Shown: positions 1 through 64,000 of the stretch, one piece after another
Numbering within the stretch: the first letter of the stretch is position 1
Layout of the letters: each line of letters starts with the position of its first letter
Assembly: GCF_014205635.1 (NCBI RefSeq)
Contig: NZ_JACIIV010000008.1
Coordinates: forward strand, 62,001 to 126,000
DNA length: 64,000 bases
Origin: Polymorphobacter multimanifer
GTDB lineage: Bacteria; Pseudomonadota; Alphaproteobacteria; Sphingomonadales; Sphingomonadaceae
Direction: 5' to 3'
Position numbers and translations under genes: made by a program
The notes under the pieces: model-generated
The model's input: the letters and a program-made list of their open reading frames with translations, nothing else
What the model was told of the DNA's origin: nothing
Databases searched by the model: none

Positions 1-669
1 GGCGATGCCCAGCGTGAGCGGCACCCAGGCTGCAAGCACCCAGGGCCGCATCCAGCGCGCCCAGGCGGCGTCGGCCCTGCCTTCGAGCAAAGCGGCGACG
101 GCGAAGCTGAAGGTGACCGAAAAGCCGACATAGCCGAGGTAGAGCAGCGGCGGGTGGAAGACGAGGCCGGGGTCCTGCAGCAGCGGGTTGAGTTCGGAGC
201 CATCAAGGGGTGCGGGGTCGAGCCGCGCGAAGGGGTTGGAGGTGAAGATCGAAAAGGCGAGGAAGGCAGTGGTGATCATCGCCTGGATGCTGAGCGTGCG
301 CGCTTGCAGGCTGGCGCGCAGATTGTCTCCGAAAGCGGCAATGCCGGCGCCGAACAGCGCCAGGATGAGCACCCAGAGCAGCATCGAGCCTTCATGGTTG
401 CCCCATGTTGCAGCGAGGCGATAGGCGAGCGGCTGATCGAGCGCCGAATGCTGCGCCACCAGCGCCACCGAGAAATCGGCGCGCGCGAAGCTCGCCATCA
501 GAATGGCGAAGGCCAGCGCCAGAAGGGCGGCCTGCAGCTGCGCCGTGGTGCGGCCGAAATTCATCAGTGCGCTGTCTCCGCGGATGGCACCGACCATCGG
601 CAAAACCGCCTGTGCGGCGGCCACCAGAAACGCCAGAATAAGGGCAAACTGCCCGATTTCAGCCAGCAT
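1..669 (-). CDS. ccmF: Cytochrome c-type biogenesis protein CcmF, N-terminal part (runs off the window)
   Basis: This is the first 223 codons of a gene that continues beyond base 1, so no stop codon is seen. CcmF is the membrane haem lyase subunit of cytochrome c maturation system I and attaches haem to CxxCH motifs in the periplasm. The translation is strongly hydrophobic with several membrane helices. It carries the family signature WGNHEGSMLLW at residues 89-99 and the conserved PGLVFHPPLLYLGYVGF stretch near residue 170. The start at 669 (MLAEIGQFAL) matches the usual CcmF N-terminus; an in-frame ATG at 690 is possible, but the GGAAGG ribosome site falls between the two. The gene diverges from the multihaem redox operon at 862, whose decahaem subunit would be one of its clients. 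Confidence 0.9.
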   Translation of the reverse strand, partial: MLAEIGQFALILAFLVAAAQAVLPMVGAIRGDSALMNFGRTTAQLQAALLALAFAILMASFARADFSVALVAQHSALDQPLAYRLAATWGNHEGSMLLWVLILALFGAGIAAFGDNLRASLQARTLSIQAMITTAFLAFSIFTSNPFARLDPAPLDGSELNPLLQDPGLVFHPPLLYLGYVGFSVTFSFAVAALLEGRADAAWARWMRPWVLAAWVPLTLGIA

Positions 670-861
670 CGTGTGCCAGACCCTTCCCATTCTGCGGCGG
701 CTGCTTGAAACGGCGGCCGCGCTGCGTGCGTATGTGCCGCAAATCCTGTTGCCACTCTAGCCTGTCTGGCGCACGATGACAGCGGCGTGATTGGTCGCAG
801 CTTTTGTCCGTGCCCGAGCAGGGGGGCAGGGTAAAGGGGGAGCAGTGAGGGGCGGCGCACG

Positions 862-3390
862 ATGAGCGATTGCTACCGGATCGCCATCATTGGCTCCGGG
901 CCCGCGGGGCTGAGTGCAGCCGCGCGGGCCGCGGCGCTCGGGCTCAGCCATGTGCTGCTCGAGAAGACGGATCATCTCTCCGACACGATCTACAAGTACC
1001 AGAAGGGCAAGCATGTGATGGCGACGCCATCACAACTGGTGCTCCGCTCCGATCTCGCTTTCGACGCCGGCAAGCGCGAGACGGTGCTCGGACTGTGGGA
1101 CAACCAGACCGCCGACCACAAGGTGAATGTGCGGCGCCATGCCGAGATCAAGTCGATCGTGGGCACCGGCGACCCGATTCCCGGCTCGATCATGAAGACC
1201 GTGACGCGCAAGCGCGATGGCACCAGCGAAATTAAGGAGATGCAGCGCCTGGCGCCTCCCTACAAGCTTACACTGGCCGATGGCAGCGAAGTGATGGCCG
1301 AGACGGTGGTGCTGGCGATCGGCACCCAGGGCAATCCCAATCTCATGGGGTGCCCGGGGGGCAACCTGCCGCATGTGCAATATCAGCTCGACGATCCGGC
1401 GATGTACAATGACGAGCATATCTTCGTCATCGGCGGCGGCGACGCCGGGATCGAGAATGCGCTCGGGCTGGCCGGCGATGCGGCACAGGGCAATGTCGTC
1501 ACGCTCGTCAACCGTGGCGGCGAGTTCTCCACGGCCAAGGATGCCAATGTGAAGGCGCTGATGGCAGCACGCGACGCCGGGCGCATCTCGATCATGCTGG
1601 GCACCACGACGAGAAGCATAGAGCCCGGTTGGATCGTGCTCGAAACCGCCGATGGCGAGGTGCGCGCTCGCTGCGACCGGATCATCGCGCGCATGGGGTC
1701 GGCGCCGCCGCGCGGCTTTGTCGAAGCCTGTGGGGTGGAGTTTGCCTCGAACGACCGGCTGGCGTTTCCCAAGCTGTCGGCAGTGTTCGAATCGACAGCC
1801 CCCGGCATTTTCGTCATCGGGGCGCTCGCCGGCTATCCGCTCATCAAGCATTGCATGAACCAGGGGCATGATGTCGTCGAGTTCATCAACGGCAACACCA
1901 GCCTCAAGCCCGCCGACGAGCCGATTCTCGAAGCCAAGTTCGCCGGGCTGCCGGGCGGACGTTCCGTGGCGGACTGGCTCGAGCTGTTGCGGAGCAATGT
2001 CGGCATCCTGAACGGCATGAGCCCGCTGCAGATGCGCGAATTCATGCTCGACAGCCAGGCGCGGGCCTATCGCGCCGGTGACGTTATCTTCGAGCGCAAC
2101 GCGCCGGGTTCGTCGCTGTTCGGTATTGCCGAGGGGCAAGTGCTTGTAGAGGTGAACCCGAACGACCCGTCGATCACCGTGGGACTCGGCAAGGGCGAGA
2201 TCTTCGGCGAAGTGGGGCTGATTTCCGGGCGCAAGCGCGGCGCCACCATCCGCGCCGGCACCGACTGCATTCTTGTCGAAATCTCGCGCACCGCTGCCCT
2301 CAAGCTGATGAGCGCCGTGCCCAGCGCATCGCGCGAAGTCACCCGCGTCACCACTGAGCGCTCGTTGCTGCAGATCTTCAAATCGGGGCTCACTCCAGCC
2401 GATCTCAAGGATGCGGTGGCCGCCGCCAAGGTGGAAACCATGAAGGCGGGGCAGGCACTGATCAAGGAAGGTGAGGAGGGGGACGACATCTTCATCATCC
2501 GCTCCGGCTCAATGGTGGTGGAAAAGGCGATCGGCGGCAAGCCGGTGTTCCTGAGCTATGTGCCCGCCGGCTCCTATGTCGGCGAGATGGCAGTCATCGA
2601 TGGCGGGCGCCGCACTGCCACGGTGCGCGCAGCCGTGAAGAGCGATGTCATCCGCATCCCCGGCGAGGCGTTTCGGCCGCTGCTCGCCGCCAAGCCCGGC
2701 CTCACCGCCCGGCTGCGCGAAGAGATGTCGAGCCGCACCCAGCTCAACAGCTATATCGAATCGAAGAAGGACAGTTTCGAGGGCGTGGTGGACATGTACA
2801 CCGGCGTCGCCAATTTCCTGGTCGACAATGGCGTTGGCGAGGCCACCGATGTGCTGCTGATCGACGAGACGCTGTGCATTGGCTGCGACAATTGCGAAAA
2901 GGCCTGTGCTGACAGCCATGATGGCCTCAGCCGGCTCGATCGTGAAGCGGGGCGCACCTATGCGCATCTGCATGTGCCGACCTCGTGCCGGCACTGCGAG
3001 CACCCGCATTGCATGGCCGATTGCCCGCCCAATGCCATCCACCGCGGGCCGACCGGCGAAGTCTATATCGACGACACCTGCATCGGCTGCGGCAACTGCC
3101 AACGGAACTGTCCCTATGGCGTGATCCGCATGGACAAGGTGCCGCCCAAGCGGCCGTGGCTGATCAGCTGGATGCTCTTCGGCCAGGGGCCGGGGCCGGG
3201 CGAGCCCGGGCTCAAGTGGAAGAAGAAGCACGCCGACCCCGAAGCGCCCAAAAAGGCGATCAAGTGCGACATGTGCTCGGGCCAGTCCGGTGGCCCGGCC
3301 TGTGTGCGCGCCTGCCCAACTGGAGCCGCGATCCGCGTCAACCCCGAGCAATTCCTGTCGGTGGCGCTGCTCGACCGGAAGGGCGGCTGA
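862..3390 (+). CDS. FAD oxidoreductase fused to two cyclic-nucleotide-binding domains and a four-cluster [4Fe-4S] domain
   Basis: This 842-residue cytoplasmic protein appears to join three modules. Residues 1 to about 345 form a pyridine-nucleotide-disulphide-type flavoprotein: FAD motif GSGPAGLSAA near residue 11, a second dinucleotide motif VIGGGDAGIENA near 188 and a third conserved stretch GIFVIGALAGYP near 314. Residues about 395-500 and 515-625 are two cNMP domains, each with a phosphate-cassette-like motif (GEVGLISGRKRGATIRA near 445; GEMAVIDGGRRTATVRA near 574). Residues about 668-823 carry sixteen cysteines in the four-cluster ferredoxin pattern of DmsB/NrfC/HybA subunits. No N-terminal export signal is seen. 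The stop overlaps the start of the membrane gene (TGATG), so the two are translationally coupled. The likely role is electron transfer between NAD(P)H and a membrane partner, gated by cyclic nucleotide; that role is inferred, while the domains are visible. Confidence 0.85.
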   Translation: MSDCYRIAIIGSGPAGLSAAARAAALGLSHVLLEKTDHLSDTIYKYQKGKHVMATPSQLVLRSDLAFDAGKRETVLGLWDNQTADHKVNVRRHAEIKSIVGTGDPIPGSIMKTVTRKRDGTSEIKEMQRLAPPYKLTLADGSEVMAETVVLAIGTQGNPNLMGCPGGNLPHVQYQLDDPAMYNDEHIFVIGGGDAGIENALGLAGDAAQGNVVTLVNRGGEFSTAKDANVKALMAARDAGRISIMLGTTTRSIEPGWIVLETADGEVRARCDRIIARMGSAPPRGFVEACGVEFASNDRLAFPKLSAVFESTAPGIFVIGALAGYPLIKHCMNQGHDVVEFINGNTSLKPADEPILEAKFAGLPGGRSVADWLELLRSNVGILNGMSPLQMREFMLDSQARAYRAGDVIFERNAPGSSLFGIAEGQVLVEVNPNDPSITVGLGKGEIFGEVGLISGRKRGATIRAGTDCILVEISRTAALKLMSAVPSASREVTRVTTERSLLQIFKSGLTPADLKDAVAAAKVETMKAGQALIKEGEEGDDIFIIRSGSMVVEKAIGGKPVFLSYVPAGSYVGEMAVIDGGRRTATVRAAVKSDVIRIPGEAFRPLLAAKPGLTARLREEMSSRTQLNSYIESKKDSFEGVVDMYTGVANFLVDNGVGEATDVLLIDETLCIGCDNCEKACADSHDGLSRLDREAGRTYAHLHVPTSCRHCEHPHCMADCPPNAIHRGPTGEVYIDDTCIGCGNCQRNCPYGVIRMDKVPPKRPWLISWMLFGQGPGPGEPGLKWKKKHADPEAPKKAIKCDMCSGQSGGPACVRACPTGAAIRVNPEQFLSVALLDRKGG

Positions 3391-4370
3391 TGGCGACGCG
3401 GGCGCCCCGGACGATGAGCGGCAAACAGGAATCCCGCGCAATGCGCGGCAAACAGGAATCCCGCGCAATGCGCGGCAAACAGGAATCCCGCGCAATGCGC
3501 GGCAGGGCGGTGACGCGGGCGCCGCGCGACATTGCGCATGAAGGCTTCCTCACCCACGGCCGGATGCGCTGGGCGAAGGTAGCCGGCGGCCTGTCGGTCC
3601 TCGCGATCGTCGCCTATGCGCTCGTCGACCAGACGCCGCGGCCCAATGGCGGCACGGCGCTGGGCTATCTGCTCGGCACGCTGGGCCTGCTTCTCATCGT
3701 CTGGCTCAGCACGATCGGCCTCAGGAAGCGCATCATCACCACAAAACCCTATTCCCTGAAGGCGTGGACGAGCGCGCATGTCTATCTCGGGTTGTCGCTG
3801 ATCGTCATCGGCACGCTGCACGCGGGCTTCCAGCTGGGCTGGAACGTGCACACGCTCGCCTGGGTGCTGATGATGCTGGTCATCGTGTCGGGCATCTATG
3901 GCGTGGTTGTCTATGCCCGGTTGCCTGCCCAGCTTTCGGCCAATCGCAACGAGGCTACCCAGCCACAGATGCTGGAGGCGATCCGCACGCTCGACCGGCA
4001 GCTCGATACAGCCGCACAGCCGCTGGCCAGGGCCGAGGCCGATCTGGTGCGGCTGAGCCTCGAGGAGTGCGAAGTGTCCGGCGGTCTGTGGCAGCGGTTG
4101 ACCGCCCGCCACCCGAGGTGCGGCAATGCGCGGGCCCGGGACGCCATCCAGGGCCTGGTCAACGAGCAGATGCGGCGGGCGAAGCCCGACCCGGCGCTGA
4201 CCCAGATCCTGTTCCTGCTCGAGCGCAAGGATGCAGCCCTGGCGCAAGCGCGGCGCCATATCCGCATGAAGACCCAGCTGGAAATCTGGCTGTATCTGCA
4301 TGTGCCGATGACGATCGCGCTTCTGGTGGCGCTCACCGCGCACGTCCTCAGCGTGTTCATCTACTGGTGA
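3390..4370 (+). CDS. Dihaem cytochrome b-like membrane protein with a repeat-bearing N-terminus
   Basis: The protein has 326 residues. The start at 3390 overlaps the upstream stop (TGATG); the open frame continues further upstream, but that part is the shadow of the flavoprotein gene. Membrane helices are seen at about residues 62-80, 90-108, 128-147, 152-175 and 303-325. Two helices each carry a histidine pair 14 residues apart (H130/H144 and H304/H318), the spacing expected for two b-type haems. Between them, residues 185-295 form a charged helical segment. The first 55 residues are basic and include three identical 9-residue repeats. It probably passes electrons between the cytoplasmic Fe-S flavoprotein and the periplasmic decahaem protein. 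No close named family was recognised, and haem binding is inferred from the histidine spacing. Confidence 0.7.
   Translation: MATRAPRTMSGKQESRAMRGKQESRAMRGKQESRAMRGRAVTRAPRDIAHEGFLTHGRMRWAKVAGGLSVLAIVAYALVDQTPRPNGGTALGYLLGTLGLLLIVWLSTIGLRKRIITTKPYSLKAWTSAHVYLGLSLIVIGTLHAGFQLGWNVHTLAWVLMMLVIVSGIYGVVVYARLPAQLSANRNEATQPQMLEAIRTLDRQLDTAAQPLARAEADLVRLSLEECEVSGGLWQRLTARHPRCGNARARDAIQGLVNEQMRRAKPDPALTQILFLLERKDAALAQARRHIRMKTQLEIWLYLHVPMTIALLVALTAHVLSVFIYW
3420..3500 (+). repeat. Three perfect 27-bp tandem repeats inside a coding region
   Basis: Three identical 27-base units occupy 3420-3446, 3447-3473 and 3474-3500. Each encodes GKQESRAMR in frame. Every unit contains the near-perfect palindrome CCGCGCAATGCGCGG (7-base arms), part of which spans the unit boundary. 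Perfect identity indicates recent expansion or active homogenisation. There are no spacers, so it is not a CRISPR array. Confidence 0.95.
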
Positions 4371-4377
4371 TGGCCAA

Positions 4378-6360
4378 ATGAGCTTTATCGTCCGCCAGAT
4401 TGCCAAGCGCGCCGATGGAGGCGACATCATCCGCACGCGGTCGCTGGCGGCGCCCGAGATCAGCGTCGGCCGCGGCACCGATTGCGATATCCAGTTGGCG
4501 GACCTTGGAGTCATGCTGCGCCACGCCAAGCTGACACGGCTGGCGGGAGGGCTGGTGGCGGTGGAAGCAACCGGCGGCATTCCGCTGGAGATCGACGGCA
4601 AGTTCGTCAACCGAGCCGAGCTGCGAGTCGCCGAGCGCCCCATCATCAACCTCGCCAGTCACCGTCTGACGCTCGAGCCCGGTGACGCGGCCGATGACGT
4701 GGCGATCACGGCCGAGCGGGTAATTGCCGCCAGCGACGCCGCCGACGCCACTGCGGAGAACGAGATCTTCTCGCTCAAGGGCACGCTGCCGACCAAGCGG
4801 GCGATGGCCTGGACGCTTGGGCTGGTGGTCCTGCTGTTCGGGCTGGCGCTGCCGGTGTTCACCATGCTCGGCCGCGGCAATGTCGATCTGCCGGTGGACA
4901 TGGTAGCAGACGCCGCGCGGCCGATTCCGGTGGCGGTGCGGTCCGGCCTGCAGCCTGCACTGGGTGTAACGCCGGCGGCGGCGCGGACCGCGATGCAGCC
5001 CGATATCGTGTGGACCAGCGGGCCCATGTCGGGCGCGCATGCCGGCATCACCAACAGCTGCGGCGCTTGCCACCAGGCGGCGTTCGTCTCGACCACCGAT
5101 GCCGCCTGTACCGCGTGCCACAAGCCGAGTGCGGTGCCCGACCATGCCGCCGCCGACCGGATGGCGCGCGGGCGCTTCATCCCCAGCGGTGGGCTGGCGG
5201 CCGTGGAAGCCGGAATCCAAAGGGCAGTCGGGCTGGAAGAAGGCCGCTGTGCCGGCTGCCACAAGGAGCATGAAGGCCCCGGCGGTGCGCTGATGGTGGC
5301 GCAGAGCTTCTGCACCGATTGCCACACCGGGCTCGATGCACGGCTGACCGATGCGCGCATCGCCAATGTCGAAGGCTGGGAGAAGCATCCGCAGTTCAAG
5401 GCGACGCTGGTCGCTGCGGCTTCGGAAACGGCACCGCGCTTCGAACGGGTATCGCTCGATTCCCGGCCCAAGGAGGCCTCGGGGCTGATCTATCCGCATG
5501 AACTCCACATGTCGAAGACCAACAGCGTGGCGAACATGGTGCTGAAGCAGGGCCTGCCCGCCAGAGACGGCGCGTTGGGTTGCAACTATTGCCATGTGGC
5601 CGACAGCGATGGTGAGCGCTTCAAGCCGATCGAGATGGAGGCCAATTGCAGTGCCTGCCATGATCTGGCCTTTGCCCGCGATGGTGGCGTGGTACGCACG
5701 CTTCCGCATGGCAAGGCGCCGCAGGTGGCGGGGATCGTTCGGGATTTCTATTTGTCGCAGGCAGTGGCACCGCGTGCCAACGTGCAGCGGCTGGCGTTCG
5801 AGCGACGCGCCCCGGGGCGCATGGCCGAAGTGGAGGCGCAGCAGCTGCGGCTTTCGGGCATCGGCAATGCACGCAGCCGTGCCGAGGCGGCGGTGGATCA
5901 GATCTTCATCAAGGATGGTGTCTGTGGCGATTGCCATCAGGTGGAGCGGACGGGCGCGCCCCATCTGGCGGAACGCTGGAAGGTGATGCCGGTGACGATC
6001 AACGACCATTATCTCCCCAAGAGCCGCTTTCCGCACAGGAAGCACGACAGCTATGACGGGAAGACCGGCGATGCAGCGTGTGTGGCATGCCACAAGGGGG
6101 TGCCGACCTCGAAGGTGGCAACCGATGTGCTTCTGCCGCCGGTTGCGCAGTGCCGCGACTGCCACGGATCGAGCAACGTGAAGACCAATGTCGCTGCCAG
6201 CTGCGACACCTGCCATGGCTTTCACTTCGGCACGGATGGACCCGCCGCAACGCCGATCAAGGTTGCGGCGAGCACCGCACCCGCTGGCCACCGCAGCACC
6301 GGCAGTCGCTGGTCACCGTCGGCGCCCGCCGGCCCGGCGCAGGTCCGGGCGGGCGGATGA
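4378..6360 (+). CDS. FHA domain-decahaem cytochrome c fusion, membrane anchored
   Basis: The protein has 660 residues and starts seven bases after the membrane gene. Residues 1 to about 105 resemble a forkhead-associated domain (ISVGRGTDCDIQLAD near residue 29, then RHAKL), a module that normally binds phosphothreonine and would sit in the cytoplasm. A single membrane helix follows at about residues 141-163. The rest is predicted periplasmic and contains ten CxxCH haem sites (CGACH, CTACH, CAGCH, CTDCH, CNYCH, CSACH, CGDCH, CVACH, CRDCH, CDTCH) plus further histidines that could be distal ligands. It fits the broad cytochrome c3/multihaem class. The C-terminus is a low-complexity Ala/Pro/Gly tail. 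With its neighbours it would form a cytoplasm-to-periplasm electron conduit. The electron acceptor or donor is unknown. Confidence 0.85.
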   Translation: MSFIVRQIAKRADGGDIIRTRSLAAPEISVGRGTDCDIQLADLGVMLRHAKLTRLAGGLVAVEATGGIPLEIDGKFVNRAELRVAERPIINLASHRLTLEPGDAADDVAITAERVIAASDAADATAENEIFSLKGTLPTKRAMAWTLGLVVLLFGLALPVFTMLGRGNVDLPVDMVADAARPIPVAVRSGLQPALGVTPAAARTAMQPDIVWTSGPMSGAHAGITNSCGACHQAAFVSTTDAACTACHKPSAVPDHAAADRMARGRFIPSGGLAAVEAGIQRAVGLEEGRCAGCHKEHEGPGGALMVAQSFCTDCHTGLDARLTDARIANVEGWEKHPQFKATLVAAASETAPRFERVSLDSRPKEASGLIYPHELHMSKTNSVANMVLKQGLPARDGALGCNYCHVADSDGERFKPIEMEANCSACHDLAFARDGGVVRTLPHGKAPQVAGIVRDFYLSQAVAPRANVQRLAFERRAPGRMAEVEAQQLRLSGIGNARSRAEAAVDQIFIKDGVCGDCHQVERTGAPHLAERWKVMPVTINDHYLPKSRFPHRKHDSYDGKTGDAACVACHKGVPTSKVATDVLLPPVAQCRDCHGSSNVKTNVAASCDTCHGFHFGTDGPAATPIKVAASTAPAGHRSTGSRWSPSAPAGPAQVRAGG

Positions 6361-6490
6361 CATTGCGGACGCTCGACATCTCGCACAGTCTTGCACCGGT
6401 TGATGTTGCGGTAACGAATCTGATGCGTCATCCTGTCCTCGCGCTGCGTATCTGGCCAGACACGAGTGGCGGGGGGAACGGGCTGGTCCG

Positions 6491-7354
6491 ATGCTGATTG
6501 CTCAGGTCACAGACATTCATCTGGGCTTCCAGCCGGATGACCCGGCGGAACTCAACCGCAAGCGCTTCGACGATGTGGTGAAGACGCTGCTGGCGCTTTC
6601 GCCGCGCCCCGATCTTCTGCTTGCCACCGGGGATATCACCGAGCATGGCACGATCGCCTCTTACGAGACATTCAAGGCGCTGTGCGATGCGCTGCCGTTC
6701 CCGACACTTCCGGCACTCGGCAATCACGATGATCGCGGCAATTTTTTCAAGGTGTTCCCCGACTCTCCGCGTGTCGGCGGCTTCCTGCAATATTGCTATG
6801 ATGCCGGACCGCTGCGGGTGGTCGTGCTCGACACGCTCGAGGAGGGGCGCCACGGCGGCAGCCTGGATGCAGGCCGTGCCGCCTGGCTCGATGCCCGGCT
6901 TGCGGAAGACGCACGGCCAACGATCGTCGTGCTGCACCACCCACCGATCGAGACCGGCAATGGGTGGATGACCGAGGATCTTGATGCAGGGTGGGTGGAG
7001 CGGCTGCGGGCTGTCGTGGAGAAGCATTCGCATATCATCCGGCTGGTCACCGGACATCTGCACCGCGCCATCGTCACCGGCTGGGGCGGCACTACGCTGG
7101 CGGTGTGTCCATCATCCGCGCCGCAGGTAGCGATCGACTTTCGCGAGCTTGATCCCGAAATGCCCGATGGCCGGGACATGATCGTGGCGGAAGGGCCGGG
7201 GTTTGCGCTGCATTACTGGACAGGCCGCGATCTCGTCACCCATTTCGGATCGGGTGGCGAGCATCCGGTGCTGGCACGCTACAATGCGCGGATGCAACCG
7301 ACGGTGCGCCACATTCTCGCCGAGCGGGTCGGCGAGAGCTGGGGGCACGACTGA
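6491..7354 (+). CDS. CpdA-like metallophosphoesterase (probable 3',5'-cyclic nucleotide phosphodiesterase)
   Basis: The protein has 287 residues with the calcineurin-like metal motifs in order: DIH near residue 8, GDITEHG near 46, GNHD near 77, VLHHPP near 150 and GHLHR near 187. This set and spacing match class III cyclic-nucleotide phosphodiesterases (CpdA), which hydrolyse cAMP or cGMP using two metal ions in the cytoplasm. It lies 130 bases downstream of the redox operon that contains two cyclic-nucleotide-binding domains, so a shared signal is plausible. Other members of this fold act on other phosphoesters, so the substrate is not certain. Its stop codon directly abuts the stop of dnaN on the other strand, with no base between them. 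Confidence 0.8.
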   Translation: MLIAQVTDIHLGFQPDDPAELNRKRFDDVVKTLLALSPRPDLLLATGDITEHGTIASYETFKALCDALPFPTLPALGNHDDRGNFFKVFPDSPRVGGFLQYCYDAGPLRVVVLDTLEEGRHGGSLDAGRAAWLDARLAEDARPTIVVLHHPPIETGNGWMTEDLDAGWVERLRAVVEKHSHIIRLVTGHLHRAIVTGWGGTTLAVCPSSAPQVAIDFRELDPEMPDGRDMIVAEGPGFALHYWTGRDLVTHFGSGGEHPVLARYNARMQPTVRHILAERVGESWGHD

Positions 7355-8473
7355 TCAGACGCGCATCGGCATCAGCACGTAGAGAGCTTTCGAGGTGTCG
7401 GACTCGCGGATGAGTGTGGGAGCGGCGGCATCGGCCAGATGCACATCGACCGAATCCGACCCGACCTGACCGAGAATATCGAGCAGATACCGATAGTTGA
7501 AGCCGACCTCGATCGCATCCGACGCATAGTCCGCCGACACTTCTTCGGACGCGGTGCCATTCTCCGGGCTGGTGACCGAAAGCGTCACCTTGCCGGCGCT
7601 GAGCGCAAGCTTGACCGCGCGGGTCTTCTCGGTAGTGGCGATCGCGGCAACGCGGTCCACGCCTTCGGCGAGGCTGCGGGTGTCGACCACCAGCCGCTTG
7701 TCGTTGGCGGTGGGGATGACGCGGCTGTAATCGGGGAAGGTGCCGTCGATCAGCTTCGAAGTGAGCGTGGCCTCGCCCGAGAAGCGGAAACGGATCTTCG
7801 AGGTGGACAGCGCAATCTCGATCGGCGCATCGGCGGCGAGCTCGTCGATGAGCTTGCGGACCTCGGCCACGCATTTGCGCGGCACGATGACGCCGGGCAT
7901 GCCGGCGGCGCCCTCGGGCAGGTCGAGCTCGATCCGCGCCAGCCGGTGGCCGTCGGTCGCGACGGCGCGGAGCTTGTTCAGCCCGTCGGGGGCGTGGACG
8001 TAGATGCCGTTGAGATAGTAGCGGGTTTCCTCGGTGGAGATGGCGAAGCGGGTGGCGTCGATCAGCTCGCGAAGGGCAGCCGCAGTGAGGGTGAATTGCG
8101 TCGGCAGCTCGGTTTCGGCGATCACCGGGAAATCGTCGCGCTTCAAGGTGGCGAGGCTGAAGCGGGCGCGGTTGGCGACGACGCTCATCCGGTCGCCGGA
8201 GGTGGCCAGCTCGACCTGGGCGCCTTCGGGCAGCTTTCGGACAATGTCGAACAGCGTGTGCGCCGAGGCGGTGGTGGCGCCGTTGAGGTCGATCTGCGCC
8301 GGGATGGTCTCGACGATCTGCAGATCGAGATCGGTCGCCATCAGCCGCAGGCCATCGCTGCGGGCCTCGATGAGCACGTTCGACAGGATGGGGATGGTGT
8401 TGCGACGCTCGACGACCGACTGCACATGGGCGAGACATTTCAACAGCGTAGCGCGTTCGACCGTGGCCTTCAT
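7355..8473 (-). CDS. dnaN: DNA polymerase III beta subunit (sliding clamp)
   Basis: The protein has 372 residues, the normal length for the ring-shaped clamp that tethers the replicative polymerase. It begins MKATVERATLLKCLAHVQSV and ends in the typical VLMPMRV. Conserved internal stretches include ATDGHRLA and LNGIYVH. The open frame extends far upstream of 8473, but that extension is antisense to the phosphatase and thiolase genes; the ATG at 8473 gives the canonical N-terminus. No dnaA or recF lies beside it, so it is not in the usual origin cluster here. It diverges from the phosphatase gene at 8555 across 81 bases. Confidence 0.96.
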   Translation of the reverse strand: MKATVERATLLKCLAHVQSVVERRNTIPILSNVLIEARSDGLRLMATDLDLQIVETIPAQIDLNGATTASAHTLFDIVRKLPEGAQVELATSGDRMSVVANRARFSLATLKRDDFPVIAETELPTQFTLTAAALRELIDATRFAISTEETRYYLNGIYVHAPDGLNKLRAVATDGHRLARIELDLPEGAAGMPGVIVPRKCVAEVRKLIDELAADAPIEIALSTSKIRFRFSGEATLTSKLIDGTFPDYSRVIPTANDKRLVVDTRSLAEGVDRVAAIATTEKTRAVKLALSAGKVTLSVTSPENGTASEEVSADYASDAIEVGFNYRYLLDILGQVGSDSVDVHLADAAAPTLIRESDTSKALYVLMPMRV

Positions 8474-8554
8474 CGATGTTCCTTGGTTTTGGCAGGGCCG
8501 TGATTGTTTTGCGGCACTATAGCGGGTGCGGTGTGCCGTGCTAGGGGTTCCCCC

Positions 8555-9175
8555 ATGGATATTGTCATTGCTCGCCATGCCGAAACCGTCTTCAACGCCG
8601 CCGCTCGGATGCAGGGGCATTTGGGGCATACCCCGCTGACCCGCGCCGGCATTGCGCAGGCCGAGGCGATGGGGGCGGCGATTGGCGCCAGCGGGGTGGC
8701 GGAAGGCCGCGATCTTTGGGTCTCGCCTTCGGGGCGCACCCAGCAGACAGCGGCGATCGTGAGCGAGCATATCGGCCGCTCCTTCTTCGACTGGCAGCAT
8801 GACAAGCGATTGCTGGAGATCGATGTCGGCGCTTGGGAAGGGCGAAATTATGCTGAAATCATTGCCGAAATCGGGCCGATCGTTGATCAGGGCCGGCGGC
8901 TGTTCAGCGTGCAGCCGCCGCAGGGCGAGTGGTTTCCGGCCATTGCCGCGCGGCTCTCGGAGTGGCTTGCGGAGCTCGATCCGAGCCGGCCGGTGCTGGC
9001 GATCAGCCATGGCATCACCGCCCGGGTGCTGCGCGGGCTGCTGGTGGGGGGCGAGGATTGGCATGGGGTGGCGATTGCGCCCGACGGGCCGCAGGGCACG
9101 GTGTTTCATGTGAAGGATGGCGCCGAAACAGTGCTGCATCTGGGTTCCGGAGTGCATGGTGTGAAGGCTGCTTGA
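8555..9175 (+). CDS. Histidine phosphatase family protein (phosphoglycerate mutase-like)
   Basis: The protein has 206 residues. It starts MDIVIARHAET, where RHA replaces the common RHG of the phosphohistidine site, and has the second catalytic histidine in ISHGITARV near residue 149. The first histidine is the nucleophile in this superfamily, which includes phosphoglycerate mutases, cobalamin ribazole phosphatases and broad phosphatases. Nothing here fixes the substrate. The ATG at 8555 was preferred to in-frame upstream codons because RHAE then sits at the usual position 7-10. The gene lies ten bases upstream of the broken thiolase and may have been co-transcribed with it. Confidence 0.85.
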   Translation: MDIVIARHAETVFNAAARMQGHLGHTPLTRAGIAQAEAMGAAIGASGVAEGRDLWVSPSGRTQQTAAIVSEHIGRSFFDWQHDKRLLEIDVGAWEGRNYAEIIAEIGPIVDQGRRLFSVQPPQGEWFPAIAARLSEWLAELDPSRPVLAISHGITARVLRGLLVGGEDWHGVAIAPDGPQGTVFHVKDGAETVLHLGSGVHGVKAA

Positions 9176-9185
9176 GGTGCGTATC

Positions 9186-10351
9186 ATGAGCGATGTGGTG
9201 ATTTCGGGACTGGCGCGGACGCCTATGGGGGGCTTCCAGGGGGTATTTTCGGGACTTCCGGGGACTGTTCTGGGGGCCGCGGCGGTGCGTGCGGCGGTGG
9301 AAAGGGCAGGTGTGGCGCCCGACATGATCGAGCAGATCTTCATGGGCTGCGTGTTGCCGGCCGGGCTGGGCCAGGCGCCGGCGCGGCAGGCGGCGCTGGG
9401 TGCCGGACTGCCGATCTCGGTCGAGGCCACCACGGTCAACAAGATGTGCGGCAGCGGGATGCGTCTGCGATCATGGCGCATGATGCGCTGCGCGCCGGAT
9501 CGGCCGGGGTGATTGTGGCGGGGGGCATGGAGAGCATGTCGAACGCGCCTTATCTGCTCGCCAAGCACCGCGGCGGGGCGCGGATCGGGCATGATGTGGT
9601 GAAGGACTCGATGTTCCTCGATGGGCTGGAGGACGCCTATGAGCCGGGGCGGCTGATGGGGAGCTTTGCCGAGGACAGTGCACGGGATTACCAGTTCAGC
9701 CGGGTGGCGCAGGATGAATATGCGCTGGAAAGCCTGGCGCGGGCCCAGCGGGCGATTGCCGAGGGGGCGTTTGCCGACGAGATTGTGGGGGTGGAAACCA
9801 AGGCCGGGCTGGTGGCCGAAGATGAGCAGCCGGGGAAGGCGCGGCCCGACAAGATTCCGGGGCTGAAACCCGCCTTTGCCAAGGATGGCACGATCACCGC
9901 GGCCAATGCCTCGTCGATTTCGGACGGAGCAGCTGCCCTGGTTCTGGCGCGGAGCGATGTGGCCGCAAAGCTGGGGCTGCGGGTGCGGGCCCGGATCGTG
10001 GCGCATGCCGCCCATGCCCATGAACCGGCGAAATTTGCCACGGCCCCGGTGCCGGCGATCCGGAAAGTGCTCGACCGGGCGGGGTGGCGGGTGGCCGATG
10101 TCGATCTCTTCGAGGTGAACGAGGCTTTTGCCGCTGTTGCGATGATCGCCATGCAGGATCTGGGCATCGACCGGGGGCGGCTGAATGTGCATGGCGGGGC
10201 AACCGCACTCGGCCACCCGATCGGGGCATCGGGGGCGCGGATCCTGGCGACGCTGGTGGCCGCTCTCGAGCGGACCGGCGGCCGGCGCGGGGTGGCAGCG
10301 CTTTGCATCGGCGGGGGCGAGGCGACGGCGATGGCGGTGGAGCTCATCTGA
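9186..10351 (+). pseudogene. Thiolase (acetyl-CoA C-acyltransferase), interrupted by one frameshift
   Basis: Two overlapping frames together give a complete thiolase of about 389 residues. The first frame, from 9186, carries the N-terminus and the active-site cysteine in NKMCGSGM. The second, entered around 9462-9470, continues IMAHDALRAG, GGMESMSNAPY, HGGATALGHPIGASG and CIGGGEA to 10351. Thiolases read GSGMKAAIMAHD here, but only eight bases separate the ATG of GSGM (9459-9461) from the ATC of IMAHD (9470), where nine are expected; one base is missing. All other motifs are intact, so it is either a very recent mutation or a sequencing error. The intact enzyme would condense or cleave acyl-CoA. 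The start is the ATG at 9186, after GAGG; the GTG at 9177 is less likely. Confidence 0.88.
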
Positions 10352-10810
10352 TTCTATCCCCGATATCCCCGTTATCCACAGGCTGGGACGGCAATATTTC
10401 ACTTTGACGACTCGGCCTCTCATGAGACCATTCATCTGTAGCCGGGAATTGACGGCGGCGGAAACGCCAAAGGAAACAAACGGATACGGCTTGCTTGACG
10501 GTTATTCCCGGCCTTGCGCGGGGAATTGAAGCAAGGAAGCCTGGGTTGGTTTACCGATCGCAGTGCAGCGAAACCGGACTTGCTGGACGTGGCAGCACGA
10601 ACAGTATGAACGGAGACGCCCGCGGCAACCGGGAATGCCGATCCTGCCGAGGTGGAAGGTGCCTGCAAGGGCGGCCGAAAACCGGAGCGAAGTGCCGTGT
10701 AGCGCGCCTCCGGGCGGGGCTGGACGCAAGCGGAGTGCAGCATGGGCGCGAGCCCGGCCGGACGCCGGTTGAGAAAGCGCTGCCCGTGCGGCGAGCGAGG
10801 CACGACACAG

Positions 10811-10842
10811 CATCCGCCGGGGGAAACCTCGGCGGATGTTTT
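10811..10842 (+). terminator. Rho-independent terminator-like hairpin
   Basis: A 12-bp stem (one G-T pair) closed by a GAAA tetraloop spans 10811-10838 and is followed by TTTT at 10839-10842. The form is that of an intrinsic terminator reading on the plus strand, yet no plus-strand gene ends nearby: the thiolase ends 460 bases upstream. It may end a small RNA transcribed from about 10430. Confidence 0.6.
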
Positions 10843-11166
10843 GCGTAGCGCCCACGGCGATAGCGAAGCTATCGCGCGAGAGGCGCAAGCTCGGCCAGCG
10901 AGGCGGCTGGCCCTCCGCCAGCCGAACTCGTCTGACGTCAGGACGCGGCTTTGCCGCGGCCCCCTGCGCAGCGCCGAAGTCGACGAAGTTGACACGACTC
11001 GCGCGTCTCTCCCGGCCTTTGCAACGCGCGCGATCGCACGGGACTGGGAAGAAAGACGCAGCGCCATAGCTGCACCCTGACGGAAATCGCGGGTGTAGGA
11101 CAGGCCCGGGCGTGGGGCTGGTCTTGTTTCGTGGGGCAGGCCCCCACCCTGCCGCTTCGCGGCTGT

Positions 11167-11187
11167 CCCTCCCCGCGAGGGGGAGGG
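11167..11187 (-). terminator. GC hairpin just after the dipeptidase gene
   Basis: CCCTCCCC (11167-11174) pairs with GGGGAGGG (11180-11187) around a five-base loop, starting five bases beyond the dipeptidase stop codon. There is no T-run on the minus-strand side, so it is a weak terminator or a mRNA 3'-end stabiliser. Confidence 0.4.
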
Positions 11188-11192
11188 AGGGG

Positions 11193-12440
11193 TTAGTTGC
11201 CCACCGTTGCCGCACTCGGCACTTGCGCGCTCATCCCCGCCGCGACCTTTTCGGCCGCTTCCATGGCGCGCAGGATGTTGCCACCGGCAAGCTTGGCGAG
11301 GTTTTCGTCGGACCAGCCGCGGCGGACGAGTTCGGCGAAGAGGGCGGGGTAGGTTTCCACGCCTTCGAGGCCGACCGGGCCGGCGGGGATGCCGTCATAA
11401 TCGGCGCCCAGGCCCACGGCATCATGGCCGGCGACCTTGGCGATGTGATCGAGATGATCGGCGACGACCTTGAGGTCGACGACCGGGGCGGGGTTGGCCT
11501 TGTTCCATGCGGCCATGGCGGCGGCGGCCTTGTCGGGCTGGCCGAGGAAAAGCAGGTTCTGGCGGGTGAATTCGGCCGAGCGCGAGGCGGTGTGCTGGAC
11601 GACGGCTTCCGAGATGAAGCCGGGGACGAAATTGGCCATCACCACGCCGCCTTTCGCCTTGACGAGGGCGAGCACATCATCGGGGACGTTGCGCGGGTGA
11701 TCGGCGAGCGCCCGGGCCGAGCTGTGCGAATAGATGACGGGGGCTTTGGCCACAGCGAGCACCGCCTTCATGGTGCCGGGGGAGACATGGCTCAGATCGA
11801 CGAGCATGCCGATGCGGTTCATTTCACCCACGACCGCCTTGCCATATTCGGTGAGCGGCTGGGGGCGGGGGGCCTCGTTGGCGCTGTCCGCCCAATCGCT
11901 GTGCTTGCTGTGGGTGAGGGTCATGTAGCGCACGCCGAGCGCGTGATACATGCGGAGCGTTGGCAAGCTGTTGTCCATCTGGCTGGCGCCTTCGACTCCG
12001 AGGAGCGAGGCGATCTTGCCGGTCTTCTGGATGCGGCGGATATCGGCGGCGGTGCTGGCGAGCTCGAAATGCTGCGGGTAGCGCTTGATGAGGCCATGGA
12101 CGATGTCGATCTGCTCGATGGTCGCCTTGACCGCCGCAGGACCGGTGATGCTGGCGGGGACATAGACCGACCAGAACTGGCCGCCGACCTGGCCCTGGTG
12201 GAGGCGCGGGATATCGGTGTGGAGCGGGCGCTGGAAGCGGCGGCTGTCCTGCATCAGGTCCACCTCCCACCATTTTTCGCCGAAGCCGCCGCGAAGGGCG
12301 CCGGGCCAGTCGTTATGGCCGTCGATGACCGGCTGCTTCTTGAGGACCGCCATGGCGCGCTGAAGGGCGGGATCGGGCGCTTGCGCGAGGGCGCTGGTGC
12401 CGAGGAGAAGGGCGGCGAGGGGCAGGATGAGTTTGTTCAT
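11193..12440 (-). CDS. Secreted M19 membrane dipeptidase-like metallopeptidase
   Basis: The protein has 415 residues, starting MNKLILPLAALLLGTSALA, a typical signal peptide, so it acts in the periplasm. The renal-dipeptidase (M19) metal-binding residues are all visible: DGHNDWP near residue 40, GVEGAS near 148, LSHVS near 207, YSHSSAR near 228 and LGADYDG near 343. The family cleaves dipeptides, some D-amino-acid dipeptides and beta-lactams using two zinc ions. The ATG at 12440 was chosen because it begins the signal peptide; the longer open frame runs antisense into the acyl-CoA dehydrogenase. It diverges from that gene across 96 bases. Confidence 0.9.
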   Translation of the reverse strand: MNKLILPLAALLLGTSALAQAPDPALQRAMAVLKKQPVIDGHNDWPGALRGGFGEKWWEVDLMQDSRRFQRPLHTDIPRLHQGQVGGQFWSVYVPASITGPAAVKATIEQIDIVHGLIKRYPQHFELASTAADIRRIQKTGKIASLLGVEGASQMDNSLPTLRMYHALGVRYMTLTHSKHSDWADSANEAPRPQPLTEYGKAVVGEMNRIGMLVDLSHVSPGTMKAVLAVAKAPVIYSHSSARALADHPRNVPDDVLALVKAKGGVVMANFVPGFISEAVVQHTASRSAEFTRQNLLFLGQPDKAAAAMAAWNKANPAPVVDLKVVADHLDHIAKVAGHDAVGLGADYDGIPAGPVGLEGVETYPALFAELVRRGWSDENLAKLAGGNILRAMEAAEKVAAGMSAQVPSAATVGN

Positions 12441-12536
12441 GTTCGCATCGTCGCACCACCTTGGCCTCCCATGCAAGAGAGGTGCCGCGATATTTCGCAT
12501 CGCGTATCGTGATGGTGCAAGATTGGGAGACGGACG

Positions 12537-13691
12537 ATGCTCGAGACAAGGCTGGATACTGGCGAACGCCGGGTTTATGGGCCGGAACACAATGCGTTTC
12601 GGGAGAGTGTGCGCAAGCTGTTCGACCGTGAGCTGATCCCCAATCTCGATCGCTTCGAGGAGGAGGGGCTGGTCTCCAGGGATTTCTGGCGCGCGTGTGG
12701 CGACAATGGCCTGCTGTGCCCGACGGTGCCCGAGGAATATGGCGGGTTGGGGCTGGATTTCGGCTATAATGCGGTGGTGAACGAGGAGCTGGCCTATGCC
12801 GGGTCTTCGGCGGGCATCACGCTGCAATCGGACATCGTGGCGGATTATATCCTGTCCTATGGCTCGGAAGAGCAGAAGCAGAAATATCTGCCGAAGATGA
12901 TCTCGGGCGAGCTGATCACCGCGATTGCCATGACCGAGCCGGGGGCTGGAAGCGATCTGCAGGGGGTGCGGACCACGGCGAAGCGCGACGGCAACCATTA
13001 TGTGATCTCGGGCTCCAAAACCTACATCACCAATGGGCAGAATGCCGATCTCATCATCGTGGTGGCCAAGACCGACCCCGACAAGGGGGCGAAGGGGACG
13101 TCGCTCATCCTTGTCGAAGCGGGGACGGAGGGGTTTGCGCGTGGGCGGAACCTCGACAAGATCGGCCAGAACTCGGCCGACACGTCGGAGCTGTTCTTCG
13201 AGGATGTGCGGGTGCCGATGACCAATTGCCTGGGCGAGGAGAACAAGGGCTTCATCTATCTGATGAGCCAGCTGCCGCAGGAGCGGCTGGGAATCGCGAT
13301 TTCTGCGCAGGCCGGCGCGCAGCGGGCGTTCGACGAGGCGGTGAAGTTCGTGAAGGAGCGCAAGGCCTTCGGGAAGACGGTGTTCGATTTCCAGAACACC
13401 AAATTCCAGCTGGCGACGATGAAGACCGAGCTGCAGGTGGGCTGGGCGCAGATCGACTGGGGGCTGAAGCGGCTTCTGGAGGGCAAGCTGACCGCGGCCG
13501 AAGCGAGTGCGGCGAAGCTTTGGCACACCGAGATGCAGGGGCGCGTGGTCGATGAGGCGCTGCAGCTGCACGGCGGGGCGGGATACATGAACGAATATCC
13601 GATTGCGCGGATGTGGCGCGATGCGCGGGTGCAGCGGATTTATGGCGGGACGAGCGAGATCATGCGCGAGGTGATCAGCCGGACGATCTGA
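12537..13691 (+). CDS. Acyl-CoA dehydrogenase
   Basis: The protein has 384 residues, the full family length. It shows the FAD-binding signature AMTEPGAGSD near residue 125, the second signature region ERLGIAISAQAGAQRAFDEA near 253 and the C-terminal LHGGAGYMNEYPIARMWRDARV with YGGTSEIM near the end. These flavoenzymes make the alpha-beta double bond of acyl-CoA in beta-oxidation or branched amino acid degradation; the substrate chain cannot be read from the sequence. A glutamate in the LHGGAGYMNEYPI region would be the catalytic base, as in long-chain and isovaleryl-type enzymes. Enoyl-CoA hydratase (50912-51685) and the broken thiolase could serve the same route. An inverted repeat follows the stop. 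Confidence 0.93.
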   Translation: MLETRLDTGERRVYGPEHNAFRESVRKLFDRELIPNLDRFEEEGLVSRDFWRACGDNGLLCPTVPEEYGGLGLDFGYNAVVNEELAYAGSSAGITLQSDIVADYILSYGSEEQKQKYLPKMISGELITAIAMTEPGAGSDLQGVRTTAKRDGNHYVISGSKTYITNGQNADLIIVVAKTDPDKGAKGTSLILVEAGTEGFARGRNLDKIGQNSADTSELFFEDVRVPMTNCLGEENKGFIYLMSQLPQERLGIAISAQAGAQRAFDEAVKFVKERKAFGKTVFDFQNTKFQLATMKTELQVGWAQIDWGLKRLLEGKLTAAEASAAKLWHTEMQGRVVDEALQLHGGAGYMNEYPIARMWRDARVQRIYGGTSEIMREVISRTI

Positions 13692-13697
13692 GGAAGC

Positions 13698-13820
13698 GGC
13701 CTCCGGCGGCCGGGGCCTCGGCCCCGGACCCCGACAGATGGGCTTTCGCACGCACCGGTCGAGGTTTGCCAAGGCCGCGTGATGGGGTCTGAGGCCCAGG
13801 GCCCAAGCCGCCGGGGGCCC
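13698..13820. repeat. Long imperfect inverted repeat after the acyl-CoA dehydrogenase
   Basis: The arm at 13698-13733 and the reverse complement of 13784-13820 are nearly the same sequence, with 50 bases between. Each arm is itself built of short CCGG/GGCC palindromes. Transcribed, it could fold into a long hairpin and end the upstream message. It may also be two opposed copies of an extragenic repeat family. No gene is present within it. Confidence 0.65.
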
Positions 13821-13894
13821 ACTTGCCAAAAACTGATGCGACGACGCGCGGTCTTGCCCTTAAGCAGTCGCAATCCCATGTGATATGGTGAGAA

Positions 13895-14989
13895 ATGTCG
13901 ACCGCCGCCGCCTTTGCCTTTGCGCCTGAAGCCCCTGCCCCGGCGCGTCCGAGTGGCATGGCCGAGGATGCGGCGATGATTCGGCTCGCGTCGACCATTG
14001 CGCGTGACCTGGGGGCGTATCGTCCCTTGGTCTATTGGGCCGACACGCTGGCTTCGGCGGTGCTGGGCTGGGGTGCGCTCGCAGCGCTGATGCTGGTGCC
14101 CGACCTTGGCGGAGCGGCGTTTGCCGGGCTGGCGCTGGTGGCGGTGCTCGCAATCTACCGGCTCGGCAGTTTCATCCATGAAATCACGCACATGAAGGAC
14201 GAGCATGTGCCGGGATACCGGCTGGTGTGGAACTTGATTGCGGGCGTTCCACTGATGATTCCGAGCTTCATGTACGAAGGCGTGCACAATCTCCATCACA
14301 TGCGGAACCGCTATGGCACCGTCCGCGACCCCGAATATATGGCGCTGGCGCTCAAGCCCAAGCTGAGCTTGCCGCTGTTCGTGGCGCTTTCGGCGATCGG
14401 CCCGCTGGCGTTGTTGCTGCGCTGGGCGGTGCTGGCGCCGCTCTCGCTGGTGGTGCCGGGGCTGCGCACGGCGCTGGAGGCGCGATTCTCGGCGCTTTCG
14501 ATCAATCCTGATTTCCGCCGCGAGCCGGTGGCGGGCGTGGCACGCGGACGCTGGCAGCGGCTGGAGGCGGCGACGTCGGTGTTCGCGATCGGCGTGCTTG
14601 CTGGTGTGGGCACCGGTGTGATCCCGCTGCGGGCGTTTGCGATCTGGCTCGGCGTGCTTTCGGTGAGCATGGTGCTGAACCAGGTGCGCACGCTGGCGGC
14701 GCATCTGTGGGAGAACGACGGCGCGCAGATGAGCATCACCGCGCAATATCTCGACAGTGTGAACGTGCCGCCGCCGGCGATGCTGCCGGCACTCTGGGCG
14801 CCGGTGGGACTGCGCTACCATGCGCTCCACCATCTGCTGCCGGGGCTGCCCTATCATGCGCTGGGCGAGGCGCATCGGCGGCTGACCGCCGGGCTTCCGG
14901 CCGACAGCGCTTATCGGGACGGTAACCACCGCGCGCTGGCCGGCGTGATTGCGCGGCTGTGGCGCACGGCGGGAACGCGGACGGCCTGA
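13895..14989 (+). CDS. Membrane fatty acid desaturase family protein
   Basis: The protein has 364 residues with the three histidine boxes of membrane di-iron desaturases: HEITH near residue 91, HNLHH near 130 and HALHH near 309. Hydrophobic segments are seen at about residues 50-95, 105-125, 150-190 and 225-255. Such enzymes insert double bonds or hydroxyl groups into acyl chains or carotenoids at the inner membrane; the substrate here is not determined. The position between lipid-degradation genes and an amidohydrolase gives no firm clue. A carotenoid ketolase or hydroxylase is less likely because of the length. Its stop lies four bases from the stop of the amidohydrolase on the other strand. 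Confidence 0.82.
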   Translation: MSTAAAFAFAPEAPAPARPSGMAEDAAMIRLASTIARDLGAYRPLVYWADTLASAVLGWGALAALMLVPDLGGAAFAGLALVAVLAIYRLGSFIHEITHMKDEHVPGYRLVWNLIAGVPLMIPSFMYEGVHNLHHMRNRYGTVRDPEYMALALKPKLSLPLFVALSAIGPLALLLRWAVLAPLSLVVPGLRTALEARFSALSINPDFRREPVAGVARGRWQRLEAATSVFAIGVLAGVGTGVIPLRAFAIWLGVLSVSMVLNQVRTLAAHLWENDGAQMSITAQYLDSVNVPPPAMLPALWAPVGLRYHALHHLLPGLPYHALGEAHRRLTAGLPADSAYRDGNHRALAGVIARLWRTAGTRTA

Positions 14990-14993
14990 GCGC

Positions 14994-16325
14994 TTAGTAG
15001 GTGTTCTTGTGGAGCACCCCATCCTTCATGATGACGGCGAAGCTGGTTTCGGGCCGGGCGAGCAGATCGATATCGGAGAGCGGATCGCCATTCACCAGAA
15101 GCAGATCGGCGAGTGCGCCTTTTGCCACGACACCGAGGCGACCCTGATAGGGGCTGCGCAGCCCTGAGCGGGCGAGCAGCTGGGCATTGTCGTGGGTGAC
15201 GAGCTTGAGGATTTCTGCCGGGGAGAACCAGGGCTTGAGCGCGGTGATATACTGGTTCTGGTCCCCGTTGATTTCGGGCTGGAACAGGAAATCGGTTCCC
15301 CAGGCCAGTTTGACGCCGAGGCGCTTGGCGAGTGGCCAGACCTTGGCCTGGCCTTCGAGTACGGGGGCACGTTTGATGCGGCGGTTTTCGTCCATGCTGT
15401 CGTTGTTGTCGATGAGCACCTGGAGCGAGAGGATGACGTCTTTCGCCTTCATCAGCTTGAGCGTGGGCTCATCGAGGAGCTGGCCGTGTTCGACCGAGCG
15501 GACGCCGGCTTCCAGCGCGCGGCGGATGGCGCGCGGGGTATAGGCGTGGACGGTGACATAGGTGCCCCAATCCTCGGCGGCTTCGACGGCGGCCTTCATC
15601 TCGTCGGGGGTGTATTGGGTGACGTCGACCGGATCATAGGCTGATGAGGTGCCGCCGCCGGCCATGAGCTTGAGCTGGCTGGCGCCGAAGCGCAGGTTCT
15701 CACGCACCGCGGTGAGCACGTCGTCGCGCCCATCGGCGATGAAGGTGGCGCCGAGCTTTTCAGCGCGCGAGAGCTGGCCGGTGAAGCGGCGCGACGGCTC
15801 GCTGGGCAGGCGGAAATCGCCGTGTCCCGAGGTCTGGCTGATGACGGCGCCTGAGGGCCAGATGCGGGGGCCGGGGAATCTGCCTGCGTCGATCCCGGCC
15901 TTGAGGGGAAACACCGGGCCGCCGACATCGCGGACGGCGGTGAAGCCGCGCAGCAGCATGCGGCCGGCCTCGGCCTCGGCCTGTTTGAAGGCGGATTCGG
16001 GGGTGAGATCGGGGGCGAGCAGGCTCATCATCGTCATCGAGGAGAAGACGAGATGGACATGTACATCGATGAGGCCCGGCATGAGCGTGCGGCCGTTGCC
16101 CTGGATGACCGTGGCCTGTGGGCTGGCGGTGGTGGCAGAAACTGCTTCCGGGCCGATGGCGGCGATGGTGTTGCCGCGGACGAGGACCGAGGTGGGGGCC
16201 GACAGGCGGGGCGTGGTGCCATCGAAGACGCGGACGTTGGTGAAAAGCGTTTCGGGAGCCGCTTGTGGCTGGGCGTAGACCGGCGATGACAGCAGTGTGG
16301 CAATGATGGACGTGATGAGCCGCAT
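14994..16325 (-). CDS. Secreted amidohydrolase (imidazolonepropionase/prolidase-like)
   Basis: The protein has 443 residues. The ATG at 16325 follows an excellent AGGAGG ribosome site and opens a signal peptide (MRLITSIIATLLSSPVYA). Metal-binding motifs of the amidohydrolase superfamily are present: DVHVHL near residue 80, a likely carbamylated-lysine position in SQLKLMAGGG, VHAYTPRA, SVEHGQLL and WGTDF. Relatives annotated as Xaa-Pro or imidazolonepropionase-like enzymes hydrolyse peptides or cyclic amides in the periplasm. The exact substrate is unknown. It is followed 60 bases on by the monooxygenase relic. Confidence 0.87.
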   Translation of the reverse strand: MRLITSIIATLLSSPVYAQPQAAPETLFTNVRVFDGTTPRLSAPTSVLVRGNTIAAIGPEAVSATTASPQATVIQGNGRTLMPGLIDVHVHLVFSSMTMMSLLAPDLTPESAFKQAEAEAGRMLLRGFTAVRDVGGPVFPLKAGIDAGRFPGPRIWPSGAVISQTSGHGDFRLPSEPSRRFTGQLSRAEKLGATFIADGRDDVLTAVRENLRFGASQLKLMAGGGTSSAYDPVDVTQYTPDEMKAAVEAAEDWGTYVTVHAYTPRAIRRALEAGVRSVEHGQLLDEPTLKLMKAKDVILSLQVLIDNNDSMDENRRIKRAPVLEGQAKVWPLAKRLGVKLAWGTDFLFQPEINGDQNQYITALKPWFSPAEILKLVTHDNAQLLARSGLRSPYQGRLGVVAKGALADLLLVNGDPLSDIDLLARPETSFAVIMKDGVLHKNTY

Positions 16326-16385
16326 GAAGATGTTCCTCCTGTTCGCGCAGGAAAATACCATCGGACGGGGATGCCGGCAGCCGGT

Positions 16386-18249
<1,864 letters not shown>

Positions 18250-18253
<4 letters not shown>

Positions 18254-19221
18254 TGCGGTGCTCCCGGGAGCGTGGACGGATCGACCGTGCCGGTGGCGGG
18301 ATACTGTTCGGCAAAGTGATGTTCGACAGCCCAGAGATACCAGTTGTCGACAACAGTGCCGGTCAGCAGGATGCCGATGCCGCCCGTGAGCGTCGTCAGC
18401 ACCGCGAACCACCAGGCCCAGCGGTGAACCGATTCCATGGTGGCATTGAAGCCCATCGTCCAGCGCCAGAACAGCGCAGCGCGTTCTGACGCAGTGCCGC
18501 GATCGGTGATCTGCTCGATCTCGCGCTCGCCGCCGTAGCGGCCGACCGCGAGGATGGTCGCCCCGTGCATCGCGAAGAGCAGGGTCGAGCCGTAGAGGAA
18601 GGCGATCGAGAGGGCATGGAAGGGGTTGTAGAAGAGGTTGCCGTAGCGGATCGAGAAGGCTGCGGTCCAATCCAGGTGCGGGAAGATGCCGAAGGGCACG
18701 GCTTCCGACCAGGAGCCCATGGCGAGCGGACGGATGAAGCCGAGCACCAGATAGAGCCAGATGGCGGAGGCGAAGGCCCAGGCGACATGGGTGCCCATGC
18801 CGAGCTCGCGCGCGCGGCGATAGGTGCGTGCCCACCAGAGCAGGATCGAAACGGTGAGGAAGAAACCGGCGATCACCCACCAGCCACCCTCGGCTAGCGG
18901 TGGCAGGATCTGGAAGCCATAGCGGGCAGCGGGCGGCTCCAGCGACAACCAGAAGAACTGGCGGACGAACTGGATCGGGTCATAATTGACCGATGCCAGC
19001 ATGTTCATGCCCATGATGACGATGCTCAGGGTGCCGAAGATGAGCGAGGCGACGCCCAGCTTGCCGAGATAGAGGGGGCCGAGCTGGGCCCCGCCGATCT
19101 TGCCCATGAGATAGGTGAAGCCGAAGGGCCCGATGCGCGGATCGTTGTTCGGGCTGAGCGGGACGCCCGGCTCGAGTTCGCCGCGAAGCTGAACCTGGGT
19201 GAAGATGTTTTGGTAAGCCAT
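18250..19221 (-). CDS. pufM: Photosynthetic reaction centre M subunit
   Basis: The protein has 323 residues with five membrane helices and the family start [14 protein letters not shown]. The ligand-bearing stretches [14 protein letters not shown] (special-pair histidine), MHGATILA and [11 protein letters not shown] are visible; with PufL these hold the bacteriochlorophylls, bacteriopheophytins, quinones and iron of a type II reaction centre. The C-terminus extends beyond the fifth helix, as is usual when a PufC subunit is present. Fifteen bases separate it from pufL, and it overlaps pufC by four. Confidence 0.98.
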
Positions 19222-19236
19222 GGTTCAAGCCTCCCC

Positions 19237-20064
19237 TTAAGCCGACCAGATCGGCAGATTGAGCCACCAGGTCCACCACTCCGGCCAGCCACGCGACCAG
19301 AAGGGTCCGCTGAGGATGATGCAGATGGCGCTCCAGAAACCGGCATTGAGGGCCAGCAACAGGCCGACGCGGTGGATGCCGAGCGTGCCGACCGAATAGC
19401 CGATCAGATCGCGGAAGAAGGTATCCTCATATTCCGGTGACTTGACGTCCTCGCCCTTGGCAGGGTTGACCGCCGAGAGCACGAGCGCGCCGTGCAGGCC
19501 GAGCGCCAGAGTGGTGGTGAAGAAGAAGCTCACCGCCAGCATGTGCGCCGGATTGTAGTGGAAGTGGAGATATTGATAGCCGGTGTTGGACACCCAATCG
19601 AGGTGGGGGAAGATCCCGTAGGGGAAGCCCCAGCCCCAGGCGCCCATCAGCACCGGGCGAATGACGACCAGCGACACATAGGCGAAGATGGCGACGCCGA
19701 AGGCGACGGGGACATGATAGCCCATGCCGAGCTTGCGGCAGATTTCCACTTCGCGGAGAGCCCAGCTGCAGAAGGCACCGATCGCGCAGATGGTGACGAT
19801 CTGCCAGAGCCCGCCTTCGCGGAGCGGTGCCAGCGCCAGCCCGTAGCTGATGTCGGGCGGCGCGATGTTGATCAGCCAGGGGTTCCAAGTCGGGCCGATG
19901 GCGGCACCGTACAGGATCAGCGCCGTGCCCAGCGCTGCAAAGAAGATCGTCGTCACCCCGAAGAAGCCCACGTAAAATGGGCCCACCCAGAAATCGAAGA
20001 GGTCACCGCCGATCAGCGTGCCTCCGCGGACGCGATATTTCCGTTCGAAACTCAACAGCGCCAT
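19237..20064 (-). CDS. pufL: Photosynthetic reaction centre L subunit
   Basis: The protein has 275 residues, matching the family length, and begins [20 protein letters not shown]. Five membrane helices are seen. Conserved parts include FGIFPHLDW-type loop residues ([17 protein letters not shown]), [12 protein letters not shown] with the special-pair histidine, LHGALVLSA and the iron/quinone-side [11 protein letters not shown]. It binds the L-branch cofactors of the reaction centre in the inner membrane. A 140-base spacer with a strong hairpin separates it from pufA. Confidence 0.98.
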
Positions 20065-20130
20065 GGGGCACCTCCCTCCGGGCGACCACTCGGAATAGAG
20101 CAGCAGCGCGGGCCTTCAGTCGATGATGCG

Positions 20131-20165
20131 GACGGACGGGAATGGGGTTGCCAGCCCCGTCCGTC
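20131..20165 (-). promoter_or_regulatory. Intercistronic hairpin between pufA and pufL
   Basis: GACGGACGGG (20131-20140) pairs perfectly over 10 bp with CCCGTCCGTC (20156-20165), loop of 15 bases, in the pufA-pufL spacer. In Rhodobacter a hairpin at this place protects pufBA mRNA from 3' decay and so raises light-harvesting protein over reaction-centre protein. The same role is inferred here from position and stability. Confidence 0.8.
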
Positions 20166-20204
20166 GCGCAAGGTCAGTCACTTGGTCTGCACGAAACCGT
20201 GATG

Positions 20205-20390
20205 TCAGGCGTTTGCGCTGACGTCGGTCACAGCCGCCGTGGTGTCCGCCGCCGGGGCGGCACCATCGAGCCAGTTGTAACGCTCGGTGCTGAGCAGGAT
20301 GAAGTGGATCAGGATTGCCAGCGTGAAAAGGAACACGGCCAGCGCAGTCATGATCCGCTGCGGGTTGAAGGTCTGCCAGACTCTCCACAT
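20205..20390 (-). CDS. pufA: Light-harvesting complex 1 alpha chain
   Basis: The peptide has 61 residues and begins MWRVWQTFNPQR, the hallmark of LH1 alpha. One membrane helix holds the bacteriochlorophyll-binding histidine in LAILIHFILLSTERYNWLDG. The ATG at 20390 was chosen over one at 20396 because GGAG then lies seven bases upstream rather than touching the start. The C-terminal tail is Ala/Thr-rich and longer than the minimum. It follows pufB by 11 bases. Confidence 0.96.
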   Translation of the reverse strand: MWRVWQTFNPQRIMTALAVFLFTLAILIHFILLSTERYNWLDGAAPAADTTAAVTDVSANA

Positions 20391-20401
20391 TGTCATTCTC
20401 C

Positions 20402-20629
20402 TTAAATGCGGGGTGAGGCGGCAGCAGCCGACTCAGCCATCTGGGTGCTCTCGATCGAAGCGGTATTCGGCCGTGCTTCACCGAGCCAAGGCCGCCAGGC
20501 CCAGACCAGGAAGTGGGCGATGATCGCCACGAACGTAAAGAACGCCATCGACGCAACGAAGCCCTTGTGGAACTCCTTCGCCTCGGCGTCGGTCAGGTAC
20601 GTGCCCGGACCAATCTTGCTGTCATTCAT
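20402..20629 (-). CDS. pufB: Light-harvesting complex 1 beta chain
   Basis: The peptide has 75 residues. The conserved beta-chain core [18 protein letters not shown] followed by [12 protein letters not shown] contains the bacteriochlorophyll-ligating histidine and the WRPWL interface. A 25-residue Ala/Ser-rich tail follows the core and is longer than in Rhodobacter. The ATG at 20629 is preceded by GGAG. No pufQ-like frame lies between bchZ and pufB: the 127-base gap holds only non-coding sequence. Confidence 0.95.
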
Positions 20630-20756
20630 GCAGTTTTCCTCCAGTCTGTCCGCCAAACGGGGCCACGATGGCCTCGCCCGACCGGCGGCTTTGCGGCGTT
20701 GGAAACCACCGCAAAGGGGTTGATGGCCGAAGTGGCCAAAAGGGTTCGCGCGCGGG

Positions 20757-22208
20757 TCATGCGGCCTGCGCTTCGTAAAGGGTGGCGGCGGCGTGGAGCC
20801 GCTCGAGCGAAACGGTCTTCTCGCCGGCATCGCGCGTGGCGCGCTCGGCGGCATCGCGCAGGCGCTTGGCGGCGGAGATGCGCACCAGCACCGGCTCGCG
20901 ATCGACCATGGCATCGAGCTCGGAGCGGGCATCATCGTCCCAGCCCACGCTTTCGAGCAACTTGGACGGTGTGGCCTCGGCGCGGTCCATCTGCGTGGAG
21001 AGCGGCAGGATGAAGAACAGCGCGTCGAACAGCGCGTTGCAGACCTCCTGGATGAGGTAGGTGGCGCCCGAATAGCCCATGAACGGCGAGCCGGTGTGGC
21101 GCCGGATGGCGGCACCGGGGAAGCTGGCGGGGATGAACACCGAGCGGGAGTTCAGCTCCGCCATGTACATCCGCTCGTTGTAGGAGCCGAACACCATGAG
21201 CGGTGGCTTGGTGGCGATGGCATCGCGCACGGCGGCATTGTCGGGCTTGATGCCGGCGGTGCGCGCGAAGCTGAAGGTGCAGGGCAGGCCCATGTCTTCC
21301 TCGAGGAAGGCACGCAGGCCGCGGGAATAGGTTTCGGTGGCGACGACGGCGAAGCTGGCGGTGCCGAAGAAATCCTGGGTGACCGAGCGCCACAAGTCCC
21401 AGAGCGGCTTGATGGTGGTGTGCTTTTCCTTCTCGATGAAGGGCTCGGGATCGACGCCGGTCAGTTCGCCGAGCTTGCGGAGGAACAGCGTGGTGGAATT
21501 GAGGCCGATCGGCGCCTGCAGATAGGGGCGTTCGAGCGTTTCGCAGAGGTTGCGGCCGAACTCGCGGTACATGCAGACATTGACCTCGGCATCGGCGAGC
21601 TTGCGGACATCGGCGAGGTGGCTGCCGAGCGGAAATACCATGTTGACGTCGCAGCCGATGCCTTCGATGAGGCGGCGGATTTCGGCGAGGTCGGACGCCA
21701 TGTTGAAGGTGCCGTAGATGGGGCCGATGATGTTGACCTTGGGACGCGCACCCTCCTTGCGGGGCTTGATGGGCGGCACTTTCTTGGGCCCATATTGTGT
21801 CCAGAGCCAGGTCATGGCGCGGTCGGCGGCTTGCCACTGGTCTTCATCGATGGTGCGCGGCAGGAAGCGCTGGATGTTGGTGCCTTCGGGGGTGACGCCG
21901 CCGCCGATCATTTCCGCGATCGAGCCGGTGACGACGACCGAGGGCAAGTTGGGATCGAGGGTCTTCCAGGCGCGCTTCATGGCGCCTTCGGTGCCGGTTT
22001 TCGCCAGCTCGTCCTCGCCGAGGCCGGTGACGACGATGGGCAGCTCGTGCGGCGGCAGGCCGTCGGTATAGTGGAGGACCGAGGTGACGGGGAGGTTTTC
22101 GCAGCCGACGGGGCCATCGATGATGACCTGCATGCCCTTGATGGCGCAGAACACGTAAACCGCGCCCCAGTAACCGCCGGCCCGATCATGATCGAGGATG
22201 AGCGTCAT
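20757..22208 (-). CDS. bchZ: Chlorophyllide a reductase subunit Z
   Basis: The protein has 483 residues beginning [18 protein letters not shown]. It is the nitrogenase-like NifK-type subunit that with BchY holds a [4Fe-4S] cluster and the chlorin; the BchXYZ complex reduces ring B of chlorophyllide a on the way to bacteriochlorophyll a. Conserved [10 protein letters not shown] near residue 33 supplies a cluster cysteine. It starts with a four-base overlap with bchY (ATGA) and is followed by pufB after 127 bases, the classical superoperon order. Confidence 0.97.
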
Positions 22209-23713
22209 GAGCCGATCGCCTCCTGATCCTTGGCGGCGGCGAACTGCTTGGCGGCGAACTTCTTCTTGAATTCGGGCCGGTCCTTCGGCGTATCTTCCCA
22301 GATGCCGGCGGTATAGCCTTCGCCGACGCCCTCGAAGAATGCGTGCATCTTGTCGAAACGGGCCTTGTTGGCGAGCGCGCCGCCGATGACCTGGGCGAGG
22401 CTGCCGGCACCGGCGGGGCCCATCAGCGGGCGGGCGGAGATGAGGTTGGTGAAGTAGAGTGCCGGGGTGGCGTGCTGCTTGGCGTGCTGGACGACGGGCG
22501 TGGTGCCGATGGCGAGATCGGGCTTGTATTCATCGACCGCGGCAATGTCCTGCTCGAGGCTGGCGCGATACTGGATGCGGGTGCCCTTGGCCTCGAGCCA
22601 TTCGCGATCGGGGTCCGACCAGCGGGTGCGGGGGGCGGCGGTGCCGACATAGGGGACATCCGCACCGCTTTCGATGAGCAGGCGGGCGACGAGAAGCTCC
22701 GAGCCTTCATAGCCCGAGACGGTGATGCGGCCCCTGATCGGCTTGCCGGCGAGCGCTGCGGCGATGGCGGGGAGGAATTTGTTGTGGGCGGCGGCGATCT
22801 TGTCTGCCGGGATGCCACAGGCTTCGCCGATGGCGGTGAGCCAGGCGGCGGTGCCATCGCGGCCGACGGGAGCCGAGCCGACGACCTTGCGGCCTGCGGC
22901 TTCGAACTCGCGGACCGAGGCGGTGTAGAAGGGATGGATGGCAGCGACGGCGGCGCAATCGAGCGCGGCATAGAGCTCGCGCCATTCGCGGGTGGGGACG
23001 ACAGGACCGGCAGCGAGGCCCATCGGCTCGAGCATCATCGAGATGCCGACCGGATCGGCGGGGAACATCTCGCCGAGCAGCGTGATCGTCGGCTTGTCGG
23101 GGCGCACGGCGGGTGCAGCGACCGGGCCTGCCATCACTTCCTTGCGGGCGTAATTGAGCATGGCGCCGGCCAGCACATCCTTGGCTTCGGCATGGGTGGG
23201 AATGCCGAAGCCCGGCACGTCGATGCCGATGATGCGGACACCGTTGATCACGTCCGGGAGCAGCTGCAGCGGCACGCCCGAGGCGGTGGGGACGCAGAGG
23301 TTGGTGATGACGATGGTATCGTAGAGGGCGGGATCGGCCATGTCGTGCACGGCTTCGCGGATATCCTCGAACAGCTTGCCGGTGACGAGCGATTCCGAAT
23401 TGAACGGCACATAGCCGACGCTGCGGCGCGCACCATAGAAGTGCGAGGTGAAGGTGAGGCCATAGACGCAGCAGGCCGAGCCCGAGAGGATGGTGGCGGT
23501 GCGGCGCATGCGCAGGCCGACCCGCAGCGACCCGAACGCCGGGCACATCGATTGCGGCTGGTCGTGCGGGCCCTTGGGATAATCAGCGGCGTAGCGATCG
23601 AGCACTTCGGACTTGCCGGCCTTGGCGGCGGCTTCGCGCATCGTGTCGGCGCCGGCGTGGCAGCCTTCGCCTTCCACCGGTGGCGTCGTGACGAGATCGA
23701 GCGATTCAGACAT
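22205..23713 (-). CDS. bchY: Chlorophyllide a reductase subunit Y
   Basis: The protein has 502 residues, starting [12 protein letters not shown]. It is the NifD-type partner of Bch[16 protein letters not shown] near residue 55 and [12 protein letters not shown] near 78 contain the cysteines expected to bind the intersubunit [4Fe-4S] cluster. The start at 23713 overlaps the bchX stop by eight bases (ATGTCTGA), so translation is coupled. Upstream open frame is antisense or bchX shadow. Confidence 0.97.
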
Positions 23714-24701
23714 TGTCGTAAACGACCTCGAGCGATGGCTTCGTCTCGAACACGCCACCGCGCATGTCGGCCTGAGTGGCGGGATTGAGGGTGAAGTTGC
23801 CGCCGGTATCCTCGGGCTTGAACAGGGAAAGCAGGCCGTCCTGATCGAGCGGCCGCGGGCGCACGGGGGGTGCGGTTTCGACGTTGGCGGCGAGATCCTC
23901 GAACAGCGGGCCCCATTGGCTCTCGTTGGTGCCAATGATCTGGTAATTGGCGGACTTCTTGCGGATATCGTCGTGCGCCGGGATCGATACGAGGACGGGG
24001 ATGCCGACGGCATCGGCAAAGGCCTGGGCTTCGCCGGTGCCATCATCCTTGTTGATGAGGATGCCGGCGACGCCGACATTGCCGCCCATCTTGCGAAAAT
24101 ACTCGACCGCCTTGCAGACATTGTTTGCGACATAGAGCGACTGCAGGTCGTTGGAAGCGACGACGATGACCTTCTGGCACATGTCCCGCGCGATCGGCAG
24201 GCCGAAACCGCCGCAGACGACATCGCCGAGGAAATCGAGAAGGACGTAGTCGAAGCCCCAGTCGTGAAAGCCGAGCTTTTCGAGCGTCTCGAAGCCGTGG
24301 ATGATGCCGCGACCGCCGCAGCCGCGACCGACCTCGGGGCCGCCCAATTCCATCGCGAAGACGCCATCACGCTGGAAGCAGACGTCCTCGATCTTGAGTT
24401 CCTCGCCGGCGAGCTTCTTGATCGAGGAGGTTTCGATGATCGTGGGGGTGGCCTTGCCGCCGAACAGCAGCGAAGTGGTATCGGACTTGGGATCGCAGCC
24501 GATGAGCAGCACGCGCTTGCCCTGCTGCGCCATCATGTAGCTGAGGTTGGCGAGGGCGAAGCTCTTGCCCGAACCGCCCTTGCCATAGATGGCGATGATC
24601 TGGGTTTCCTTGGTCACCGGGCCGGTGTGGACAGCATCGGGCTCGATATCGGCTTCCGCGCGAAGGGCTGCGGCTTCATCGAGAAGGGCCTGGACACTCA
24701 T
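23706..24701 (-). CDS. bchX: Chlorophyllide a reductase iron protein subunit X
   Basis: The protein has 331 residues. It is the NifH-like ATPase that feeds electrons to BchYZ: P-loop YGKGGSGKS near residue 38, GCDPKSDTT, and the two cluster cysteines in VGRGCGGRG and DVVCGGFG. The ATG at 24701 overlaps the bchC stop by four bases (ATGA). A BchL assignment is rejected because the neighbours are bchC, bchY and bchZ. Confidence 0.97.
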   Translation of the reverse strand: MSVQALLDEAAALRAEADIEPDAVHTGPVTKETQIIAIYGKGGSGKSFALANLSYMMAQQGKRVLLIGCDPKSDTTSLLFGGKATPTIIETSSIKKLAGEELKIEDVCFQRDGVFAMELGGPEVGRGCGGRGIIHGFETLEKLGFHDWGFDYVLLDFLGDVVCGGFGLPIARDMCQKVIVVASNDLQSLYVANNVCKAVEYFRKMGGNVGVAGILINKDDGTGEAQAFADAVGIPVLVSIPAHDDIRKKSANYQIIGTNESQWGPLFEDLAANVETAPPVRPRPLDQDGLLSLFKPEDTGGNFTLNPATQADMRGGVFETKPSLEVVYDNV

Positions 24702-25630
24702 GCGACGTTTCTCCAGTCGAAGACCATTTTCAGGCAGGACGGATTGGTGAAGGCTTGGCCATAGGCGGTGGCGGCATCGTTGGCGGGGACACGGTTGGTG
24801 ACCAGCCCATCGAGCGAAAGGGTGCCGGCATCGACCATGGCGATCACGTCCGCGAGGTCCTGTGGCTGGAACTCGGTGGCGATGCGCATCCGCATTTCGC
24901 GGCGGAAGGCGGGGGCGAAATTGAAGTGCAGTGGCTGGGCGTAGAAGCCGACGAGCACGATCTCGCCGCCGGGCGCCATGCGCATGACCAGCGGATCGAT
25001 GATGTCCGAATCGCCGGAGCAATCGTAGATGCTCTTGTAGTCGCGGCGCTCGTCGGCATCGGCGGTGGTGACCGCATAGCCTTCGGCGCCATCCATGCGC
25101 TCGGGGGCGATCTCCCACACAGTGGGGGACTGGCCCTGGGCGACGGCCATGCGGGCGATGAGCCGGCCGAGGACGCCATGGCCGATGACGAGATCGGGCA
25201 GCGCGCCGCCGACCATCGCGTGGCGGGCAGTGGCGGCAAGCGACAGCAGGACGGCCTGCTCGCCGAGGCCCGAGGGGATGGAGAGCACGCGGTTGGTGCC
25301 GGTGATGAGGGTTTGCGCCGAACCGCCGAACAGGCCGCGCGCGCCGATGAACTTGGACGAGCCGGGAACGAACACCGCTTCTCCGATGCGGCTGCGCGCC
25401 GACTCGCCGGCATCGACGATACGGCCGACGGCCTCATAGCCCGGCACCAGCGGATAACCGAGGCCGGGAAAGACCGGCATGGTGCCGTTATAGAGCAGTT
25501 TTTCGGTGCCCATGGAGATACCGCTGAAATCCACCGAAACAATGACGTCATTGCCTTCGGGAGGCATCATTCCGAGGCGACGGAGAGCGACTTCTCCCGG
25601 TGCCTCAACAACGACTGCCAGTGTTTCCAT
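24698..25630 (-). CDS. bchC: Bacteriochlorophyllide a dehydrogenase
   Basis: The protein has 310 residues of the medium-chain dehydrogenase fold, beginning METLAVVVEAPGEVALRRLG. It oxidises the 3-hydroxyethyl group to the 3-acetyl group of bacteriochlorophyllide a. Visible features are SGISMGTEKLLYNG, PGYEAVGRIVDAG and the dinucleotide-binding VIGHGVLGRLIARM. It is the first gene of the bchCXYZ-puf superoperon; the 221-base space before it contains a degenerate PpsR-type site and must hold its promoter, unless it is read through from crtF. Confidence 0.96.
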   Translation of the reverse strand: METLAVVVEAPGEVALRRLGMMPPEGNDVIVSVDFSGISMGTEKLLYNGTMPVFPGLGYPLVPGYEAVGRIVDAGESARSRIGEAVFVPGSSKFIGARGLFGGSAQTLITGTNRVLSIPSGLGEQAVLLSLAATARHAMVGGALPDLVIGHGVLGRLIARMAVAQGQSPTVWEIAPERMDGAEGYAVTTADADERRDYKSIYDCSGDSDIIDPLVMRMAPGGEIVLVGFYAQPLHFNFAPAFRREMRMRIATEFQPQDLADVIAMVDAGTLSLDGLVTNRVPANDAATAYGQAFTNPSCLKMVFDWRNVA

Positions 25631-25702
25631 GCTTGCTCCCCGGGGAGGCTGCCTGTGTGACGCCTCGCCTTCTGTGCGCCAATTTATCGCATCGAACCGG
25701 GT

Positions 25703-25720
25703 TGTAAAGAGAAGTTGACG
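25703..25720. promoter_or_regulatory. Degenerate PpsR/CrtJ-type box upstream of bchC
   Basis: TGT-N12-ACG, one base off the TGT-N12-ACA consensus, lies 73 bases upstream of the bchC start in the AT-richer part of the crtF-bchC spacer. PpsR-type repressors act on bchC promoters in related phototrophs. The single mismatch makes this only a candidate. Confidence 0.4.
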
Positions 25721-25851
25721 CTTTTTGGGCGCAAAATCTTATTTTGTTGGTGAAACAGCCGGTTATCGGCGTTTGATGCTGCAGTGCAACAAGCCGGCCA
25801 ACGCCCCAGGGTCGGCAAAGGGTGGCTTTGATGCGACGTGCTGCCGCAGGT

Positions 25852-26979
25852 TCATTTGCGTGCGAGCACCATGCGCGTGACCATCGGCAAGGCGGTTTCC
25901 ACCTCGCGAATGTGGTGGAAGCCAACCGATTCGAGCAGGGCGACATAGGCCTTGAAGGTGCGGGGGCGGCCCGAGCCCATCGCCCAGAGATACAGGCCGA
26001 AATAGGCATCGCCCATGGCTTCGGCGCCCTTTGTGCCGGCCATCGGCTCGGCGATGAGCAGCGTGCCGCCGACGGGAAGGGCCGCGTGCACCTTGGCGAG
26101 CAGAGCGGCCACCACGGCGTCGTCGTGATCGTGAAGGATGCGCACCAGCGTGACGAGATCGGCGCCGGTCGGCAGCGGATCATCACGGAAGCTGCCGCCA
26201 TGCGCCTCGACATGCGCGAGGCCGCGCGAATCGAGCACCGCGCGCGCGGCTTCGGCGACGGGTGGGAGGTCGAATAGGGCCAGCGCCAGGCCGGGGTGGC
26301 GCGCCGCCACTTCGGCGAGGAAGGCGCCATGGCCGCCGCCGACATCGAGCAGCTTCCGGTGGCGGCCGAAGTCGTGCGCATCGAGCATCTGCTCGGCAAC
26401 CATCGGCTGCGAGGCTGCCATGAGCGCCGAATAGGCATCGGTTGCGGGATCGGCAGCACTTGCGGGCTCGTCGCGGCCGGCGGCCTCGGCATAGCTCCAG
26501 AAGGCGGCGAGCTTGCCGCCGCCACGGCCGCGGCGCAGCAGCGCCACGGGATCGGCAAGATCGTCGTAGAAGATCTTGTGGTGCTCGATCATGGCCAGCG
26601 CGCCGGCGTTGCCGGCCAGTGCGGCGCCGCGCTGGCCCAGGGTCCAGCGGTCCCCCTCCAGCGGCTCGACCAGATCGATGGCGGCGGCGGCGGCGAGCAG
26701 GCGGGATGCGGCCGGCAGATCGAGTCCGGCCGAGGCGGCGAGGTCGGCAGTGCCGGCGGGGGCGCTGGCCAGCCGCGCGATGATGCCGAGATCGACGGCG
26801 GCGGTGAGGGTCTTGGTGTAGACGAACCCGGTGATGATTCCGAACATCGAGGCGGCATGGCCCTGGGCAACGCGGCGCAGCAGCGGCAGGCGCATCGAGG
26901 TGCGCTGGAATTTGGGGCTCATCAACCAGGCATTGCGCCAGAGCAGGAAGCGCTCGCGAAAAGGGGGTTTTGCGATCAT
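25852..26979 (-). CDS. crtF: Demethylspheroidene/hydroxycarotenoid O-methyltransferase
   Basis: The protein has 375 residues. The C-terminal half is a SAM-dependent methyltransferase of the plant O-methyltransferase type: LLDVGGGHGAFLAEVA near residue 219 is motif I, followed by LFDLPPV and LVRILHDHDD with the catalytic-histidine region. The N-terminal half is the usual dimerisation domain. CrtF methylates the 1-hydroxyl of carotenoids in the spheroidene/spirilloxanthin route. The ATG at 26979 is chosen; a TTG at 27018 would add 13 residues but would place a perfect PpsR box inside the gene. The position next to bchC is the common one in purple bacteria. Confidence 0.92.
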   Translation of the reverse strand: MIAKPPFRERFLLWRNAWLMSPKFQRTSMRLPLLRRVAQGHAASMFGIITGFVYTKTLTAAVDLGIIARLASAPAGTADLAASAGLDLPAASRLLAAAAAIDLVEPLEGDRWTLGQRGAALAGNAGALAMIEHHKIFYDDLADPVALLRRGRGGGKLAAFWSYAEAAGRDEPASAADPATDAYSALMAASQPMVAEQMLDAHDFGRHRKLLDVGGGHGAFLAEVAARHPGLALALFDLPPVAEAARAVLDSRGLAHVEAHGGSFRDDPLPTGADLVTLVRILHDHDDAVVAALLAKVHAALPVGGTLLIAEPMAGTKGAEAMGDAYFGLYLWAMGSGRPRTFKAYVALLESVGFHHIREVETALPMVTRMVLARK

Positions 26980-26981
26980 CT

Positions 26982-26999
26982 TGTCATCTTCTCTGGACA
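26982..26999. promoter_or_regulatory. Perfect PpsR/CrtJ-type box between crtF and crtD
   Basis: TGT-CATCTTCTCTGG-ACA matches TGT-N12-ACA exactly. It lies in the 83-base divergent spacer, two bases before the crtF ATG and 63 bases before the crtD start. On the crtF side a TTGACC hexamer (27018-27013) would put a -10 region within the box. Binding there could block both promoters under oxygen. Confidence 0.65.
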
Positions 27000-27062
27000 G
27001 TGGGATGGGGGCGGTCAATCATCCGCAAAAGCCGGATCGGCAGAAACCGGGGAGCTTGGGTC

Positions 27063-28619
27063 TTGGGGCGGGACGCGCCTGTGGTCATTATCGGCGCCGG
27101 CATGGGCGGGCTGTGTGCGGCGGCGCGGCTGGCCGCACGCGGTGTGCCGGTGACGGTGATCGAACGGATGGCGACCCCCGGCGGCAAGCTGCGCACGGTG
27201 GATTGTGGCGGCGTGGCGGTGGACGCGGGGCCGACGGTGTTCACAGCCAGGCCGATCTTCGAGGCGCTGTTCGAGGATTGCGGCGAGCGTCTTGATGACC
27301 ATCTGCAACTGGTGAGCACCGAACGGCTGGCGCGGCACGGCTGGCGCGACGGCAGCCGGCTCGACCTGTGGCACGATGCGGCGCGATCGCGCGACGCGGT
27401 GGCTGTGTTTGCCGGGGCGAGCGAGGCGCGTGGCTGGGACGGGTTCCAGGCCGAGGCGAAGCGGATCTGGGACGCGCTGGAGACGCGCTTCATGGAGGCG
27501 CCGGCGACATCGCCGATCGGGCTGGCGGCGCGCTTCGGGCTGGCGGGGATGCCCGAGATGCTGGCGATCAATCCGTTCCAGACGCTGTGGAAGGCGCTCG
27601 GCAAGCATTTCCGCGATCCGCGACTGCAGCAGCTCTATGGGCGCTATGCCACCTATTGCGGCGCTTCGCCCTATGAGGCGACGGCGACGCTGATGCTGAT
27701 CGCGCATCTGGAAGCGCGCGGCGTGTGGCTGGTCGAAGGCGGGATGCACAAGCTTGCCGAGGCGGTGGCGGCGCTTGCGGCGCGGCATGGCGCGCGGTTT
27801 CGCTACAATGCGCATGTCGAGGCGATCCGGGTGGATGGCGGGCGCGCCACCGGCGTGGTGCTGGCGGGGGGCGAAGTGATCGAGGCGGGCGATGTGCTGG
27901 CCAATTGCGATGTGTCGGCGCTGGCCGATGGCCGTTTCGGGGCGGCAGCCTCGCGCGCCTTGCAGGGGGTGAAGCCCAGCGACCGGTCGCTCTCGGGCTT
28001 TGTGCTGATGCTGACGGGGCGGGCACAGGGGTTCGAGCTCGACCGGCACAATGTGTTCTTTTCCGATGATTATGCGCGGGAGTTTCGCGAGATCTTCGGG
28101 CAGAAGCGACTGCCTTCGGCGCCGAGTGTGTATGTTTGCGCGCAGGACCGGGGGGCAGGCGGCTCGCCGCCGGACCTCGAACGCTTTCAATTGATCATCA
28201 ATGCCCCGGCCACGGGTGATGGCCGCAGCCCCGGACAAGAGGAGATGGATGCATGTCGGACCGCGACCTTCGAGGGCCTCAGCCGCTGCGGGTTGAGCCT
28301 GACGCCGCAGGACCTGGTGCAGGTGGACCCGAAGATGTTCGAGGCGCTTTTCCCTTCGAGCGGTGGGGCCCTTTATGGTCGGGCCTCGCACGGGTGGCAG
28401 GCCAGCTTCCGCCGGCCGGGAAGCCGCACGCGGTTGAAGGGGCTTTGGGTGGCGGGCGGATCGGCGCATCCGGGGGCGGGCGTGCCGATGGCGGCCTTGT
28501 CCGGCCGCTTGGCGAGCGATGCGATCCTTTTGGCCCGCGCTTCGACCAGGACGTGGAGCCCGGGGGCTACCGCTGGTGGTATCTCGACGCCGAATCCGAC
28601 GACGGCCAGTTCGGGCTGA
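27063..28619 (+). CDS. crtD: 1-hydroxycarotenoid 3,4-desaturase
   Basis: The protein has 518 residues of the CrtI-type phytoene desaturase family. It begins (L)GRDAPVVIIGAGMGGLCAA with the FAD-binding dinucleotide fold and ends with the family signature LWVAGGSAHPGAGVPMAALSG. Because crtC and crtF flank it, the 3,4-desaturase CrtD is preferred over phytoene desaturase CrtI. The TTG at 27063 is chosen since GGGGAG lies eight bases upstream and the FAD motif then falls at the proper distance; no ATG fits. The last 23 codons run into the crtC reading frame region and may be a stop-codon-shift extension, being unlike the family. Confidence 0.88.
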   Translation: MGRDAPVVIIGAGMGGLCAAARLAARGVPVTVIERMATPGGKLRTVDCGGVAVDAGPTVFTARPIFEALFEDCGERLDDHLQLVSTERLARHGWRDGSRLDLWHDAARSRDAVAVFAGASEARGWDGFQAEAKRIWDALETRFMEAPATSPIGLAARFGLAGMPEMLAINPFQTLWKALGKHFRDPRLQQLYGRYATYCGASPYEATATLMLIAHLEARGVWLVEGGMHKLAEAVAALAARHGARFRYNAHVEAIRVDGGRATGVVLAGGEVIEAGDVLANCDVSALADGRFGAAASRALQGVKPSDRSLSGFVLMLTGRAQGFELDRHNVFFSDDYAREFREIFGQKRLPSAPSVYVCAQDRGAGGSPPDLERFQLIINAPATGDGRSPGQEEMDACRTATFEGLSRCGLSLTPQDLVQVDPKMFEALFPSSGGALYGRASHGWQASFRRPGSRTRLKGLWVAGGSAHPGAGVPMAALSGRLASDAILLARASTRTWSPGATAGGISTPNPTTASSG

Positions 28620-29464
28620 CAGTCATCGCCTTTATCGGCTCGGTATTCTCCCCCTATTACAAGGCCAGCGGGCGCGGGCGGCCGGAAGACCATGTATCGC
28701 TCAACGTGGCGCTCTATGGGCCGAAGGGCAAGCGATGGGCCCAACGCTGGACCATGACCGAGCGCGGGGAAAAGGCGCTGTGGCGCGATACGCGGACACT
28801 GCGCATCGGGCCGAGCCAGCTGCATTGGGACGGCGAGGCGCTGGTGATCGATGTGCATGAGGTGAATGCGCTGATCCCGCTGCCGGTGCGTGGCCGCATC
28901 CGGCTGGTGCCGCAGGTGCTGGGGCAGCGGCGCTTCCGGCTCGACCCTTCGGGCAAACATGTGTGGGAGCCGCTGGCGCCACGCGCGCGGGTGGAGGTGC
29001 ACATGACCGACCCCGATGTTCGCTGGAGTGGCACTGGCTATCTCGATGCCAACCATGGATCCGAAGCGCTGGAGGATGGGTTTGCCGATTGGCAATGGTC
29101 GAGGGCGCATCTGGCGAATGGCGACACGGCGGTGATCTATGAAGGCAAGCTGCGCTCGGGCGAGGACTTCGGCATGGCGCTGCGGATCGGCACCGACGGC
29201 AATGCCGAAGTGGCGGAGATGCCGGCGGCGGTGACGCTGCCGAGGACATTGTGGCAGGTGGCCCGGACGACCCGCGCAGATGCCGGCCATGTGACACGGA
29301 TCCGTGCGACCTGGGAGGACACGCCCTTTTATTCGCGGACGGCGCTGGCGACGCAATTCTGGGGGGAGCCGGTGCATGCGGTGCATGAATCGCTTTCGCT
29401 CGACCGGTTTCGCTCGGGAATCGTGCAGTGGATGCTGCCGTGGCGCATGCCGCGCCGGCTGTGA
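28553..29464 (+). CDS. crtC: Carotenoid 1,2-hydratase (hydroxyneurosporene synthase)
   Basis: The recognisable protein starts around FDQDVEPGGYRWWYLDAESD and continues with SVFSPYY, HVSLNVALYG, WDGEALVIDVHEV and SGTGYLDANHGSE, all typical of CrtC, which adds water to carotenoid psi end groups. The start is uncertain. GTG at 28553 gives 303 residues but trims a few conserved residues. TTG near 28443 or ATG at 28253 (403 residues) are open in frame, yet that stretch clearly encodes CrtD in another frame. About 67 bases therefore overlap with crtD. The two genes are probably coupled. Confidence 0.82.
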   Translation: MEPGGYRWWYLDAESDDGQFGLTVIAFIGSVFSPYYKASGRGRPEDHVSLNVALYGPKGKRWAQRWTMTERGEKALWRDTRTLRIGPSQLHWDGEALVIDVHEVNALIPLPVRGRIRLVPQVLGQRRFRLDPSGKHVWEPLAPRARVEVHMTDPDVRWSGTGYLDANHGSEALEDGFADWQWSRAHLANGDTAVIYEGKLRSGEDFGMALRIGTDGNAEVAEMPAAVTLPRTLWQVARTTRADAGHVTRIRATWEDTPFYSRTALATQFWGEPVHAVHESLSLDRFRSGIVQWMLPWRMPRRL

Positions 29465-29475
29465 TTTGTGCTGTG

Positions 29476-29916
29476 ATGCGGGCGGTGCTGCTGGTGGGGG
29501 CGCTGGCTTTGGCCGGGTGCGCTGGCGGTAGCGGTGGCATGGCGTGGGGAAGCGGTGGCGCGCCGGCGGGCGAACGCGCCGTGCTCGGCATCGATGAGAC
29601 CGATATCATCGACCTTATCATCGAATGCGCGCCTGCCAGGCGGGGTGTGCGGTTCGTGATGCCGGTGGGGGAAACGGCGAAGCCGGGGCAGATCGAACTC
29701 GGCATCGGCGACGCGCGCTTCGTGGGGCGCGAGACGATGGAGGGCGAATATGAGTCGCTGCAATCGGTGACGACGGTGCCGCCGGGGCATTTGCTGCTTG
29801 CGCGCATCGCGGCCGGGGCGCCGCGACTGTCGATCCGATACAACGGCAAGCGCAGTCGCGTTAAGCTTGGGCCGGTGCCGCAACAGGCCGTGCAGCGGTG
29901 CCTGGCCGGCATCTGA
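29476..29916 (+). CDS. Small predicted lipoprotein downstream of crtC
   Basis: The protein has 146 residues. From the ATG at 29476, MRAVLLVGALALAGC is a type II signal with the lipobox LAGC, so the mature protein should be a lipoprotein beginning at cysteine 15. The rest is hydrophilic, Gly-rich near the N-terminus, with no recognised family. It starts 11 bases after crtC and may be co-transcribed with crtDC. The function is unknown. Confidence 0.6.
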   Translation: MRAVLLVGALALAGCAGGSGGMAWGSGGAPAGERAVLGIDETDIIDLIIECAPARRGVRFVMPVGETAKPGQIELGIGDARFVGRETMEGEYESLQSVTTVPPGHLLLARIAAGAPRLSIRYNGKRSRVKLGPVPQQAVQRCLAGI

Positions 29917-29998
29917 CACACGACCGGCAGGACCGGCTGCGACAAGCAGCGGCGATCCTGCCGGGTAAGTGCAGTGAACTCAGCCCGTTACGCCGGGA

Positions 29999-30313
29999 TC
30001 AGTTCGTTTCATCGGCGCGTTCGATCGACACGTCCGGCACTTCGACAGTGCGGGTTTCCGTACCGACGTCGATGCTGCCGGTGTCGAGATCGACATCGGG
30101 AGTTTCGCCGCCGCTGACGGTGACGTCAGGCGCGCGCAGCTCGCCGCTTGAATTGAGCGAAAGAAGCCCGGTTGCAAAGGCCAGCACGACACCGACCACG
30201 AGGACGAGGATGATGATGAGGACGGGCGATACGCCCTTGCGTCGCTCCTCGACATGATGGGTCGTGTCGACGCGTTCCGTACGGAGGCGGGGATCGATTG
30301 GATCGGCTGGCAT
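29999..30313 (-). CDS. Small single-pass membrane protein, unknown function
   Basis: The protein has 104 residues. The ATG at 30313 follows GAGGATTTTCCCC. A hydrophilic N-terminus with several arginines and histidines (residues 1-30) is followed by one helix (SPVLIIILVLVVGVVLAFA) and an acidic 50-residue tail (many Asp, Glu, Val, Thr), giving an inside-positive, outside-negative protein. The longer open frame upstream is probably not translated. No family is recognised. Confidence 0.6.
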   Translation of the reverse strand: MPADPIDPRLRTERVDTTHHVEERRKGVSPVLIIILVLVVGVVLAFATGLLSLNSSGELRAPDVTVSGGETPDVDLDTGSIDVGTETRTVEVPDVSIERADETN

Positions 30314-30392
30314 GGGGAAAATCCTCTGTTGGTTGTGCGCGAACAACGCGGCAGCCGCATTTATGTTCCCGGAGGTGCCGCCCGGGGGCGCG

Positions 30393-30575
30393 TCAGGGCA
30401 GGTTGTCGTCCTTGTGGGGATCGGGCTTTTCAGGATCGGGCTTGTGGGGATCGGAACCCCTGCCAGGATTGTCCCCGGGCTTTTCACGCAACGACCAGAA
30501 GGTCCATACCGTGAAGCCGCCGACGATGGCGAACATCATCACCAACTCGATCAGGCCATAGTAGCGCGCGTCCAT
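30393..30575 (-). CDS. Small membrane protein with Asp-Pro-His-Lys-rich tail
   Basis: The peptide has 60 residues. It starts MDARYYGLIELVMMFAIVGG, one membrane helix, and ends in a charged tail with the imperfect repeat DPHKPDPEKPDPHKDD. Short single-helix proteins of this kind are widespread in alphaproteobacteria, usually uncharacterised. It is 79 bases upstream of the next small membrane protein on the same strand and could form a unit with it. Short length keeps confidence moderate. Confidence 0.5.
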   Translation of the reverse strand: MDARYYGLIELVMMFAIVGGFTVWTFWSLREKPGDNPGRGSDPHKPDPEKPDPHKDDNLP

Positions 30576-31038
30576 ACCGGTATGATGCCATTGTTCGGTT
30601 GCTGTGGTGTAGCGGAAAATACGATTTATTCCATGCAGGATGCTTATACTGTTTTCATGAAGTTGTTGTCATGGCACCTTTCTTTTCGGCAGATCGTTCG
30701 GCACATTCGGACGTTGCGATGGCGCTGCTGTAGGTATCGTCGGGACAACCGGACGCTCCGGCCGATCAAACTGCATGGCCATTCACATGACGTTTGCCAT
30801 TCGACATGAATGGCCGAGAATGAGGCTGGCTTGCCGCCCGTGTCTGCACCGGGAGAGCCTTGAAATGACGAACTGCCCTGTTTCGGCACCTGTTTCCGCA
30901 GCGGGCTTTGCCTCGACGAGCAATGACTGGTTGCACCGATTGCCCTAAGCTGAGTCATGGGCGGGCGGCAAAATGGGGATCGCATGACGACATTGCCGAA
31001 TATTTCCGTTCTTGCCGAGCCGATTTCTGAAAGGGCAG
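30576..31038. other. Intergenic stretch of lower GC content
   Basis: This 460-base stretch separates the small membrane proteins from the LD-carboxypeptidase. Its first 250 bases are visibly richer in A and T than the neighbours. It holds an inverted repeat GGCCATTC (30777-30784)/GAATGGCC (30808-30815). Open frames here are short or antisense and show no family features. Promoters for the flanking divergent genes must lie in it. A decayed foreign gene is possible but not recognisable. Confidence 0.4.
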
Positions 31039-32076
31039 ATGATGCAGCTTTCCCGGCGTGAAATCCTGGCAACGCTCGCGATGGCGGCAGCGGCGCCCTC
31101 GCATGCGGCCTCGCCGGCAGGCGGTCTTGTCAAGCCGCGCCGCCTGCGACCCGGCGACACCATCGGTCTGATCGAGCCGGCATCGGCCAGCGACGAGTTG
31201 TTTCAGCTGACCATGGTCGAGGAAATGGTCGCCGCGATTGGATTGAAGGCCAGGCGCGCGCCCAACCTGGCAAGCCGCCACGGCTATCTGGGCGGCACCG
31301 ACGAAAGCCGCGCCGCCGATGTCAACGCCATGTTCCGCGACCCCCAGGTGAAGGCGGTTTTCGCAGTGCGCGGCGGCTGGGGCAGTGCCCGGATTCTCCC
31401 GCTTCTCGATTGGCCGATGATCCGGGCCAATCCCAAGCTGGTGCTGGGCTTCAGCGATATCACTGCGCTGCACATGGCGATTGCCGCCAAAGCCGGCTTT
31501 GTGACATTGCACGGCCCCAATGCCGGCAGTGCGTGGGGCACGGCATCGGTTGAACATTTCCGCGCAATTGCCTTTGATGGCGCGACGCCGTTGCTGGTCA
31601 ATCCGCCGGGCACCGAAAACCGACTGGTGCAGCGACTGTGGCGCACCCAGACGATCCGCAGCGGTCGAGCGCGCGGACGGCTGCTGGGAGGCAACCTCAC
31701 CGTGCTGACGGCGCTGGCGGGCACCGAGTACATGCCGGATTTTTCGGGCGCGATCCTGTTTCTGGAGGATGTGGACGAAGCCGAGTATCGGATCGACCGG
31801 ATGCTGACCCAGCTGGGCCAGGCCGGCGTGCTGGGCAAGGTGGCGGGCGTGGTCTTCGGCCAATGCACCAACTGCACAGGATCGAGCAGCGGGCGGTATG
31901 GCGGGTTTACCGTGACCGACCTTCTGATCCATCACCTGGGGCGGCTGGGCGTGCCGGCCTATCAGGGCGCCTGGTTCGGCCACATTGCCGACCAGTTTAC
32001 CCTGCCCGTAGGCGCGATGGCTGAAATCGACGCCGCCACAGGCACCATTCTGCTGCTGGAGCCGGCGGTGGTGTGA
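31039..32076 (+). CDS. LD-carboxypeptidase (peptidase S66), Tat-exported
   Basis: The protein has 345 residues. It begins MMQLSRREILATLAMAAAAP, a twin-arginine signal, so it is exported folded. Family motifs are GDTIGLIEPASA near residue 38, the nucleophile serine in RGGWGSAR near 112 and the catalytic glutamate in LEDVDEAEYRIDRML near 246. S66 enzymes cut the D-Ala from tetrapeptide stems of murein during recycling. Cytoplasmic relatives (LdcA) have no signal; the exported form suggests action on periplasmic muropeptides. The ATG at 31042 is an equally possible start three bases on. Confidence 0.88.
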   Translation: MMQLSRREILATLAMAAAAPSHAASPAGGLVKPRRLRPGDTIGLIEPASASDELFQLTMVEEMVAAIGLKARRAPNLASRHGYLGGTDESRAADVNAMFRDPQVKAVFAVRGGWGSARILPLLDWPMIRANPKLVLGFSDITALHMAIAAKAGFVTLHGPNAGSAWGTASVEHFRAIAFDGATPLLVNPPGTENRLVQRLWRTQTIRSGRARGRLLGGNLTVLTALAGTEYMPDFSGAILFLEDVDEAEYRIDRMLTQLGQAGVLGKVAGVVFGQCTNCTGSSSGRYGGFTVTDLLIHHLGRLGVPAYQGAWFGHIADQFTLPVGAMAEIDAATGTILLLEPAVV

Positions 32077-32182
32077 CATAAGGAAAGCACAGCCGAATGT
32101 CGTGACCGATGTCGGCAGCGATCAGATCGACCCCGGGCGGCCGGACAGCAAAGGGGCATGCACAATGTGCGCCGTGATCCGC

Positions 32183-32554
32183 TCAATCGCACTTGGGTAC
32201 CATGGCCATCGTCATTCCGCCCGGGCCCGAGATGGCGCGCGATACCATCCGGCACTTCTTCTTCGATCCTGCCGGTTTTGCAGCAGACGCGGACGCATTC
32301 GACCCCGGCCCGCATACCCCGGCTGCAGTCAGGCTGGCCCGCGACTTGATGCCCTCCTCGCGCGCCCAGGCATCGGCTTTTGTTCGGCCATGCAGGATGC
32401 GCCGTGCTGCATAGGCACTTTCCAGCTTCTTGCGCTCTGCTGCCGGGACATCGTCAGCGGTGCACTCCCGGGCTGCAGCAGGCGCGCTCCACGCCAGCGC
32501 GGAGAACAGAGCGATGGAAGCAAGCCGAAATGCCAACTGATTTGCAGCGATCAT
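32183..32554 (-). CDS. Small secreted cysteine-containing protein, unknown function
   Basis: The protein has 123 residues. MIAANQLAFRLASIALFSALAW forms a signal peptide, cut probably after AAA near residue 33. The ATG at 32554 follows GGAGTG. The mature part has a short amphipathic segment (ERKKLESAYAARRILHGRT) and four cysteines (in RECT, GVCG, KKCR and PKCD), which could form two disulphide bonds. Sequences of this kind are seen next to other sphingomonad genes but have no known function. The start is well supported; the function is not. Confidence 0.6.
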   Translation of the reverse strand: MIAANQLAFRLASIALFSALAWSAPAAARECTADDVPAAERKKLESAYAARRILHGRTKADAWAREEGIKSRASLTAAGVCGPGSNASASAAKPAGSKKKCRMVSRAISGPGGMTMAMVPKCD

Positions 32555-32839
32555 GGGCAACACTCCTTTGAAGCCGAATTGGCTTCTGCTGATCAACGCC
32601 CCGATCCTGCACCCGGCAAACGCAATGCGACTGATGGGGGCCCGGCAGCGGCGAGATGTGGTCAGCCTTCGTCGCGGCGGAAACATGCCGGCGCGGCTCG
32701 ATCAAGTCGCGCATGCGCGAATGGCTTGAAGGCCGTACGGACTGCCCCGGACCGGCCGAGGCCGCGGCACGGCGGCGCGGAGGGAGCAATCGGCGCTGTG
32801 GCGGGTTGACCTGCCATCCATCACAGCAGCGAGGCAAGT

Positions 32840-33460
32840 TTGCCGATCACCACCAACCCCGAATGGCAGCAGATGGCGCTGTATGCCGGTGCTGCTGCCC
32901 TTGTGCTGCTGTTGCTGTTCAACCTGCCTTATGTCGGCCGCGCGATACGGGCGCTCTTCTCCTTCGGGCTGCTGGCATTTGCGTTGTTCATCGTGTTCCA
33001 GCAGGCGCCGTTCGACCCCGACCTGGCGCGCGTGTCGCGCTCGCTCGGCGTGGATGGGCAGCAGGTTGTCGGCGAGGAGGTGCGCATCCGGCTGGCGCGC
33101 GACGGGCATTTCTGGACGCAGGTCGAGATCAACGGTGTGGCTCGGCGGATGCTGGTCGACAGCGGCGCGACGGTGACGGCGCTTTCGCAATCGACGGCCG
33201 ATGCGGCTGCGGTGACGCGCGACATCGGCGGGCTGCCGGTGATGATGCGCACCGCCAATGGCACGGTGCGCGCCGAGACCGGCACGATCGAGCGACTCGG
33301 CATCGGCGGGATTGAGGCCACGGCGCTGAAAGTGGTGATTTCACCGGCGCTCGGCAACATCGATGTGCTGGGTATGAACTTCCTGTCGCAGCTGGCGGGG
33401 TGGCGGGTGGAAGACAATGTGCTGATCATGCGCCCGCGCGGGACCGCCGAGGCCAGCTGA
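32840..33460 (+). CDS. Retropepsin-like aspartic protease, membrane anchored
   Basis: The protein has 206 residues. Two hydrophobic segments (about residues 12-28 and 35-55) precede a periplasmic domain with the single aspartic protease motif MLVDSGATVTAL near residue 97 and LGMNFLSQL-type closing motif near 178, matching the clan AA family TIGR02281. Such enzymes act as homodimers; their substrates are largely unknown. The TTG at 32840 has GAGG seven bases upstream; the first ATG (32873) would remove ten residues and leave the helices intact. Confidence 0.85.
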   Translation: MPITTNPEWQQMALYAGAAALVLLLLFNLPYVGRAIRALFSFGLLAFALFIVFQQAPFDPDLARVSRSLGVDGQQVVGEEVRIRLARDGHFWTQVEINGVARRMLVDSGATVTALSQSTADAAAVTRDIGGLPVMMRTANGTVRAETGTIERLGIGGIEATALKVVISPALGNIDVLGMNFLSQLAGWRVEDNVLIMRPRGTAEAS

Positions 33461-33467
33461 ACGCGGT

Positions 33468-34892
33468 TCAGTCGGACTCGGCCGGAACGTCGATGAGTGC
33501 ATCGCCGCCCAGGGCGCGGTAGAGGGCGACGCCGTTGGCGGCAGCGATGAAGCGGGTGTTCACCTGTGTCCGCTGTGCCGTGTAAAGGGCGCGCTGCGCA
33601 TCGAGGCTGGCGAGGAAGGTTTCGATGCCGCCGCGATAACGGGCATCGGCGAGGGTGAAGGTATCGTTGGCGGCGGCGGCCTGGCGGTCGACGGCATCGA
33701 GCTGGGCGGTGATGGTGCCCTGCCGTGCCAGTGCATCGGCGACATCGCGAAAGCCGGTCTGGATGGCGCGCTCATAGGCGGCAAGCGCTGCATCGCGCTG
33801 CGCGGTGGTCACATCGACGCCCGCGCGACCCGCACCGGCGCGAAAGATGGGGTAGTTGGCCGAGGGCCCGGCGCGCCATGTGAAGGAATTGCCGCTGAAC
33901 AGCGACGACAGCGCATCGCTGGCAAAGCCGACGAAGCCGGTGAGCGTGATGGTGGGGAAAAGGGCGGCACGAGCAGCACCGATCTCGGCGTTGCTGGCGC
34001 GCAGCTCATATTCGGCCTGGACGATATCGGGCCGGCGCAGGAGGATCGTGGAATCGAGCCCGGCGGGTGGTGCGGCGATGGTGGGGCCGGCGGCTTCGAT
34101 CGAGGCGGGCAGGAGCGCCGGATCGATGCCGGTGCCGACCAGCAGCCTGAGCGCGTTGATGTCCTGCGCCACGGCGGTGGTCTGGAAGGCGGCATCGGCT
34201 TCAGCCTGGGCGAGGATCTGGGTGGCTTGAGCGAGATCCGTGCGCGGCGCGATGCCGCCTCGCAGCCGGGCCTCGGTAAGATCGACGCTGCGCTGGGCAT
34301 TCTCGACAGTGCGGCGGGCCACATCGAGGAGGCTGCGATCGGCGGCATGGGCAAGCCAGGCTTCGGCAATGTCTGCGACGAGCGTCAGCCGGGTGCCGCG
34401 TGCTGCGGCTTCGGTGGCGAACCAGCGGTTGCGCTGGGCGTCGGTGAGCGAGCGGAGCCGGCCGAAGAAATCGATCTCGAAGCCGCTGATGCCGATATCG
34501 GTGGAAAAATTGTCGCCCGACCGCGCGAAGCCACCGCCGGTGCCGGTACCGCTGCTTGCGGTCTGCGAGCGGACATAGCCGGCGCCGGCATCGACACGAG
34601 GGAAAATGCTGGCGCGCTGGACGCGGTATTGGGCGCGGGCGGCGTCGATGTTGGCGGCGGCGATGGCCAGATCGCGGTTGTTGGCGAGTGCCTGGGTGAT
34701 GAGCTGCTGGAGGCGTGGATCGCGGAAGACCTGGGCGTAGGTGACGGTGGGCAGCGTGGCTTCGCTCTGGCGGAGATAGGCATCGCCGACCGGCCATGAG
34801 GCGGGCACCGGCGGCGGGGTGCGGACATAGGGCGGCGCCATCGAGCAGCCCGTGGCCATGAGGGCGGCGACAAGAGGCAGTATCGGCTTCAT
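33468..34892 (-). CDS. Efflux outer membrane lipoprotein (NodT/OprM family)
   Basis: The protein has 474 residues. MKPILPLVAALMATGC is a lipoprotein signal with cysteine at 16. The TolC-like fold is shown by two repeats of long alpha-hairpins (about residues 60-250 and 265-455) and the conserved RRPDIVQAEYELRASNAEIGAARAALFPTI. It forms the outer membrane channel of the RND pump encoded just upstream; the ORFs overlap by four bases. Substrates are unknown. Confidence 0.93.
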   Translation of the reverse strand: MKPILPLVAALMATGCSMAPPYVRTPPPVPASWPVGDAYLRQSEATLPTVTYAQVFRDPRLQQLITQALANNRDLAIAAANIDAARAQYRVQRASIFPRVDAGAGYVRSQTASSGTGTGGGFARSGDNFSTDIGISGFEIDFFGRLRSLTDAQRNRWFATEAAARGTRLTLVADIAEAWLAHAADRSLLDVARRTVENAQRSVDLTEARLRGGIAPRTDLAQATQILAQAEADAAFQTTAVAQDINALRLLVGTGIDPALLPASIEAAGPTIAAPPAGLDSTILLRRPDIVQAEYELRASNAEIGAARAALFPTITLTGFVGFASDALSSLFSGNSFTWRAGPSANYPIFRAGAGRAGVDVTTAQRDAALAAYERAIQTGFRDVADALARQGTITAQLDAVDRQAAAANDTFTLADARYRGGIETFLASLDAQRALYTAQRTQVNTRFIAAANGVALYRALGGDALIDVPAESD

Positions 34893-37800
34893 TCGGCGGG
34901 CGCCGGCGCCGTCGGCTCTGCCTTGCCGCGGAAGGCATCGCGGGCGGTGCGGCGGACGATGACGAAGAACATCGGGATGTAGAAGACTGCGAGGATGGTG
35001 GCGGTGATCATGCCGCCGATGACCGCGGTGCCGATCGCGATGCGGCTGTTGGCACCAGCGCCGGTGGAGATGGCGAGCGGTAGCACGCCGAAGATGAAGG
35101 CGAGGCTTGTCATGAGGATGGGCCGCAGCCGCAGCCGTGCGGCTTCAAGCGCGGCATCGATGACGCGCTTGCCCTCGCGTTCGGCACGCTCGGCGAACTC
35201 GATGACGAGGATGGCGTTCTTGGCGGCGAGGCCCATGGTGGTGAGCAGGCCGATCTGCAGATAGACGTCGTTTTCGAGCCCGCGCAGGGTGACGGCGAAC
35301 ACCGAGCCGACGAGCCCGAGCGGGATGATGAGCACGACCGCGAGCGGCACCGTCCAGCTTTCGTAAAGGGCGGCGAGGCACAGGAAGACGACAAGCAGCG
35401 AGATGCCGTAGAGCAGCGGCGCCTGGCCCGAGGACAGCCGCTCCTGGAACGACAGGCCCGACCAGGCGACGCTGGTGCCGGGGATCTCCAGCGCCAGCGC
35501 CTCGATCCTGTCCATGGCGGCGCCCGAGCTGACGCCGGGGGCGCCCTGGCCCTGGATTTCGAACGCGGGCAGGCCCTGGAAGCGCGAGAGCGAGGTAGGA
35601 GCCTGCGACCAGCTGGTGCTGGCAAAAGCATCGAAGGGGGCCATCTGCCCATTCGAGCCGCGCACGAACCATTGGCCGATATTGTCGGGATCGGCGCGAT
35701 AGGGAGCATCGCCCTGCACGAAGACGCGCTTCACACGGCCGCGATCGATGAAATCGTTGACATAGCGGCCGCCCCAGGCGGCGGACAGGGTGGTGTTGAC
35801 GTCGTTCTGGTTGAGGCCGAGGGCAGCGAGCTTCTGCTGGTCGACCGCCACTTCGAGGGTGGCGACATCGGGCAGCTCGGAGAGGCGTATGCCGACCAGA
35901 TCGGGATCGGCTTCGGCGGCGGCGATCAGCCGGTCGCGGGCGGCGGCAAAGTCTTGCGCGCTCATGCCGCTGGCATTCTGGAACTGCAGCGAGAAGCCGG
36001 ACGACTGGCCGAGGCCGCGCACCGCCGGCGGCACCAGCGCGAACACCTGCGCATCGCGGAAATTCGCAAAGGCGGCGGACGCGCGCGCGACAATGGCATC
36101 GGCGCCGTTCTCCTGGCCGTCGCGCTGATCCCAGGGCACGAAGTTGAGAAAGCCGCGGCCGGTGTTCTGGCCGCTTTCGCCGCCGCCACCGCCGCCGGCG
36201 ACGGTGAACACCACGCTGGTGTTGGCCTTCTCCTGAGTGAGGAGATAGTTTTCGATGGCGAGCTGCACCTCGATCGTGCGGGCCAGGGTGGCGCCGGCTG
36301 GGAGGCGGAACTGGAGGCTGGCGGCACCCTGATCTTCGGTGGGCAGGAAGCCCGACGGCAGGCGGACGAACAGCAGCACGAGGATGGCGACGATGCCCGC
36401 ATAGATGGCGAGGAAGAGCCATTTGCGGGTGACCATGGTGGAGACGGCGCCGACATAGCGTTCGGTGCCGCTCTCGAAGCGGCGGTTGAAGCCATTGCCA
36501 AGGCCGGCGATTGCCGATGTTGCGCGCGGGAAGCGGCGTGCAGCCCAGCCTTCCGGCGGGCTGCCTTCGCGGCGTGACGGCTTGAGCAGCGTGGCGGCAA
36601 GTGCCGGGCTGAGGATGAGCGCCACCAGCGTGGACAGCACCATGGCGGCGATCATGGTGACCGAGAACTGCCGGTAGATGACGCCGGTCGAGCCGCCGAA
36701 GAAGGCCATGGGCAGGAAGACGGCGGCCAGCACGATCATGATGGCGATGAGGGCTGCCGAGATCTGCTCCATCGACTGGATGGCGGCATCACGCGGGGAA
36801 AGATCGGGATCTTCCTTCATCAGCCGGTCGATGTTCTCGACGACGACGATGGCATCATCGACAAGCAACCCGATGGCGAGGACGAGGCCGAACAGGGTGA
36901 GCGTGTTGATCGAGAAGCCGGCGAGATAGAAGATCGCGAAGGTGCCGAGGAGCGTGACCGGGACGGCGATGGTGGGGATGAGGGTCGCTCGCCAGTTCTG
37001 CAGGAACACGAACATGACGAGGACGACGAGGACGATCGCCTCGAACAGCGTGCCGATCACCTCGTCCACCGACAGCTTGATGAAGGCCGTGGTATCGTTG
37101 GCGTAGGCGAATTTGAGGCCGGCCGGGAAGGACGGTGCTGCTTCCTCGACCACGGCCTTCACGAGTTCGGCGGTCTTGAGGGCATCGGCACCGGGGGCGA
37201 GCGAGATCGACAGCCCGGCGCCGGAATGGCCGTTGACGCGGCCGCTCGAACTGTAGTTTTCGGCACCGAGCTCGACCCGGGCCACATCCTGAAGGCGGAC
37301 GGTGGCGCCGCTGGGCAGCGTCTTGAGGACGATGGCGCGGAACTGCTCGGGGGTTTCCAGCCGGGCCTGGGCGGTGACGGTGGCGTTGAGCATCTGCGTA
37401 TCAGGCTGTGGCTGGCCGCCGATCTCGCCGGCGGCGACTTCGGTGTTCTGGTTCTGGATGGCGGCGATCACATCGCCTGGCATCAGTGCGAAGCTGGCCA
37501 GCCGATCGGGGTTGAGCCAGATCCGCATGGCATAGGGCGAGCCGAACACGTTGACATCGCCGACACCTTCGACGCGGGCGAGGGTGTCCTGCAGGGTGGT
37601 GGTCAGAAAGTCGGAGACGTCGTTTCGATCGAAGCGGTCGGTCTCATCGTAGATGCCGACGATCATCAGGAAATCGGGGTTGGACTTGGTGACGCGGATG
37701 CCCTGCTGCTGGACCTGCTGCGGCAACCGCGGCAGCGCCTGCTGGACCTGGTTCTGCACCTGCACCTGCGCGATATCGGGATCGGTACCTTTCGCAAAGG

Positions 37801-38077
37801 TGCCCGAGATCGTCACCTGCCCGCGCGAGGAGGAGGACGAGCTGAAATAGAGGAGTCCGTCGATGCCGGTGAGCTGCTGCTCGATGACCTGGGTGACGCT
37901 GTTCTGGATCGTCTCGGCCGAGGCGCCGGGGTAGGTGGCGCGGATGTTGACCTGCGGCGGCGCGACATCGGGATATTGGGCGATCGGCAGCAGCAGGATG
38001 GCACCGGCGCCGGACAGCATGACGATGATGGCCAGCACCCAGGCGAAGATCGGCCGGTCGATGAAGAAACGCGACAT
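34889..38077 (-). CDS. RND efflux permease, HAE1 (AcrB/MexB) family
   Basis: The protein has 1062 residues, the full length of AcrB-type proteins. It begins MSRFFIDRPIFAWVLAIIVM and has twelve membrane helices in two halves with large periplasmic loops. The proton-relay aspartates lie in LLVDDAIVVVENIDRL in helix 4, and FGLVLAIG is present. The pump exports hydrophobic drugs or metabolites using the proton gradient. It starts with a one-base overlap (ATGTCG after the adaptor TGA) and ends overlapping the outer membrane gene by four. Confidence 0.96.
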   Translation of the reverse strand: MSRFFIDRPIFAWVLAIIVMLSGAGAILLLPIAQYPDVAPPQVNIRATYPGASAETIQNSVTQVIEQQLTGIDGLLYFSSSSSSRGQVTISGTFAKGTDPDIAQVQVQNQVQQALPRLPQQVQQQGIRVTKSNPDFLMIVGIYDETDRFDRNDVSDFLTTTLQDTLARVEGVGDVNVFGSPYAMRIWLNPDRLASFALMPGDVIAAIQNQNTEVAAGEIGGQPQPDTQMLNATVTAQARLETPEQFRAIVLKTLPSGATVRLQDVARVELGAENYSSSGRVNGHSGAGLSISLAPGADALKTAELVKAVVEEAAPSFPAGLKFAYANDTTAFIKLSVDEVIGTLFEAIVLVVLVMFVFLQNWRATLIPTIAVPVTLLGTFAIFYLAGFSINTLTLFGLVLAIGLLVDDAIVVVENIDRLMKEDPDLSPRDAAIQSMEQISAALIAIMIVLAAVFLPMAFFGGSTGVIYRQFSVTMIAAMVLSTLVALILSPALAATLLKPSRREGSPPEGWAARRFPRATSAIAGLGNGFNRRFESGTERYVGAVSTMVTRKWLFLAIYAGIVAILVLLFVRLPSGFLPTEDQGAASLQFRLPAGATLARTIEVQLAIENYLLTQEKANTSVVFTVAGGGGGGESGQNTGRGFLNFVPWDQRDGQENGADAIVARASAAFANFRDAQVFALVPPAVRGLGQSSGFSLQFQNASGMSAQDFAAARDRLIAAAEADPDLVGIRLSELPDVATLEVAVDQQKLAALGLNQNDVNTTLSAAWGGRYVNDFIDRGRVKRVFVQGDAPYRADPDNIGQWFVRGSNGQMAPFDAFASTSWSQAPTSLSRFQGLPAFEIQGQGAPGVSSGAAMDRIEALALEIPGTSVAWSGLSFQERLSSGQAPLLYGISLLVVFLCLAALYESWTVPLAVVLIIPLGLVGSVFAVTLRGLENDVYLQIGLLTTMGLAAKNAILVIEFAERAEREGKRVIDAALEAARLRLRPILMTSLAFIFGVLPLAISTGAGANSRIAIGTAVIGGMITATILAVFYIPMFFVIVRRTARDAFRGKAEPTAPAPAE

Positions 38078-39303
38078 CAGCGCCCACCGGGTGCCGGGGT
38101 GACAGCGGGGGCGCCAGCGGGGGGAGCTGTGCCGGGGGTTGCAATCGTCTGCGGCGTGCTGGCAGGGACGGCGCGAACGGTGGCGCCCGGCTCGATCTTG
38201 CCGGTACCCTGCACAACCACCCTGTCTCCCGGTGCGAGGCCGCTGGTGACGACCCAGTCGGCGCCCTGGGTGCGGTTTGCCACCACGGTGCGCCGCGCGG
38301 ACTTGTTGTCGGCGCCGACGACGAAGACGGTGGCCTCCCCCTTGGCATCGCGCGTGACGGCGGCCTGGGGCACGAGGATGGCACGGGTGTCGATGGCCTG
38401 CGCAAAGCGGGCGCGGACGAACATGCCGGGAAGCAGCTGGCCCTGCGGATTGGGGAAGCGGGCGCGCAGCGTGACGGTGCCGGTGTTCTGGTTGACCATG
38501 ACTTCGGAGAATTGCACCGAGCCGGTGAGGCCATAGTCGCTGCCATCCTCGAGAAGCAGCCGGACCTGTGCCGCGGCGGGCACCATGCCGCCGGCGGAGA
38601 GTGCCCGCCGCAGGGTAAGCAGATCGGCGCTCGACTGTTGCATGTCCACGAAGATGGGATCGAGACGCTGGATGACGGCGAGCGGCTCGGCCTGGTTGAG
38701 CGTGGCGAGCGCGCCGACGGTGGCGAGCGAGCGGCCGATGCGGCCGGTGATCGGTGCCGGAACCCTGGTGAAGCCGAGATTGATGTTGGCGGTTTCGAGC
38801 TGGGCGCGGTTCTGGGCGACGGCGGCCTCCGCCTGCCGCGCGGTGGCCTGGGCGTCGGTAAGGTCCTGGGCGCTGACAGCTTCGAGGCTGGCCAGCGGAG
38901 CAAGGCGCTCGGCACGGATGCGGGCGGCTTCGGCAGTGGCTTCGGCGCTGGCGAGATTGGCGCGGGCCTGATTGACGGTGGCGGCGTAGAGGCGCGGATC
39001 GATGCGATAGAGGGTCTGGCCGCGACGGACGACGGCGCCTTCGGTGAACATGCGCTCCTGGATGATGCCGGCGACCTGCGGGCGCACCTCGGACATTTCA
39101 AAGGCCGTCACGCGGGCGGCAAGTTCAACGATCTGTGGAACGTTGTTATAGGCAACGGTGACGAAACCGACTTCAGGCGGGGAGTCTGCCGGCTTTCGAT
39201 CGCCGTTGGCATCCTGGCACCCGGACATCAGGATGCCGGCCGCCACAAGCATGGCGGCTGTGCAGCGGCGGCGCGCACAGTGTGGTCTCAAGACATATCC
39301 CAC
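38077..39303 (-). CDS. RND efflux periplasmic adaptor (AcrA family)
   Basis: The protein has about 408 residues. After a lipoprotein signal (cysteine in ILMSGC near residue 29) come the lipoyl-like halves (VRPQVAGIIQERMFTEG, PAPITGRIGRS), a coiled-coil hairpin at about residues 100-180, the beta-barrel and membrane-proximal domains, and a Pro/Ala-rich tail. It bridges permease and outer membrane channel. The start is unclear: GTG at 39303, TTG at 39291 or ATG at 39252 all retain the lipobox; the first is used here. It is the first gene of the operon. Confidence 0.92.
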   Translation of the reverse strand: MGYVLRPHCARRRCTAAMLVAAGILMSGCQDANGDRKPADSPPEVGFVTVAYNNVPQIVELAARVTAFEMSEVRPQVAGIIQERMFTEGAVVRRGQTLYRIDPRLYAATVNQARANLASAEATAEAARIRAERLAPLASLEAVSAQDLTDAQATARQAEAAVAQNRAQLETANINLGFTRVPAPITGRIGRSLATVGALATLNQAEPLAVIQRLDPIFVDMQQSSADLLTLRRALSAGGMVPAAAQVRLLLEDGSDYGLTGSVQFSEVMVNQNTGTVTLRARFPNPQGQLLPGMFVRARFAQAIDTRAILVPQAAVTRDAKGEATVFVVGADNKSARRTVVANRTQGADWVVTSGLAPGDRVVVQGTGKIEPGATVRAVPASTPQTIATPGTAPPAGAPAVTPAPGGR

Positions 39304-39420
39304 TCTTCATCGGCACAATGCGCCAAGGTTTCTCAAGCTTGGAAGCAGCATAAGGTTCCGGGGCGCAAGCGACAGCAGATTCACCCTGCTCTCGTGTTTT
39401 GTGAAAATGCCATCTCTTGA

Positions 39421-39436
39421 CCATCCAGCTGGATGG
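39421..39436. promoter_or_regulatory. Perfect 16-bp palindrome, likely operator of the RHH gene
   Basis: CCATCCAGCTGGATGG is a perfect palindrome starting 30 bases before the ATG of the ribbon-helix-helix protein and touching its ribosome site region. Such regulators bind short palindromes as dimers and often repress their own operon. A TTGACC hexamer overlaps its left end. The pairing of regulator and site is inferred from position. Confidence 0.65.
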
Positions 39437-39450
39437 TATATGGAGGGATT

Positions 39451-39849
39451 ATGAGCAGCCGGCCCGACAGCGAGAAGATCACCATCAACCTCGGCTTTGT
39501 CGATCTCGGCCATGTCGACATGCTGGTGCGCGAGGGTTTCTACGGAAACCGCAGCGACTTCATCCGCACCGCGATCCGCAACCAGCTGGCACGGCATGAC
39601 CCGGTGCTGGCGCAGGCTGTAAGCCGCCAGCAGTTCCATACCGGGCTGCTGCGGCTCGACCGGGCGATGCTCGAAGCCTCGGTCGCGGAGGGGCGGATGC
39701 TCGATCTCAAGGTGCTGGGCCTGCTGTCGGTGGCACCCGATGTGCCGGTCTCGCTCGTCAATGCCGCCGTCGCCCGTGTCGAAGTGCTGGGCGCCATCGA
39801 TGCCATCCCGCCGGTGCGTGCTGCACTGCGGGCCCTAATGTCAGGATAA
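39451..39849 (+). CDS. Ribbon-helix-helix (CopG-type) transcriptional regulator
   Basis: The protein has 132 residues. The N-terminal 50 residues (KITINLGFVDLGHVDMLVREGF then NRSDFIRTAIRNQL) fit the beta-strand-helix-helix fold: a beta strand with alternating side chains for the DNA groove, then helix A and helix B with the conserved G-x-R-S/T-x-F/I-I-R. The C-terminal 80 residues contain a second, leucine-rich helical segment, possibly for ligand binding or oligomerisation. The ATG at 39451 follows GGAGGGATT. It sits three bases upstream of the PHB-depolymerase-type gene, which it probably controls together with itself. Confidence 0.8.
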   Translation: MSSRPDSEKITINLGFVDLGHVDMLVREGFYGNRSDFIRTAIRNQLARHDPVLAQAVSRQQFHTGLLRLDRAMLEASVAEGRMLDLKVLGLLSVAPDVPVSLVNAAVARVEVLGAIDAIPPVRAALRALMSG

Positions 39850-39852
39850 ATC

Positions 39853-40866
39853 ATGAAATTTCAGTCCGATATGGCCGAGGTGCTGGCGCTGGTGCGCGCC
39901 GGGCAGCCGATGGCGGCGACGCGGATGCTGCAAGGGTTTTCACCGGCGCCGGCAATGGCCGATGCCGAGGTGATCGATCTGGTTGCGGAGCGGGTGGTGG
40001 AGCAGGTGATGGAGCAGGTGGTGGAGGGGCCAGCGGGCGGCTTGCAGCTGTTCCGCTCCCCGCTTGGCGAGATTGCCTATCGCCTGCACCGGCCGGCCGG
40101 CCTTGCTGAAGGCGCGCCGATGCTGGTCATGCTGCACGGCTGCACCCAGACCTCGGCAGACTTCGCGCTCGGCACGCGGATGAATGAGCGGGCGGCAGCG
40201 GCCGGGATGGCAGTACTGTGGCCCGAGCAATCGACCCGGTCCAACGCCCGGCGCTGCTGGCGCTGGTTCGATGCCGCGCACCAGCGCACCGAGGGCGGCG
40301 AGGCGGCACTGCTGCTGGCGCTTGTCCGCGACGTGGCGGCTGTGCATGCGCTGGGTGCAAAGGGCGTGTTCGTGGCGGGGCTTTCTGCGGGCGGGGCGAT
40401 GGCGGCCGTGCTGGCGGACTGCGCACCAGATTTTTTGAAGGGCGTTGCGGTGCATTCGGGACTGGCGGCGGGGGCCGCCTCCAGCCTGCCCGGCGGCATG
40501 GCGGCAATGCAGCGCGCCCCTGCGGCGAGCCGGCGCGAAGGCGGCTTCGTGCCGATGATGGTGCTGCACGGTGACGCCGATACTGTGGTTGCGCCGGGCA
40601 ATGCCGATGCGCTGTTCGGCGGGGCCGTCGCGCGGGCGGGCGCGGCGCTGTCGGTCGCTTCGGTGCCGTCACCATGGGGCCAGCAGACGGTGGGCCGCGA
40701 TGCCGGCGGCGATGTGCGCGCCGTGCGGCTGATGATCGCCGGGGCCGGGCACAGCTGGGCGGGGGGCAACCCGGCCGGATCGCACACAAGTGCGGCAGGG
40801 CCCGATGCGTCGGCGATGATCGTGCAGTTCTTTGCCGAGCAGATGCGGAACCCGCCACGCATCTGA
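39853..40866 (+). CDS. PHB depolymerase family esterase
   Basis: The protein has 337 residues with the alpha/beta-hydrolase features of LpqC/PHB depolymerase-type esterases: oxyanion region LHGCTQTSADFA near residue 94, lipase-box serine in GLSAGGAMAA near 178, aspartate in LHGDADTVV near 237 and histidine in AGHSW near 299. No signal peptide is apparent; the first 60 residues are an acidic helical lead. It may hydrolyse intracellular or short-chain polyhydroxyalkanoate or other esters. It is co-transcribed with the RHH regulator (three-base gap). The exact substrate is unknown. Confidence 0.88.
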   Translation: MKFQSDMAEVLALVRAGQPMAATRMLQGFSPAPAMADAEVIDLVAERVVEQVMEQVVEGPAGGLQLFRSPLGEIAYRLHRPAGLAEGAPMLVMLHGCTQTSADFALGTRMNERAAAAGMAVLWPEQSTRSNARRCWRWFDAAHQRTEGGEAALLLALVRDVAAVHALGAKGVFVAGLSAGGAMAAVLADCAPDFLKGVAVHSGLAAGAASSLPGGMAAMQRAPAASRREGGFVPMMVLHGDADTVVAPGNADALFGGAVARAGAALSVASVPSPWGQQTVGRDAGGDVRAVRLMIAGAGHSWAGGNPAGSHTSAAGPDASAMIVQFFAEQMRNPPRI

Positions 40867-40879
40867 CGCTTCCGGCTGA

Positions 40880-42202
40880 TCAGACCGCGCGGCTGAGCTG
40901 GACCTGTGATACCTGGCGGTGGGTATCGAACGCCGCGGCTATGGTGCGGGCATAGGGCATGGCGTCGGCGGCGAGCTCGAGCCGGGATCCGCGCCAGTGC
41001 AACAGGCCGGCCGCTTCAAATGGGGCGAGCCGATCCCGGACCTGGGGTTGGCAGGCGAGGCGGCCGGCGTAGGCTGCGCCCGTCCCGAGGATCGAGCAAA
41101 TGATGCCGGCGCGCACCCGGTCCTCCTCCGAGCGGCGGCAGCCGAGGGCGGCGGCAAGGCGCTGGCTGCCGATCGCGGCGTGGTAGCGGCCGCTGTGCTT
41201 CTCGTTCTGGACGAGCAGATCGGGAAACACGCTGATGGCGCTGACACCCATGCCGAGGGTGACCTTGGCATCATCATCGGTGAAGCCCTGGAAATTGCGG
41301 TGCAGGCGGTCTTCACGCGCAGCAAGGGCAAGCGGATCATCGGGGCGGGCGAAATGATCGAAGCCGATCGGCTGGTAGCCGGCGGCGGTGAGCATCCGCG
41401 TGGCGAACTCGGCCATGGCGAAGCGGGCGGGAGCATCGGGAAGGGCCGTATCGTCGATGCGCCTTTGCCGCGCGATGAGGTGCGGGACATGCGCATAGCC
41501 GAACACCGCCAGCCGGTCCGGCGCCAGCGCGATGCTGGAGGCGAGCGTGCCGGCGAGGTGCTCGGGCTGCTGACCGGGGAGGCCATACATCAGATCGAAA
41601 TTGAGCGAAGTGATGCCGGCACCGCGGAGCAGTGCGACCGACTTCTCGATGACGGTAAGCGGCTGGATGCGGCCGATGGCGGCCTGGATGGCGGGATCGA
41701 GCGTCTGCACGCCGAGGCTGGCGCGGGTGACGCCCTCGGCCTTCAGCATCGCCGCCCAACCGGCATCGAGACCTCGCGGATCGATCTCGACCGAGACGAT
41801 GGCGCTATCGGCGGCGAAATGCTGGCGGACGTGGCCGAGCAGGGCGGCGAAATCGGCGGCTGCGACGGCGTTGGGGCTGCCGCCGCCAAAGGCGATGCGG
41901 GTGATGCGGCCGCGCTGGCCGAGCCGGGCCGCGACGAGCGCCACTTCCGCCTTGAGACGATCCAGATAGGCGCGCAGCCGGTCCCCGCGGCCGGTGGTGC
42001 CGGTGTTGCATCCGCAATACCAGCAGAGCTGGTGGCAGAAGGGGATGTGGAGATAGAGCGACACCGGTGTGCCGGGGGCAACGGCATCGATGGCGGCGGC
42101 CATGTCTTGCGCGCCGATGCCCTGGTGGAACTCGGCGGCAGTGGGATAGCTGGTGTAGCGCGGCACCGGGGTGGCGAGCAGCTCGGGAAAATAGATCGAC
42201 AT
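40880..42202 (-). CDS. hemN: Oxygen-independent coproporphyrinogen III oxidase
   Basis: The protein has 440 residues of the radical SAM type. It has the SAM cluster motif CHQLCWYC (CxxxCxxC) near residue 48, the start MSIYFPELLATPVPRYTSYPTA typical of HemN, and GGGSPNAV, DLMYGLPGQ, FGYAHVPH. It converts coproporphyrinogen III to protoporphyrinogen IX without oxygen, needed for haem and bacteriochlorophyll at low oxygen. The ATG at 42202 gives the canonical N-terminus; an ATG at 42256 lies upstream of the expected promoter. An FNR-type box lies 35-48 bases upstream and there is no ribosome site, so the message may be leaderless. Confidence 0.94.
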   Translation of the reverse strand: MSIYFPELLATPVPRYTSYPTAAEFHQGIGAQDMAAAIDAVAPGTPVSLYLHIPFCHQLCWYCGCNTGTTGRGDRLRAYLDRLKAEVALVAARLGQRGRITRIAFGGGSPNAVAAADFAALLGHVRQHFAADSAIVSVEIDPRGLDAGWAAMLKAEGVTRASLGVQTLDPAIQAAIGRIQPLTVIEKSVALLRGAGITSLNFDLMYGLPGQQPEHLAGTLASSIALAPDRLAVFGYAHVPHLIARQRRIDDTALPDAPARFAMAEFATRMLTAAGYQPIGFDHFARPDDPLALAAREDRLHRNFQGFTDDDAKVTLGMGVSAISVFPDLLVQNEKHSGRYHAAIGSQRLAAALGCRRSEEDRVRAGIICSILGTGAAYAGRLACQPQVRDRLAPFEAAGLLHWRGSRLELAADAMPYARTIAAAFDTHRQVSQVQLSRAV

Positions 42203-42236
42203 GGGGGGTGTTGTAACGCGCCGCCATGTGGCGTCC

Positions 42237-42250
42237 TTGATCCACGTCAA
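42237..42250 (-). promoter_or_regulatory. FNR-type box upstream of hemN (and ompW)
   Basis: TTGAT-CCAC-GTCAA matches the FNR consensus TTGAT-N4-ATCAA at nine of ten positions. Read toward hemN, a TACAAC hexamer (42215-42210) lies 21 bases past the box, the spacing of class II FNR promoters, and the predicted transcript start falls at the hemN ATG. The box also precedes ompW by 80 bases. Confidence 0.75.
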
Positions 42251-42330
42251 AGGCATTTCTTGTTCTGTATCAATGCGCTGGTGAGATCATGCGCCTAGGC
42301 CGCGCTGACAACAACTTGCTGGGACATGCA

Positions 42331-42987
42331 ATGCAGAAAATCACGGGTTTGATCGGTCTTGTCCTCCTCGCTGGAGGCATGCCGGTGCAGGCGGCGCAGG
42401 GCGATGTGCTGGTGCGGGTGCGCACGATCATGGTGGCGCCGACCGAGAAGTCAGGGCCGATCCTGCCGGCATTTCCCGGAGAAACAGTGGGTGTGGGCAA
42501 TTCGTTCATGCCCGAGCTCGACTTCACCTATATGGCGAGCGACCATATCGGCCTCGAGCTGATTTTGGCGACAACCAAGCACAGCCTGACGGGGCGGACC
42601 GGCACGACGGGGAGCATCGGCAAGCTGGGCTCGACCTGGGTGCTGCCGCCGACGCTCACGGTGCAGTATCACTTTCTGCCGGAAGCCAAGGTGCGGCCCT
42701 ATGTGGGCGCAGGCGTGAACTATTCGGTGTTCTGGAACGAGAAGGCTTCGGACGGACTGCAGGCCGCTGTCGGCAAGACCGATGTGCGACTTTCGAACAG
42801 CTTCGGATGGGCGCTGCAGGCGGGGACCGACATCGACCTGACGAAGAAGATCTTCCTCAACCTCGATGTGAAGTACATCGACATGCGCACGACCGCCCGG
42901 CTTTCGACGGCGGCGATCGGCGTGCAGCAGGTGAAGGTGGACATCAACCCGATCGTCGCCGGCATCGGGCTGGGGTTCCGGTTCTAA
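42331..42987 (+). CDS. ompW: OmpW family outer membrane protein
   Basis: The protein has 218 residues. MQKITGLIGLVLLAGGMPVQA is a signal peptide and the mature part is a small eight-stranded beta-barrel: alternating hydrophobic strands, YVGAGVNYSVF, and the C-terminal NPIVAGIGLGFRF ending in phenylalanine. The ATG at 42331 is chosen for its signal peptide; one at 42289 would add 14 non-signal residues. OmpW proteins pass small hydrophobic molecules and are often oxygen-regulated. Its stop overlaps the ccoS stop on the other strand by three bases. Confidence 0.86.
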   Translation: MQKITGLIGLVLLAGGMPVQAAQGDVLVRVRTIMVAPTEKSGPILPAFPGETVGVGNSFMPELDFTYMASDHIGLELILATTKHSLTGRTGTTGSIGKLGSTWVLPPTLTVQYHFLPEAKVRPYVGAGVNYSVFWNEKASDGLQAAVGKTDVRLSNSFGWALQAGTDIDLTKKIFLNLDVKYIDMRTTARLSTAAIGVQQVKVDINPIVAGIGLGFRF

Positions 42988-43169
42988 TCTTCGATGGGGG
43001 GTGGCGATGAGCCGGACGCTGGCGCCGGCTTGTCGTCATCGATGAGGATGCGCAGGGCGGCGCCGTCGAGATCCTCGAACTGGCGGGTGCGGATCGCCCA
43101 GAAGAAGGCAGCGAGGCCGGCGAGGCCGAGGCCGAGGGCCACCGGGATGAGCAGGACGAGGCCGCTCAC
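42984..43169 (-). CDS. ccoS: cbb3-type cytochrome oxidase assembly protein CcoS
   Basis: The peptide has 61 residues. It has one membrane helix (LVLLIPVALGLGLAGLAAFFWA) followed by the CcoS signature RTRQFEDLDGAALRIL. CcoS is needed to insert haem and copper cofactors into cbb3 oxidase. It starts with a four-base overlap with ccoI and is the last gene of the operon. Confidence 0.95.
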   Translation of the reverse strand: MSGLVLLIPVALGLGLAGLAAFFWAIRTRQFEDLDGAALRILIDDDKPAPASGSSPPPIED

Positions 43170-45316
43170 AGGGTCTTGCTCCGGGCAGCCGTCCGCAGGC
43201 GCAACGCGTTGGCGACGACGATCAGCGAGGAGCCCGACATGGCGAGGGCGGCGACCAGCGGGGTGACCTGGCCGCCAATGGCGAGCGGCACGGCGAGCAC
43301 ATTATAGCCGATGGCCAAGACGAAGTTCTGCCGGACCACCGCCATGGTGCGGCGGGCGACGGTGATTGCCTGCGCCACCGGCATCAGGCGATCGCCGAGA
43401 AAGATGAGATCGGCGGCGGTCTTGCCGACATCGCTTGCCGAGGAGGGGGCCATGGAGACATGCGCTGCTTTCAGCGCGGGGCCATCATTGAGGCCATCCC
43501 CCACCATCAGCACATGACGGCCCTGCGCCTGCAGGCTGTTGATGCGCGCCAGCTTGTCCCCGGGCTGGAGTTCGGCGTGTGCTGCGATGCCGAGCGCGCC
43601 GGCGATGCTGGCGACGGCTTGCGGGCGATCCCCGGAGAGGATGGTGGCCGGCAAGCCGAGGGCGGCGAGGCGGGCGATGACGGCCGGGGCATCGGGGCGG
43701 AGGCCATCGTGGAAGGCGAGCAGACGGACGGGCGCATCGCCGAGGCGGAACGCGGTGAGCAAAGTGTCTCCGGAGGCGGCGGCACCGACCCAATCGGGGC
43801 GGCCGAGGCGCGCGGGCTGGCCATCGATGATGCCGCTGATGCCGAGGCCGGGCTGCTCGTCGAGATCGGAGACGGGCGCGGCGACTATGCCCTCGGCGGT
43901 GAGGGCCGCGGCCAGTGCACGCGCAAGCGGGTGGCGGCTGGCTTGCGCCAGTGCCCGGGCTGCGGCGCGTTCAAGGGCGCCCAGCGGGAGGGTGCCGACG
44001 GGTATGGGGCGGCCGAGAGTGAGGGTGCCGGTCTTGTCGAGGAGCACGGCGTCGACGGTGGCGAGCCGCTCGAGCGCCGAGCCATCCTTGATGAGGACGC
44101 CGACGCGCATTAGTGCGCCGCTGGCGACGACTTGCGAGATGGGAACGGCGAGCCCCAATGCGCAGGGGCAGGTGATGATGAGCACGGCGACGGCGATGAG
44201 CAGCGATTCGTGCCAGCCGGCGCCGGCGAGCATCCAGCCGAGGAAGCTGAGCGCAGCGAGGCTGTGGACGGCAGGGGCATAGAGCCGGGCGGCACGATCG
44301 GCGACGCGGACATAGAGCGACTTGGCCTGGGTGGCGCTGGTCATCATACGGGCGATGTCGGCGATGACGGTATCGGCTTCGGCGGCGGTGATGCGCACGG
44401 TGAGGGGCGCATCGAGATTGATGGTGCCGGCGAGGACGGTATCTGACGGGGCCACGGCGACGGGTGCGTTTTCACCGGTGATGAGCGCGCGGTCGACGCT
44501 GCTGGTGCCCGATTCGACGATGCCATCGGCGGCGAAGCGCTCGCCGCTGGCGACGAGCAGGCGCATGCCGGGGGCCAGCTCGGCGGCGGCGCGCCAGCTG
44601 GTGCTGCCATCCTTGGCGAGGACATGGCCACCCGGCGCGCTCTGGCGGAGCAGGGCCGCCACGCTGTCGGTGGCGCGGGCGCGCATGGCGCTGTCGAGGA
44701 AGCGCCCGGCGAGCAGGAAGAACAGCAGCATGGTGGCGCCATCGAAATAGGCGTGTGGGCCGTGGATGATCGTCTCGTAGAGGCTGACGCCGCAGGTGAG
44801 GACGACGCCGATCGAGATGGGGACATCCATGTTGGTGCGGCCCACCCGCAGGGCGCCCCACGCGCTGGTGAAGAAGGGCCGGCCGGCATAGGCGATGGCG
44901 GGCAATGCTATGGCGGCGGACAGCCAGTGGAACAGGCTGCGAACCGAGCCCTCGGCGCCCGACCAGACCGAGACGGATAGCAGCATGATGTTGATGGCGG
45001 CGAAGCCGGCGACGCCGAGCGCCTTGAGCAGGGTGCGGCTTTCCGGATCGACGGGGTTGCTGGCCTCGCCGCGGAAGGGCTCGGCGGTGAAGCCGAGCTG
45101 CGCGATGGCGGCTTGCAGCGCATCGGCGTCGAGGCCGGCATCATGCGCGATGCTGACGCGGCGGGTGGTGAAGTTGACTCGCGCGGCATGGACGCCGGCG
45201 ACGCCCGCGAGGCCGTTTTCCAGCTTGGCGATGCAGCCGGCGCAGCGCAGGCCCTCGACGGCGAAAAGGCTTGTGCTGGCTTCAGTGCCGGCCAGTGCCG
45301 GGGTCCGCGCGTTCAT
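43166..45316 (-). CDS. ccoI: Copper-exporting P1B-type ATPase for cbb3 oxidase assembly
   Basis: The protein has 716 residues. It has an N-terminal heavy-metal domain with GLRCAGC near residue 24, eight membrane helices, ITCPCALGLA (CPC copper site), DKTGTLTLG with the phosphorylated aspartate and GDGLNDGPAL. FixI/CcoI-type pumps supply copper to CcoN through the periplasm. The ATG at 45316 gives the metal domain and overlaps ccoH by four bases; the open frame upstream is antisense or ccoH shadow. Position between ccoH and ccoS identifies it. Confidence 0.96.
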   Translation of the reverse strand: MNARTPALAGTEASTSLFAVEGLRCAGCIAKLENGLAGVAGVHAARVNFTTRRVSIAHDAGLDADALQAAIAQLGFTAEPFRGEASNPVDPESRTLLKALGVAGFAAINIMLLSVSVWSGAEGSVRSLFHWLSAAIALPAIAYAGRPFFTSAWGALRVGRTNMDVPISIGVVLTCGVSLYETIIHGPHAYFDGATMLLFFLLAGRFLDSAMRARATDSVAALLRQSAPGGHVLAKDGSTSWRAAAELAPGMRLLVASGERFAADGIVESGTSSVDRALITGENAPVAVAPSDTVLAGTINLDAPLTVRITAAEADTVIADIARMMTSATQAKSLYVRVADRAARLYAPAVHSLAALSFLGWMLAGAGWHESLLIAVAVLIITCPCALGLAVPISQVVASGALMRVGVLIKDGSALERLATVDAVLLDKTGTLTLGRPIPVGTLPLGALERAAARALAQASRHPLARALAAALTAEGIVAAPVSDLDEQPGLGISGIIDGQPARLGRPDWVGAAASGDTLLTAFRLGDAPVRLLAFHDGLRPDAPAVIARLAALGLPATILSGDRPQAVASIAGALGIAAHAELQPGDKLARINSLQAQGRHVLMVGDGLNDGPALKAAHVSMAPSSASDVGKTAADLIFLGDRLMPVAQAITVARRTMAVVRQNFVLAIGYNVLAVPLAIGGQVTPLVAALAMSGSSLIVVANALRLRTAARSKTL

Positions 45317-45759
45317 GCCGGCACATCCTGCTGGAAGCCGGCTCGCGTACCCTCGGCATCGACGATGATGCGGACGAGATAGCGACCCGGCGGCAGCGGC
45401 GTGGTGGCGCGGTAGCGGCCTTCCCCGGTCTGGACGAAGGCCAGCGCCTGCTCGGGCAGGCGGCCGAGGGGATGGGTGGCAGTGCCGGTGACGCGGGTAG
45501 CAGGCAGCGAGGCCGTGACCTCGACATGGCGGGCGGGATCGAGCGTCATCGCGACGGTCCAGCCCAGCGCCTCTTGCGCGCGGGCGGCGGCGAGCCACTG
45601 GTTGTACTTCTGGCTGGCGACATAGCTGTTGTCGACCACGGTGCCGCCGAAGGTGCTGCTGGCGAACCAGGCCATGGTGAAGTTGACGGCGATGATGATG
45701 CCGAAGAAGCCGAGCATGGCGGCCAACATGTGGCGGCCGGTGAAGCGGCGCGCGGTCAT
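45313..45759 (-). CDS. ccoH: cbb3 oxidase assembly protein CcoH (FixH)
   Basis: The protein has 148 residues. One membrane helix near the N-terminus (HMLAAMLGFFGIIIAVNFTMAWFA) is followed by the family motif SSTFGGTVVDNSYVASQKYN and a periplasmic beta domain. FixH-like proteins help early assembly of cbb3 oxidase. It overlaps both neighbours (ccoG and ccoI) by four bases. Confidence 0.94.
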   Translation of the reverse strand: MTARRFTGRHMLAAMLGFFGIIIAVNFTMAWFASSTFGGTVVDNSYVASQKYNQWLAAARAQEALGWTVAMTLDPARHVEVTASLPATRVTGTATHPLGRLPEQALAFVQTGEGRYRATTPLPPGRYLVRIIVDAEGTRAGFQQDVPA

Positions 45760-47270
45760 CGACTGGCCTCCGGGCGCTCGAAGGTGACACTGGCTTCTGC
45801 GGGGCGGGCGGTGTTGGTGCCGGGTACGCCATCGGTGGGGACGGCGACGATCTGGTAGCGGCTTTGTGCGGGGCCGGATGCCGGCGCTGCGACGAACATG
45901 CGGACCTTGGTGGCGGCATCGGGCTGGAGGGCGAGGCGAACACTGGTGCTGGCGGCGTCGCGGCTGCCGGATTCGGTCCAGAGCACTGCACCGGGCAGGC
46001 CGGAAAGGGTGACATCGACGGTGCGCGGCCGGGCTTCCATGTTGCGGAGCTTGACGGTGTAGCTGTTGCGGACCTGGCCATCGGACAGCTGCACGAAGCG
46101 GGGGTTGCGATCGGGATCGATGCTGATGTCGAGCCGCGCGCGCTCGCCGAGGCTGAACAGCATGGCGATCCCGATGCCGGCCCAGAGTGCGAAATAGATG
46201 AGGGTACGCGGGCGCAGCAGGGTCTTGATGACCGGCGTGGCGGTGCCGCCGGCCTTTTCGACAACGGCATCATCGAGCGTGGCATAGTCGATCAGTCCGC
46301 GCGGGCGGCCGATCTGCAGCATGACCTTGTCGCAGGCATCGATGCACAGCGCGCAGGTGATGCAGCCGAGCTGGGGGCCCTGGCGGATATCGATGCCGGT
46401 GGGGCAGACGGCGACGCACTGGTTGCAATCGATGCAGTCCCCAGTGCGGGCTGCCTTTGGCTGGAGCTGGCTAGCAATGGATTCGACCGGGTAATCGGCT
46501 TCGATGGTGCGCTTGAGGCCCTGGGTGCGCGGCTCGCCGCGCCAATCCTTGTAGGTGACGATGAGCGATTTCTCGTCGAGCATTGCCGTCTGGATGCGCG
46601 GCCATGGGCACATGTAGATGCACACCTGCTCGCGCATGAAGCCGCCGAGGACGAAGGTGGTGGCGGTGAGCACGCCGACGGTGGCGTAGGCGACGAACGC
46701 CGCTTCGCCCTGGACAAAGGCTGCAAACAGGGTGGGGGCGTCGGCGAAATAGAAGATCCAGGCGCCGCCGGTGGCGACGGCTATGGCGAGCCAGATGGCG
46801 TATTTGGTGGAGCGTCTGGCCAGCTTGGCGGGCGACAGGGGGGCGCGGGCCAGCTTGATCTGGGCGTTGCGGTCACCATCGATGAAGCGTTCGACATGGA
46901 CGAACAGATCGGTCCACACGGTTTGCGGGCAGGCATAGCCGCACCAGGCGCGGCCGACCGCCGAAGTGACGAGGAAAAGGCCGATGCCCGCCATGATGAG
47001 CATGCCGGCAACATAGTAGAATTCCTGCGGCCAGATCTCGACCGAGAACATGTAGAAGCGGCGGTTGGCGAGATCGACGAGCACCGCCTGATCGGGCGCA
47101 TAGGGGCCGCGGTCCCAGCGCAGCCAGGGCGTGACGTAGTAGATCGTCAGCGTGACCGCCATGATGATCCATTTCAAGCGCCGGTAGAAGCCGGTGATGG
47201 CCTTGGGATAGACGCCCTTGCGCTTCTCGTAGAGCGCGCTGTTCAGGCTGAAGAGACTATTCGTCGACAC
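45756..47270 (-). CDS. ccoG: cbb3 oxidase accessory ferredoxin protein CcoG (FixG, RdxA)
   Basis: The protein has 504 residues. Several membrane helices flank two [4Fe-4S] motifs, CIDCNQCVAVCPTGIDI and CITCALCIDACDKV, and CGYACPQTVW and CPWPRIQTAM are conserved in the family. CcoG acts as a copper(II) reductase during oxidase assembly. The GTG at 47270 follows GAGG with nine bases between and begins STNSLFSLNSALYEKRKG; the ATG at 47342 lies well inside ccoP and is rejected. It overlaps ccoP by 14 bases. Confidence 0.95.
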   Translation of the reverse strand: MSTNSLFSLNSALYEKRKGVYPKAITGFYRRLKWIIMAVTLTIYYVTPWLRWDRGPYAPDQAVLVDLANRRFYMFSVEIWPQEFYYVAGMLIMAGIGLFLVTSAVGRAWCGYACPQTVWTDLFVHVERFIDGDRNAQIKLARAPLSPAKLARRSTKYAIWLAIAVATGGAWIFYFADAPTLFAAFVQGEAAFVAYATVGVLTATTFVLGGFMREQVCIYMCPWPRIQTAMLDEKSLIVTYKDWRGEPRTQGLKRTIEADYPVESIASQLQPKAARTGDCIDCNQCVAVCPTGIDIRQGPQLGCITCALCIDACDKVMLQIGRPRGLIDYATLDDAVVEKAGGTATPVIKTLLRPRTLIYFALWAGIGIAMLFSLGERARLDISIDPDRNPRFVQLSDGQVRNSYTVKLRNMEARPRTVDVTLSGLPGAVLWTESGSRDAASTSVRLALQPDAATKVRMFVAAPASGPAQSRYQIVAVPTDGVPGTNTARPAEASVTFERPEASR

Positions 47271-48168
47271 GTGTGCTCGCCTCGGCCACTTCTGCGGGCA
47301 CGGGCGGGGGGCCGGCCTCGCCGCCGCCGAGCGAATGGACATAGGCAGCGAGCATCTTGATGGTGACGGGATTGAGCCGGGCGTTCCAGCGGGGCATCAC
47401 GCCGCCACGGGCATAGGTGATGGTGTGCTTGAGGGTCTTGCGGTCCCCGCCGTAGAGCCAGATGCTGTCGGCGATGTTGGGAGCGCCGAGATCGCGATTG
47501 CCCTTGCCATTCTCGCCATGGCAGGCGGCGCAATTGTCAGCGAACACGGTGGCCCCGGCGAGGCTCGGCTTTTCGAGGCCGGACAGGCTTCGGACATGGG
47601 TGATGACCGCCTCGATTTCGGCATTGCCGAGGATCTCCCCGAATGCCGGCATCTGTGAATTGCGCGTCTCGTCGTAATCGGGGTTGCGGATGCCGTTGAT
47701 CAGCGTGTGCTCGATGGCGCCAAGATCACCGCCCCAAAGCCAGTCATCGTCGTTGAGGTTGGGATAGCCGACCGAGCCGGCGGCACCGGCGCCGTGGCAT
47801 TGCACGCAATGCACCTTGAAGGCGGCGCGGCCGCCCTCGATGGCCTGTGCCAGCAGCGCCGGATTGGCGGGCAGTTGCGCGAGGGGCGTGATGGCAATGG
47901 CCTTGAAGACGGGCGCACGGCGTGACGTGTCGGCTGCCATCTCCTTGGCGAGATCACCGCGGCTCGACCAGCCGAGGGTGCCCGGCGTGGCGGAGTTGGC
48001 GAGCGGGATGGCGGGGTAGAAGATAACATAGCCGACGGCAAAGACGATGCAGAGGATGAAGGTGATGAGCCACCAGCGCGGCAGCGGCGTGTCCAGCTCC
48101 TCGATACCGTCCCATTCATGGCCGACGGTGGGTGTGCCGGTGGCTTCGTCGATGTGTTTATGCGCCAT
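47257..48168 (-). CDS. ccoP: cbb3-type cytochrome c oxidase subunit III (dihaem cytochrome c)
   Basis: The protein has 303 residues. A short cytoplasmic N-terminus HEWDGIEELDTPLPRWW (family signature) and one membrane helix precede two CxxCH domains (CVQCH and CAACH). It takes electrons from soluble cytochromes to CcoO/CcoN. The ATG at 48168 is chosen because GAGGA lies eight bases upstream; 48174 would be too close. It overlaps ccoQ by 11 bases. Confidence 0.96.
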   Translation of the reverse strand: MAHKHIDEATGTPTVGHEWDGIEELDTPLPRWWLITFILCIVFAVGYVIFYPAIPLANSATPGTLGWSSRGDLAKEMAADTSRRAPVFKAIAITPLAQLPANPALLAQAIEGGRAAFKVHCVQCHGAGAAGSVGYPNLNDDDWLWGGDLGAIEHTLINGIRNPDYDETRNSQMPAFGEILGNAEIEAVITHVRSLSGLEKPSLAGATVFADNCAACHGENGKGNRDLGAPNIADSIWLYGGDRKTLKHTITYARGGVMPRWNARLNPVTIKMLAAYVHSLGGGEAGPPPVPAEVAEASTRVDE

Positions 48169-48343
48169 GATCATCGTCCTCGAAGATGCTGTTGGCGGCG
48201 CGGTCCATGTCGGCGCTGGCTCCCTTGCGGAAGGTCCAGCCGACAAGGCAGAGGAAGATGCCACCGAGCATCACCAGCCCCCAGCTGTCGGCGAAGTGGC
48301 GCAGCGCGTCATAGGTCTCGACCGCCGTCATACCCAGGGTCAT
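48158..48343 (-). CDS. ccoQ: cbb3-type cytochrome c oxidase subunit IV
   Basis: The peptide has 61 residues with one membrane helix ([18 protein letters not shown]) and an acidic C-terminus. The start at 48343 overlaps ccoO by four bases; the internal Met at residue 5 is an alternative. CcoQ stabilises the interaction of CcoP with the CcoNO core. Order NOQP is standard. Confidence 0.93.
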
Positions 48344-49113
48344 CGCGGTTGCTCCTGGGCCGCGGCGGCCTCGAAATCGATGAGGGTGCCGAGCATCTGA
48401 AGATAGGCCACCAGCGCGTCCATCTCGGTGACGCGGTCGGGCTGACCGTCGAAATCGCGGACCTGCGCCTTGGGGTAGCGCGCGACGAGGCTCGCGGCGT
48501 CGGCATCGGGGGTGGCCTGGGCGAGCAGATCGTCGTTGGCGGCGGCGATGGCGGCCTCGTCATAGGGCACGCCGACGCGTGACAGCGCCTTCAGATGGGC
48601 GCGCATGTCGCCTGCATCGAGCTTGCGCTCGGAGAGGAAGCTGTAGCCGGGCATGATCGATTCGGGGGTGACGCTGCGCGGGTTCTTGAGATGCTGGACG
48701 TGCCATTCATCGGAATAGCGGTTGCCGACGCGCGCCAGATCGGGGCCGGTGCGCTTCGATCCCCATTGGAAGGGGTGATCGTACATGCTCTCGGCGGCGA
48801 GGCTGTAGTGGCCGTAGCGCTCGGCCTCGTCGCGGAAGGGGCGGATCATCTGGCTGTGGCAGGTGTAGCAGCCCTCGCGGATATAGATGTTGCGGCCGGC
48901 CTGCTCGAGCGGGGTGTAGGGGCGCATGCCCTCGACCTTCTCGACCGTGGTGTCGATCCAGAACAGCGGGGCGATCTCGACGATGCCGCCGATGGCGACA
49001 ACGACGAAGGACAGGACCGCGAGCAGCGTGACGTTGCGCTCGATGGTGCGGTGGGTGAAGCGTTTTGGCGGGGCTTCGGGCCCGCTTGAAGGGCGAGGGG
49101 TGCGTGCGTCCAT
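48340..49113 (-). CDS. ccoO: cbb3-type cytochrome c oxidase subunit II (monohaem cytochrome c)
   Basis: The protein has 257 residues. An N-terminal membrane helix is followed by a periplasmic domain with one haem site CYTCH and the conserved SQMIRPF and ERYGHYSLA. The methionine in SIMPGYSF is the likely distal haem ligand. Nine bases separate it from ccoN. Confidence 0.97.
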
Positions 49114-49122
49114 GGTCCGGTC

Positions 49123-50769
49123 CTATTCGGCGGGTTGCGCCAGCAGCGGACGGTCGGCTGCAGCGTCATAGGGGGTTTCGGTCATCGGCTTTTCGATGCG
49201 GATGCGGCCCTTGATGGTCATGGCGATGTTGAAGGCGAAGATGAGGCCGCCCGAGAGGTAGAAGAGGCCGCCGGTGGCGCGCATCAGGTACATCGGGTGG
49301 AGCGCTTCGACCGTCTCGATGAAGCTGTTCACGAGATAGCCGTCGGCGCCATATTCGCGCCACATCAGGCCCTGGGTGATGCCTGCCACCCACATCGAGG
49401 CGGTGTAGAGAACAATGCCGATGGTAGCCAACCAGAAGTGCCAGTTGATGAGGCGCAGGCTGTAGAGGCGTTCGCGGTTCCACAGGCGCGGGGCCAGATA
49501 GTACATGCAGGCGAAGGTGATCATGCCGTTCCAGCCGAGCGCGCCCGAGTGGACATGGCCGATCGTCCAGTCGGTGTAATGGCTGAGCGAGTTGACCGAC
49601 TTGATCGACATCATCGGGCCTTCGAAGGTGCTCATCCCGTAGAAGGCGAGCGCCATCACCATCATGCGGATGATGGGATCGGTGCGGATCTTGTCCCAGG
49701 CGCCGTTGAGCGTCATCAGCCCGTTGATCATGCCGCCCCAGCTCGGCATCCAGAGCATGATCGAGAAGACCATGCCGAGCGTGCCGGCCCAATCGGGAAG
49801 GGCCGTATAGTGGAGGTGGTGCGGACCGGCCCAGATGTAGAGGAAGATGAGCGACCAGAAGTGCATGATCGACAGCCGGTAGGAATAGACCGGCCGCTCG
49901 GCCTGCTTGGGCACGAAGTAATACATCATGGCGAGGAAGCCGGCGGTGAGGAAGAAGCCCACGGCGTTGTGGCCATACCACCATTGGGTGAGTGCATCCT
50001 GGACGCCGGCGAACGCCGAATAGGATTTGGAGCCGAACATGCTGACCGGCACGGCGAGGTTGTTGACGAGGTGGAGCATCGCCACGGTGATGATGAACGA
50101 CAGGTAGAACCAGTTCGCCACATAGATGTGCGGCTCGCGGCGCTTGACCAGGGTGCCGACGAAGACCGCGAGATAGGCGACCCAGACGATGGTGAGCCAG
50201 ATATCGACGTGCCATTCGGGCTCGGCATATTCGCGCGCTGCGGTGACGCCCATCACATAGCCGGTGGCGGCGAGCACGATGAACAGCTGGTAACCCCAGA
50301 AGACGAAGCGCGCGAGGCCGCCGAACGCAAGCCGGGCGCGGCAGGTGCGCTGCACGACGTAGAAGCTGGTGGCGATGAGGGCATTGCCGCCGAAGGCGAA
50401 GATGACCGCCGAGGTGTGCAGCGGGCGCAAGCGGCCGAAGCTGGTGTACTCGATATCGAGGTTGAGCAGCGGGAAGGCGAGCTGCGAGGCAATGAGCAGC
50501 CCGGCCAGGAGCCCCACGACACCCCAGAAGGTCGTGGCGATCACGCCCCAGCGGATCACGTCGTCATCATAGCCGGTCAGGTCTTGCGAGATGCTGCCGA
50601 CCGCGAGCTTGTGCTCGCGGTTGAGCGTGGCGACGACCATGAGGGCGGCGGCGACGGCGAAGATGATCATGTGGACGGCAAAGGGCGTGTCGACGGCTTG
50701 CGTGGCAGCAGCAAGTGCCAGCAAGGCGGCGAGCGACCAGCCCGCCGTTCTCAAAATTCTGAAATCCAT
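49123..50769 (-). CDS. ccoN: cbb3-type cytochrome c oxidase subunit I
   Basis: The protein has 548 residues with at least twelve membrane helices. Haem-copper ligands are visible: [28 protein letters not shown] with the copper histidine and [13 protein letters not shown] with two further ones, plus [12 protein letters not shown] with the haem ligands. It reduces oxygen with high affinity and pumps protons. The ATG at 50769 is used; the one at 50826 is overlapped by the FNR box and cannot be on the FNR-driven message. First gene of ccoNOQP-GHIS. Confidence 0.97.
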
Positions 50770-50825
50770 GGAAAATCCGATCAGCGCTTCTCGCCTCCGC
50801 TTGCGGGCCCCTGCGGCGAGCGTCA

Positions 50826-50839
50826 TTGATCTGGATCAA
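50826..50839 (-). promoter_or_regulatory. Perfect FNR-type box upstream of ccoN
   Basis: TTGAT-CTGG-ATCAA matches the FNR/FnrL consensus completely. It lies 57-70 bases upstream of the ccoN ATG. Homologous operons in purple bacteria are activated by FnrL at low oxygen. No clear -10 hexamer was recognised at the expected distance. Confidence 0.88.
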
Positions 50840-50911
50840 ACTATGGGGTGTTTGCCTGCGCGTGCGGCAATTGGCCGCATGGAACTATCGATGGCTTCGG
50901 CGTGCCGCGTA

Positions 50912-51685
50912 TCACTGACCCTTGAAGGCTCCAGCACGCTTTTCGACAAAGGCGGCCATGCCTTCCTTCTGGTCCTCGGAGCCGAACAGCGCGTGGAACA
51001 GCCGACGTTCCAGCCGGATGCCGGCGGTGAGTGTGGACTCGAAGGCGGCATCGACCGCCTCCTTGGTGGCGATGGCAGCGAGGGGTGCCATGGCGGCGAT
51101 GGCGGCGGCGGTTTTCAAGGCCTCGTCGACCAGTTCGGCCATCGGCACCAGGCGCGCCACCAGCCCGGCGCGTTCGGCTTCAGCGGCGTCCATCATCCGG
51201 CCGGTGAGGCACATTTCCATCGCCTTGGCCTTGCCGATGGCGCGGACCAGCCGCTGTGAGCCGCCCATGCCGGGCATGACCGCGAGCTTTATCTCGGGCT
51301 GGCCGAATTTTGCGGTTTCGGATGCGATGATGAAATCCGCCATCATCGCGAGCTCGCAGCCGCCGCCGAGCGCGAAGCCCGAGACGGCGGCGATCCAGGG
51401 CTTGCGACAGGCGGTGATCCGGTCGTAGCCGGCGAAGAAATTGCCGCCATACATGGCGGCGAAGCTCTGCTGGCTCATCTCCTTGATGTCGGCACCCGCA
51501 GCAAAGGCCTTGTCGGATCCGGTGAGCACAAGACAGCGCTGGGCGGGATCGGTCTCATAGGCGGCGAACACCGTGATGAGATCGGCGAGGACGGCCGAAT
51601 TGAGCGCGTTGAGGGCCTGGGGGCGATTGAGGCGAACCAGCGTGACCGCATCATGGGTTTCGACCAGCAGCGTTTCAAAGTTCAT
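50912..51685 (-). CDS. Enoyl-CoA hydratase
   Basis: The protein has 257 residues of the crotonase family, beginning MNFETLLVETHDAVTLVRLNRP. Oxyanion-hole residues are in AFAAGADIKEM and FALGGGCELAMM; both catalytic glutamates are seen (CELAM and GQPEIKLAVMPG). It hydrates 2-enoyl-CoA in beta-oxidation. The ATG follows GAGGAG. It is followed upstream by the cation transporter gene on the same strand (10-base gap), so the two may share a message. Confidence 0.93.
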   Translation of the reverse strand: MNFETLLVETHDAVTLVRLNRPQALNALNSAVLADLITVFAAYETDPAQRCLVLTGSDKAFAAGADIKEMSQQSFAAMYGGNFFAGYDRITACRKPWIAAVSGFALGGGCELAMMADFIIASETAKFGQPEIKLAVMPGMGGSQRLVRAIGKAKAMEMCLTGRMMDAAEAERAGLVARLVPMAELVDEALKTAAAIAAMAPLAAIATKEAVDAAFESTLTAGIRLERRLFHALFGSEDQKEGMAAFVEKRAGAFKGQ

Positions 51686-51695
51686 CGGATGCTCC

Positions 51696-52640
51696 TCAAG
51701 CAGCTTCGCCCATGGCAGCGCTCATGGCGCAGGGGGCGGGGCAGGCTTCGACGCCCGCTTCGATCTGGAACGTGGCGTGGACGATGCCGAAATCATGCGC
51801 CATCGCATGTGCCATATGGCCGATGGCGGCATCGCCGGGGTGGCCGCCGGGCATGACGAGATGGGCGGTGAGTGCCACCTGGCTCGTGGTCATCGGCCAG
51901 ATGTGGAGATCGTGCACCGCCGCGACTCCGGGGGTCGCCAGCAGGGCGGTACGCACCTTGAGCGGGTCGATATGCGGCGGCACGGCATCGAGCACGGCGG
52001 CGAGCGACTCCTTGAGGAGGCCCCAGGTGCCGCGTACGATGAGCGCCACCACGAGCAGGCTGAGTGCCGCATCGATCCAGTGCGCGCCGGTGAGCAGGAT
52101 GAGCAGCCCGGCGACCACCACGGCGGCGGAAATTCCGGCATCGGCCATCATGTGCAGATAGGCGCCGCGGATGTTGAGATCGTCCTTCCGGCCTTTCAGG
52201 AACAGCATTGCGGTGGCGAGATTGATGACGACGCCGATGCCTGCCACCAGCATCACCACGCCGCCGGGCACCGGCTCGGGCACCTGCAGCCGGCGCACCG
52301 CCTCCACGGCGATGGCACCGCAGGCGGCGAGCAGGATCATGGCGTTGGCGAGTGCTGCAAGGATGGTCGAGCGGCCGAGGCCGAAGGTGAAGCGCGCCGT
52401 GGCGGGGCGCGCGGCGAGCGCCACCGCTGCCCAGGCAAGGGCAAGGCCGAGCACATCCGACAGATTGTGCCCGGCATCGGCGAGCAGCGCCATCGAGCCG
52501 GTCATGAGCCCGGCCGCAACCTCGGCGATCACATAACCGAGGTTGAGCGCGATCCCGAGACGGAACGCCGGCCCCTGATCCTTGAGCTGGACGCCATGGT
52601 TGTGATGATCATGATCATGGTGATGGTGGTGGCCGGCCAT
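51696..52640 (-). CDS. Cation diffusion facilitator transporter
   Basis: The protein has 314 residues. It starts MAGHHHHHDHDHHNHG, a histidine-rich metal-binding segment, and has six membrane helices with the metal-binding motifs ADAGHNLSDV in helix 2 and HMMADAG in helix 5, then a cytoplasmic C-terminal domain. CzcD/ZitB-type members export zinc, cobalt or cadmium in exchange for protons. Metal choice cannot be read. It is 7 bases downstream of the saccharopine-dehydrogenase-like gene. Confidence 0.93.
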   Translation of the reverse strand: MAGHHHHHDHDHHNHGVQLKDQGPAFRLGIALNLGYVIAEVAAGLMTGSMALLADAGHNLSDVLGLALAWAAVALAARPATARFTFGLGRSTILAALANAMILLAACGAIAVEAVRRLQVPEPVPGGVVMLVAGIGVVINLATAMLFLKGRKDDLNIRGAYLHMMADAGISAAVVVAGLLILLTGAHWIDAALSLLVVALIVRGTWGLLKESLAAVLDAVPPHIDPLKVRTALLATPGVAAVHDLHIWPMTTSQVALTAHLVMPGGHPGDAAIGHMAHAMAHDFGIVHATFQIEAGVEACPAPCAMSAAMGEAA

Positions 52641-52647
52641 GCTGGTC

Positions 52648-53805
52648 TCAGCCCGCGGTTTCGTCGCGGAAGGTCAGCCCGGCATGGCTGGACAGCCGGT
52701 CGACCAGCCGCTGGCCCAGCGCGGCCCCCGGCACCCAGATGCCGCCGGCCACATCGGGGGCTTCGATGAGGCAGAGGGCGGTTTCGGCGATGAGCTTTGA
52801 GGTGCTGGCATAGCCGGGATCGCGGTCCCCATGCACGCTGCCGCGCACCTGCCGGCCATCGGCGGCGACGGCGACGAACAGCAGGTCGTAGTATCCCGTC
52901 TCGCGTTCCTCGCGGCTGGGACCTTCGCCGGGGGCGGGAGCGTCTTCGGCCGAGAGGCTGGGGAATTCGGTCTGCACGCCGGGCTGGACGATCGCCATTT
53001 CGTCATACTGGAAGTCGGCGCCATAGGGCAGGCCCTGCAGCAGGTTTGAGCGGTGGACATTCTTGGTGTTGATCGCTGCCATCATGAAGGGGCCGACATC
53101 CTCACCGATGAGGTCGTCGTGCCGGGGCTTGTCGCCGCGCGGCTGCTCGGCGCCCTTGAAGCCGGGGGTGAGCGCGAAGGGATCGAACATCGTCGCCAGC
53201 AGGCCGGGGTTGGCCTGGATGGCGGCCATGGTGGCGCGACCGCTGGCAGCGGTGCCGCCCGAAAGCCCGCCCTTCATGTCGCGGACACGGCCGGCCACAC
53301 GCGGCGCGGATGCCCCCAGAAGCCGGCGGGCGAGCGACTGCACATGGAAGACGCCGAGCTCGAACGGGATCGAATCGAAGCCGCAGGAGAAGAGGATGCG
53401 CGCACCGCTGGCCTTGGCGGCGGCATCGTGCTTCTCGATCATCGCTGCCATCCACAGCGGCTCGCCGGCGAGATCGAGATAATCCGTGCCCGCTGCGGCA
53501 CACGCCGCCACGAGCGGCTCGCCGTAGAGCTGGTATGGCCCGACGGTGGTGATGACGGCCTTGGTCTGGCGCACCATGGCATCGAGCGAGGCGGGATCGG
53601 CGGCATCGGCGATGATGAGCGGCAGCGATTCGGGTGCGCCGATCTCATCGCGCACGGTGGCAAGCTTGTCGGCGCTGCGGCCGGACATTCCCCAGCGGAT
53701 CGAACTGTCGGCACCATGGCGGGCAAGCAGGTGCTCGGCGATCAGCCGGCCGGTGAAGCCGGTGGCACCGTGCACGATGAGATCGAAGGGGGCATCGGGG
53801 TTCAT
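52648..53805 (-). CDS. Saccharopine dehydrogenase-like oxidoreductase (trans-acting enoyl reductase type)
   Basis: The protein has 385 residues. The ATG at 53805 gives MNPDAPFDLIVHGATGFTGRL with the nucleotide-binding motif GATGFTG near residue 13. The following GPYQLYGEPLVAACAAAGTDYLDLAGE and CGFDSIPFELGVF are typical of the branch annotated as trans-acting enoyl reductase. Relatives act in mycobacterial lipid synthesis; others have no known function. The reaction here is uncertain. Confidence 0.85.
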   Translation of the reverse strand: MNPDAPFDLIVHGATGFTGRLIAEHLLARHGADSSIRWGMSGRSADKLATVRDEIGAPESLPLIIADAADPASLDAMVRQTKAVITTVGPYQLYGEPLVAACAAAGTDYLDLAGEPLWMAAMIEKHDAAAKASGARILFSCGFDSIPFELGVFHVQSLARRLLGASAPRVAGRVRDMKGGLSGGTAASGRATMAAIQANPGLLATMFDPFALTPGFKGAEQPRGDKPRHDDLIGEDVGPFMMAAINTKNVHRSNLLQGLPYGADFQYDEMAIVQPGVQTEFPSLSAEDAPAPGEGPSREERETGYYDLLFVAVAADGRQVRGSVHGDRDPGYASTSKLIAETALCLIEAPDVAGGIWVPGAALGQRLVDRLSSHAGLTFRDETAG

Positions 53806-53929
53806 GGGTCGGCTCCGGAAGGTCGCAGTCACCTTATCGCGTGTGTGCAGCCGAAAACAGGGGGTGCCAGTCAAGCGGGGCGGTCTTGTCGCGCTGGCAA
53901 TGGCGGGCGGGCTGCGCTAGGCGCACGGC

Positions 53930-54592
53930 ATGTCGAAACCACTCACCCTTGCCCTGCCGAAGGGGCGCATTCTCAAGGAGGCGCTGCCGCTGCTGGCGCG
54001 TGCGGGAATCGTGCCCGAGGCGGATTTTCACGATGATGCCAGCCGCAAGCTGATGTTCGAGACAAGCCGGCCGGATGTGCGCATCATTCGCGTGCGCAGC
54101 TTCGATGCCGCGACCTTCGTTGCCTTTGGCGCTGCCGAGATCGGCATCGCCGGCAATGATGTTCTGCTCGAATTCGCCTTTCCGGAAATCTATGCGCCGG
54201 TCGATCTCGGGATCGGCCATTGCCGGCTTTCGGTGGCGCAACCGGCGGCACTCGCCGAGGACATGGCGAGCCTGTCTGCCGTGCGCGTGGCGACGAAATA
54301 TCCCGGCCTCACCCGGCGGCATTTCGCGGCGCGCGGAATCCAGGCCGAGTGCATCAAGCTGAACGGTGCGATGGAGCTGGCACCGCTGACCGGCCTTGCA
54401 CCGCGGATTGTCGATCTGGTGAGCACCGGCAAGACGCTCGCCGAGAACGGGCTGGTCGAGGTCGAAGTGATTGCCGCGATCAGCTCGCGGCTGATCGTCA
54501 ACCGGGCGGCATGGAAGACGCATGCGGCCGTGGTGCCGCTGGTGGAGCTGCTGCGCGGGCTGGTGGAGGGTGACCATGCCGCTGCGGCTTGA
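53930..54592 (+). CDS. hisG: ATP phosphoribosyltransferase, short form
   Basis: The protein has 220 residues. It begins [22 protein letters not shown] and includes the substrate loop motif [22 protein letters not shown] near residue 148. This catalyses the first step of histidine synthesis. At 220 residues it lacks the C-terminal regulatory domain of long HisG; short forms depend on HisZ, which is not in this window. It overlaps hisD by 17 bases. Confidence 0.95.
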
Positions 54593-55871
54593 CGCGGGCG
54601 CCCCCGGCTTTGCCGAGGCCTTTGCAGGCCTGGTCGCCGATGTGCGCGCCAGTGCCGGCGATGTGGCCGCCGATGTGCGCGCCATCATCGCTCGCGTGGC
54701 GGGCGAGGGCGATGCCGCGGTGGCGGAGCTGACCGAGCGCTTCGACGGTGTCGACCTCGACGCACAGGGCTGGGAGATCGGCCCGGCCGAGCTCGATGCC
54801 GCACTTCACGGCCTGTCGCCCGAACTGCGCGCTGCCCTCGATCTTGCCGCCGCGCGCATCCGCGCTTTCCATCTGCGGCAGATGCCGGCGGGCAATGACG
54901 CGACTGATGCGGTGGGTGTGCGCACCGGCGTGCGCTGGACGCCGGTCGATGCCGCCGGGCTTTATGTGCCCGGCGGGCGCGCGGCCTATCCATCGTCGGT
55001 GCTTATGAACGCCATTCCCGCGGTCGTGGCGGGCGTGCGCGACCTCATCATGGTCACGCCGACGCCGGGCGGCGAAGCCAATCCGCTGGTGCTGGCTGCC
55101 GCCCGGCTCGCCGGCGTCTCCCGCGTGTTCCGCATCGGCGGGGCGCAGGCGGTGGCGGCGCTGGCGCTGGGCACGGGGCGCATTCCCAAGGTCGATGTCA
55201 TCACCGGGCCGGGCAATGCCTGGGTGGCCGAGGCCAAGCGCCAGCTCTATGGCACGGTGGGGATCGACATGATCGCCGGACCATCCGAAGTGGTGATCCT
55301 GTCCGACGGGATGAACGACCCGGCCTGGCTGGCGGCGGACCTGCTGGCGCAGGCCGAGCATGATCCGGTGGCGCAATCGATCCTCATCACCACCAGCGAG
55401 GTCGAAGCCGATGCGGTGATGGCGGCGGTGGAAGCCGCACTGCCGGCACTTTCCACCGAGGCGGTGGCGCGGGCGAGCTGGGAGCGTTATGGGGCCATCA
55501 TCACGGTCGAGGCGCTGCAGGACGCGGTGCCGCTGCTCAATCTGCTCGCCGCCGAGCATGCCCAGCTGATGATCGAGGACCCCGAGCCGATCTTCGCGCA
55601 GCTGCGCCACGCGGGCTCGGTGTTCCTCGGCCGCCACACGCCCGAGGCGGTGGGGGACTATCTTGCCGGCCCCAACCATGTGCTGCCCACCGGGCGCCGC
55701 GCGCGCTTTGCTTCGGGGCTCTCGGTGGTCGATTTCATGAAGCGCACGACGTTTCTGGACTGCTCGGCCGAAGGGCTGGCCGCAATCGGCCCCGCCGGCG
55801 CGTTGCTCGCGGACACCGAGGGGCTGCCGGCGCACGCGGCGTCGATCCGGCTGCGGATGGGCAATGGCTAG
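54576..55871 (+). CDS. hisD: Histidinol dehydrogenase
   Basis: The protein has 431 residues with the family motifs [22 protein letters not shown] near residue 128, [26 protein letters not shown] and [13 protein letters not shown]. It makes two successive NAD+-dependent oxidations to histidine using zinc. The ATG at 54576 gives [12 protein letters not shown]; an ATG at 54522 would add only hisG-shadow residues. It overlaps the next gene by eight bases. Confidence 0.97.
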
Positions 55872-56736
55872 AGCCTTTTCCCTCGTCGATGTCTTCGCCA
55901 ATGGCGCGCTCGGCGGCAACCCGCTGGCGGTGGTGCATGATGCGGAAGCGCTGGGCGATGCCGAGATGCTGCAGTTGACGCGCTGGCTGAATTTTTCCGA
56001 GACGAGCTTCCTGCTGCCGCCGACCGATGCGGGGGCGGACTATCGCGTGCGTATATTCACCCCCGATCGCGAACTGCCCTTTGCCGGGCATCCGACGCTG
56101 GGCAGTGCGCATGCCTGGTTGGCGGCGGGCGGTGTGCCGCGCTTGGGCGGCGAATTGGTGCAGGAATGTGGCGTGGGGCTGGTGCCGCTGCGGGTGGCGG
56201 ACGGGCTGATCGGTTTTGCGGCACCGCCGCTGCTGCGCGAAGGGCCGGTCGATGATGCCGACCGCGACGATGTCCTGGCGCTGCTCGGCATTGAGGGGGC
56301 CGACGTGCTCGACATGGCCTGGGCGGACAATGGGCCGGGCTGGATCGCGGTGCGGCTGGCGAGTGCCGAGGCGGTGCTGGCGCTGGCACCGGCGCGCAGC
56401 TGGCCGCGGCGGATCGAGGTGGGTGTTGTCGGCGCGCATCCGGCTGGCGGCGAGGTGGCGTTCGAGATCCGGACCTTCTTCACCGACCAGGCGCTGGTGG
56501 TGCGCGAGGACCCGGTGACGGGGAGTTTCAATGCTGCGGCGGCGCAATGGCAGGTTGCGCAGGGGTTGGCTGGGGGGTGCTGGCGGGCGGCGCAGGGGCA
56601 GGCGATGGGGCATGACGGGGTGGTGCATCTCGATGCGCGGGAGGCAGGACGGTTGTGGGTTTCCGGCGCGTGCCGCACCATCGTGCAGGGGTCGCTTTCA
56701 GGCGACGCTTGCGTCCTGAACCATCCCGCAGCATGA
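55864..56736 (+). CDS. PhzF family isomerase
   Basis: The protein has 290 residues of the PhzF/diaminopimelate epimerase fold. VDVFANGALGGNPLAVV near residue 8, NFSETSFLLPP with the catalytic glutamate, ELPFAGHPTLGSAHAW and EDPVTGSFNAAAA with the acidic/glycine loop are typical. True PhzF isomerises a phenazine precursor; most relatives outside phenazine clusters have unknown substrates, and no other phenazine genes are present. It overlaps hisD by eight bases. Confidence 0.87.
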   Translation: MARAFSLVDVFANGALGGNPLAVVHDAEALGDAEMLQLTRWLNFSETSFLLPPTDAGADYRVRIFTPDRELPFAGHPTLGSAHAWLAAGGVPRLGGELVQECGVGLVPLRVADGLIGFAAPPLLREGPVDDADRDDVLALLGIEGADVLDMAWADNGPGWIAVRLASAEAVLALAPARSWPRRIEVGVVGAHPAGGEVAFEIRTFFTDQALVVREDPVTGSFNAAAAQWQVAQGLAGGCWRAAQGQAMGHDGVVHLDAREAGRLWVSGACRTIVQGSLSGDACVLNHPAA

Positions 56737-56743
56737 GGCGAAA

Positions 56744-57658
56744 ATGACCTTCAAGCTCGGCACCCGTGGTTCTCCGCTCGCACTGGCACAGGCGAACATG
56801 ACAGCAGCGGCCTTGCGCCAGGCGCATGGCTGGGCCGAGGACGCGACCGAAATCGTCGTCATCAACACCAAGGGCGATCAGGTGCAGGACCGGGCGCTCG
56901 CCGAGATCGGCGGCAAGGCGCTTTGGACCAAGGAGCTCGATGCGGCGCTTCTCGATGGGCGGATCGATTGCGGCGTGCATTCGATGAAGGATGTCGAGAC
57001 GCAACTGCGCGACGGCATTGCGCTGGCGGCGATGCTGCCGCGCGCCGATGTGCGCGAGCGGCTGCTGGGGGCGGAATCGATCGCGGCACTTCCCCAGGGC
57101 GCCGTGATCGGCACCAGCAGCCCCCGCCGCGCTGCACAGCTGAAGGCGCTGCGGCCGGACCTGCGCACCGAGGTGCTGCGCGGCAATGTGGCGACGCGGA
57201 TGGCCAAGGTGGAAGCCGGGGCCATTGACGCCACGCTGCTCGCCGCTGCCGGGCTCGACCGGCTGGGGGTGAAGGCCGGGCATCTGGTGCCGCTCGACGT
57301 GATGCTGCCGGCCAGTGCACAGGGGGCAGTGGGCATCACGGCGCGGCTTGGCGATGAGGCGGTGCTGGCGATGCTGGCGGCAATCGACGATGCCGACACC
57401 CATGCGGCGGTGCTGCTCGAGCGCGGCTTCCTCGCGGCGCTGGGCGGCTCCTGCCACAGTCCGGTGGCGGCGCTGGCGCGGCTGGAGGGCGAGCTTGTGC
57501 ACTTTCGCGCCGAGATTCTGGCTGAGGACGGCAGCGAGCGGCTGGCCGGCGAGCTGATGGTACCGCGCGCCCATGCCGCCGACGAGGTGGCAGCGCTTGC
57601 GGTGCGGCTGCTCGGCGAGGCTTCGCCCGCGGTGCGCGCGCTGTTCGACCCGGCCTGA
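56744..57658 (+). CDS. hemC: Porphobilinogen deaminase (hydroxymethylbilane synthase)
   Basis: The protein has 304 residues. MTFKLGTRGSPLALAQA opens the protein, NTKGDQVQD, DCGVHSMKDVET and TSSPRRAAQLKALRPDL follow, and LGGSCHSPVAA carries the cysteine that binds the dipyrromethane cofactor. It joins four porphobilinogens for haem and bacteriochlorophyll. Seven bases follow the phzF stop, and hemD follows after six more bases. Confidence 0.97.
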   Translation: MTFKLGTRGSPLALAQANMTAAALRQAHGWAEDATEIVVINTKGDQVQDRALAEIGGKALWTKELDAALLDGRIDCGVHSMKDVETQLRDGIALAAMLPRADVRERLLGAESIAALPQGAVIGTSSPRRAAQLKALRPDLRTEVLRGNVATRMAKVEAGAIDATLLAAAGLDRLGVKAGHLVPLDVMLPASAQGAVGITARLGDEAVLAMLAAIDDADTHAAVLLERGFLAALGGSCHSPVAALARLEGELVHFRAEILAEDGSERLAGELMVPRAHAADEVAALAVRLLGEASPAVRALFDPA

Positions 57659-57664
57659 GCCGCC

Positions 57665-58324
57665 ATGCCGGCACGCGTGCTGGTGACACGCCCCGAGCCC
57701 TCGGCGTCGCGCACCGCGGCAGCGCTGGAAGCCGCCGGCTTTGAAGCGGTGGTGGCGCCGCTGATGGACCATGAAGCGCTCGACTGGGCCTTGCCGGAGA
57801 CTCGGCCGCAGGCGGTGATGATCACCAGCGCCGCCGGCGCGCGGCTTGCCGGGCCTGCCGCCGCAGCGCTGCACGATCTGCCGGCGCTGTGCGTGGGCGA
57901 GGCGACTGCCGCCGCGGCGCGCCGTGCCGGCTTTGCCGAAGCGCACGCACTCGGCGGGGACGTGGCGGCGCTGCTCGATGCGGCAGCCACCCGGGGGTTT
58001 TCCCGGTTGCTGCACCTCGCCGGCGAGGACCGGACTGCAGTGGGAATGCCTGCGGGCATCGCCATCACGGTGCGGACCGTCTATCGCGCCCGGCTGCTGC
58101 CGCTCGCCGATCCCGGGCCGCTCGAGGCAGTGCTCCTCTACAGCCCGCGCAGTGCAGCGCATTTCGCGGTCGAATGGGCGCGGCTGGGACGGGTTCCGGA
58201 CCTCCTGCTCGCGGCCCTCAGCCCTGCCGTGCTGACGGCCGCGGGGCCATGGGCACGGACCGTTACGGCAGCCTCGCCCGATGAACCATCGCTGCTGGCG
58301 GCGCTGGCCGATGCCGGGCTATAA
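57665..58324 (+). CDS. hemD: Uroporphyrinogen-III synthase
   Basis: The protein has 219 residues. The family is poorly conserved; the N-terminal VLVTRPEPSASRTAAAL, MITSAAGARLA and LCVGEATAAAARRAGFA near residue 78, and a C-terminal LLYSPRSAAHFA fit HemD. It cyclises hydroxymethylbilane to uroporphyrinogen III. The position directly after hemC supports the call. Confidence 0.92.
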   Translation: MPARVLVTRPEPSASRTAAALEAAGFEAVVAPLMDHEALDWALPETRPQAVMITSAAGARLAGPAAAALHDLPALCVGEATAAAARRAGFAEAHALGGDVAALLDAAATRGFSRLLHLAGEDRTAVGMPAGIAITVRTVYRARLLPLADPGPLEAVLLYSPRSAAHFAVEWARLGRVPDLLLAALSPAVLTAAGPWARTVTAASPDEPSLLAALADAGL

Positions 58325-58333
58325 GCGCCACAC

Positions 58334-59389
58334 ATGGATACTCCCTTTGATCGTGGCGAAGTCGATCGCGCCAGCCTCGAAGCCACCGAGCGCCTGCGCC
58401 AGCGGCTGGCGACCGAGCGTGGCTCGCGAAGCGCCGGCGGCGAGCGCAGCCGCGCGCCGCTGCCCTGGCTGGTGGCCGGCGGGCTGCTGCTGTTCAGCGC
58501 CGGGATGATCGCCAACCCCTGGTTCGAGGACAAGGTGCGCACGCGGCTGCCTTTTGCCGATGATCGGCCAAGCGTGATCGCCGCCGCCGAGCTCGCCACG
58601 CTGGCGCGGCGGATGGAGGTGCTCGAAGCGCGCAAGGAGGAAACGCCGGCGCCCGATGAGCGGCTGGCGCGGACCGAGGCCAGGGTGGAAACCAGCACCG
58701 ACCTGCTGGCGCGCGAGGCCGACCGGATCGACAGGTTGACTGCCGAAGTTGCCGGGCTTGCCGCCAAGCTGGAAGCCGATGAAGCGCGCGGCGAGTCGGC
58801 GCTGGTGAACGCCGAAGCCGCCTCGGGCCGCGTGCAGGCGATGCTGACGGTGATGCTGGCACGCCGCGCGCTTGTCGAGGGGCGCCCGCTCGGCGCGGTG
58901 GAAGCGCCGCTGCGGAGCGCCTTCGAGACGCGCTACCCTGGCGAAGTGCGCGCGGTGGCGGCGCTCGGCAATGCCCCGGTGACGCTGGCGCAATTGCAAC
59001 GTGAACTCTCCGCGCTGTCGGCGACAACCGGTCCGGCAGCATCGGGGCAGAGCTGGTGGAACGTGTTCAGCCAGCGCGTTTCGAAGCTGGTGCGGCCCGC
59101 TGGCGCCGACGCCGGCCCGCCGCCACGGACAGCGGCCGAGCGCCTACTGGCAAATGGCAATGTCGAGGGGGCGGCACTGCAATTGCGCCGGCTGCCGAAC
59201 CCGAGGCCGCCCGCCATCGATCGCTGGCTCGCGGCTGCCACCCGCCTTGTGGCCGGGCAGGAGGCGCTGGCGGCGCTGGAGGTTGCGGCGCTGATCCCGC
59301 CGCCTGCCGAGCCCAAGGAGGGTGCTGTGACGCGGCTGGGCGAAGAGCGGCCGGGCGAAAAGCGGCCAGCGGAGCGAACCGCCGCCTGA
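58334..59389 (+). CDS. Mitofilin/Mic60-like inner membrane protein (COG4223 type)
   Basis: The protein has 351 residues. One membrane helix near residues 38-55 (LPWLVAGGLLLFSAGMIA) is followed by a predicted coiled coil at about residues 75-170 (repeated Leu/Ala/Arg/Glu-rich heptads) and a C-terminal globular part with RALVEGRPLGAVEAPLR and a domain resembling the mitofilin signature. The gene stands ten bases behind hemD; alphaproteobacterial Mic60 homologues occur in this same hemCD neighbourhood. In phototrophs such proteins shape intracytoplasmic membranes. The function here is inferred from topology and context. Confidence 0.75.
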   Translation: MDTPFDRGEVDRASLEATERLRQRLATERGSRSAGGERSRAPLPWLVAGGLLLFSAGMIANPWFEDKVRTRLPFADDRPSVIAAAELATLARRMEVLEARKEETPAPDERLARTEARVETSTDLLAREADRIDRLTAEVAGLAAKLEADEARGESALVNAEAASGRVQAMLTVMLARRALVEGRPLGAVEAPLRSAFETRYPGEVRAVAALGNAPVTLAQLQRELSALSATTGPAASGQSWWNVFSQRVSKLVRPAGADAGPPPRTAAERLLANGNVEGAALQLRRLPNPRPPAIDRWLAAATRLVAGQEALAALEVAALIPPPAEPKEGAVTRLGEERPGEKRPAERTAA

Positions 59390-59396
59390 CGGCAGC

Positions 59397-60119
59397 TCAG
59401 CCGCGCCCGCCGAACAGCGCGCTGCCGACGCGGACCATCGTGGCGCCCAATTGCACTGCCAGCGGATAATCCCCGGACATGCCCATCGAGACTTCCGGCA
59501 GCGCCAGGTCGCGCGCCATCTTGTGGAGCAGCGCGAAATAGGGAGCAGGGTCGGTTTCGGCCGGCGGCACCGCCATCAGGCCATGGATCTGCAATCCCGC
59601 GGCACGCGCCGAGGCGATGAGCGCCGGCGTTTCGGCAATGGCACAGCCGCCCTTCTGGGGTTCGTTGCCGATGTTCACCTGCACGAGCAACCGCGGTCGG
59701 CGATCGGTGGCGGCCAGGGCGCGGGCGAGCGCGGTCACGAGCGAGGGGCGGTCGACGGCATGGATGACATCGAACAGCGCCACGGCCTCGGCGACCTTGT
59801 TGGACTGGAGCTGGCCGACAAGATGCAGCTCCACACCCGGCCATTCGGCGCAAAGCGCCGGCCATTTCCCGGCGGCTTCCTGCACGCGGTTTTCCCCGAA
59901 GCGGCGCTGACCGGCGGCCAGCAGCGGCGTGATCGAATCGGCGCCGAAGGTCTTGCTGACGGCGACCAGCGCCACCGATGCGGAATCGCGCCCGCTGGTG
60001 CGGCAGGCGCTGCCGATATGCTGTTGCACGTCTGCAAGCCGGGTGGCGGGTGTGTCAGCACCCTGCGGAAGGCCGGCGATGGTCAAACCCCGATCAGAAG
60101 GCGATGTTGGTGCCGACAT
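59397..60119 (-). CDS. PLP homeostasis protein (YggS/PLPBP family)
   Basis: The protein has 240 residues. The PLP-binding lysine is in VAVSKTFGAD near residue 56, with GENRVQE, HLVGQLQSNK and the C-terminal SMGMSGDYPLAVQLGATMVRVGSALFG. These TIM-barrel proteins buffer pyridoxal phosphate in the cytoplasm. The ATG at 60119 lies inside the end of the upstream gene (26-base overlap); a TTG near 60085 is the alternative, and the first 12 residues are not conserved. Confidence 0.9.
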   Translation of the reverse strand: MSAPTSPSDRGLTIAGLPQGADTPATRLADVQQHIGSACRTSGRDSASVALVAVSKTFGADSITPLLAAGQRRFGENRVQEAAGKWPALCAEWPGVELHLVGQLQSNKVAEAVALFDVIHAVDRPSLVTALARALAATDRRPRLLVQVNIGNEPQKGGCAIAETPALIASARAAGLQIHGLMAVPPAETDPAPYFALLHKMARDLALPEVSMGMSGDYPLAVQLGATMVRVGSALFGGRG

Positions 60120-60834
60120 AGACCGACTGGTCGGCCCGGTTGCTCTCGAGCGGGGTGGGGGCCTCGGGCGCCAGCTTGTAGCGGACGCCGCCGGTGACCG
60201 ACAGGCGGGGAGCGACCATGTATGCGCCGCCGAGCGCCACCGAATAGCGCCGGTCGACAGGCGAAAAGCCGAGATCGATCCGCTCCTCGGCGGTGCCCTG
60301 CAGGCTGGTCCGCCAATTGGCGCCGCCGAAGCTCAGGCCGAGGTCGACCGAATCCCGAATGCTTGCGAGGGGTGCAGCGCGTTCCGCCGGCTCGGCATGA
60401 CTATAGCCTGTGTTGATCGCAAAGCCCTTCCAGGCGATCGACACATCGACGTTATAGGCACGGTTGTTGACGAGGATCGGTTCGGCGGCGGCCAGCGTGC
60501 GCGAGCGATCGAGGGCCGGCGTGTTGACGCGTGTGGCGACGCCGACCGAAAGCGCCTTGCGATTGTCGCTCTGGCCCGACGGCGTGAAGCGAAAGGCGCG
60601 CTCGACGGTCTGCGCCCGTGCCGATGCGGCGCCGGGAACGGTGAAGCTGAAATTGGTGCTGTCGTCGGTCATCGGCGACTTGAACGGCGTGATCGGAGTC
60701 TCGAGGACCAGCTTGGGCTTGGGCGGCACCTTGGCAGCCTGCGCCGGTGCCGCTGCGCACAGGGCGATCGCCACAGGCAGTGCCCATGCCAAAGCGCTTG
60801 CCAATGCGCGCGAATCAGACGTCCCGATCATCAT
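60094..60834 (-). CDS. Predicted outer membrane beta-barrel protein, unknown function
   Basis: The protein has 246 residues. The start MMIGTSDSRALASALAWALPVAIALCAAAPAQAA is a signal peptide. The remainder alternates short polar and hydrophobic strands with aromatic residues (for example SIAWKGFAINTGYSHA, SVALGGAYMVAPRLSVTGGVRYKL) and ends in IAF, with the C-terminal phenylalanine typical of outer membrane barrels. No named family was recognised. Its gene overlaps the yggS gene, suggesting coupling. Confidence 0.7.
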   Translation of the reverse strand: MMIGTSDSRALASALAWALPVAIALCAAAPAQAAKVPPKPKLVLETPITPFKSPMTDDSTNFSFTVPGAASARAQTVERAFRFTPSGQSDNRKALSVGVATRVNTPALDRSRTLAAAEPILVNNRAYNVDVSIAWKGFAINTGYSHAEPAERAAPLASIRDSVDLGLSFGGANWRTSLQGTAEERIDLGFSPVDRRYSVALGGAYMVAPRLSVTGGVRYKLAPEAPTPLESNRADQSVYVGTNIAF

Positions 60835-61027
60835 TTTGCCCTACCAGTCTCTCATCTTGCCGCCCATAGCTTAACGACTGCTGAGCAGCGAAATGGTCCC
60901 GCATTTTTCTGCATCTGTTGTTTCAGACCCACAGTTTTCGGGTGTGGCGCACGCAGGGGCGGAAGGGATTGGCGCAATGCGCCGGGCACGCTTATATGCG
61001 TGCACCTGTTGCACTGAAAGATTGACG

Positions 61028-61474
61028 ATGCGTCGCCCCTCCGCCCTGCTCGCTTCCACCCTTGTGATTGTTCTTGCCGCCTCGCTCGCGGGCTGCGGCA
61101 AGTCCCGCGAGGAAGGGCTTGCGAGCCGCGAGGCGCCGGCACGCGTGACCACCATCGGTGTCAACGCCTATCTCTGGCGCGCCTCGCTCGACACGCTGGG
61201 CTTCATGCCGATCATGCAGGTCGATTCGAACGGCGGCGTGATCGTGACCGACTGGTACAGCACCCCTGCTGCCCCCAATGAGCGGGTGAAGGTGACCGTG
61301 GCGATCCTCGACACCGAGCTGCGCGCCGATGCGCTGAAGGTCTCCGCCGTGCGGCAGACGCTCGCCGGCTCGGGTTGGGTCGATGCCGCAGTGCGCGCCG
61401 GCACCGTGCAGAAGCTGGAGGAAGTGATCCTCGGCCGCGCGCGTGATCTGCGCCGCGCCCAGATGATCGGCTGA
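61028..61474 (+). CDS. DUF3576 domain lipoprotein
   Basis: The protein has 148 residues. From the ATG at 61028, MRRPSALLASTLVIVLAASLAGC is a lipoprotein signal (cysteine near residue 23). The conserved part GVNAYLWRASLDTLGFMPIMQVDSNGGVIVTDWYS is the DUF3576 hallmark, whose function is unknown. It is found just upstream of leuS in many alphaproteobacteria, as here (nine-base gap). A cell-envelope role is likely from the lipid anchor. Confidence 0.88.
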   Translation: MRRPSALLASTLVIVLAASLAGCGKSREEGLASREAPARVTTIGVNAYLWRASLDTLGFMPIMQVDSNGGVIVTDWYSTPAAPNERVKVTVAILDTELRADALKVSAVRQTLAGSGWVDAAVRAGTVQKLEEVILGRARDLRRAQMIG

Positions 61475-61483
61475 CCGGAAACC

Positions 61484-63994
61484 ATGGCGGAAAAGTTCGA
61501 TTCAAGCGCCGCCGAGCGGCGTTGGCAGGACGCATGGGACAAGGCAGGCAGTTTTCGCGCGCGCGATGACAGCCCCAAGCCCAAAGCCTATGTGCTTGAA
61601 ATGTTTCCCTATCCTTCGGGGCGCATCCATATCGGGCATGTTCGCAACTATACGATGGGCGACGTGATTGCGCGCACGCGGCGCGCCCAGGGCTTCGAGG
61701 TGCTGCACCCGATGGGTTGGGATGCCTTCGGCATGCCGGCGGAAAATGCCGCAATGGAGCGCAAGGTGCATCCCGGCGCCTGGACGCGCGCCAACATCGC
61801 CAACATGAAGGCACAGCTGCAGCGTCTCGGCTTCGCGCTCGACTGGTCGCGTGAGCTGGCCACCTGCGACCCCGAATATTATGGCCATGAGCAGGCGCTG
61901 TTCCTCGACATGCTCGCCGCCGGGCTGGTTTATCGCAAGGAATCGGCCGTCAACTGGGATCCGGTCGACAACACCGTGCTCGCCAACGAGCAGGTGATCG
62001 ATGGCCGCGGCTGGCGCTCGGGGGCGCTTGTCGAGCGGCGGCGGCTGAGCCAATGGTTCCTGCGCATCACCGACTTTGCCGATGAACTGCTTGAAGGCCT
62101 GGCAACGCTCGACGCCTGGCCCGAAAAGGTGCGGCTGATGCAGGAGAACTGGATCGGTCGGTCGCGCGGCATGAAGTTCCGCTTCGCGCTTGCCGGGCGC
62201 GATGATGGTTTCGAGGTTTTCACCACGCGCCCCGACACGCTGTTCGGCGCGAGCTTCGCCGCGATTGCCGCCGAGCATCCGCTCGCACTGGCGCTCGCCG
62301 AGACCGATCCCGCCCTCGCCGCCTTCATTGCCGAATGCCGCGCCGGGGGCACTGCCACCGCCGACATCGAGACGCAGGAAAAGCGCGGGCACGACACCGG
62401 CCTCGAAGTCATCCACCCGCTCGACCCCGCCATACGGCTGCCGGTGTTCGTCGCCAATTTCGTGCTGATGGACTATGGCACAGGCGCCGTTTTCGGCTGC
62501 CCGGCGCACGACCAGCGCGACCTTGATTTCGCGCGCAAATATGCGCTGCCGGTGCCACGCGTTGTTGCCCCGGAAGGCGAGGCCGACACGCCGATTCAGG
62601 ACGAGGCCTATACCGGGCCGGGCGTGCTGGTGCACTCGCACTTCCTCGATGGCTTGAGCGTCGATGCCGCCAAGGCGGCGGTGATCGCGCGCGGCGAGGC
62701 CGAGGGCTGGGGACAGGGCACGACCCAGTATCGTCTGCGCGACTGGGGTGTGTCCCGCCAGCGCTATTGGGGGACGCCGATCCCGATCATCCATTGCGAG
62801 GCCTGTGGCGCAGTGCCGGTGCCGCGTGACCAGCTTCCGGTGGTGCTGCCCGAGGATGTGAGCTTCGATGCGCCGGGCAACCCGCTCGACCGCCACCCGA
62901 GCTGGAAGCATGTCGATTGCCCGGCGTGCGGCAAGCCGGCGCGGCGCGAGACCGACACACTCGACACCTTCACCAATTCTTCGTGGTATTTCATCCGCTT
63001 CGCCAGTGCGCCGGCCGACAAGCCGTTCGACCGCGCGGTGGCCGAGCAATGGCTGCCGGTGGGCCAGTATATCGGCGGCGTGGAACATGCGATCCTGCAT
63101 CTGCTGTATGCGCGCTTCTGGACGCGGGCGCTCTCGCACATCGGCAAGCTCGATGTGGCCGAGCCGTTTGCCGGGCTGTTCACCCAAGGCATGGTGACCC
63201 ACGAGACGTACAAATCGGAGGCCGGGGCCTGGCTCGAACCCGGGGCGATCGAGCGGCGCGACGGGGGGCTGATCGAGACCGCGACCGGCCTGCCGGTGGC
63301 GCTCGGGCGTGCGGAGAAAATGTCCAAATCGAAGAAGAACACGATCGATCCGGATATGATCATCGGCACCTATGGCGCCGATGCGGTGCGCTGGTTCATG
63401 CTTTCCGACAGCCCACCCGAGCGCGACCTTGCCTGGTCCGAATCGGGCATCGATGGCGCCTGGCGCTTCGTGCAGCGCGTCTGGCGGCTGGCGAGCGATG
63501 AGTCCCTGGCTGCCGACGTCACCGACGACAAGCTGGCGCGCGTGCTGCACCGCACCATCGCCGGGGTGACCGAAGACATCGACCGTCTGCAGTTCAACAA
63601 GGCCGTCGCCAAGCTTTACGAGCTGGTCAATGCGCTCGAGCGTGCTGCTCCCTCCGCCACACGGGCTGCTGCCATCCCCGTGCTGCTGCAGCTGGTGGCG
63701 CCGATGTGTCCGCATCTGGCCGAAGAAGGCTGGGCAGCCCGCGGCTTGGACGGCATGGTGTGCGACGCCGCCTGGCCGGTCGCCGACCCGGCCCTGCTGG
63801 TGGAGGACCAGGTGACGATCGCCATCCAGATCAACGGCAAGCTGCGCGACAGCTTCGAGACGCCCAAGGGCCGCGACCGTGCCGAACTCGAAGCCGAGGT
63901 GCTGGCGCGCGACAAGGTGGTGCGCGCGCTCGAAGGCAAGGCGCCGCGCAAGGTGATCGTGGTGCCCGACCGGCTGGTGAACCTTGTCGCTTAA
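61484..63994 (+). CDS. leuS: Leucyl-tRNA synthetase
   Basis: The protein has 836 residues, the full bacterial class I length, ending six bases before the end of the window. The HIGH motif is [11 protein letters not shown] near residue 42 and the KMSKS motif is [10 protein letters not shown] near residue 613. The editing (CP1) domain lies between, with [11 protein letters not shown] and the catalytic-aspartate-containing [14 protein letters not shown]. It charges tRNA-Leu and edits mischarged products. Confidence 0.97.
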
Positions 63995-64000
63995 GCCGGC

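Follow-up and report, generated by a model that had tools for sequence, protein, structure and literature searches.

The window, a stretch of 64,000 nucleotides from Polymorphobacter multimanifer, carries at its beginning four genes on the forward strand: a flavoprotein gene (862-3390), a gene for a membrane cytochrome b subunit (3390-4370) whose start overlaps the flavoprotein stop codon, a gene for a protein in which a forkhead-associated (FHA) domain is fused to a decahaem cytochrome c (4378-6360), and a metallophosphoesterase gene (6491-7354). On the reverse strand, and divergent from this operon, lies the 5' part of ccmF (1-690), which encodes a cytochrome c haem lyase. In the genome of origin, ccmF is followed, beyond the window, by dsbE, a ccmH-like gene and ccmI, which together form part of the cytochrome c maturation set. 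The same genome also has feoB upstream, near the operon, and pufLMC. In the initial annotation, the FHA-decahaem protein and its neighbours had been proposed to form an electron conduit controlled by phosphorylation and by nucleotides.

The FHA-decahaem protein, as delimited by Pfam, profile, alignment and hydropathy analyses, is encoded by a single open frame of 660 amino acids with ten CxxCH sites. An FHA-like cytoplasmic domain (residues 1-105; 4378-4692) is followed by a single membrane helix at about residues 140-166 (4795-4875), detected by hydropathy and alignment and preceded on its N-terminal side by Lys/Arg residues, and by a periplasmic decahaem part at about residues 207-620 (4996-6237). 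The latter contains all ten CxxCH sites and ten conserved distal histidines, at positions 221, 256, 298, 337, 374, 377, 444, 553, 556 and 616. The anatomy read from the single sequence was confirmed in its homologues. An FHA match at E<=0.01 was obtained for 32 of 35 aligned homologues, and in 80 of 83 a simple hydropathy scan gave a single membrane segment and no more, with the FHA domain upstream and the first haem site downstream of it. Ten CxxCH sites were present in every member of a 44-sequence comparison, and the haem Cys/His columns showed no exception when the alignment was widened to 83 distinct homologues. A gene-calling artefact as the source of the fusion can be ruled out, as the parts share one open frame in 83 aligned ORFs, and chance haem motifs are ruled out by the same conservation of the CxxCH sites and of their Cys/His columns. 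In the homologues of loci L159 and L160, nine CxxCH sites were counted by exact pattern. Moreover, the ten periplasmic histidines beyond the CxxCH sites are retained in 82-83 of the 83 homologues. Since ten haems are matched by ten extra histidines, bis-His ligation throughout can be expected, implying that the decahaem part would serve as an electron wire and not as an enzyme.

The score of the window protein alone against PF00498 is just below the cut-off (18.6 vs 20.7 bits). A family profile compared with PDB sequences retrieved GarA (E 1.8e-5) and OdhI (E 4e-5), and by this profile similarity the N-terminal domain is predicted to adopt an FHA-like fold. The Ser of the SRxH motif and the Asn that precedes the conserved NG-motif Gly are features of FHA domains that read phosphothreonine. 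The Arg that follows Gly in the GR motif (Gly31-Arg32 in the window protein, both invariant) is retained in 83/83 homologues, but the SRxH Ser, in the register set by the GarA alignment, is found in only four and is lost in 79; its position is occupied by Met46 in the window protein. The NG-motif Asn is present in 34/83 homologues and is replaced by Asp in 27 of the 44 sequences of the family set, and Arg, Ser and Asn occur together in 3/83. The absence of conserved phosphothreonine-binding residues in homologues had been named in advance as evidence against the initial proposal, and such a loss is largely what was observed. Phosphothreonine signalling by this domain was therefore largely rejected, and the proposed phospho control is not supported. 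Because these residues are mostly lost and no kinase was seen among the annotated recurrent neighbour clusters of the fetched loci, we read the FHA domain as probably a phosphate-independent dock that tethers the wire to the cytoplasmic complex.

According to Pfam, NCBIfam and alignment analyses, the flavoprotein has a YpdA/thioredoxin reductase-like fold that contains FAD and NAD(P) motifs; two cyclic-nucleotide-binding domains are fused to it, and a ferredoxin module forms the C-terminal part. The FAD-motif glycines are found in 77 of 79 flavoproteins, the remaining two being gaps, and in the NAD(P) motif Ala takes the place of the third Gly in 20/79. As the score against the YpdA equivalog TIGR04018 was 116.4, short of the cut-off of 339.9, identity with YpdA or thioredoxin reductase was rejected and only a related fold is retained. 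The cyclic-nucleotide-binding family PF00027 matched with 123.5 bits over two stretches, and the Gly-Glu...Arg phosphate-binding cassette is intact in both domains (Glu450/Arg459 and Glu575/Arg584) in 79/79 flavoproteins. Equally invariant in all 79 are sixteen Cys of the ferredoxin module, a number that suits four [4Fe-4S] clusters and that is the number expected of a four-cluster ferredoxin of the DmsB/NrfC type; the NCBIfam equivalog cut-offs of such subunits were not reached.

In the membrane cytochrome b subunit, His130/His144 and His304/His318, as well as His154, are kept in 82/82 sequences, and from the two invariant pairs we infer two b haems. No Pfam family scored above its cut-off for this subunit. 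Assignment to cytochrome b561 or to the Ni-Fe hydrogenase cytochrome b was rejected (PF01292, 10.3 vs 30.1 bits), although the four histidines are invariant, and its alignment profile retrieved no credible relative from the PDB. An AlphaFold model, predicted with four related rows, consisted of helices of low confidence (mean pLDDT 56.6), and Foldseek with this model found nothing at E<=0.001. The corresponding model of the FHA-decahaem protein, also predicted with four related rows, was too poor for use (mean pLDDT 33.6). Structure prediction of the three proteins as a complex had been suggested at the outset; these two single-protein models lend no support to a chain or a complex.

In order to evaluate the conservation of the gene set, 79 loci were fetched, comprising 40 of 73 from the bacterial family (199 genomes sampled, 73 with a match, of which those in G004 and G176 were weak and partial), 32 of the 34 strong matches in the class outside the family (all except G205 and G420), and seven from a search of the phylum (398 genomes, 15 hits), two of them from the same class and five from outside it. 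The order flavoprotein, cytochrome b, FHA-decahaem protein on one strand was found in 75/79 loci, so that the lack of conserved order, which had also been named as evidence against the proposal, was not seen. The 75 include L159 and L160, of one genus, in which the flavoprotein and cytochrome b are fused as a single protein; in L159, 797 bases separate the fused gene from the start of the FHA-decahaem gene. In the four exceptions, a contig end truncates L140, the flavoprotein gene of L141 lies at the far end of the cluster, and no such gene adjoins cytochrome b in L142 or L144. It is important to mention that the negative intergenic gaps are a product of extending ORFs to the first possible start, and that one gene cluster on the opposite strand over these genes was treated as spurious ORFs on the basis of position only.

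Across 385 genomes of the class, the FHA-decahaem profile matched in 66 at E<=0.001 and in 37 at E<=1e-20, the remaining matches being weak and partial ones to haem or FHA stretches. Cytochrome b was found at E<=1e-20 in the identical 37 genomes, and neither gene in the other 348; these counts ignore shared ancestry, include draft genomes with contig breaks, and assume that the draw of 385 genomes was the same in all profile searches, since the listed handles agree.

The metallophosphoesterase reaches PF00149, with metal-site residues conserved in 41/41 sequences. Its scores against the equivalogs of the cyclic-nucleotide phosphodiesterases SpdA (119.2 vs 400) and CpdA (78 vs 225) are both below cut-off; these are nonetheless its closest families, and it may be an enzyme of the CpdA/SpdA kind. 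In 37 of the 40 loci from the family it comes directly after the FHA-decahaem gene, and within the family this fourth gene joins the three named in the initial annotation. Outside the family, it is adjacent in 0/39 loci, some few of them truncated shortly past the FHA-decahaem gene, and the phosphoesterase is therefore not essential to the machine. In L156, which is outside the family, a phosphoesterase gene was found at a distance of 4.7 kb.

A comparison of all neighbour genes across the 79 loci revealed three further recurrent families, which we refer to as the outer module. An HbpS-like protein occurs in 34 of the loci; PF03928 was found in the one member tested, and a lipobox could be read by eye in the copy from the window's genome. 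A protein of about 620 amino acids, found in 43 loci, has a signal peptide and an aromatic C-terminus, both read by eye, and is a putative outer-membrane barrel. Of its 21 scanned members, three match alginate export (best E 8.5e-6) and other families match at most one member each, and its alignment profile gave no credible match in the PDB. The third is a giant cytochrome of about 1,300 amino acids, also in 43 loci, with ten CxxCH sites except in truncated copies, LVIVD repeats in the member tested, and 14 invariant His outside the CxxCH sites in 17 sequences. Its N-terminus, read by eye, is of a plain Sec type with no lipobox, and its alignment profile retrieved no credible relative from the PDB. 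The outer genes are located 3' of the FHA-decahaem gene in loci of the class, L121, L125 and L128 among them, and face it in family loci such as L044. In the window's own genome, the outer module is on another contig (C2) and consists of a tetrahaem (four-CxxCH) cytochrome, the HbpS-like protein, the barrel-like protein and a decahaem cytochrome of about 1,370 amino acids whose relatives bear LVIVD repeats.

The giant cytochrome was detected in all 20 FHA-decahaem-positive relatives tested, picked from the 73. A search of 40 relatives in which the FHA-decahaem gene is absent (37) or weak (G004, G176 and G091) gave matches in G615 alone, which were taken as spurious (<=36 residues, E 4.6e-4 or worse). 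In the class, it is present at E<=1e-30 in 29 of the 385 genomes, every one of them inside the 37. The eight genomes that have the inner genes without it are G222, G249, G257, G302, G317, G420, G453 and G573. In four of these (G257, G302, G317 and G573) a different pair of a cytochrome and a barrel-like protein adjoins the operon, which suggests that the outer half of the conduit is exchangeable. The proposal that the FHA-decahaem protein and its neighbours form an electron conduit is thus supported by the anatomy of the proteins, by the conserved gene order, by the occurrence of the genes in the same genomes and by the linkage to outer multihaem cytochromes.

MtrCAB, MtoAB and PioAB are porin-cytochrome conduits, and a CymA-type feed oxidises quinol. 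The present system resembles them in that its periplasmic ten-haem protein is linked to a barrel-like protein and to another multihaem cytochrome, as far as described in the available portions of PMC10734462 and PMC13322032. However, the decahaem protein is outside the MtrA/DmsE family (TIGR03508, 16.9 bits vs a cut-off of 192.2), none of the 21 barrel proteins matches the MtrB/PioB family at E<=1, and the feed is a cytoplasmic flavoprotein of the NAD(P)H type that bears cyclic-nucleotide domains, in place of CymA-type quinol oxidation. A Methylobacter conduit, according to the excerpt of PMC13322032, is an MtrA/MtrB-type unit, unlike the FHA-decahaem system. The Geobacter extHIJKLMNOPQS genes also encode a porin-like protein, several multihaem cytochromes, and iron-sulphur and cytochrome b subunits, but the gene list in the available text of PMC5877670 contains neither an FHA fusion nor a cyclic-nucleotide flavoprotein, and ExtM has 12 haems there, in comparison with ten CxxCH sites in the giant cytochrome. 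Identity of the giant cytochrome with ExtM was rejected (NF040943, 60.7 vs 800).

In eukaryotic NADPH oxidases and ferric reductases, electrons pass from cytoplasmic NAD(P)H and FAD to two transmembrane b haems. The same succession across the membrane is seen here, with the differences of an additional four-cluster ferredoxin relay, an additional ten-haem wire and a membrane subunit with no Pfam family above cut-off. With GarA and OdhI, and with FHA folds of the YscD type, the system shares an FHA fold detectable in sequence, but differs in that the phosphothreonine Ser is mostly lost, with the Arg kept. Taken together, we place the system with the trans-envelope multihaem conduits, yet outside the Mtr, Ext, YpdA and b561 families by the criteria tested.

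The initial annotation did not recognise the set as a described system. The open-access literature agrees with this, as a direct search found no paper on FHA domains with decahaem, multihaem or c-type cytochromes, with one exception: Table 1 of PMC10734462 has an entry for a Gallionellaceae cluster, number 403, annotated as "Forkhead-associated protein", with 10 motifs and present in 27 of 87 iron-oxidiser genomes. It shares with the present protein the FHA annotation and ten haem motifs, a comparison made from the table entry alone, and is possibly an earlier sighting of the same fusion.

On the basis of the sequence evidence, the genes at 862-6360 probably encode the inner-membrane half of an electron conduit that spans the envelope; NAD(P)H would feed it, and cyclic nucleotides would probably gate it. 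NAD(P)H would reduce the FAD of the cytoplasmic flavoprotein; from there the four [4Fe-4S] clusters would relay electrons to the membrane subunit, whose two b haems would carry them across to the decahaem wire, and the outer module would receive them next. Since such outward flow would consume both NAD(P)H and membrane potential, a gate would be needed. We suggest cyclic nucleotides because the input subunit has two intact cassettes and, in one bacterial family, a phosphodiesterase-like neighbour: the two cyclic-nucleotide domains would likely be the gate and the adjoining phosphoesterase its likely reset. The nucleotide half of the control proposed initially is therefore plausible. A wider reading, which we offer tentatively and with less confidence, is that many alphaproteobacterial families possess a quinone-independent, second-messenger-gated electron export that leads directly from cytoplasmic NAD(P)H into the decahaem cytochrome, with an FHA dock, an unrecognised outer decahaem module and an exchangeable outer half.

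The components could also be arranged differently. Instead of an extracellular wire, they may form a periplasmic or outer-membrane reductase system, in which the barrel would be a substrate channel and cytochrome b might exchange electrons with quinone; candidate substrates are a metalloid oxyanion, ferric iron for assimilation, peroxide or a haem protein. The best NCBIfam match of the giant cytochrome, sub-threshold as it is, is ExtM, which in Geobacter is connected with selenite and tellurite, and the Sec-type N-terminus with no lipobox, the HbpS-like partner and the closeness of feoB to the operon would also suit such a role. Nevertheless, the ligand count leaves no haem of the FHA-decahaem part open, the giant cytochrome has its own 14 invariant histidines outside the CxxCH sites, and no catalytic family was recognised in the family and PDB searches of the outer module, so that we consider a reductase system rather unlikely. 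An inward direction of flow, from an outside or periplasmic donor such as Fe(II) through the haems to NAD(P)+ or quinone, appears to us less likely still. To reach NAD+, electrons would have to be driven against the membrane potential at an energetic cost, and among the annotated recurrent neighbours there is no subunit that could provide the coupling. We counted feoB and pufLMC in the window's genome for the inward direction, together with some evidence of reversibility of Mto/Mtr conduits cited in the available part of PMC10734462 and the FHA-annotated ten-haem cluster of the iron-oxidising Gallionellaceae in Table 1 of that paper, a cluster that may, however, not be homologous.

FHA domains are usually signalling modules, and a single helix that spans the membrane is receptor-like. 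The haems could accordingly report the redox state of the envelope to the FHA domain by way of the helix, and this domain would in turn control partner proteins, electron transfer being secondary. Ten haems far exceed what a sensor needs, the partner is a chain of flavoprotein, ferredoxin and cytochrome b, and the loss of most phosphothreonine residues and the lack of a kinase among the annotated recurrent neighbour clusters are also at odds with signalling; a role as redox sensor is thus highly improbable.

Sphingomonads and related bacteria are known above all for aerobic degradation and photoheterotrophic growth, and a search of the open-access literature found no trans-envelope electron conduit described in them. 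If the NAD(P)H-fed export proposed above is correct, a direct route from NAD(P)H to the envelope, controlled by cyclic nucleotides, would be a new means of electron disposal or of metal or metalloid reduction, and a second messenger would be coupled directly to a respiration-like electron flow.

The FHA-decahaem gene is also found in 12 Sphingobium records of a plasmid collection, on large plasmids of which several are near-copies, and the same 12 records hold the full-length flavoprotein and the giant cytochrome. In plasmid pMSHV of Sphingobium herbicidovorans, eight genes lie within about 16 kb, two annotated "hypothetical proteins" having been assigned to the barrel and to cytochrome b from their position and size. 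This compact, plasmid-borne eight-gene unit would be amenable to gene removal. Additionally, one Sphingopyxis plasmid carries the giant cytochrome with no FHA-decahaem gene on that record.

In the loci L129, L131, L132 and L144, the giant decahaem cytochrome is replaced by an alternative outer pair that adjoins the operon, and which consists of a five-CxxCH cytochrome and a barrel-like protein (neighbour-gene clusters 17 and 18). The input module, that is, the flavoprotein, may also be exchangeable, because in L144 (5396-7260) the cytochrome b gene has no adjoining flavoprotein gene and is preceded by a small cytochrome-like gene. In two other loci, the flavoprotein and the cytochrome b are fused in a single reading frame (L159, 3850-7206; L160, 3052-6423). 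As a separate observation, the window's cytochrome b gene contains, where it encodes the protein's N-terminal region, a tandem repeat with a 27-bp unit present in 3.4 copies (3414-3504); the alignment of homologues showed that the stretch holding this repeat is not conserved.

A possible candidate member of the FHA-decahaem family is cluster 403 of the iron-oxidising Gallionellaceae, an FHA-annotated ten-haem protein that is listed for 27 of 87 genomes in Table 1 of PMC10734462.

In the genome of P. multimanifer itself, a feoB gene, encoding a ferrous iron transporter, is located near the operon, approximately 4.4 kb before the window (L176, 5745-7598). This proximity was seen in this genome, and feoB was absent from the recurrent neighbour clusters that were annotated. 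On the other contig, C2, sulphite reductase-like and uroporphyrinogen methyltransferase-like genes, recognized by eye, lie beside the outer module (L172, 12685-15770). The window also contains pufL, pufM and pufC of the photosynthetic reaction centre (17093-20064, minus strand), all of which passed the NCBIfam cut-offs; judging from these genes, P. multimanifer is probably an anoxygenic phototroph. A two-CxxCH protein encoded at 47260-48270 on the minus strand resembles, by eye, the cbb3 oxidase subunit CcoP/FixP.
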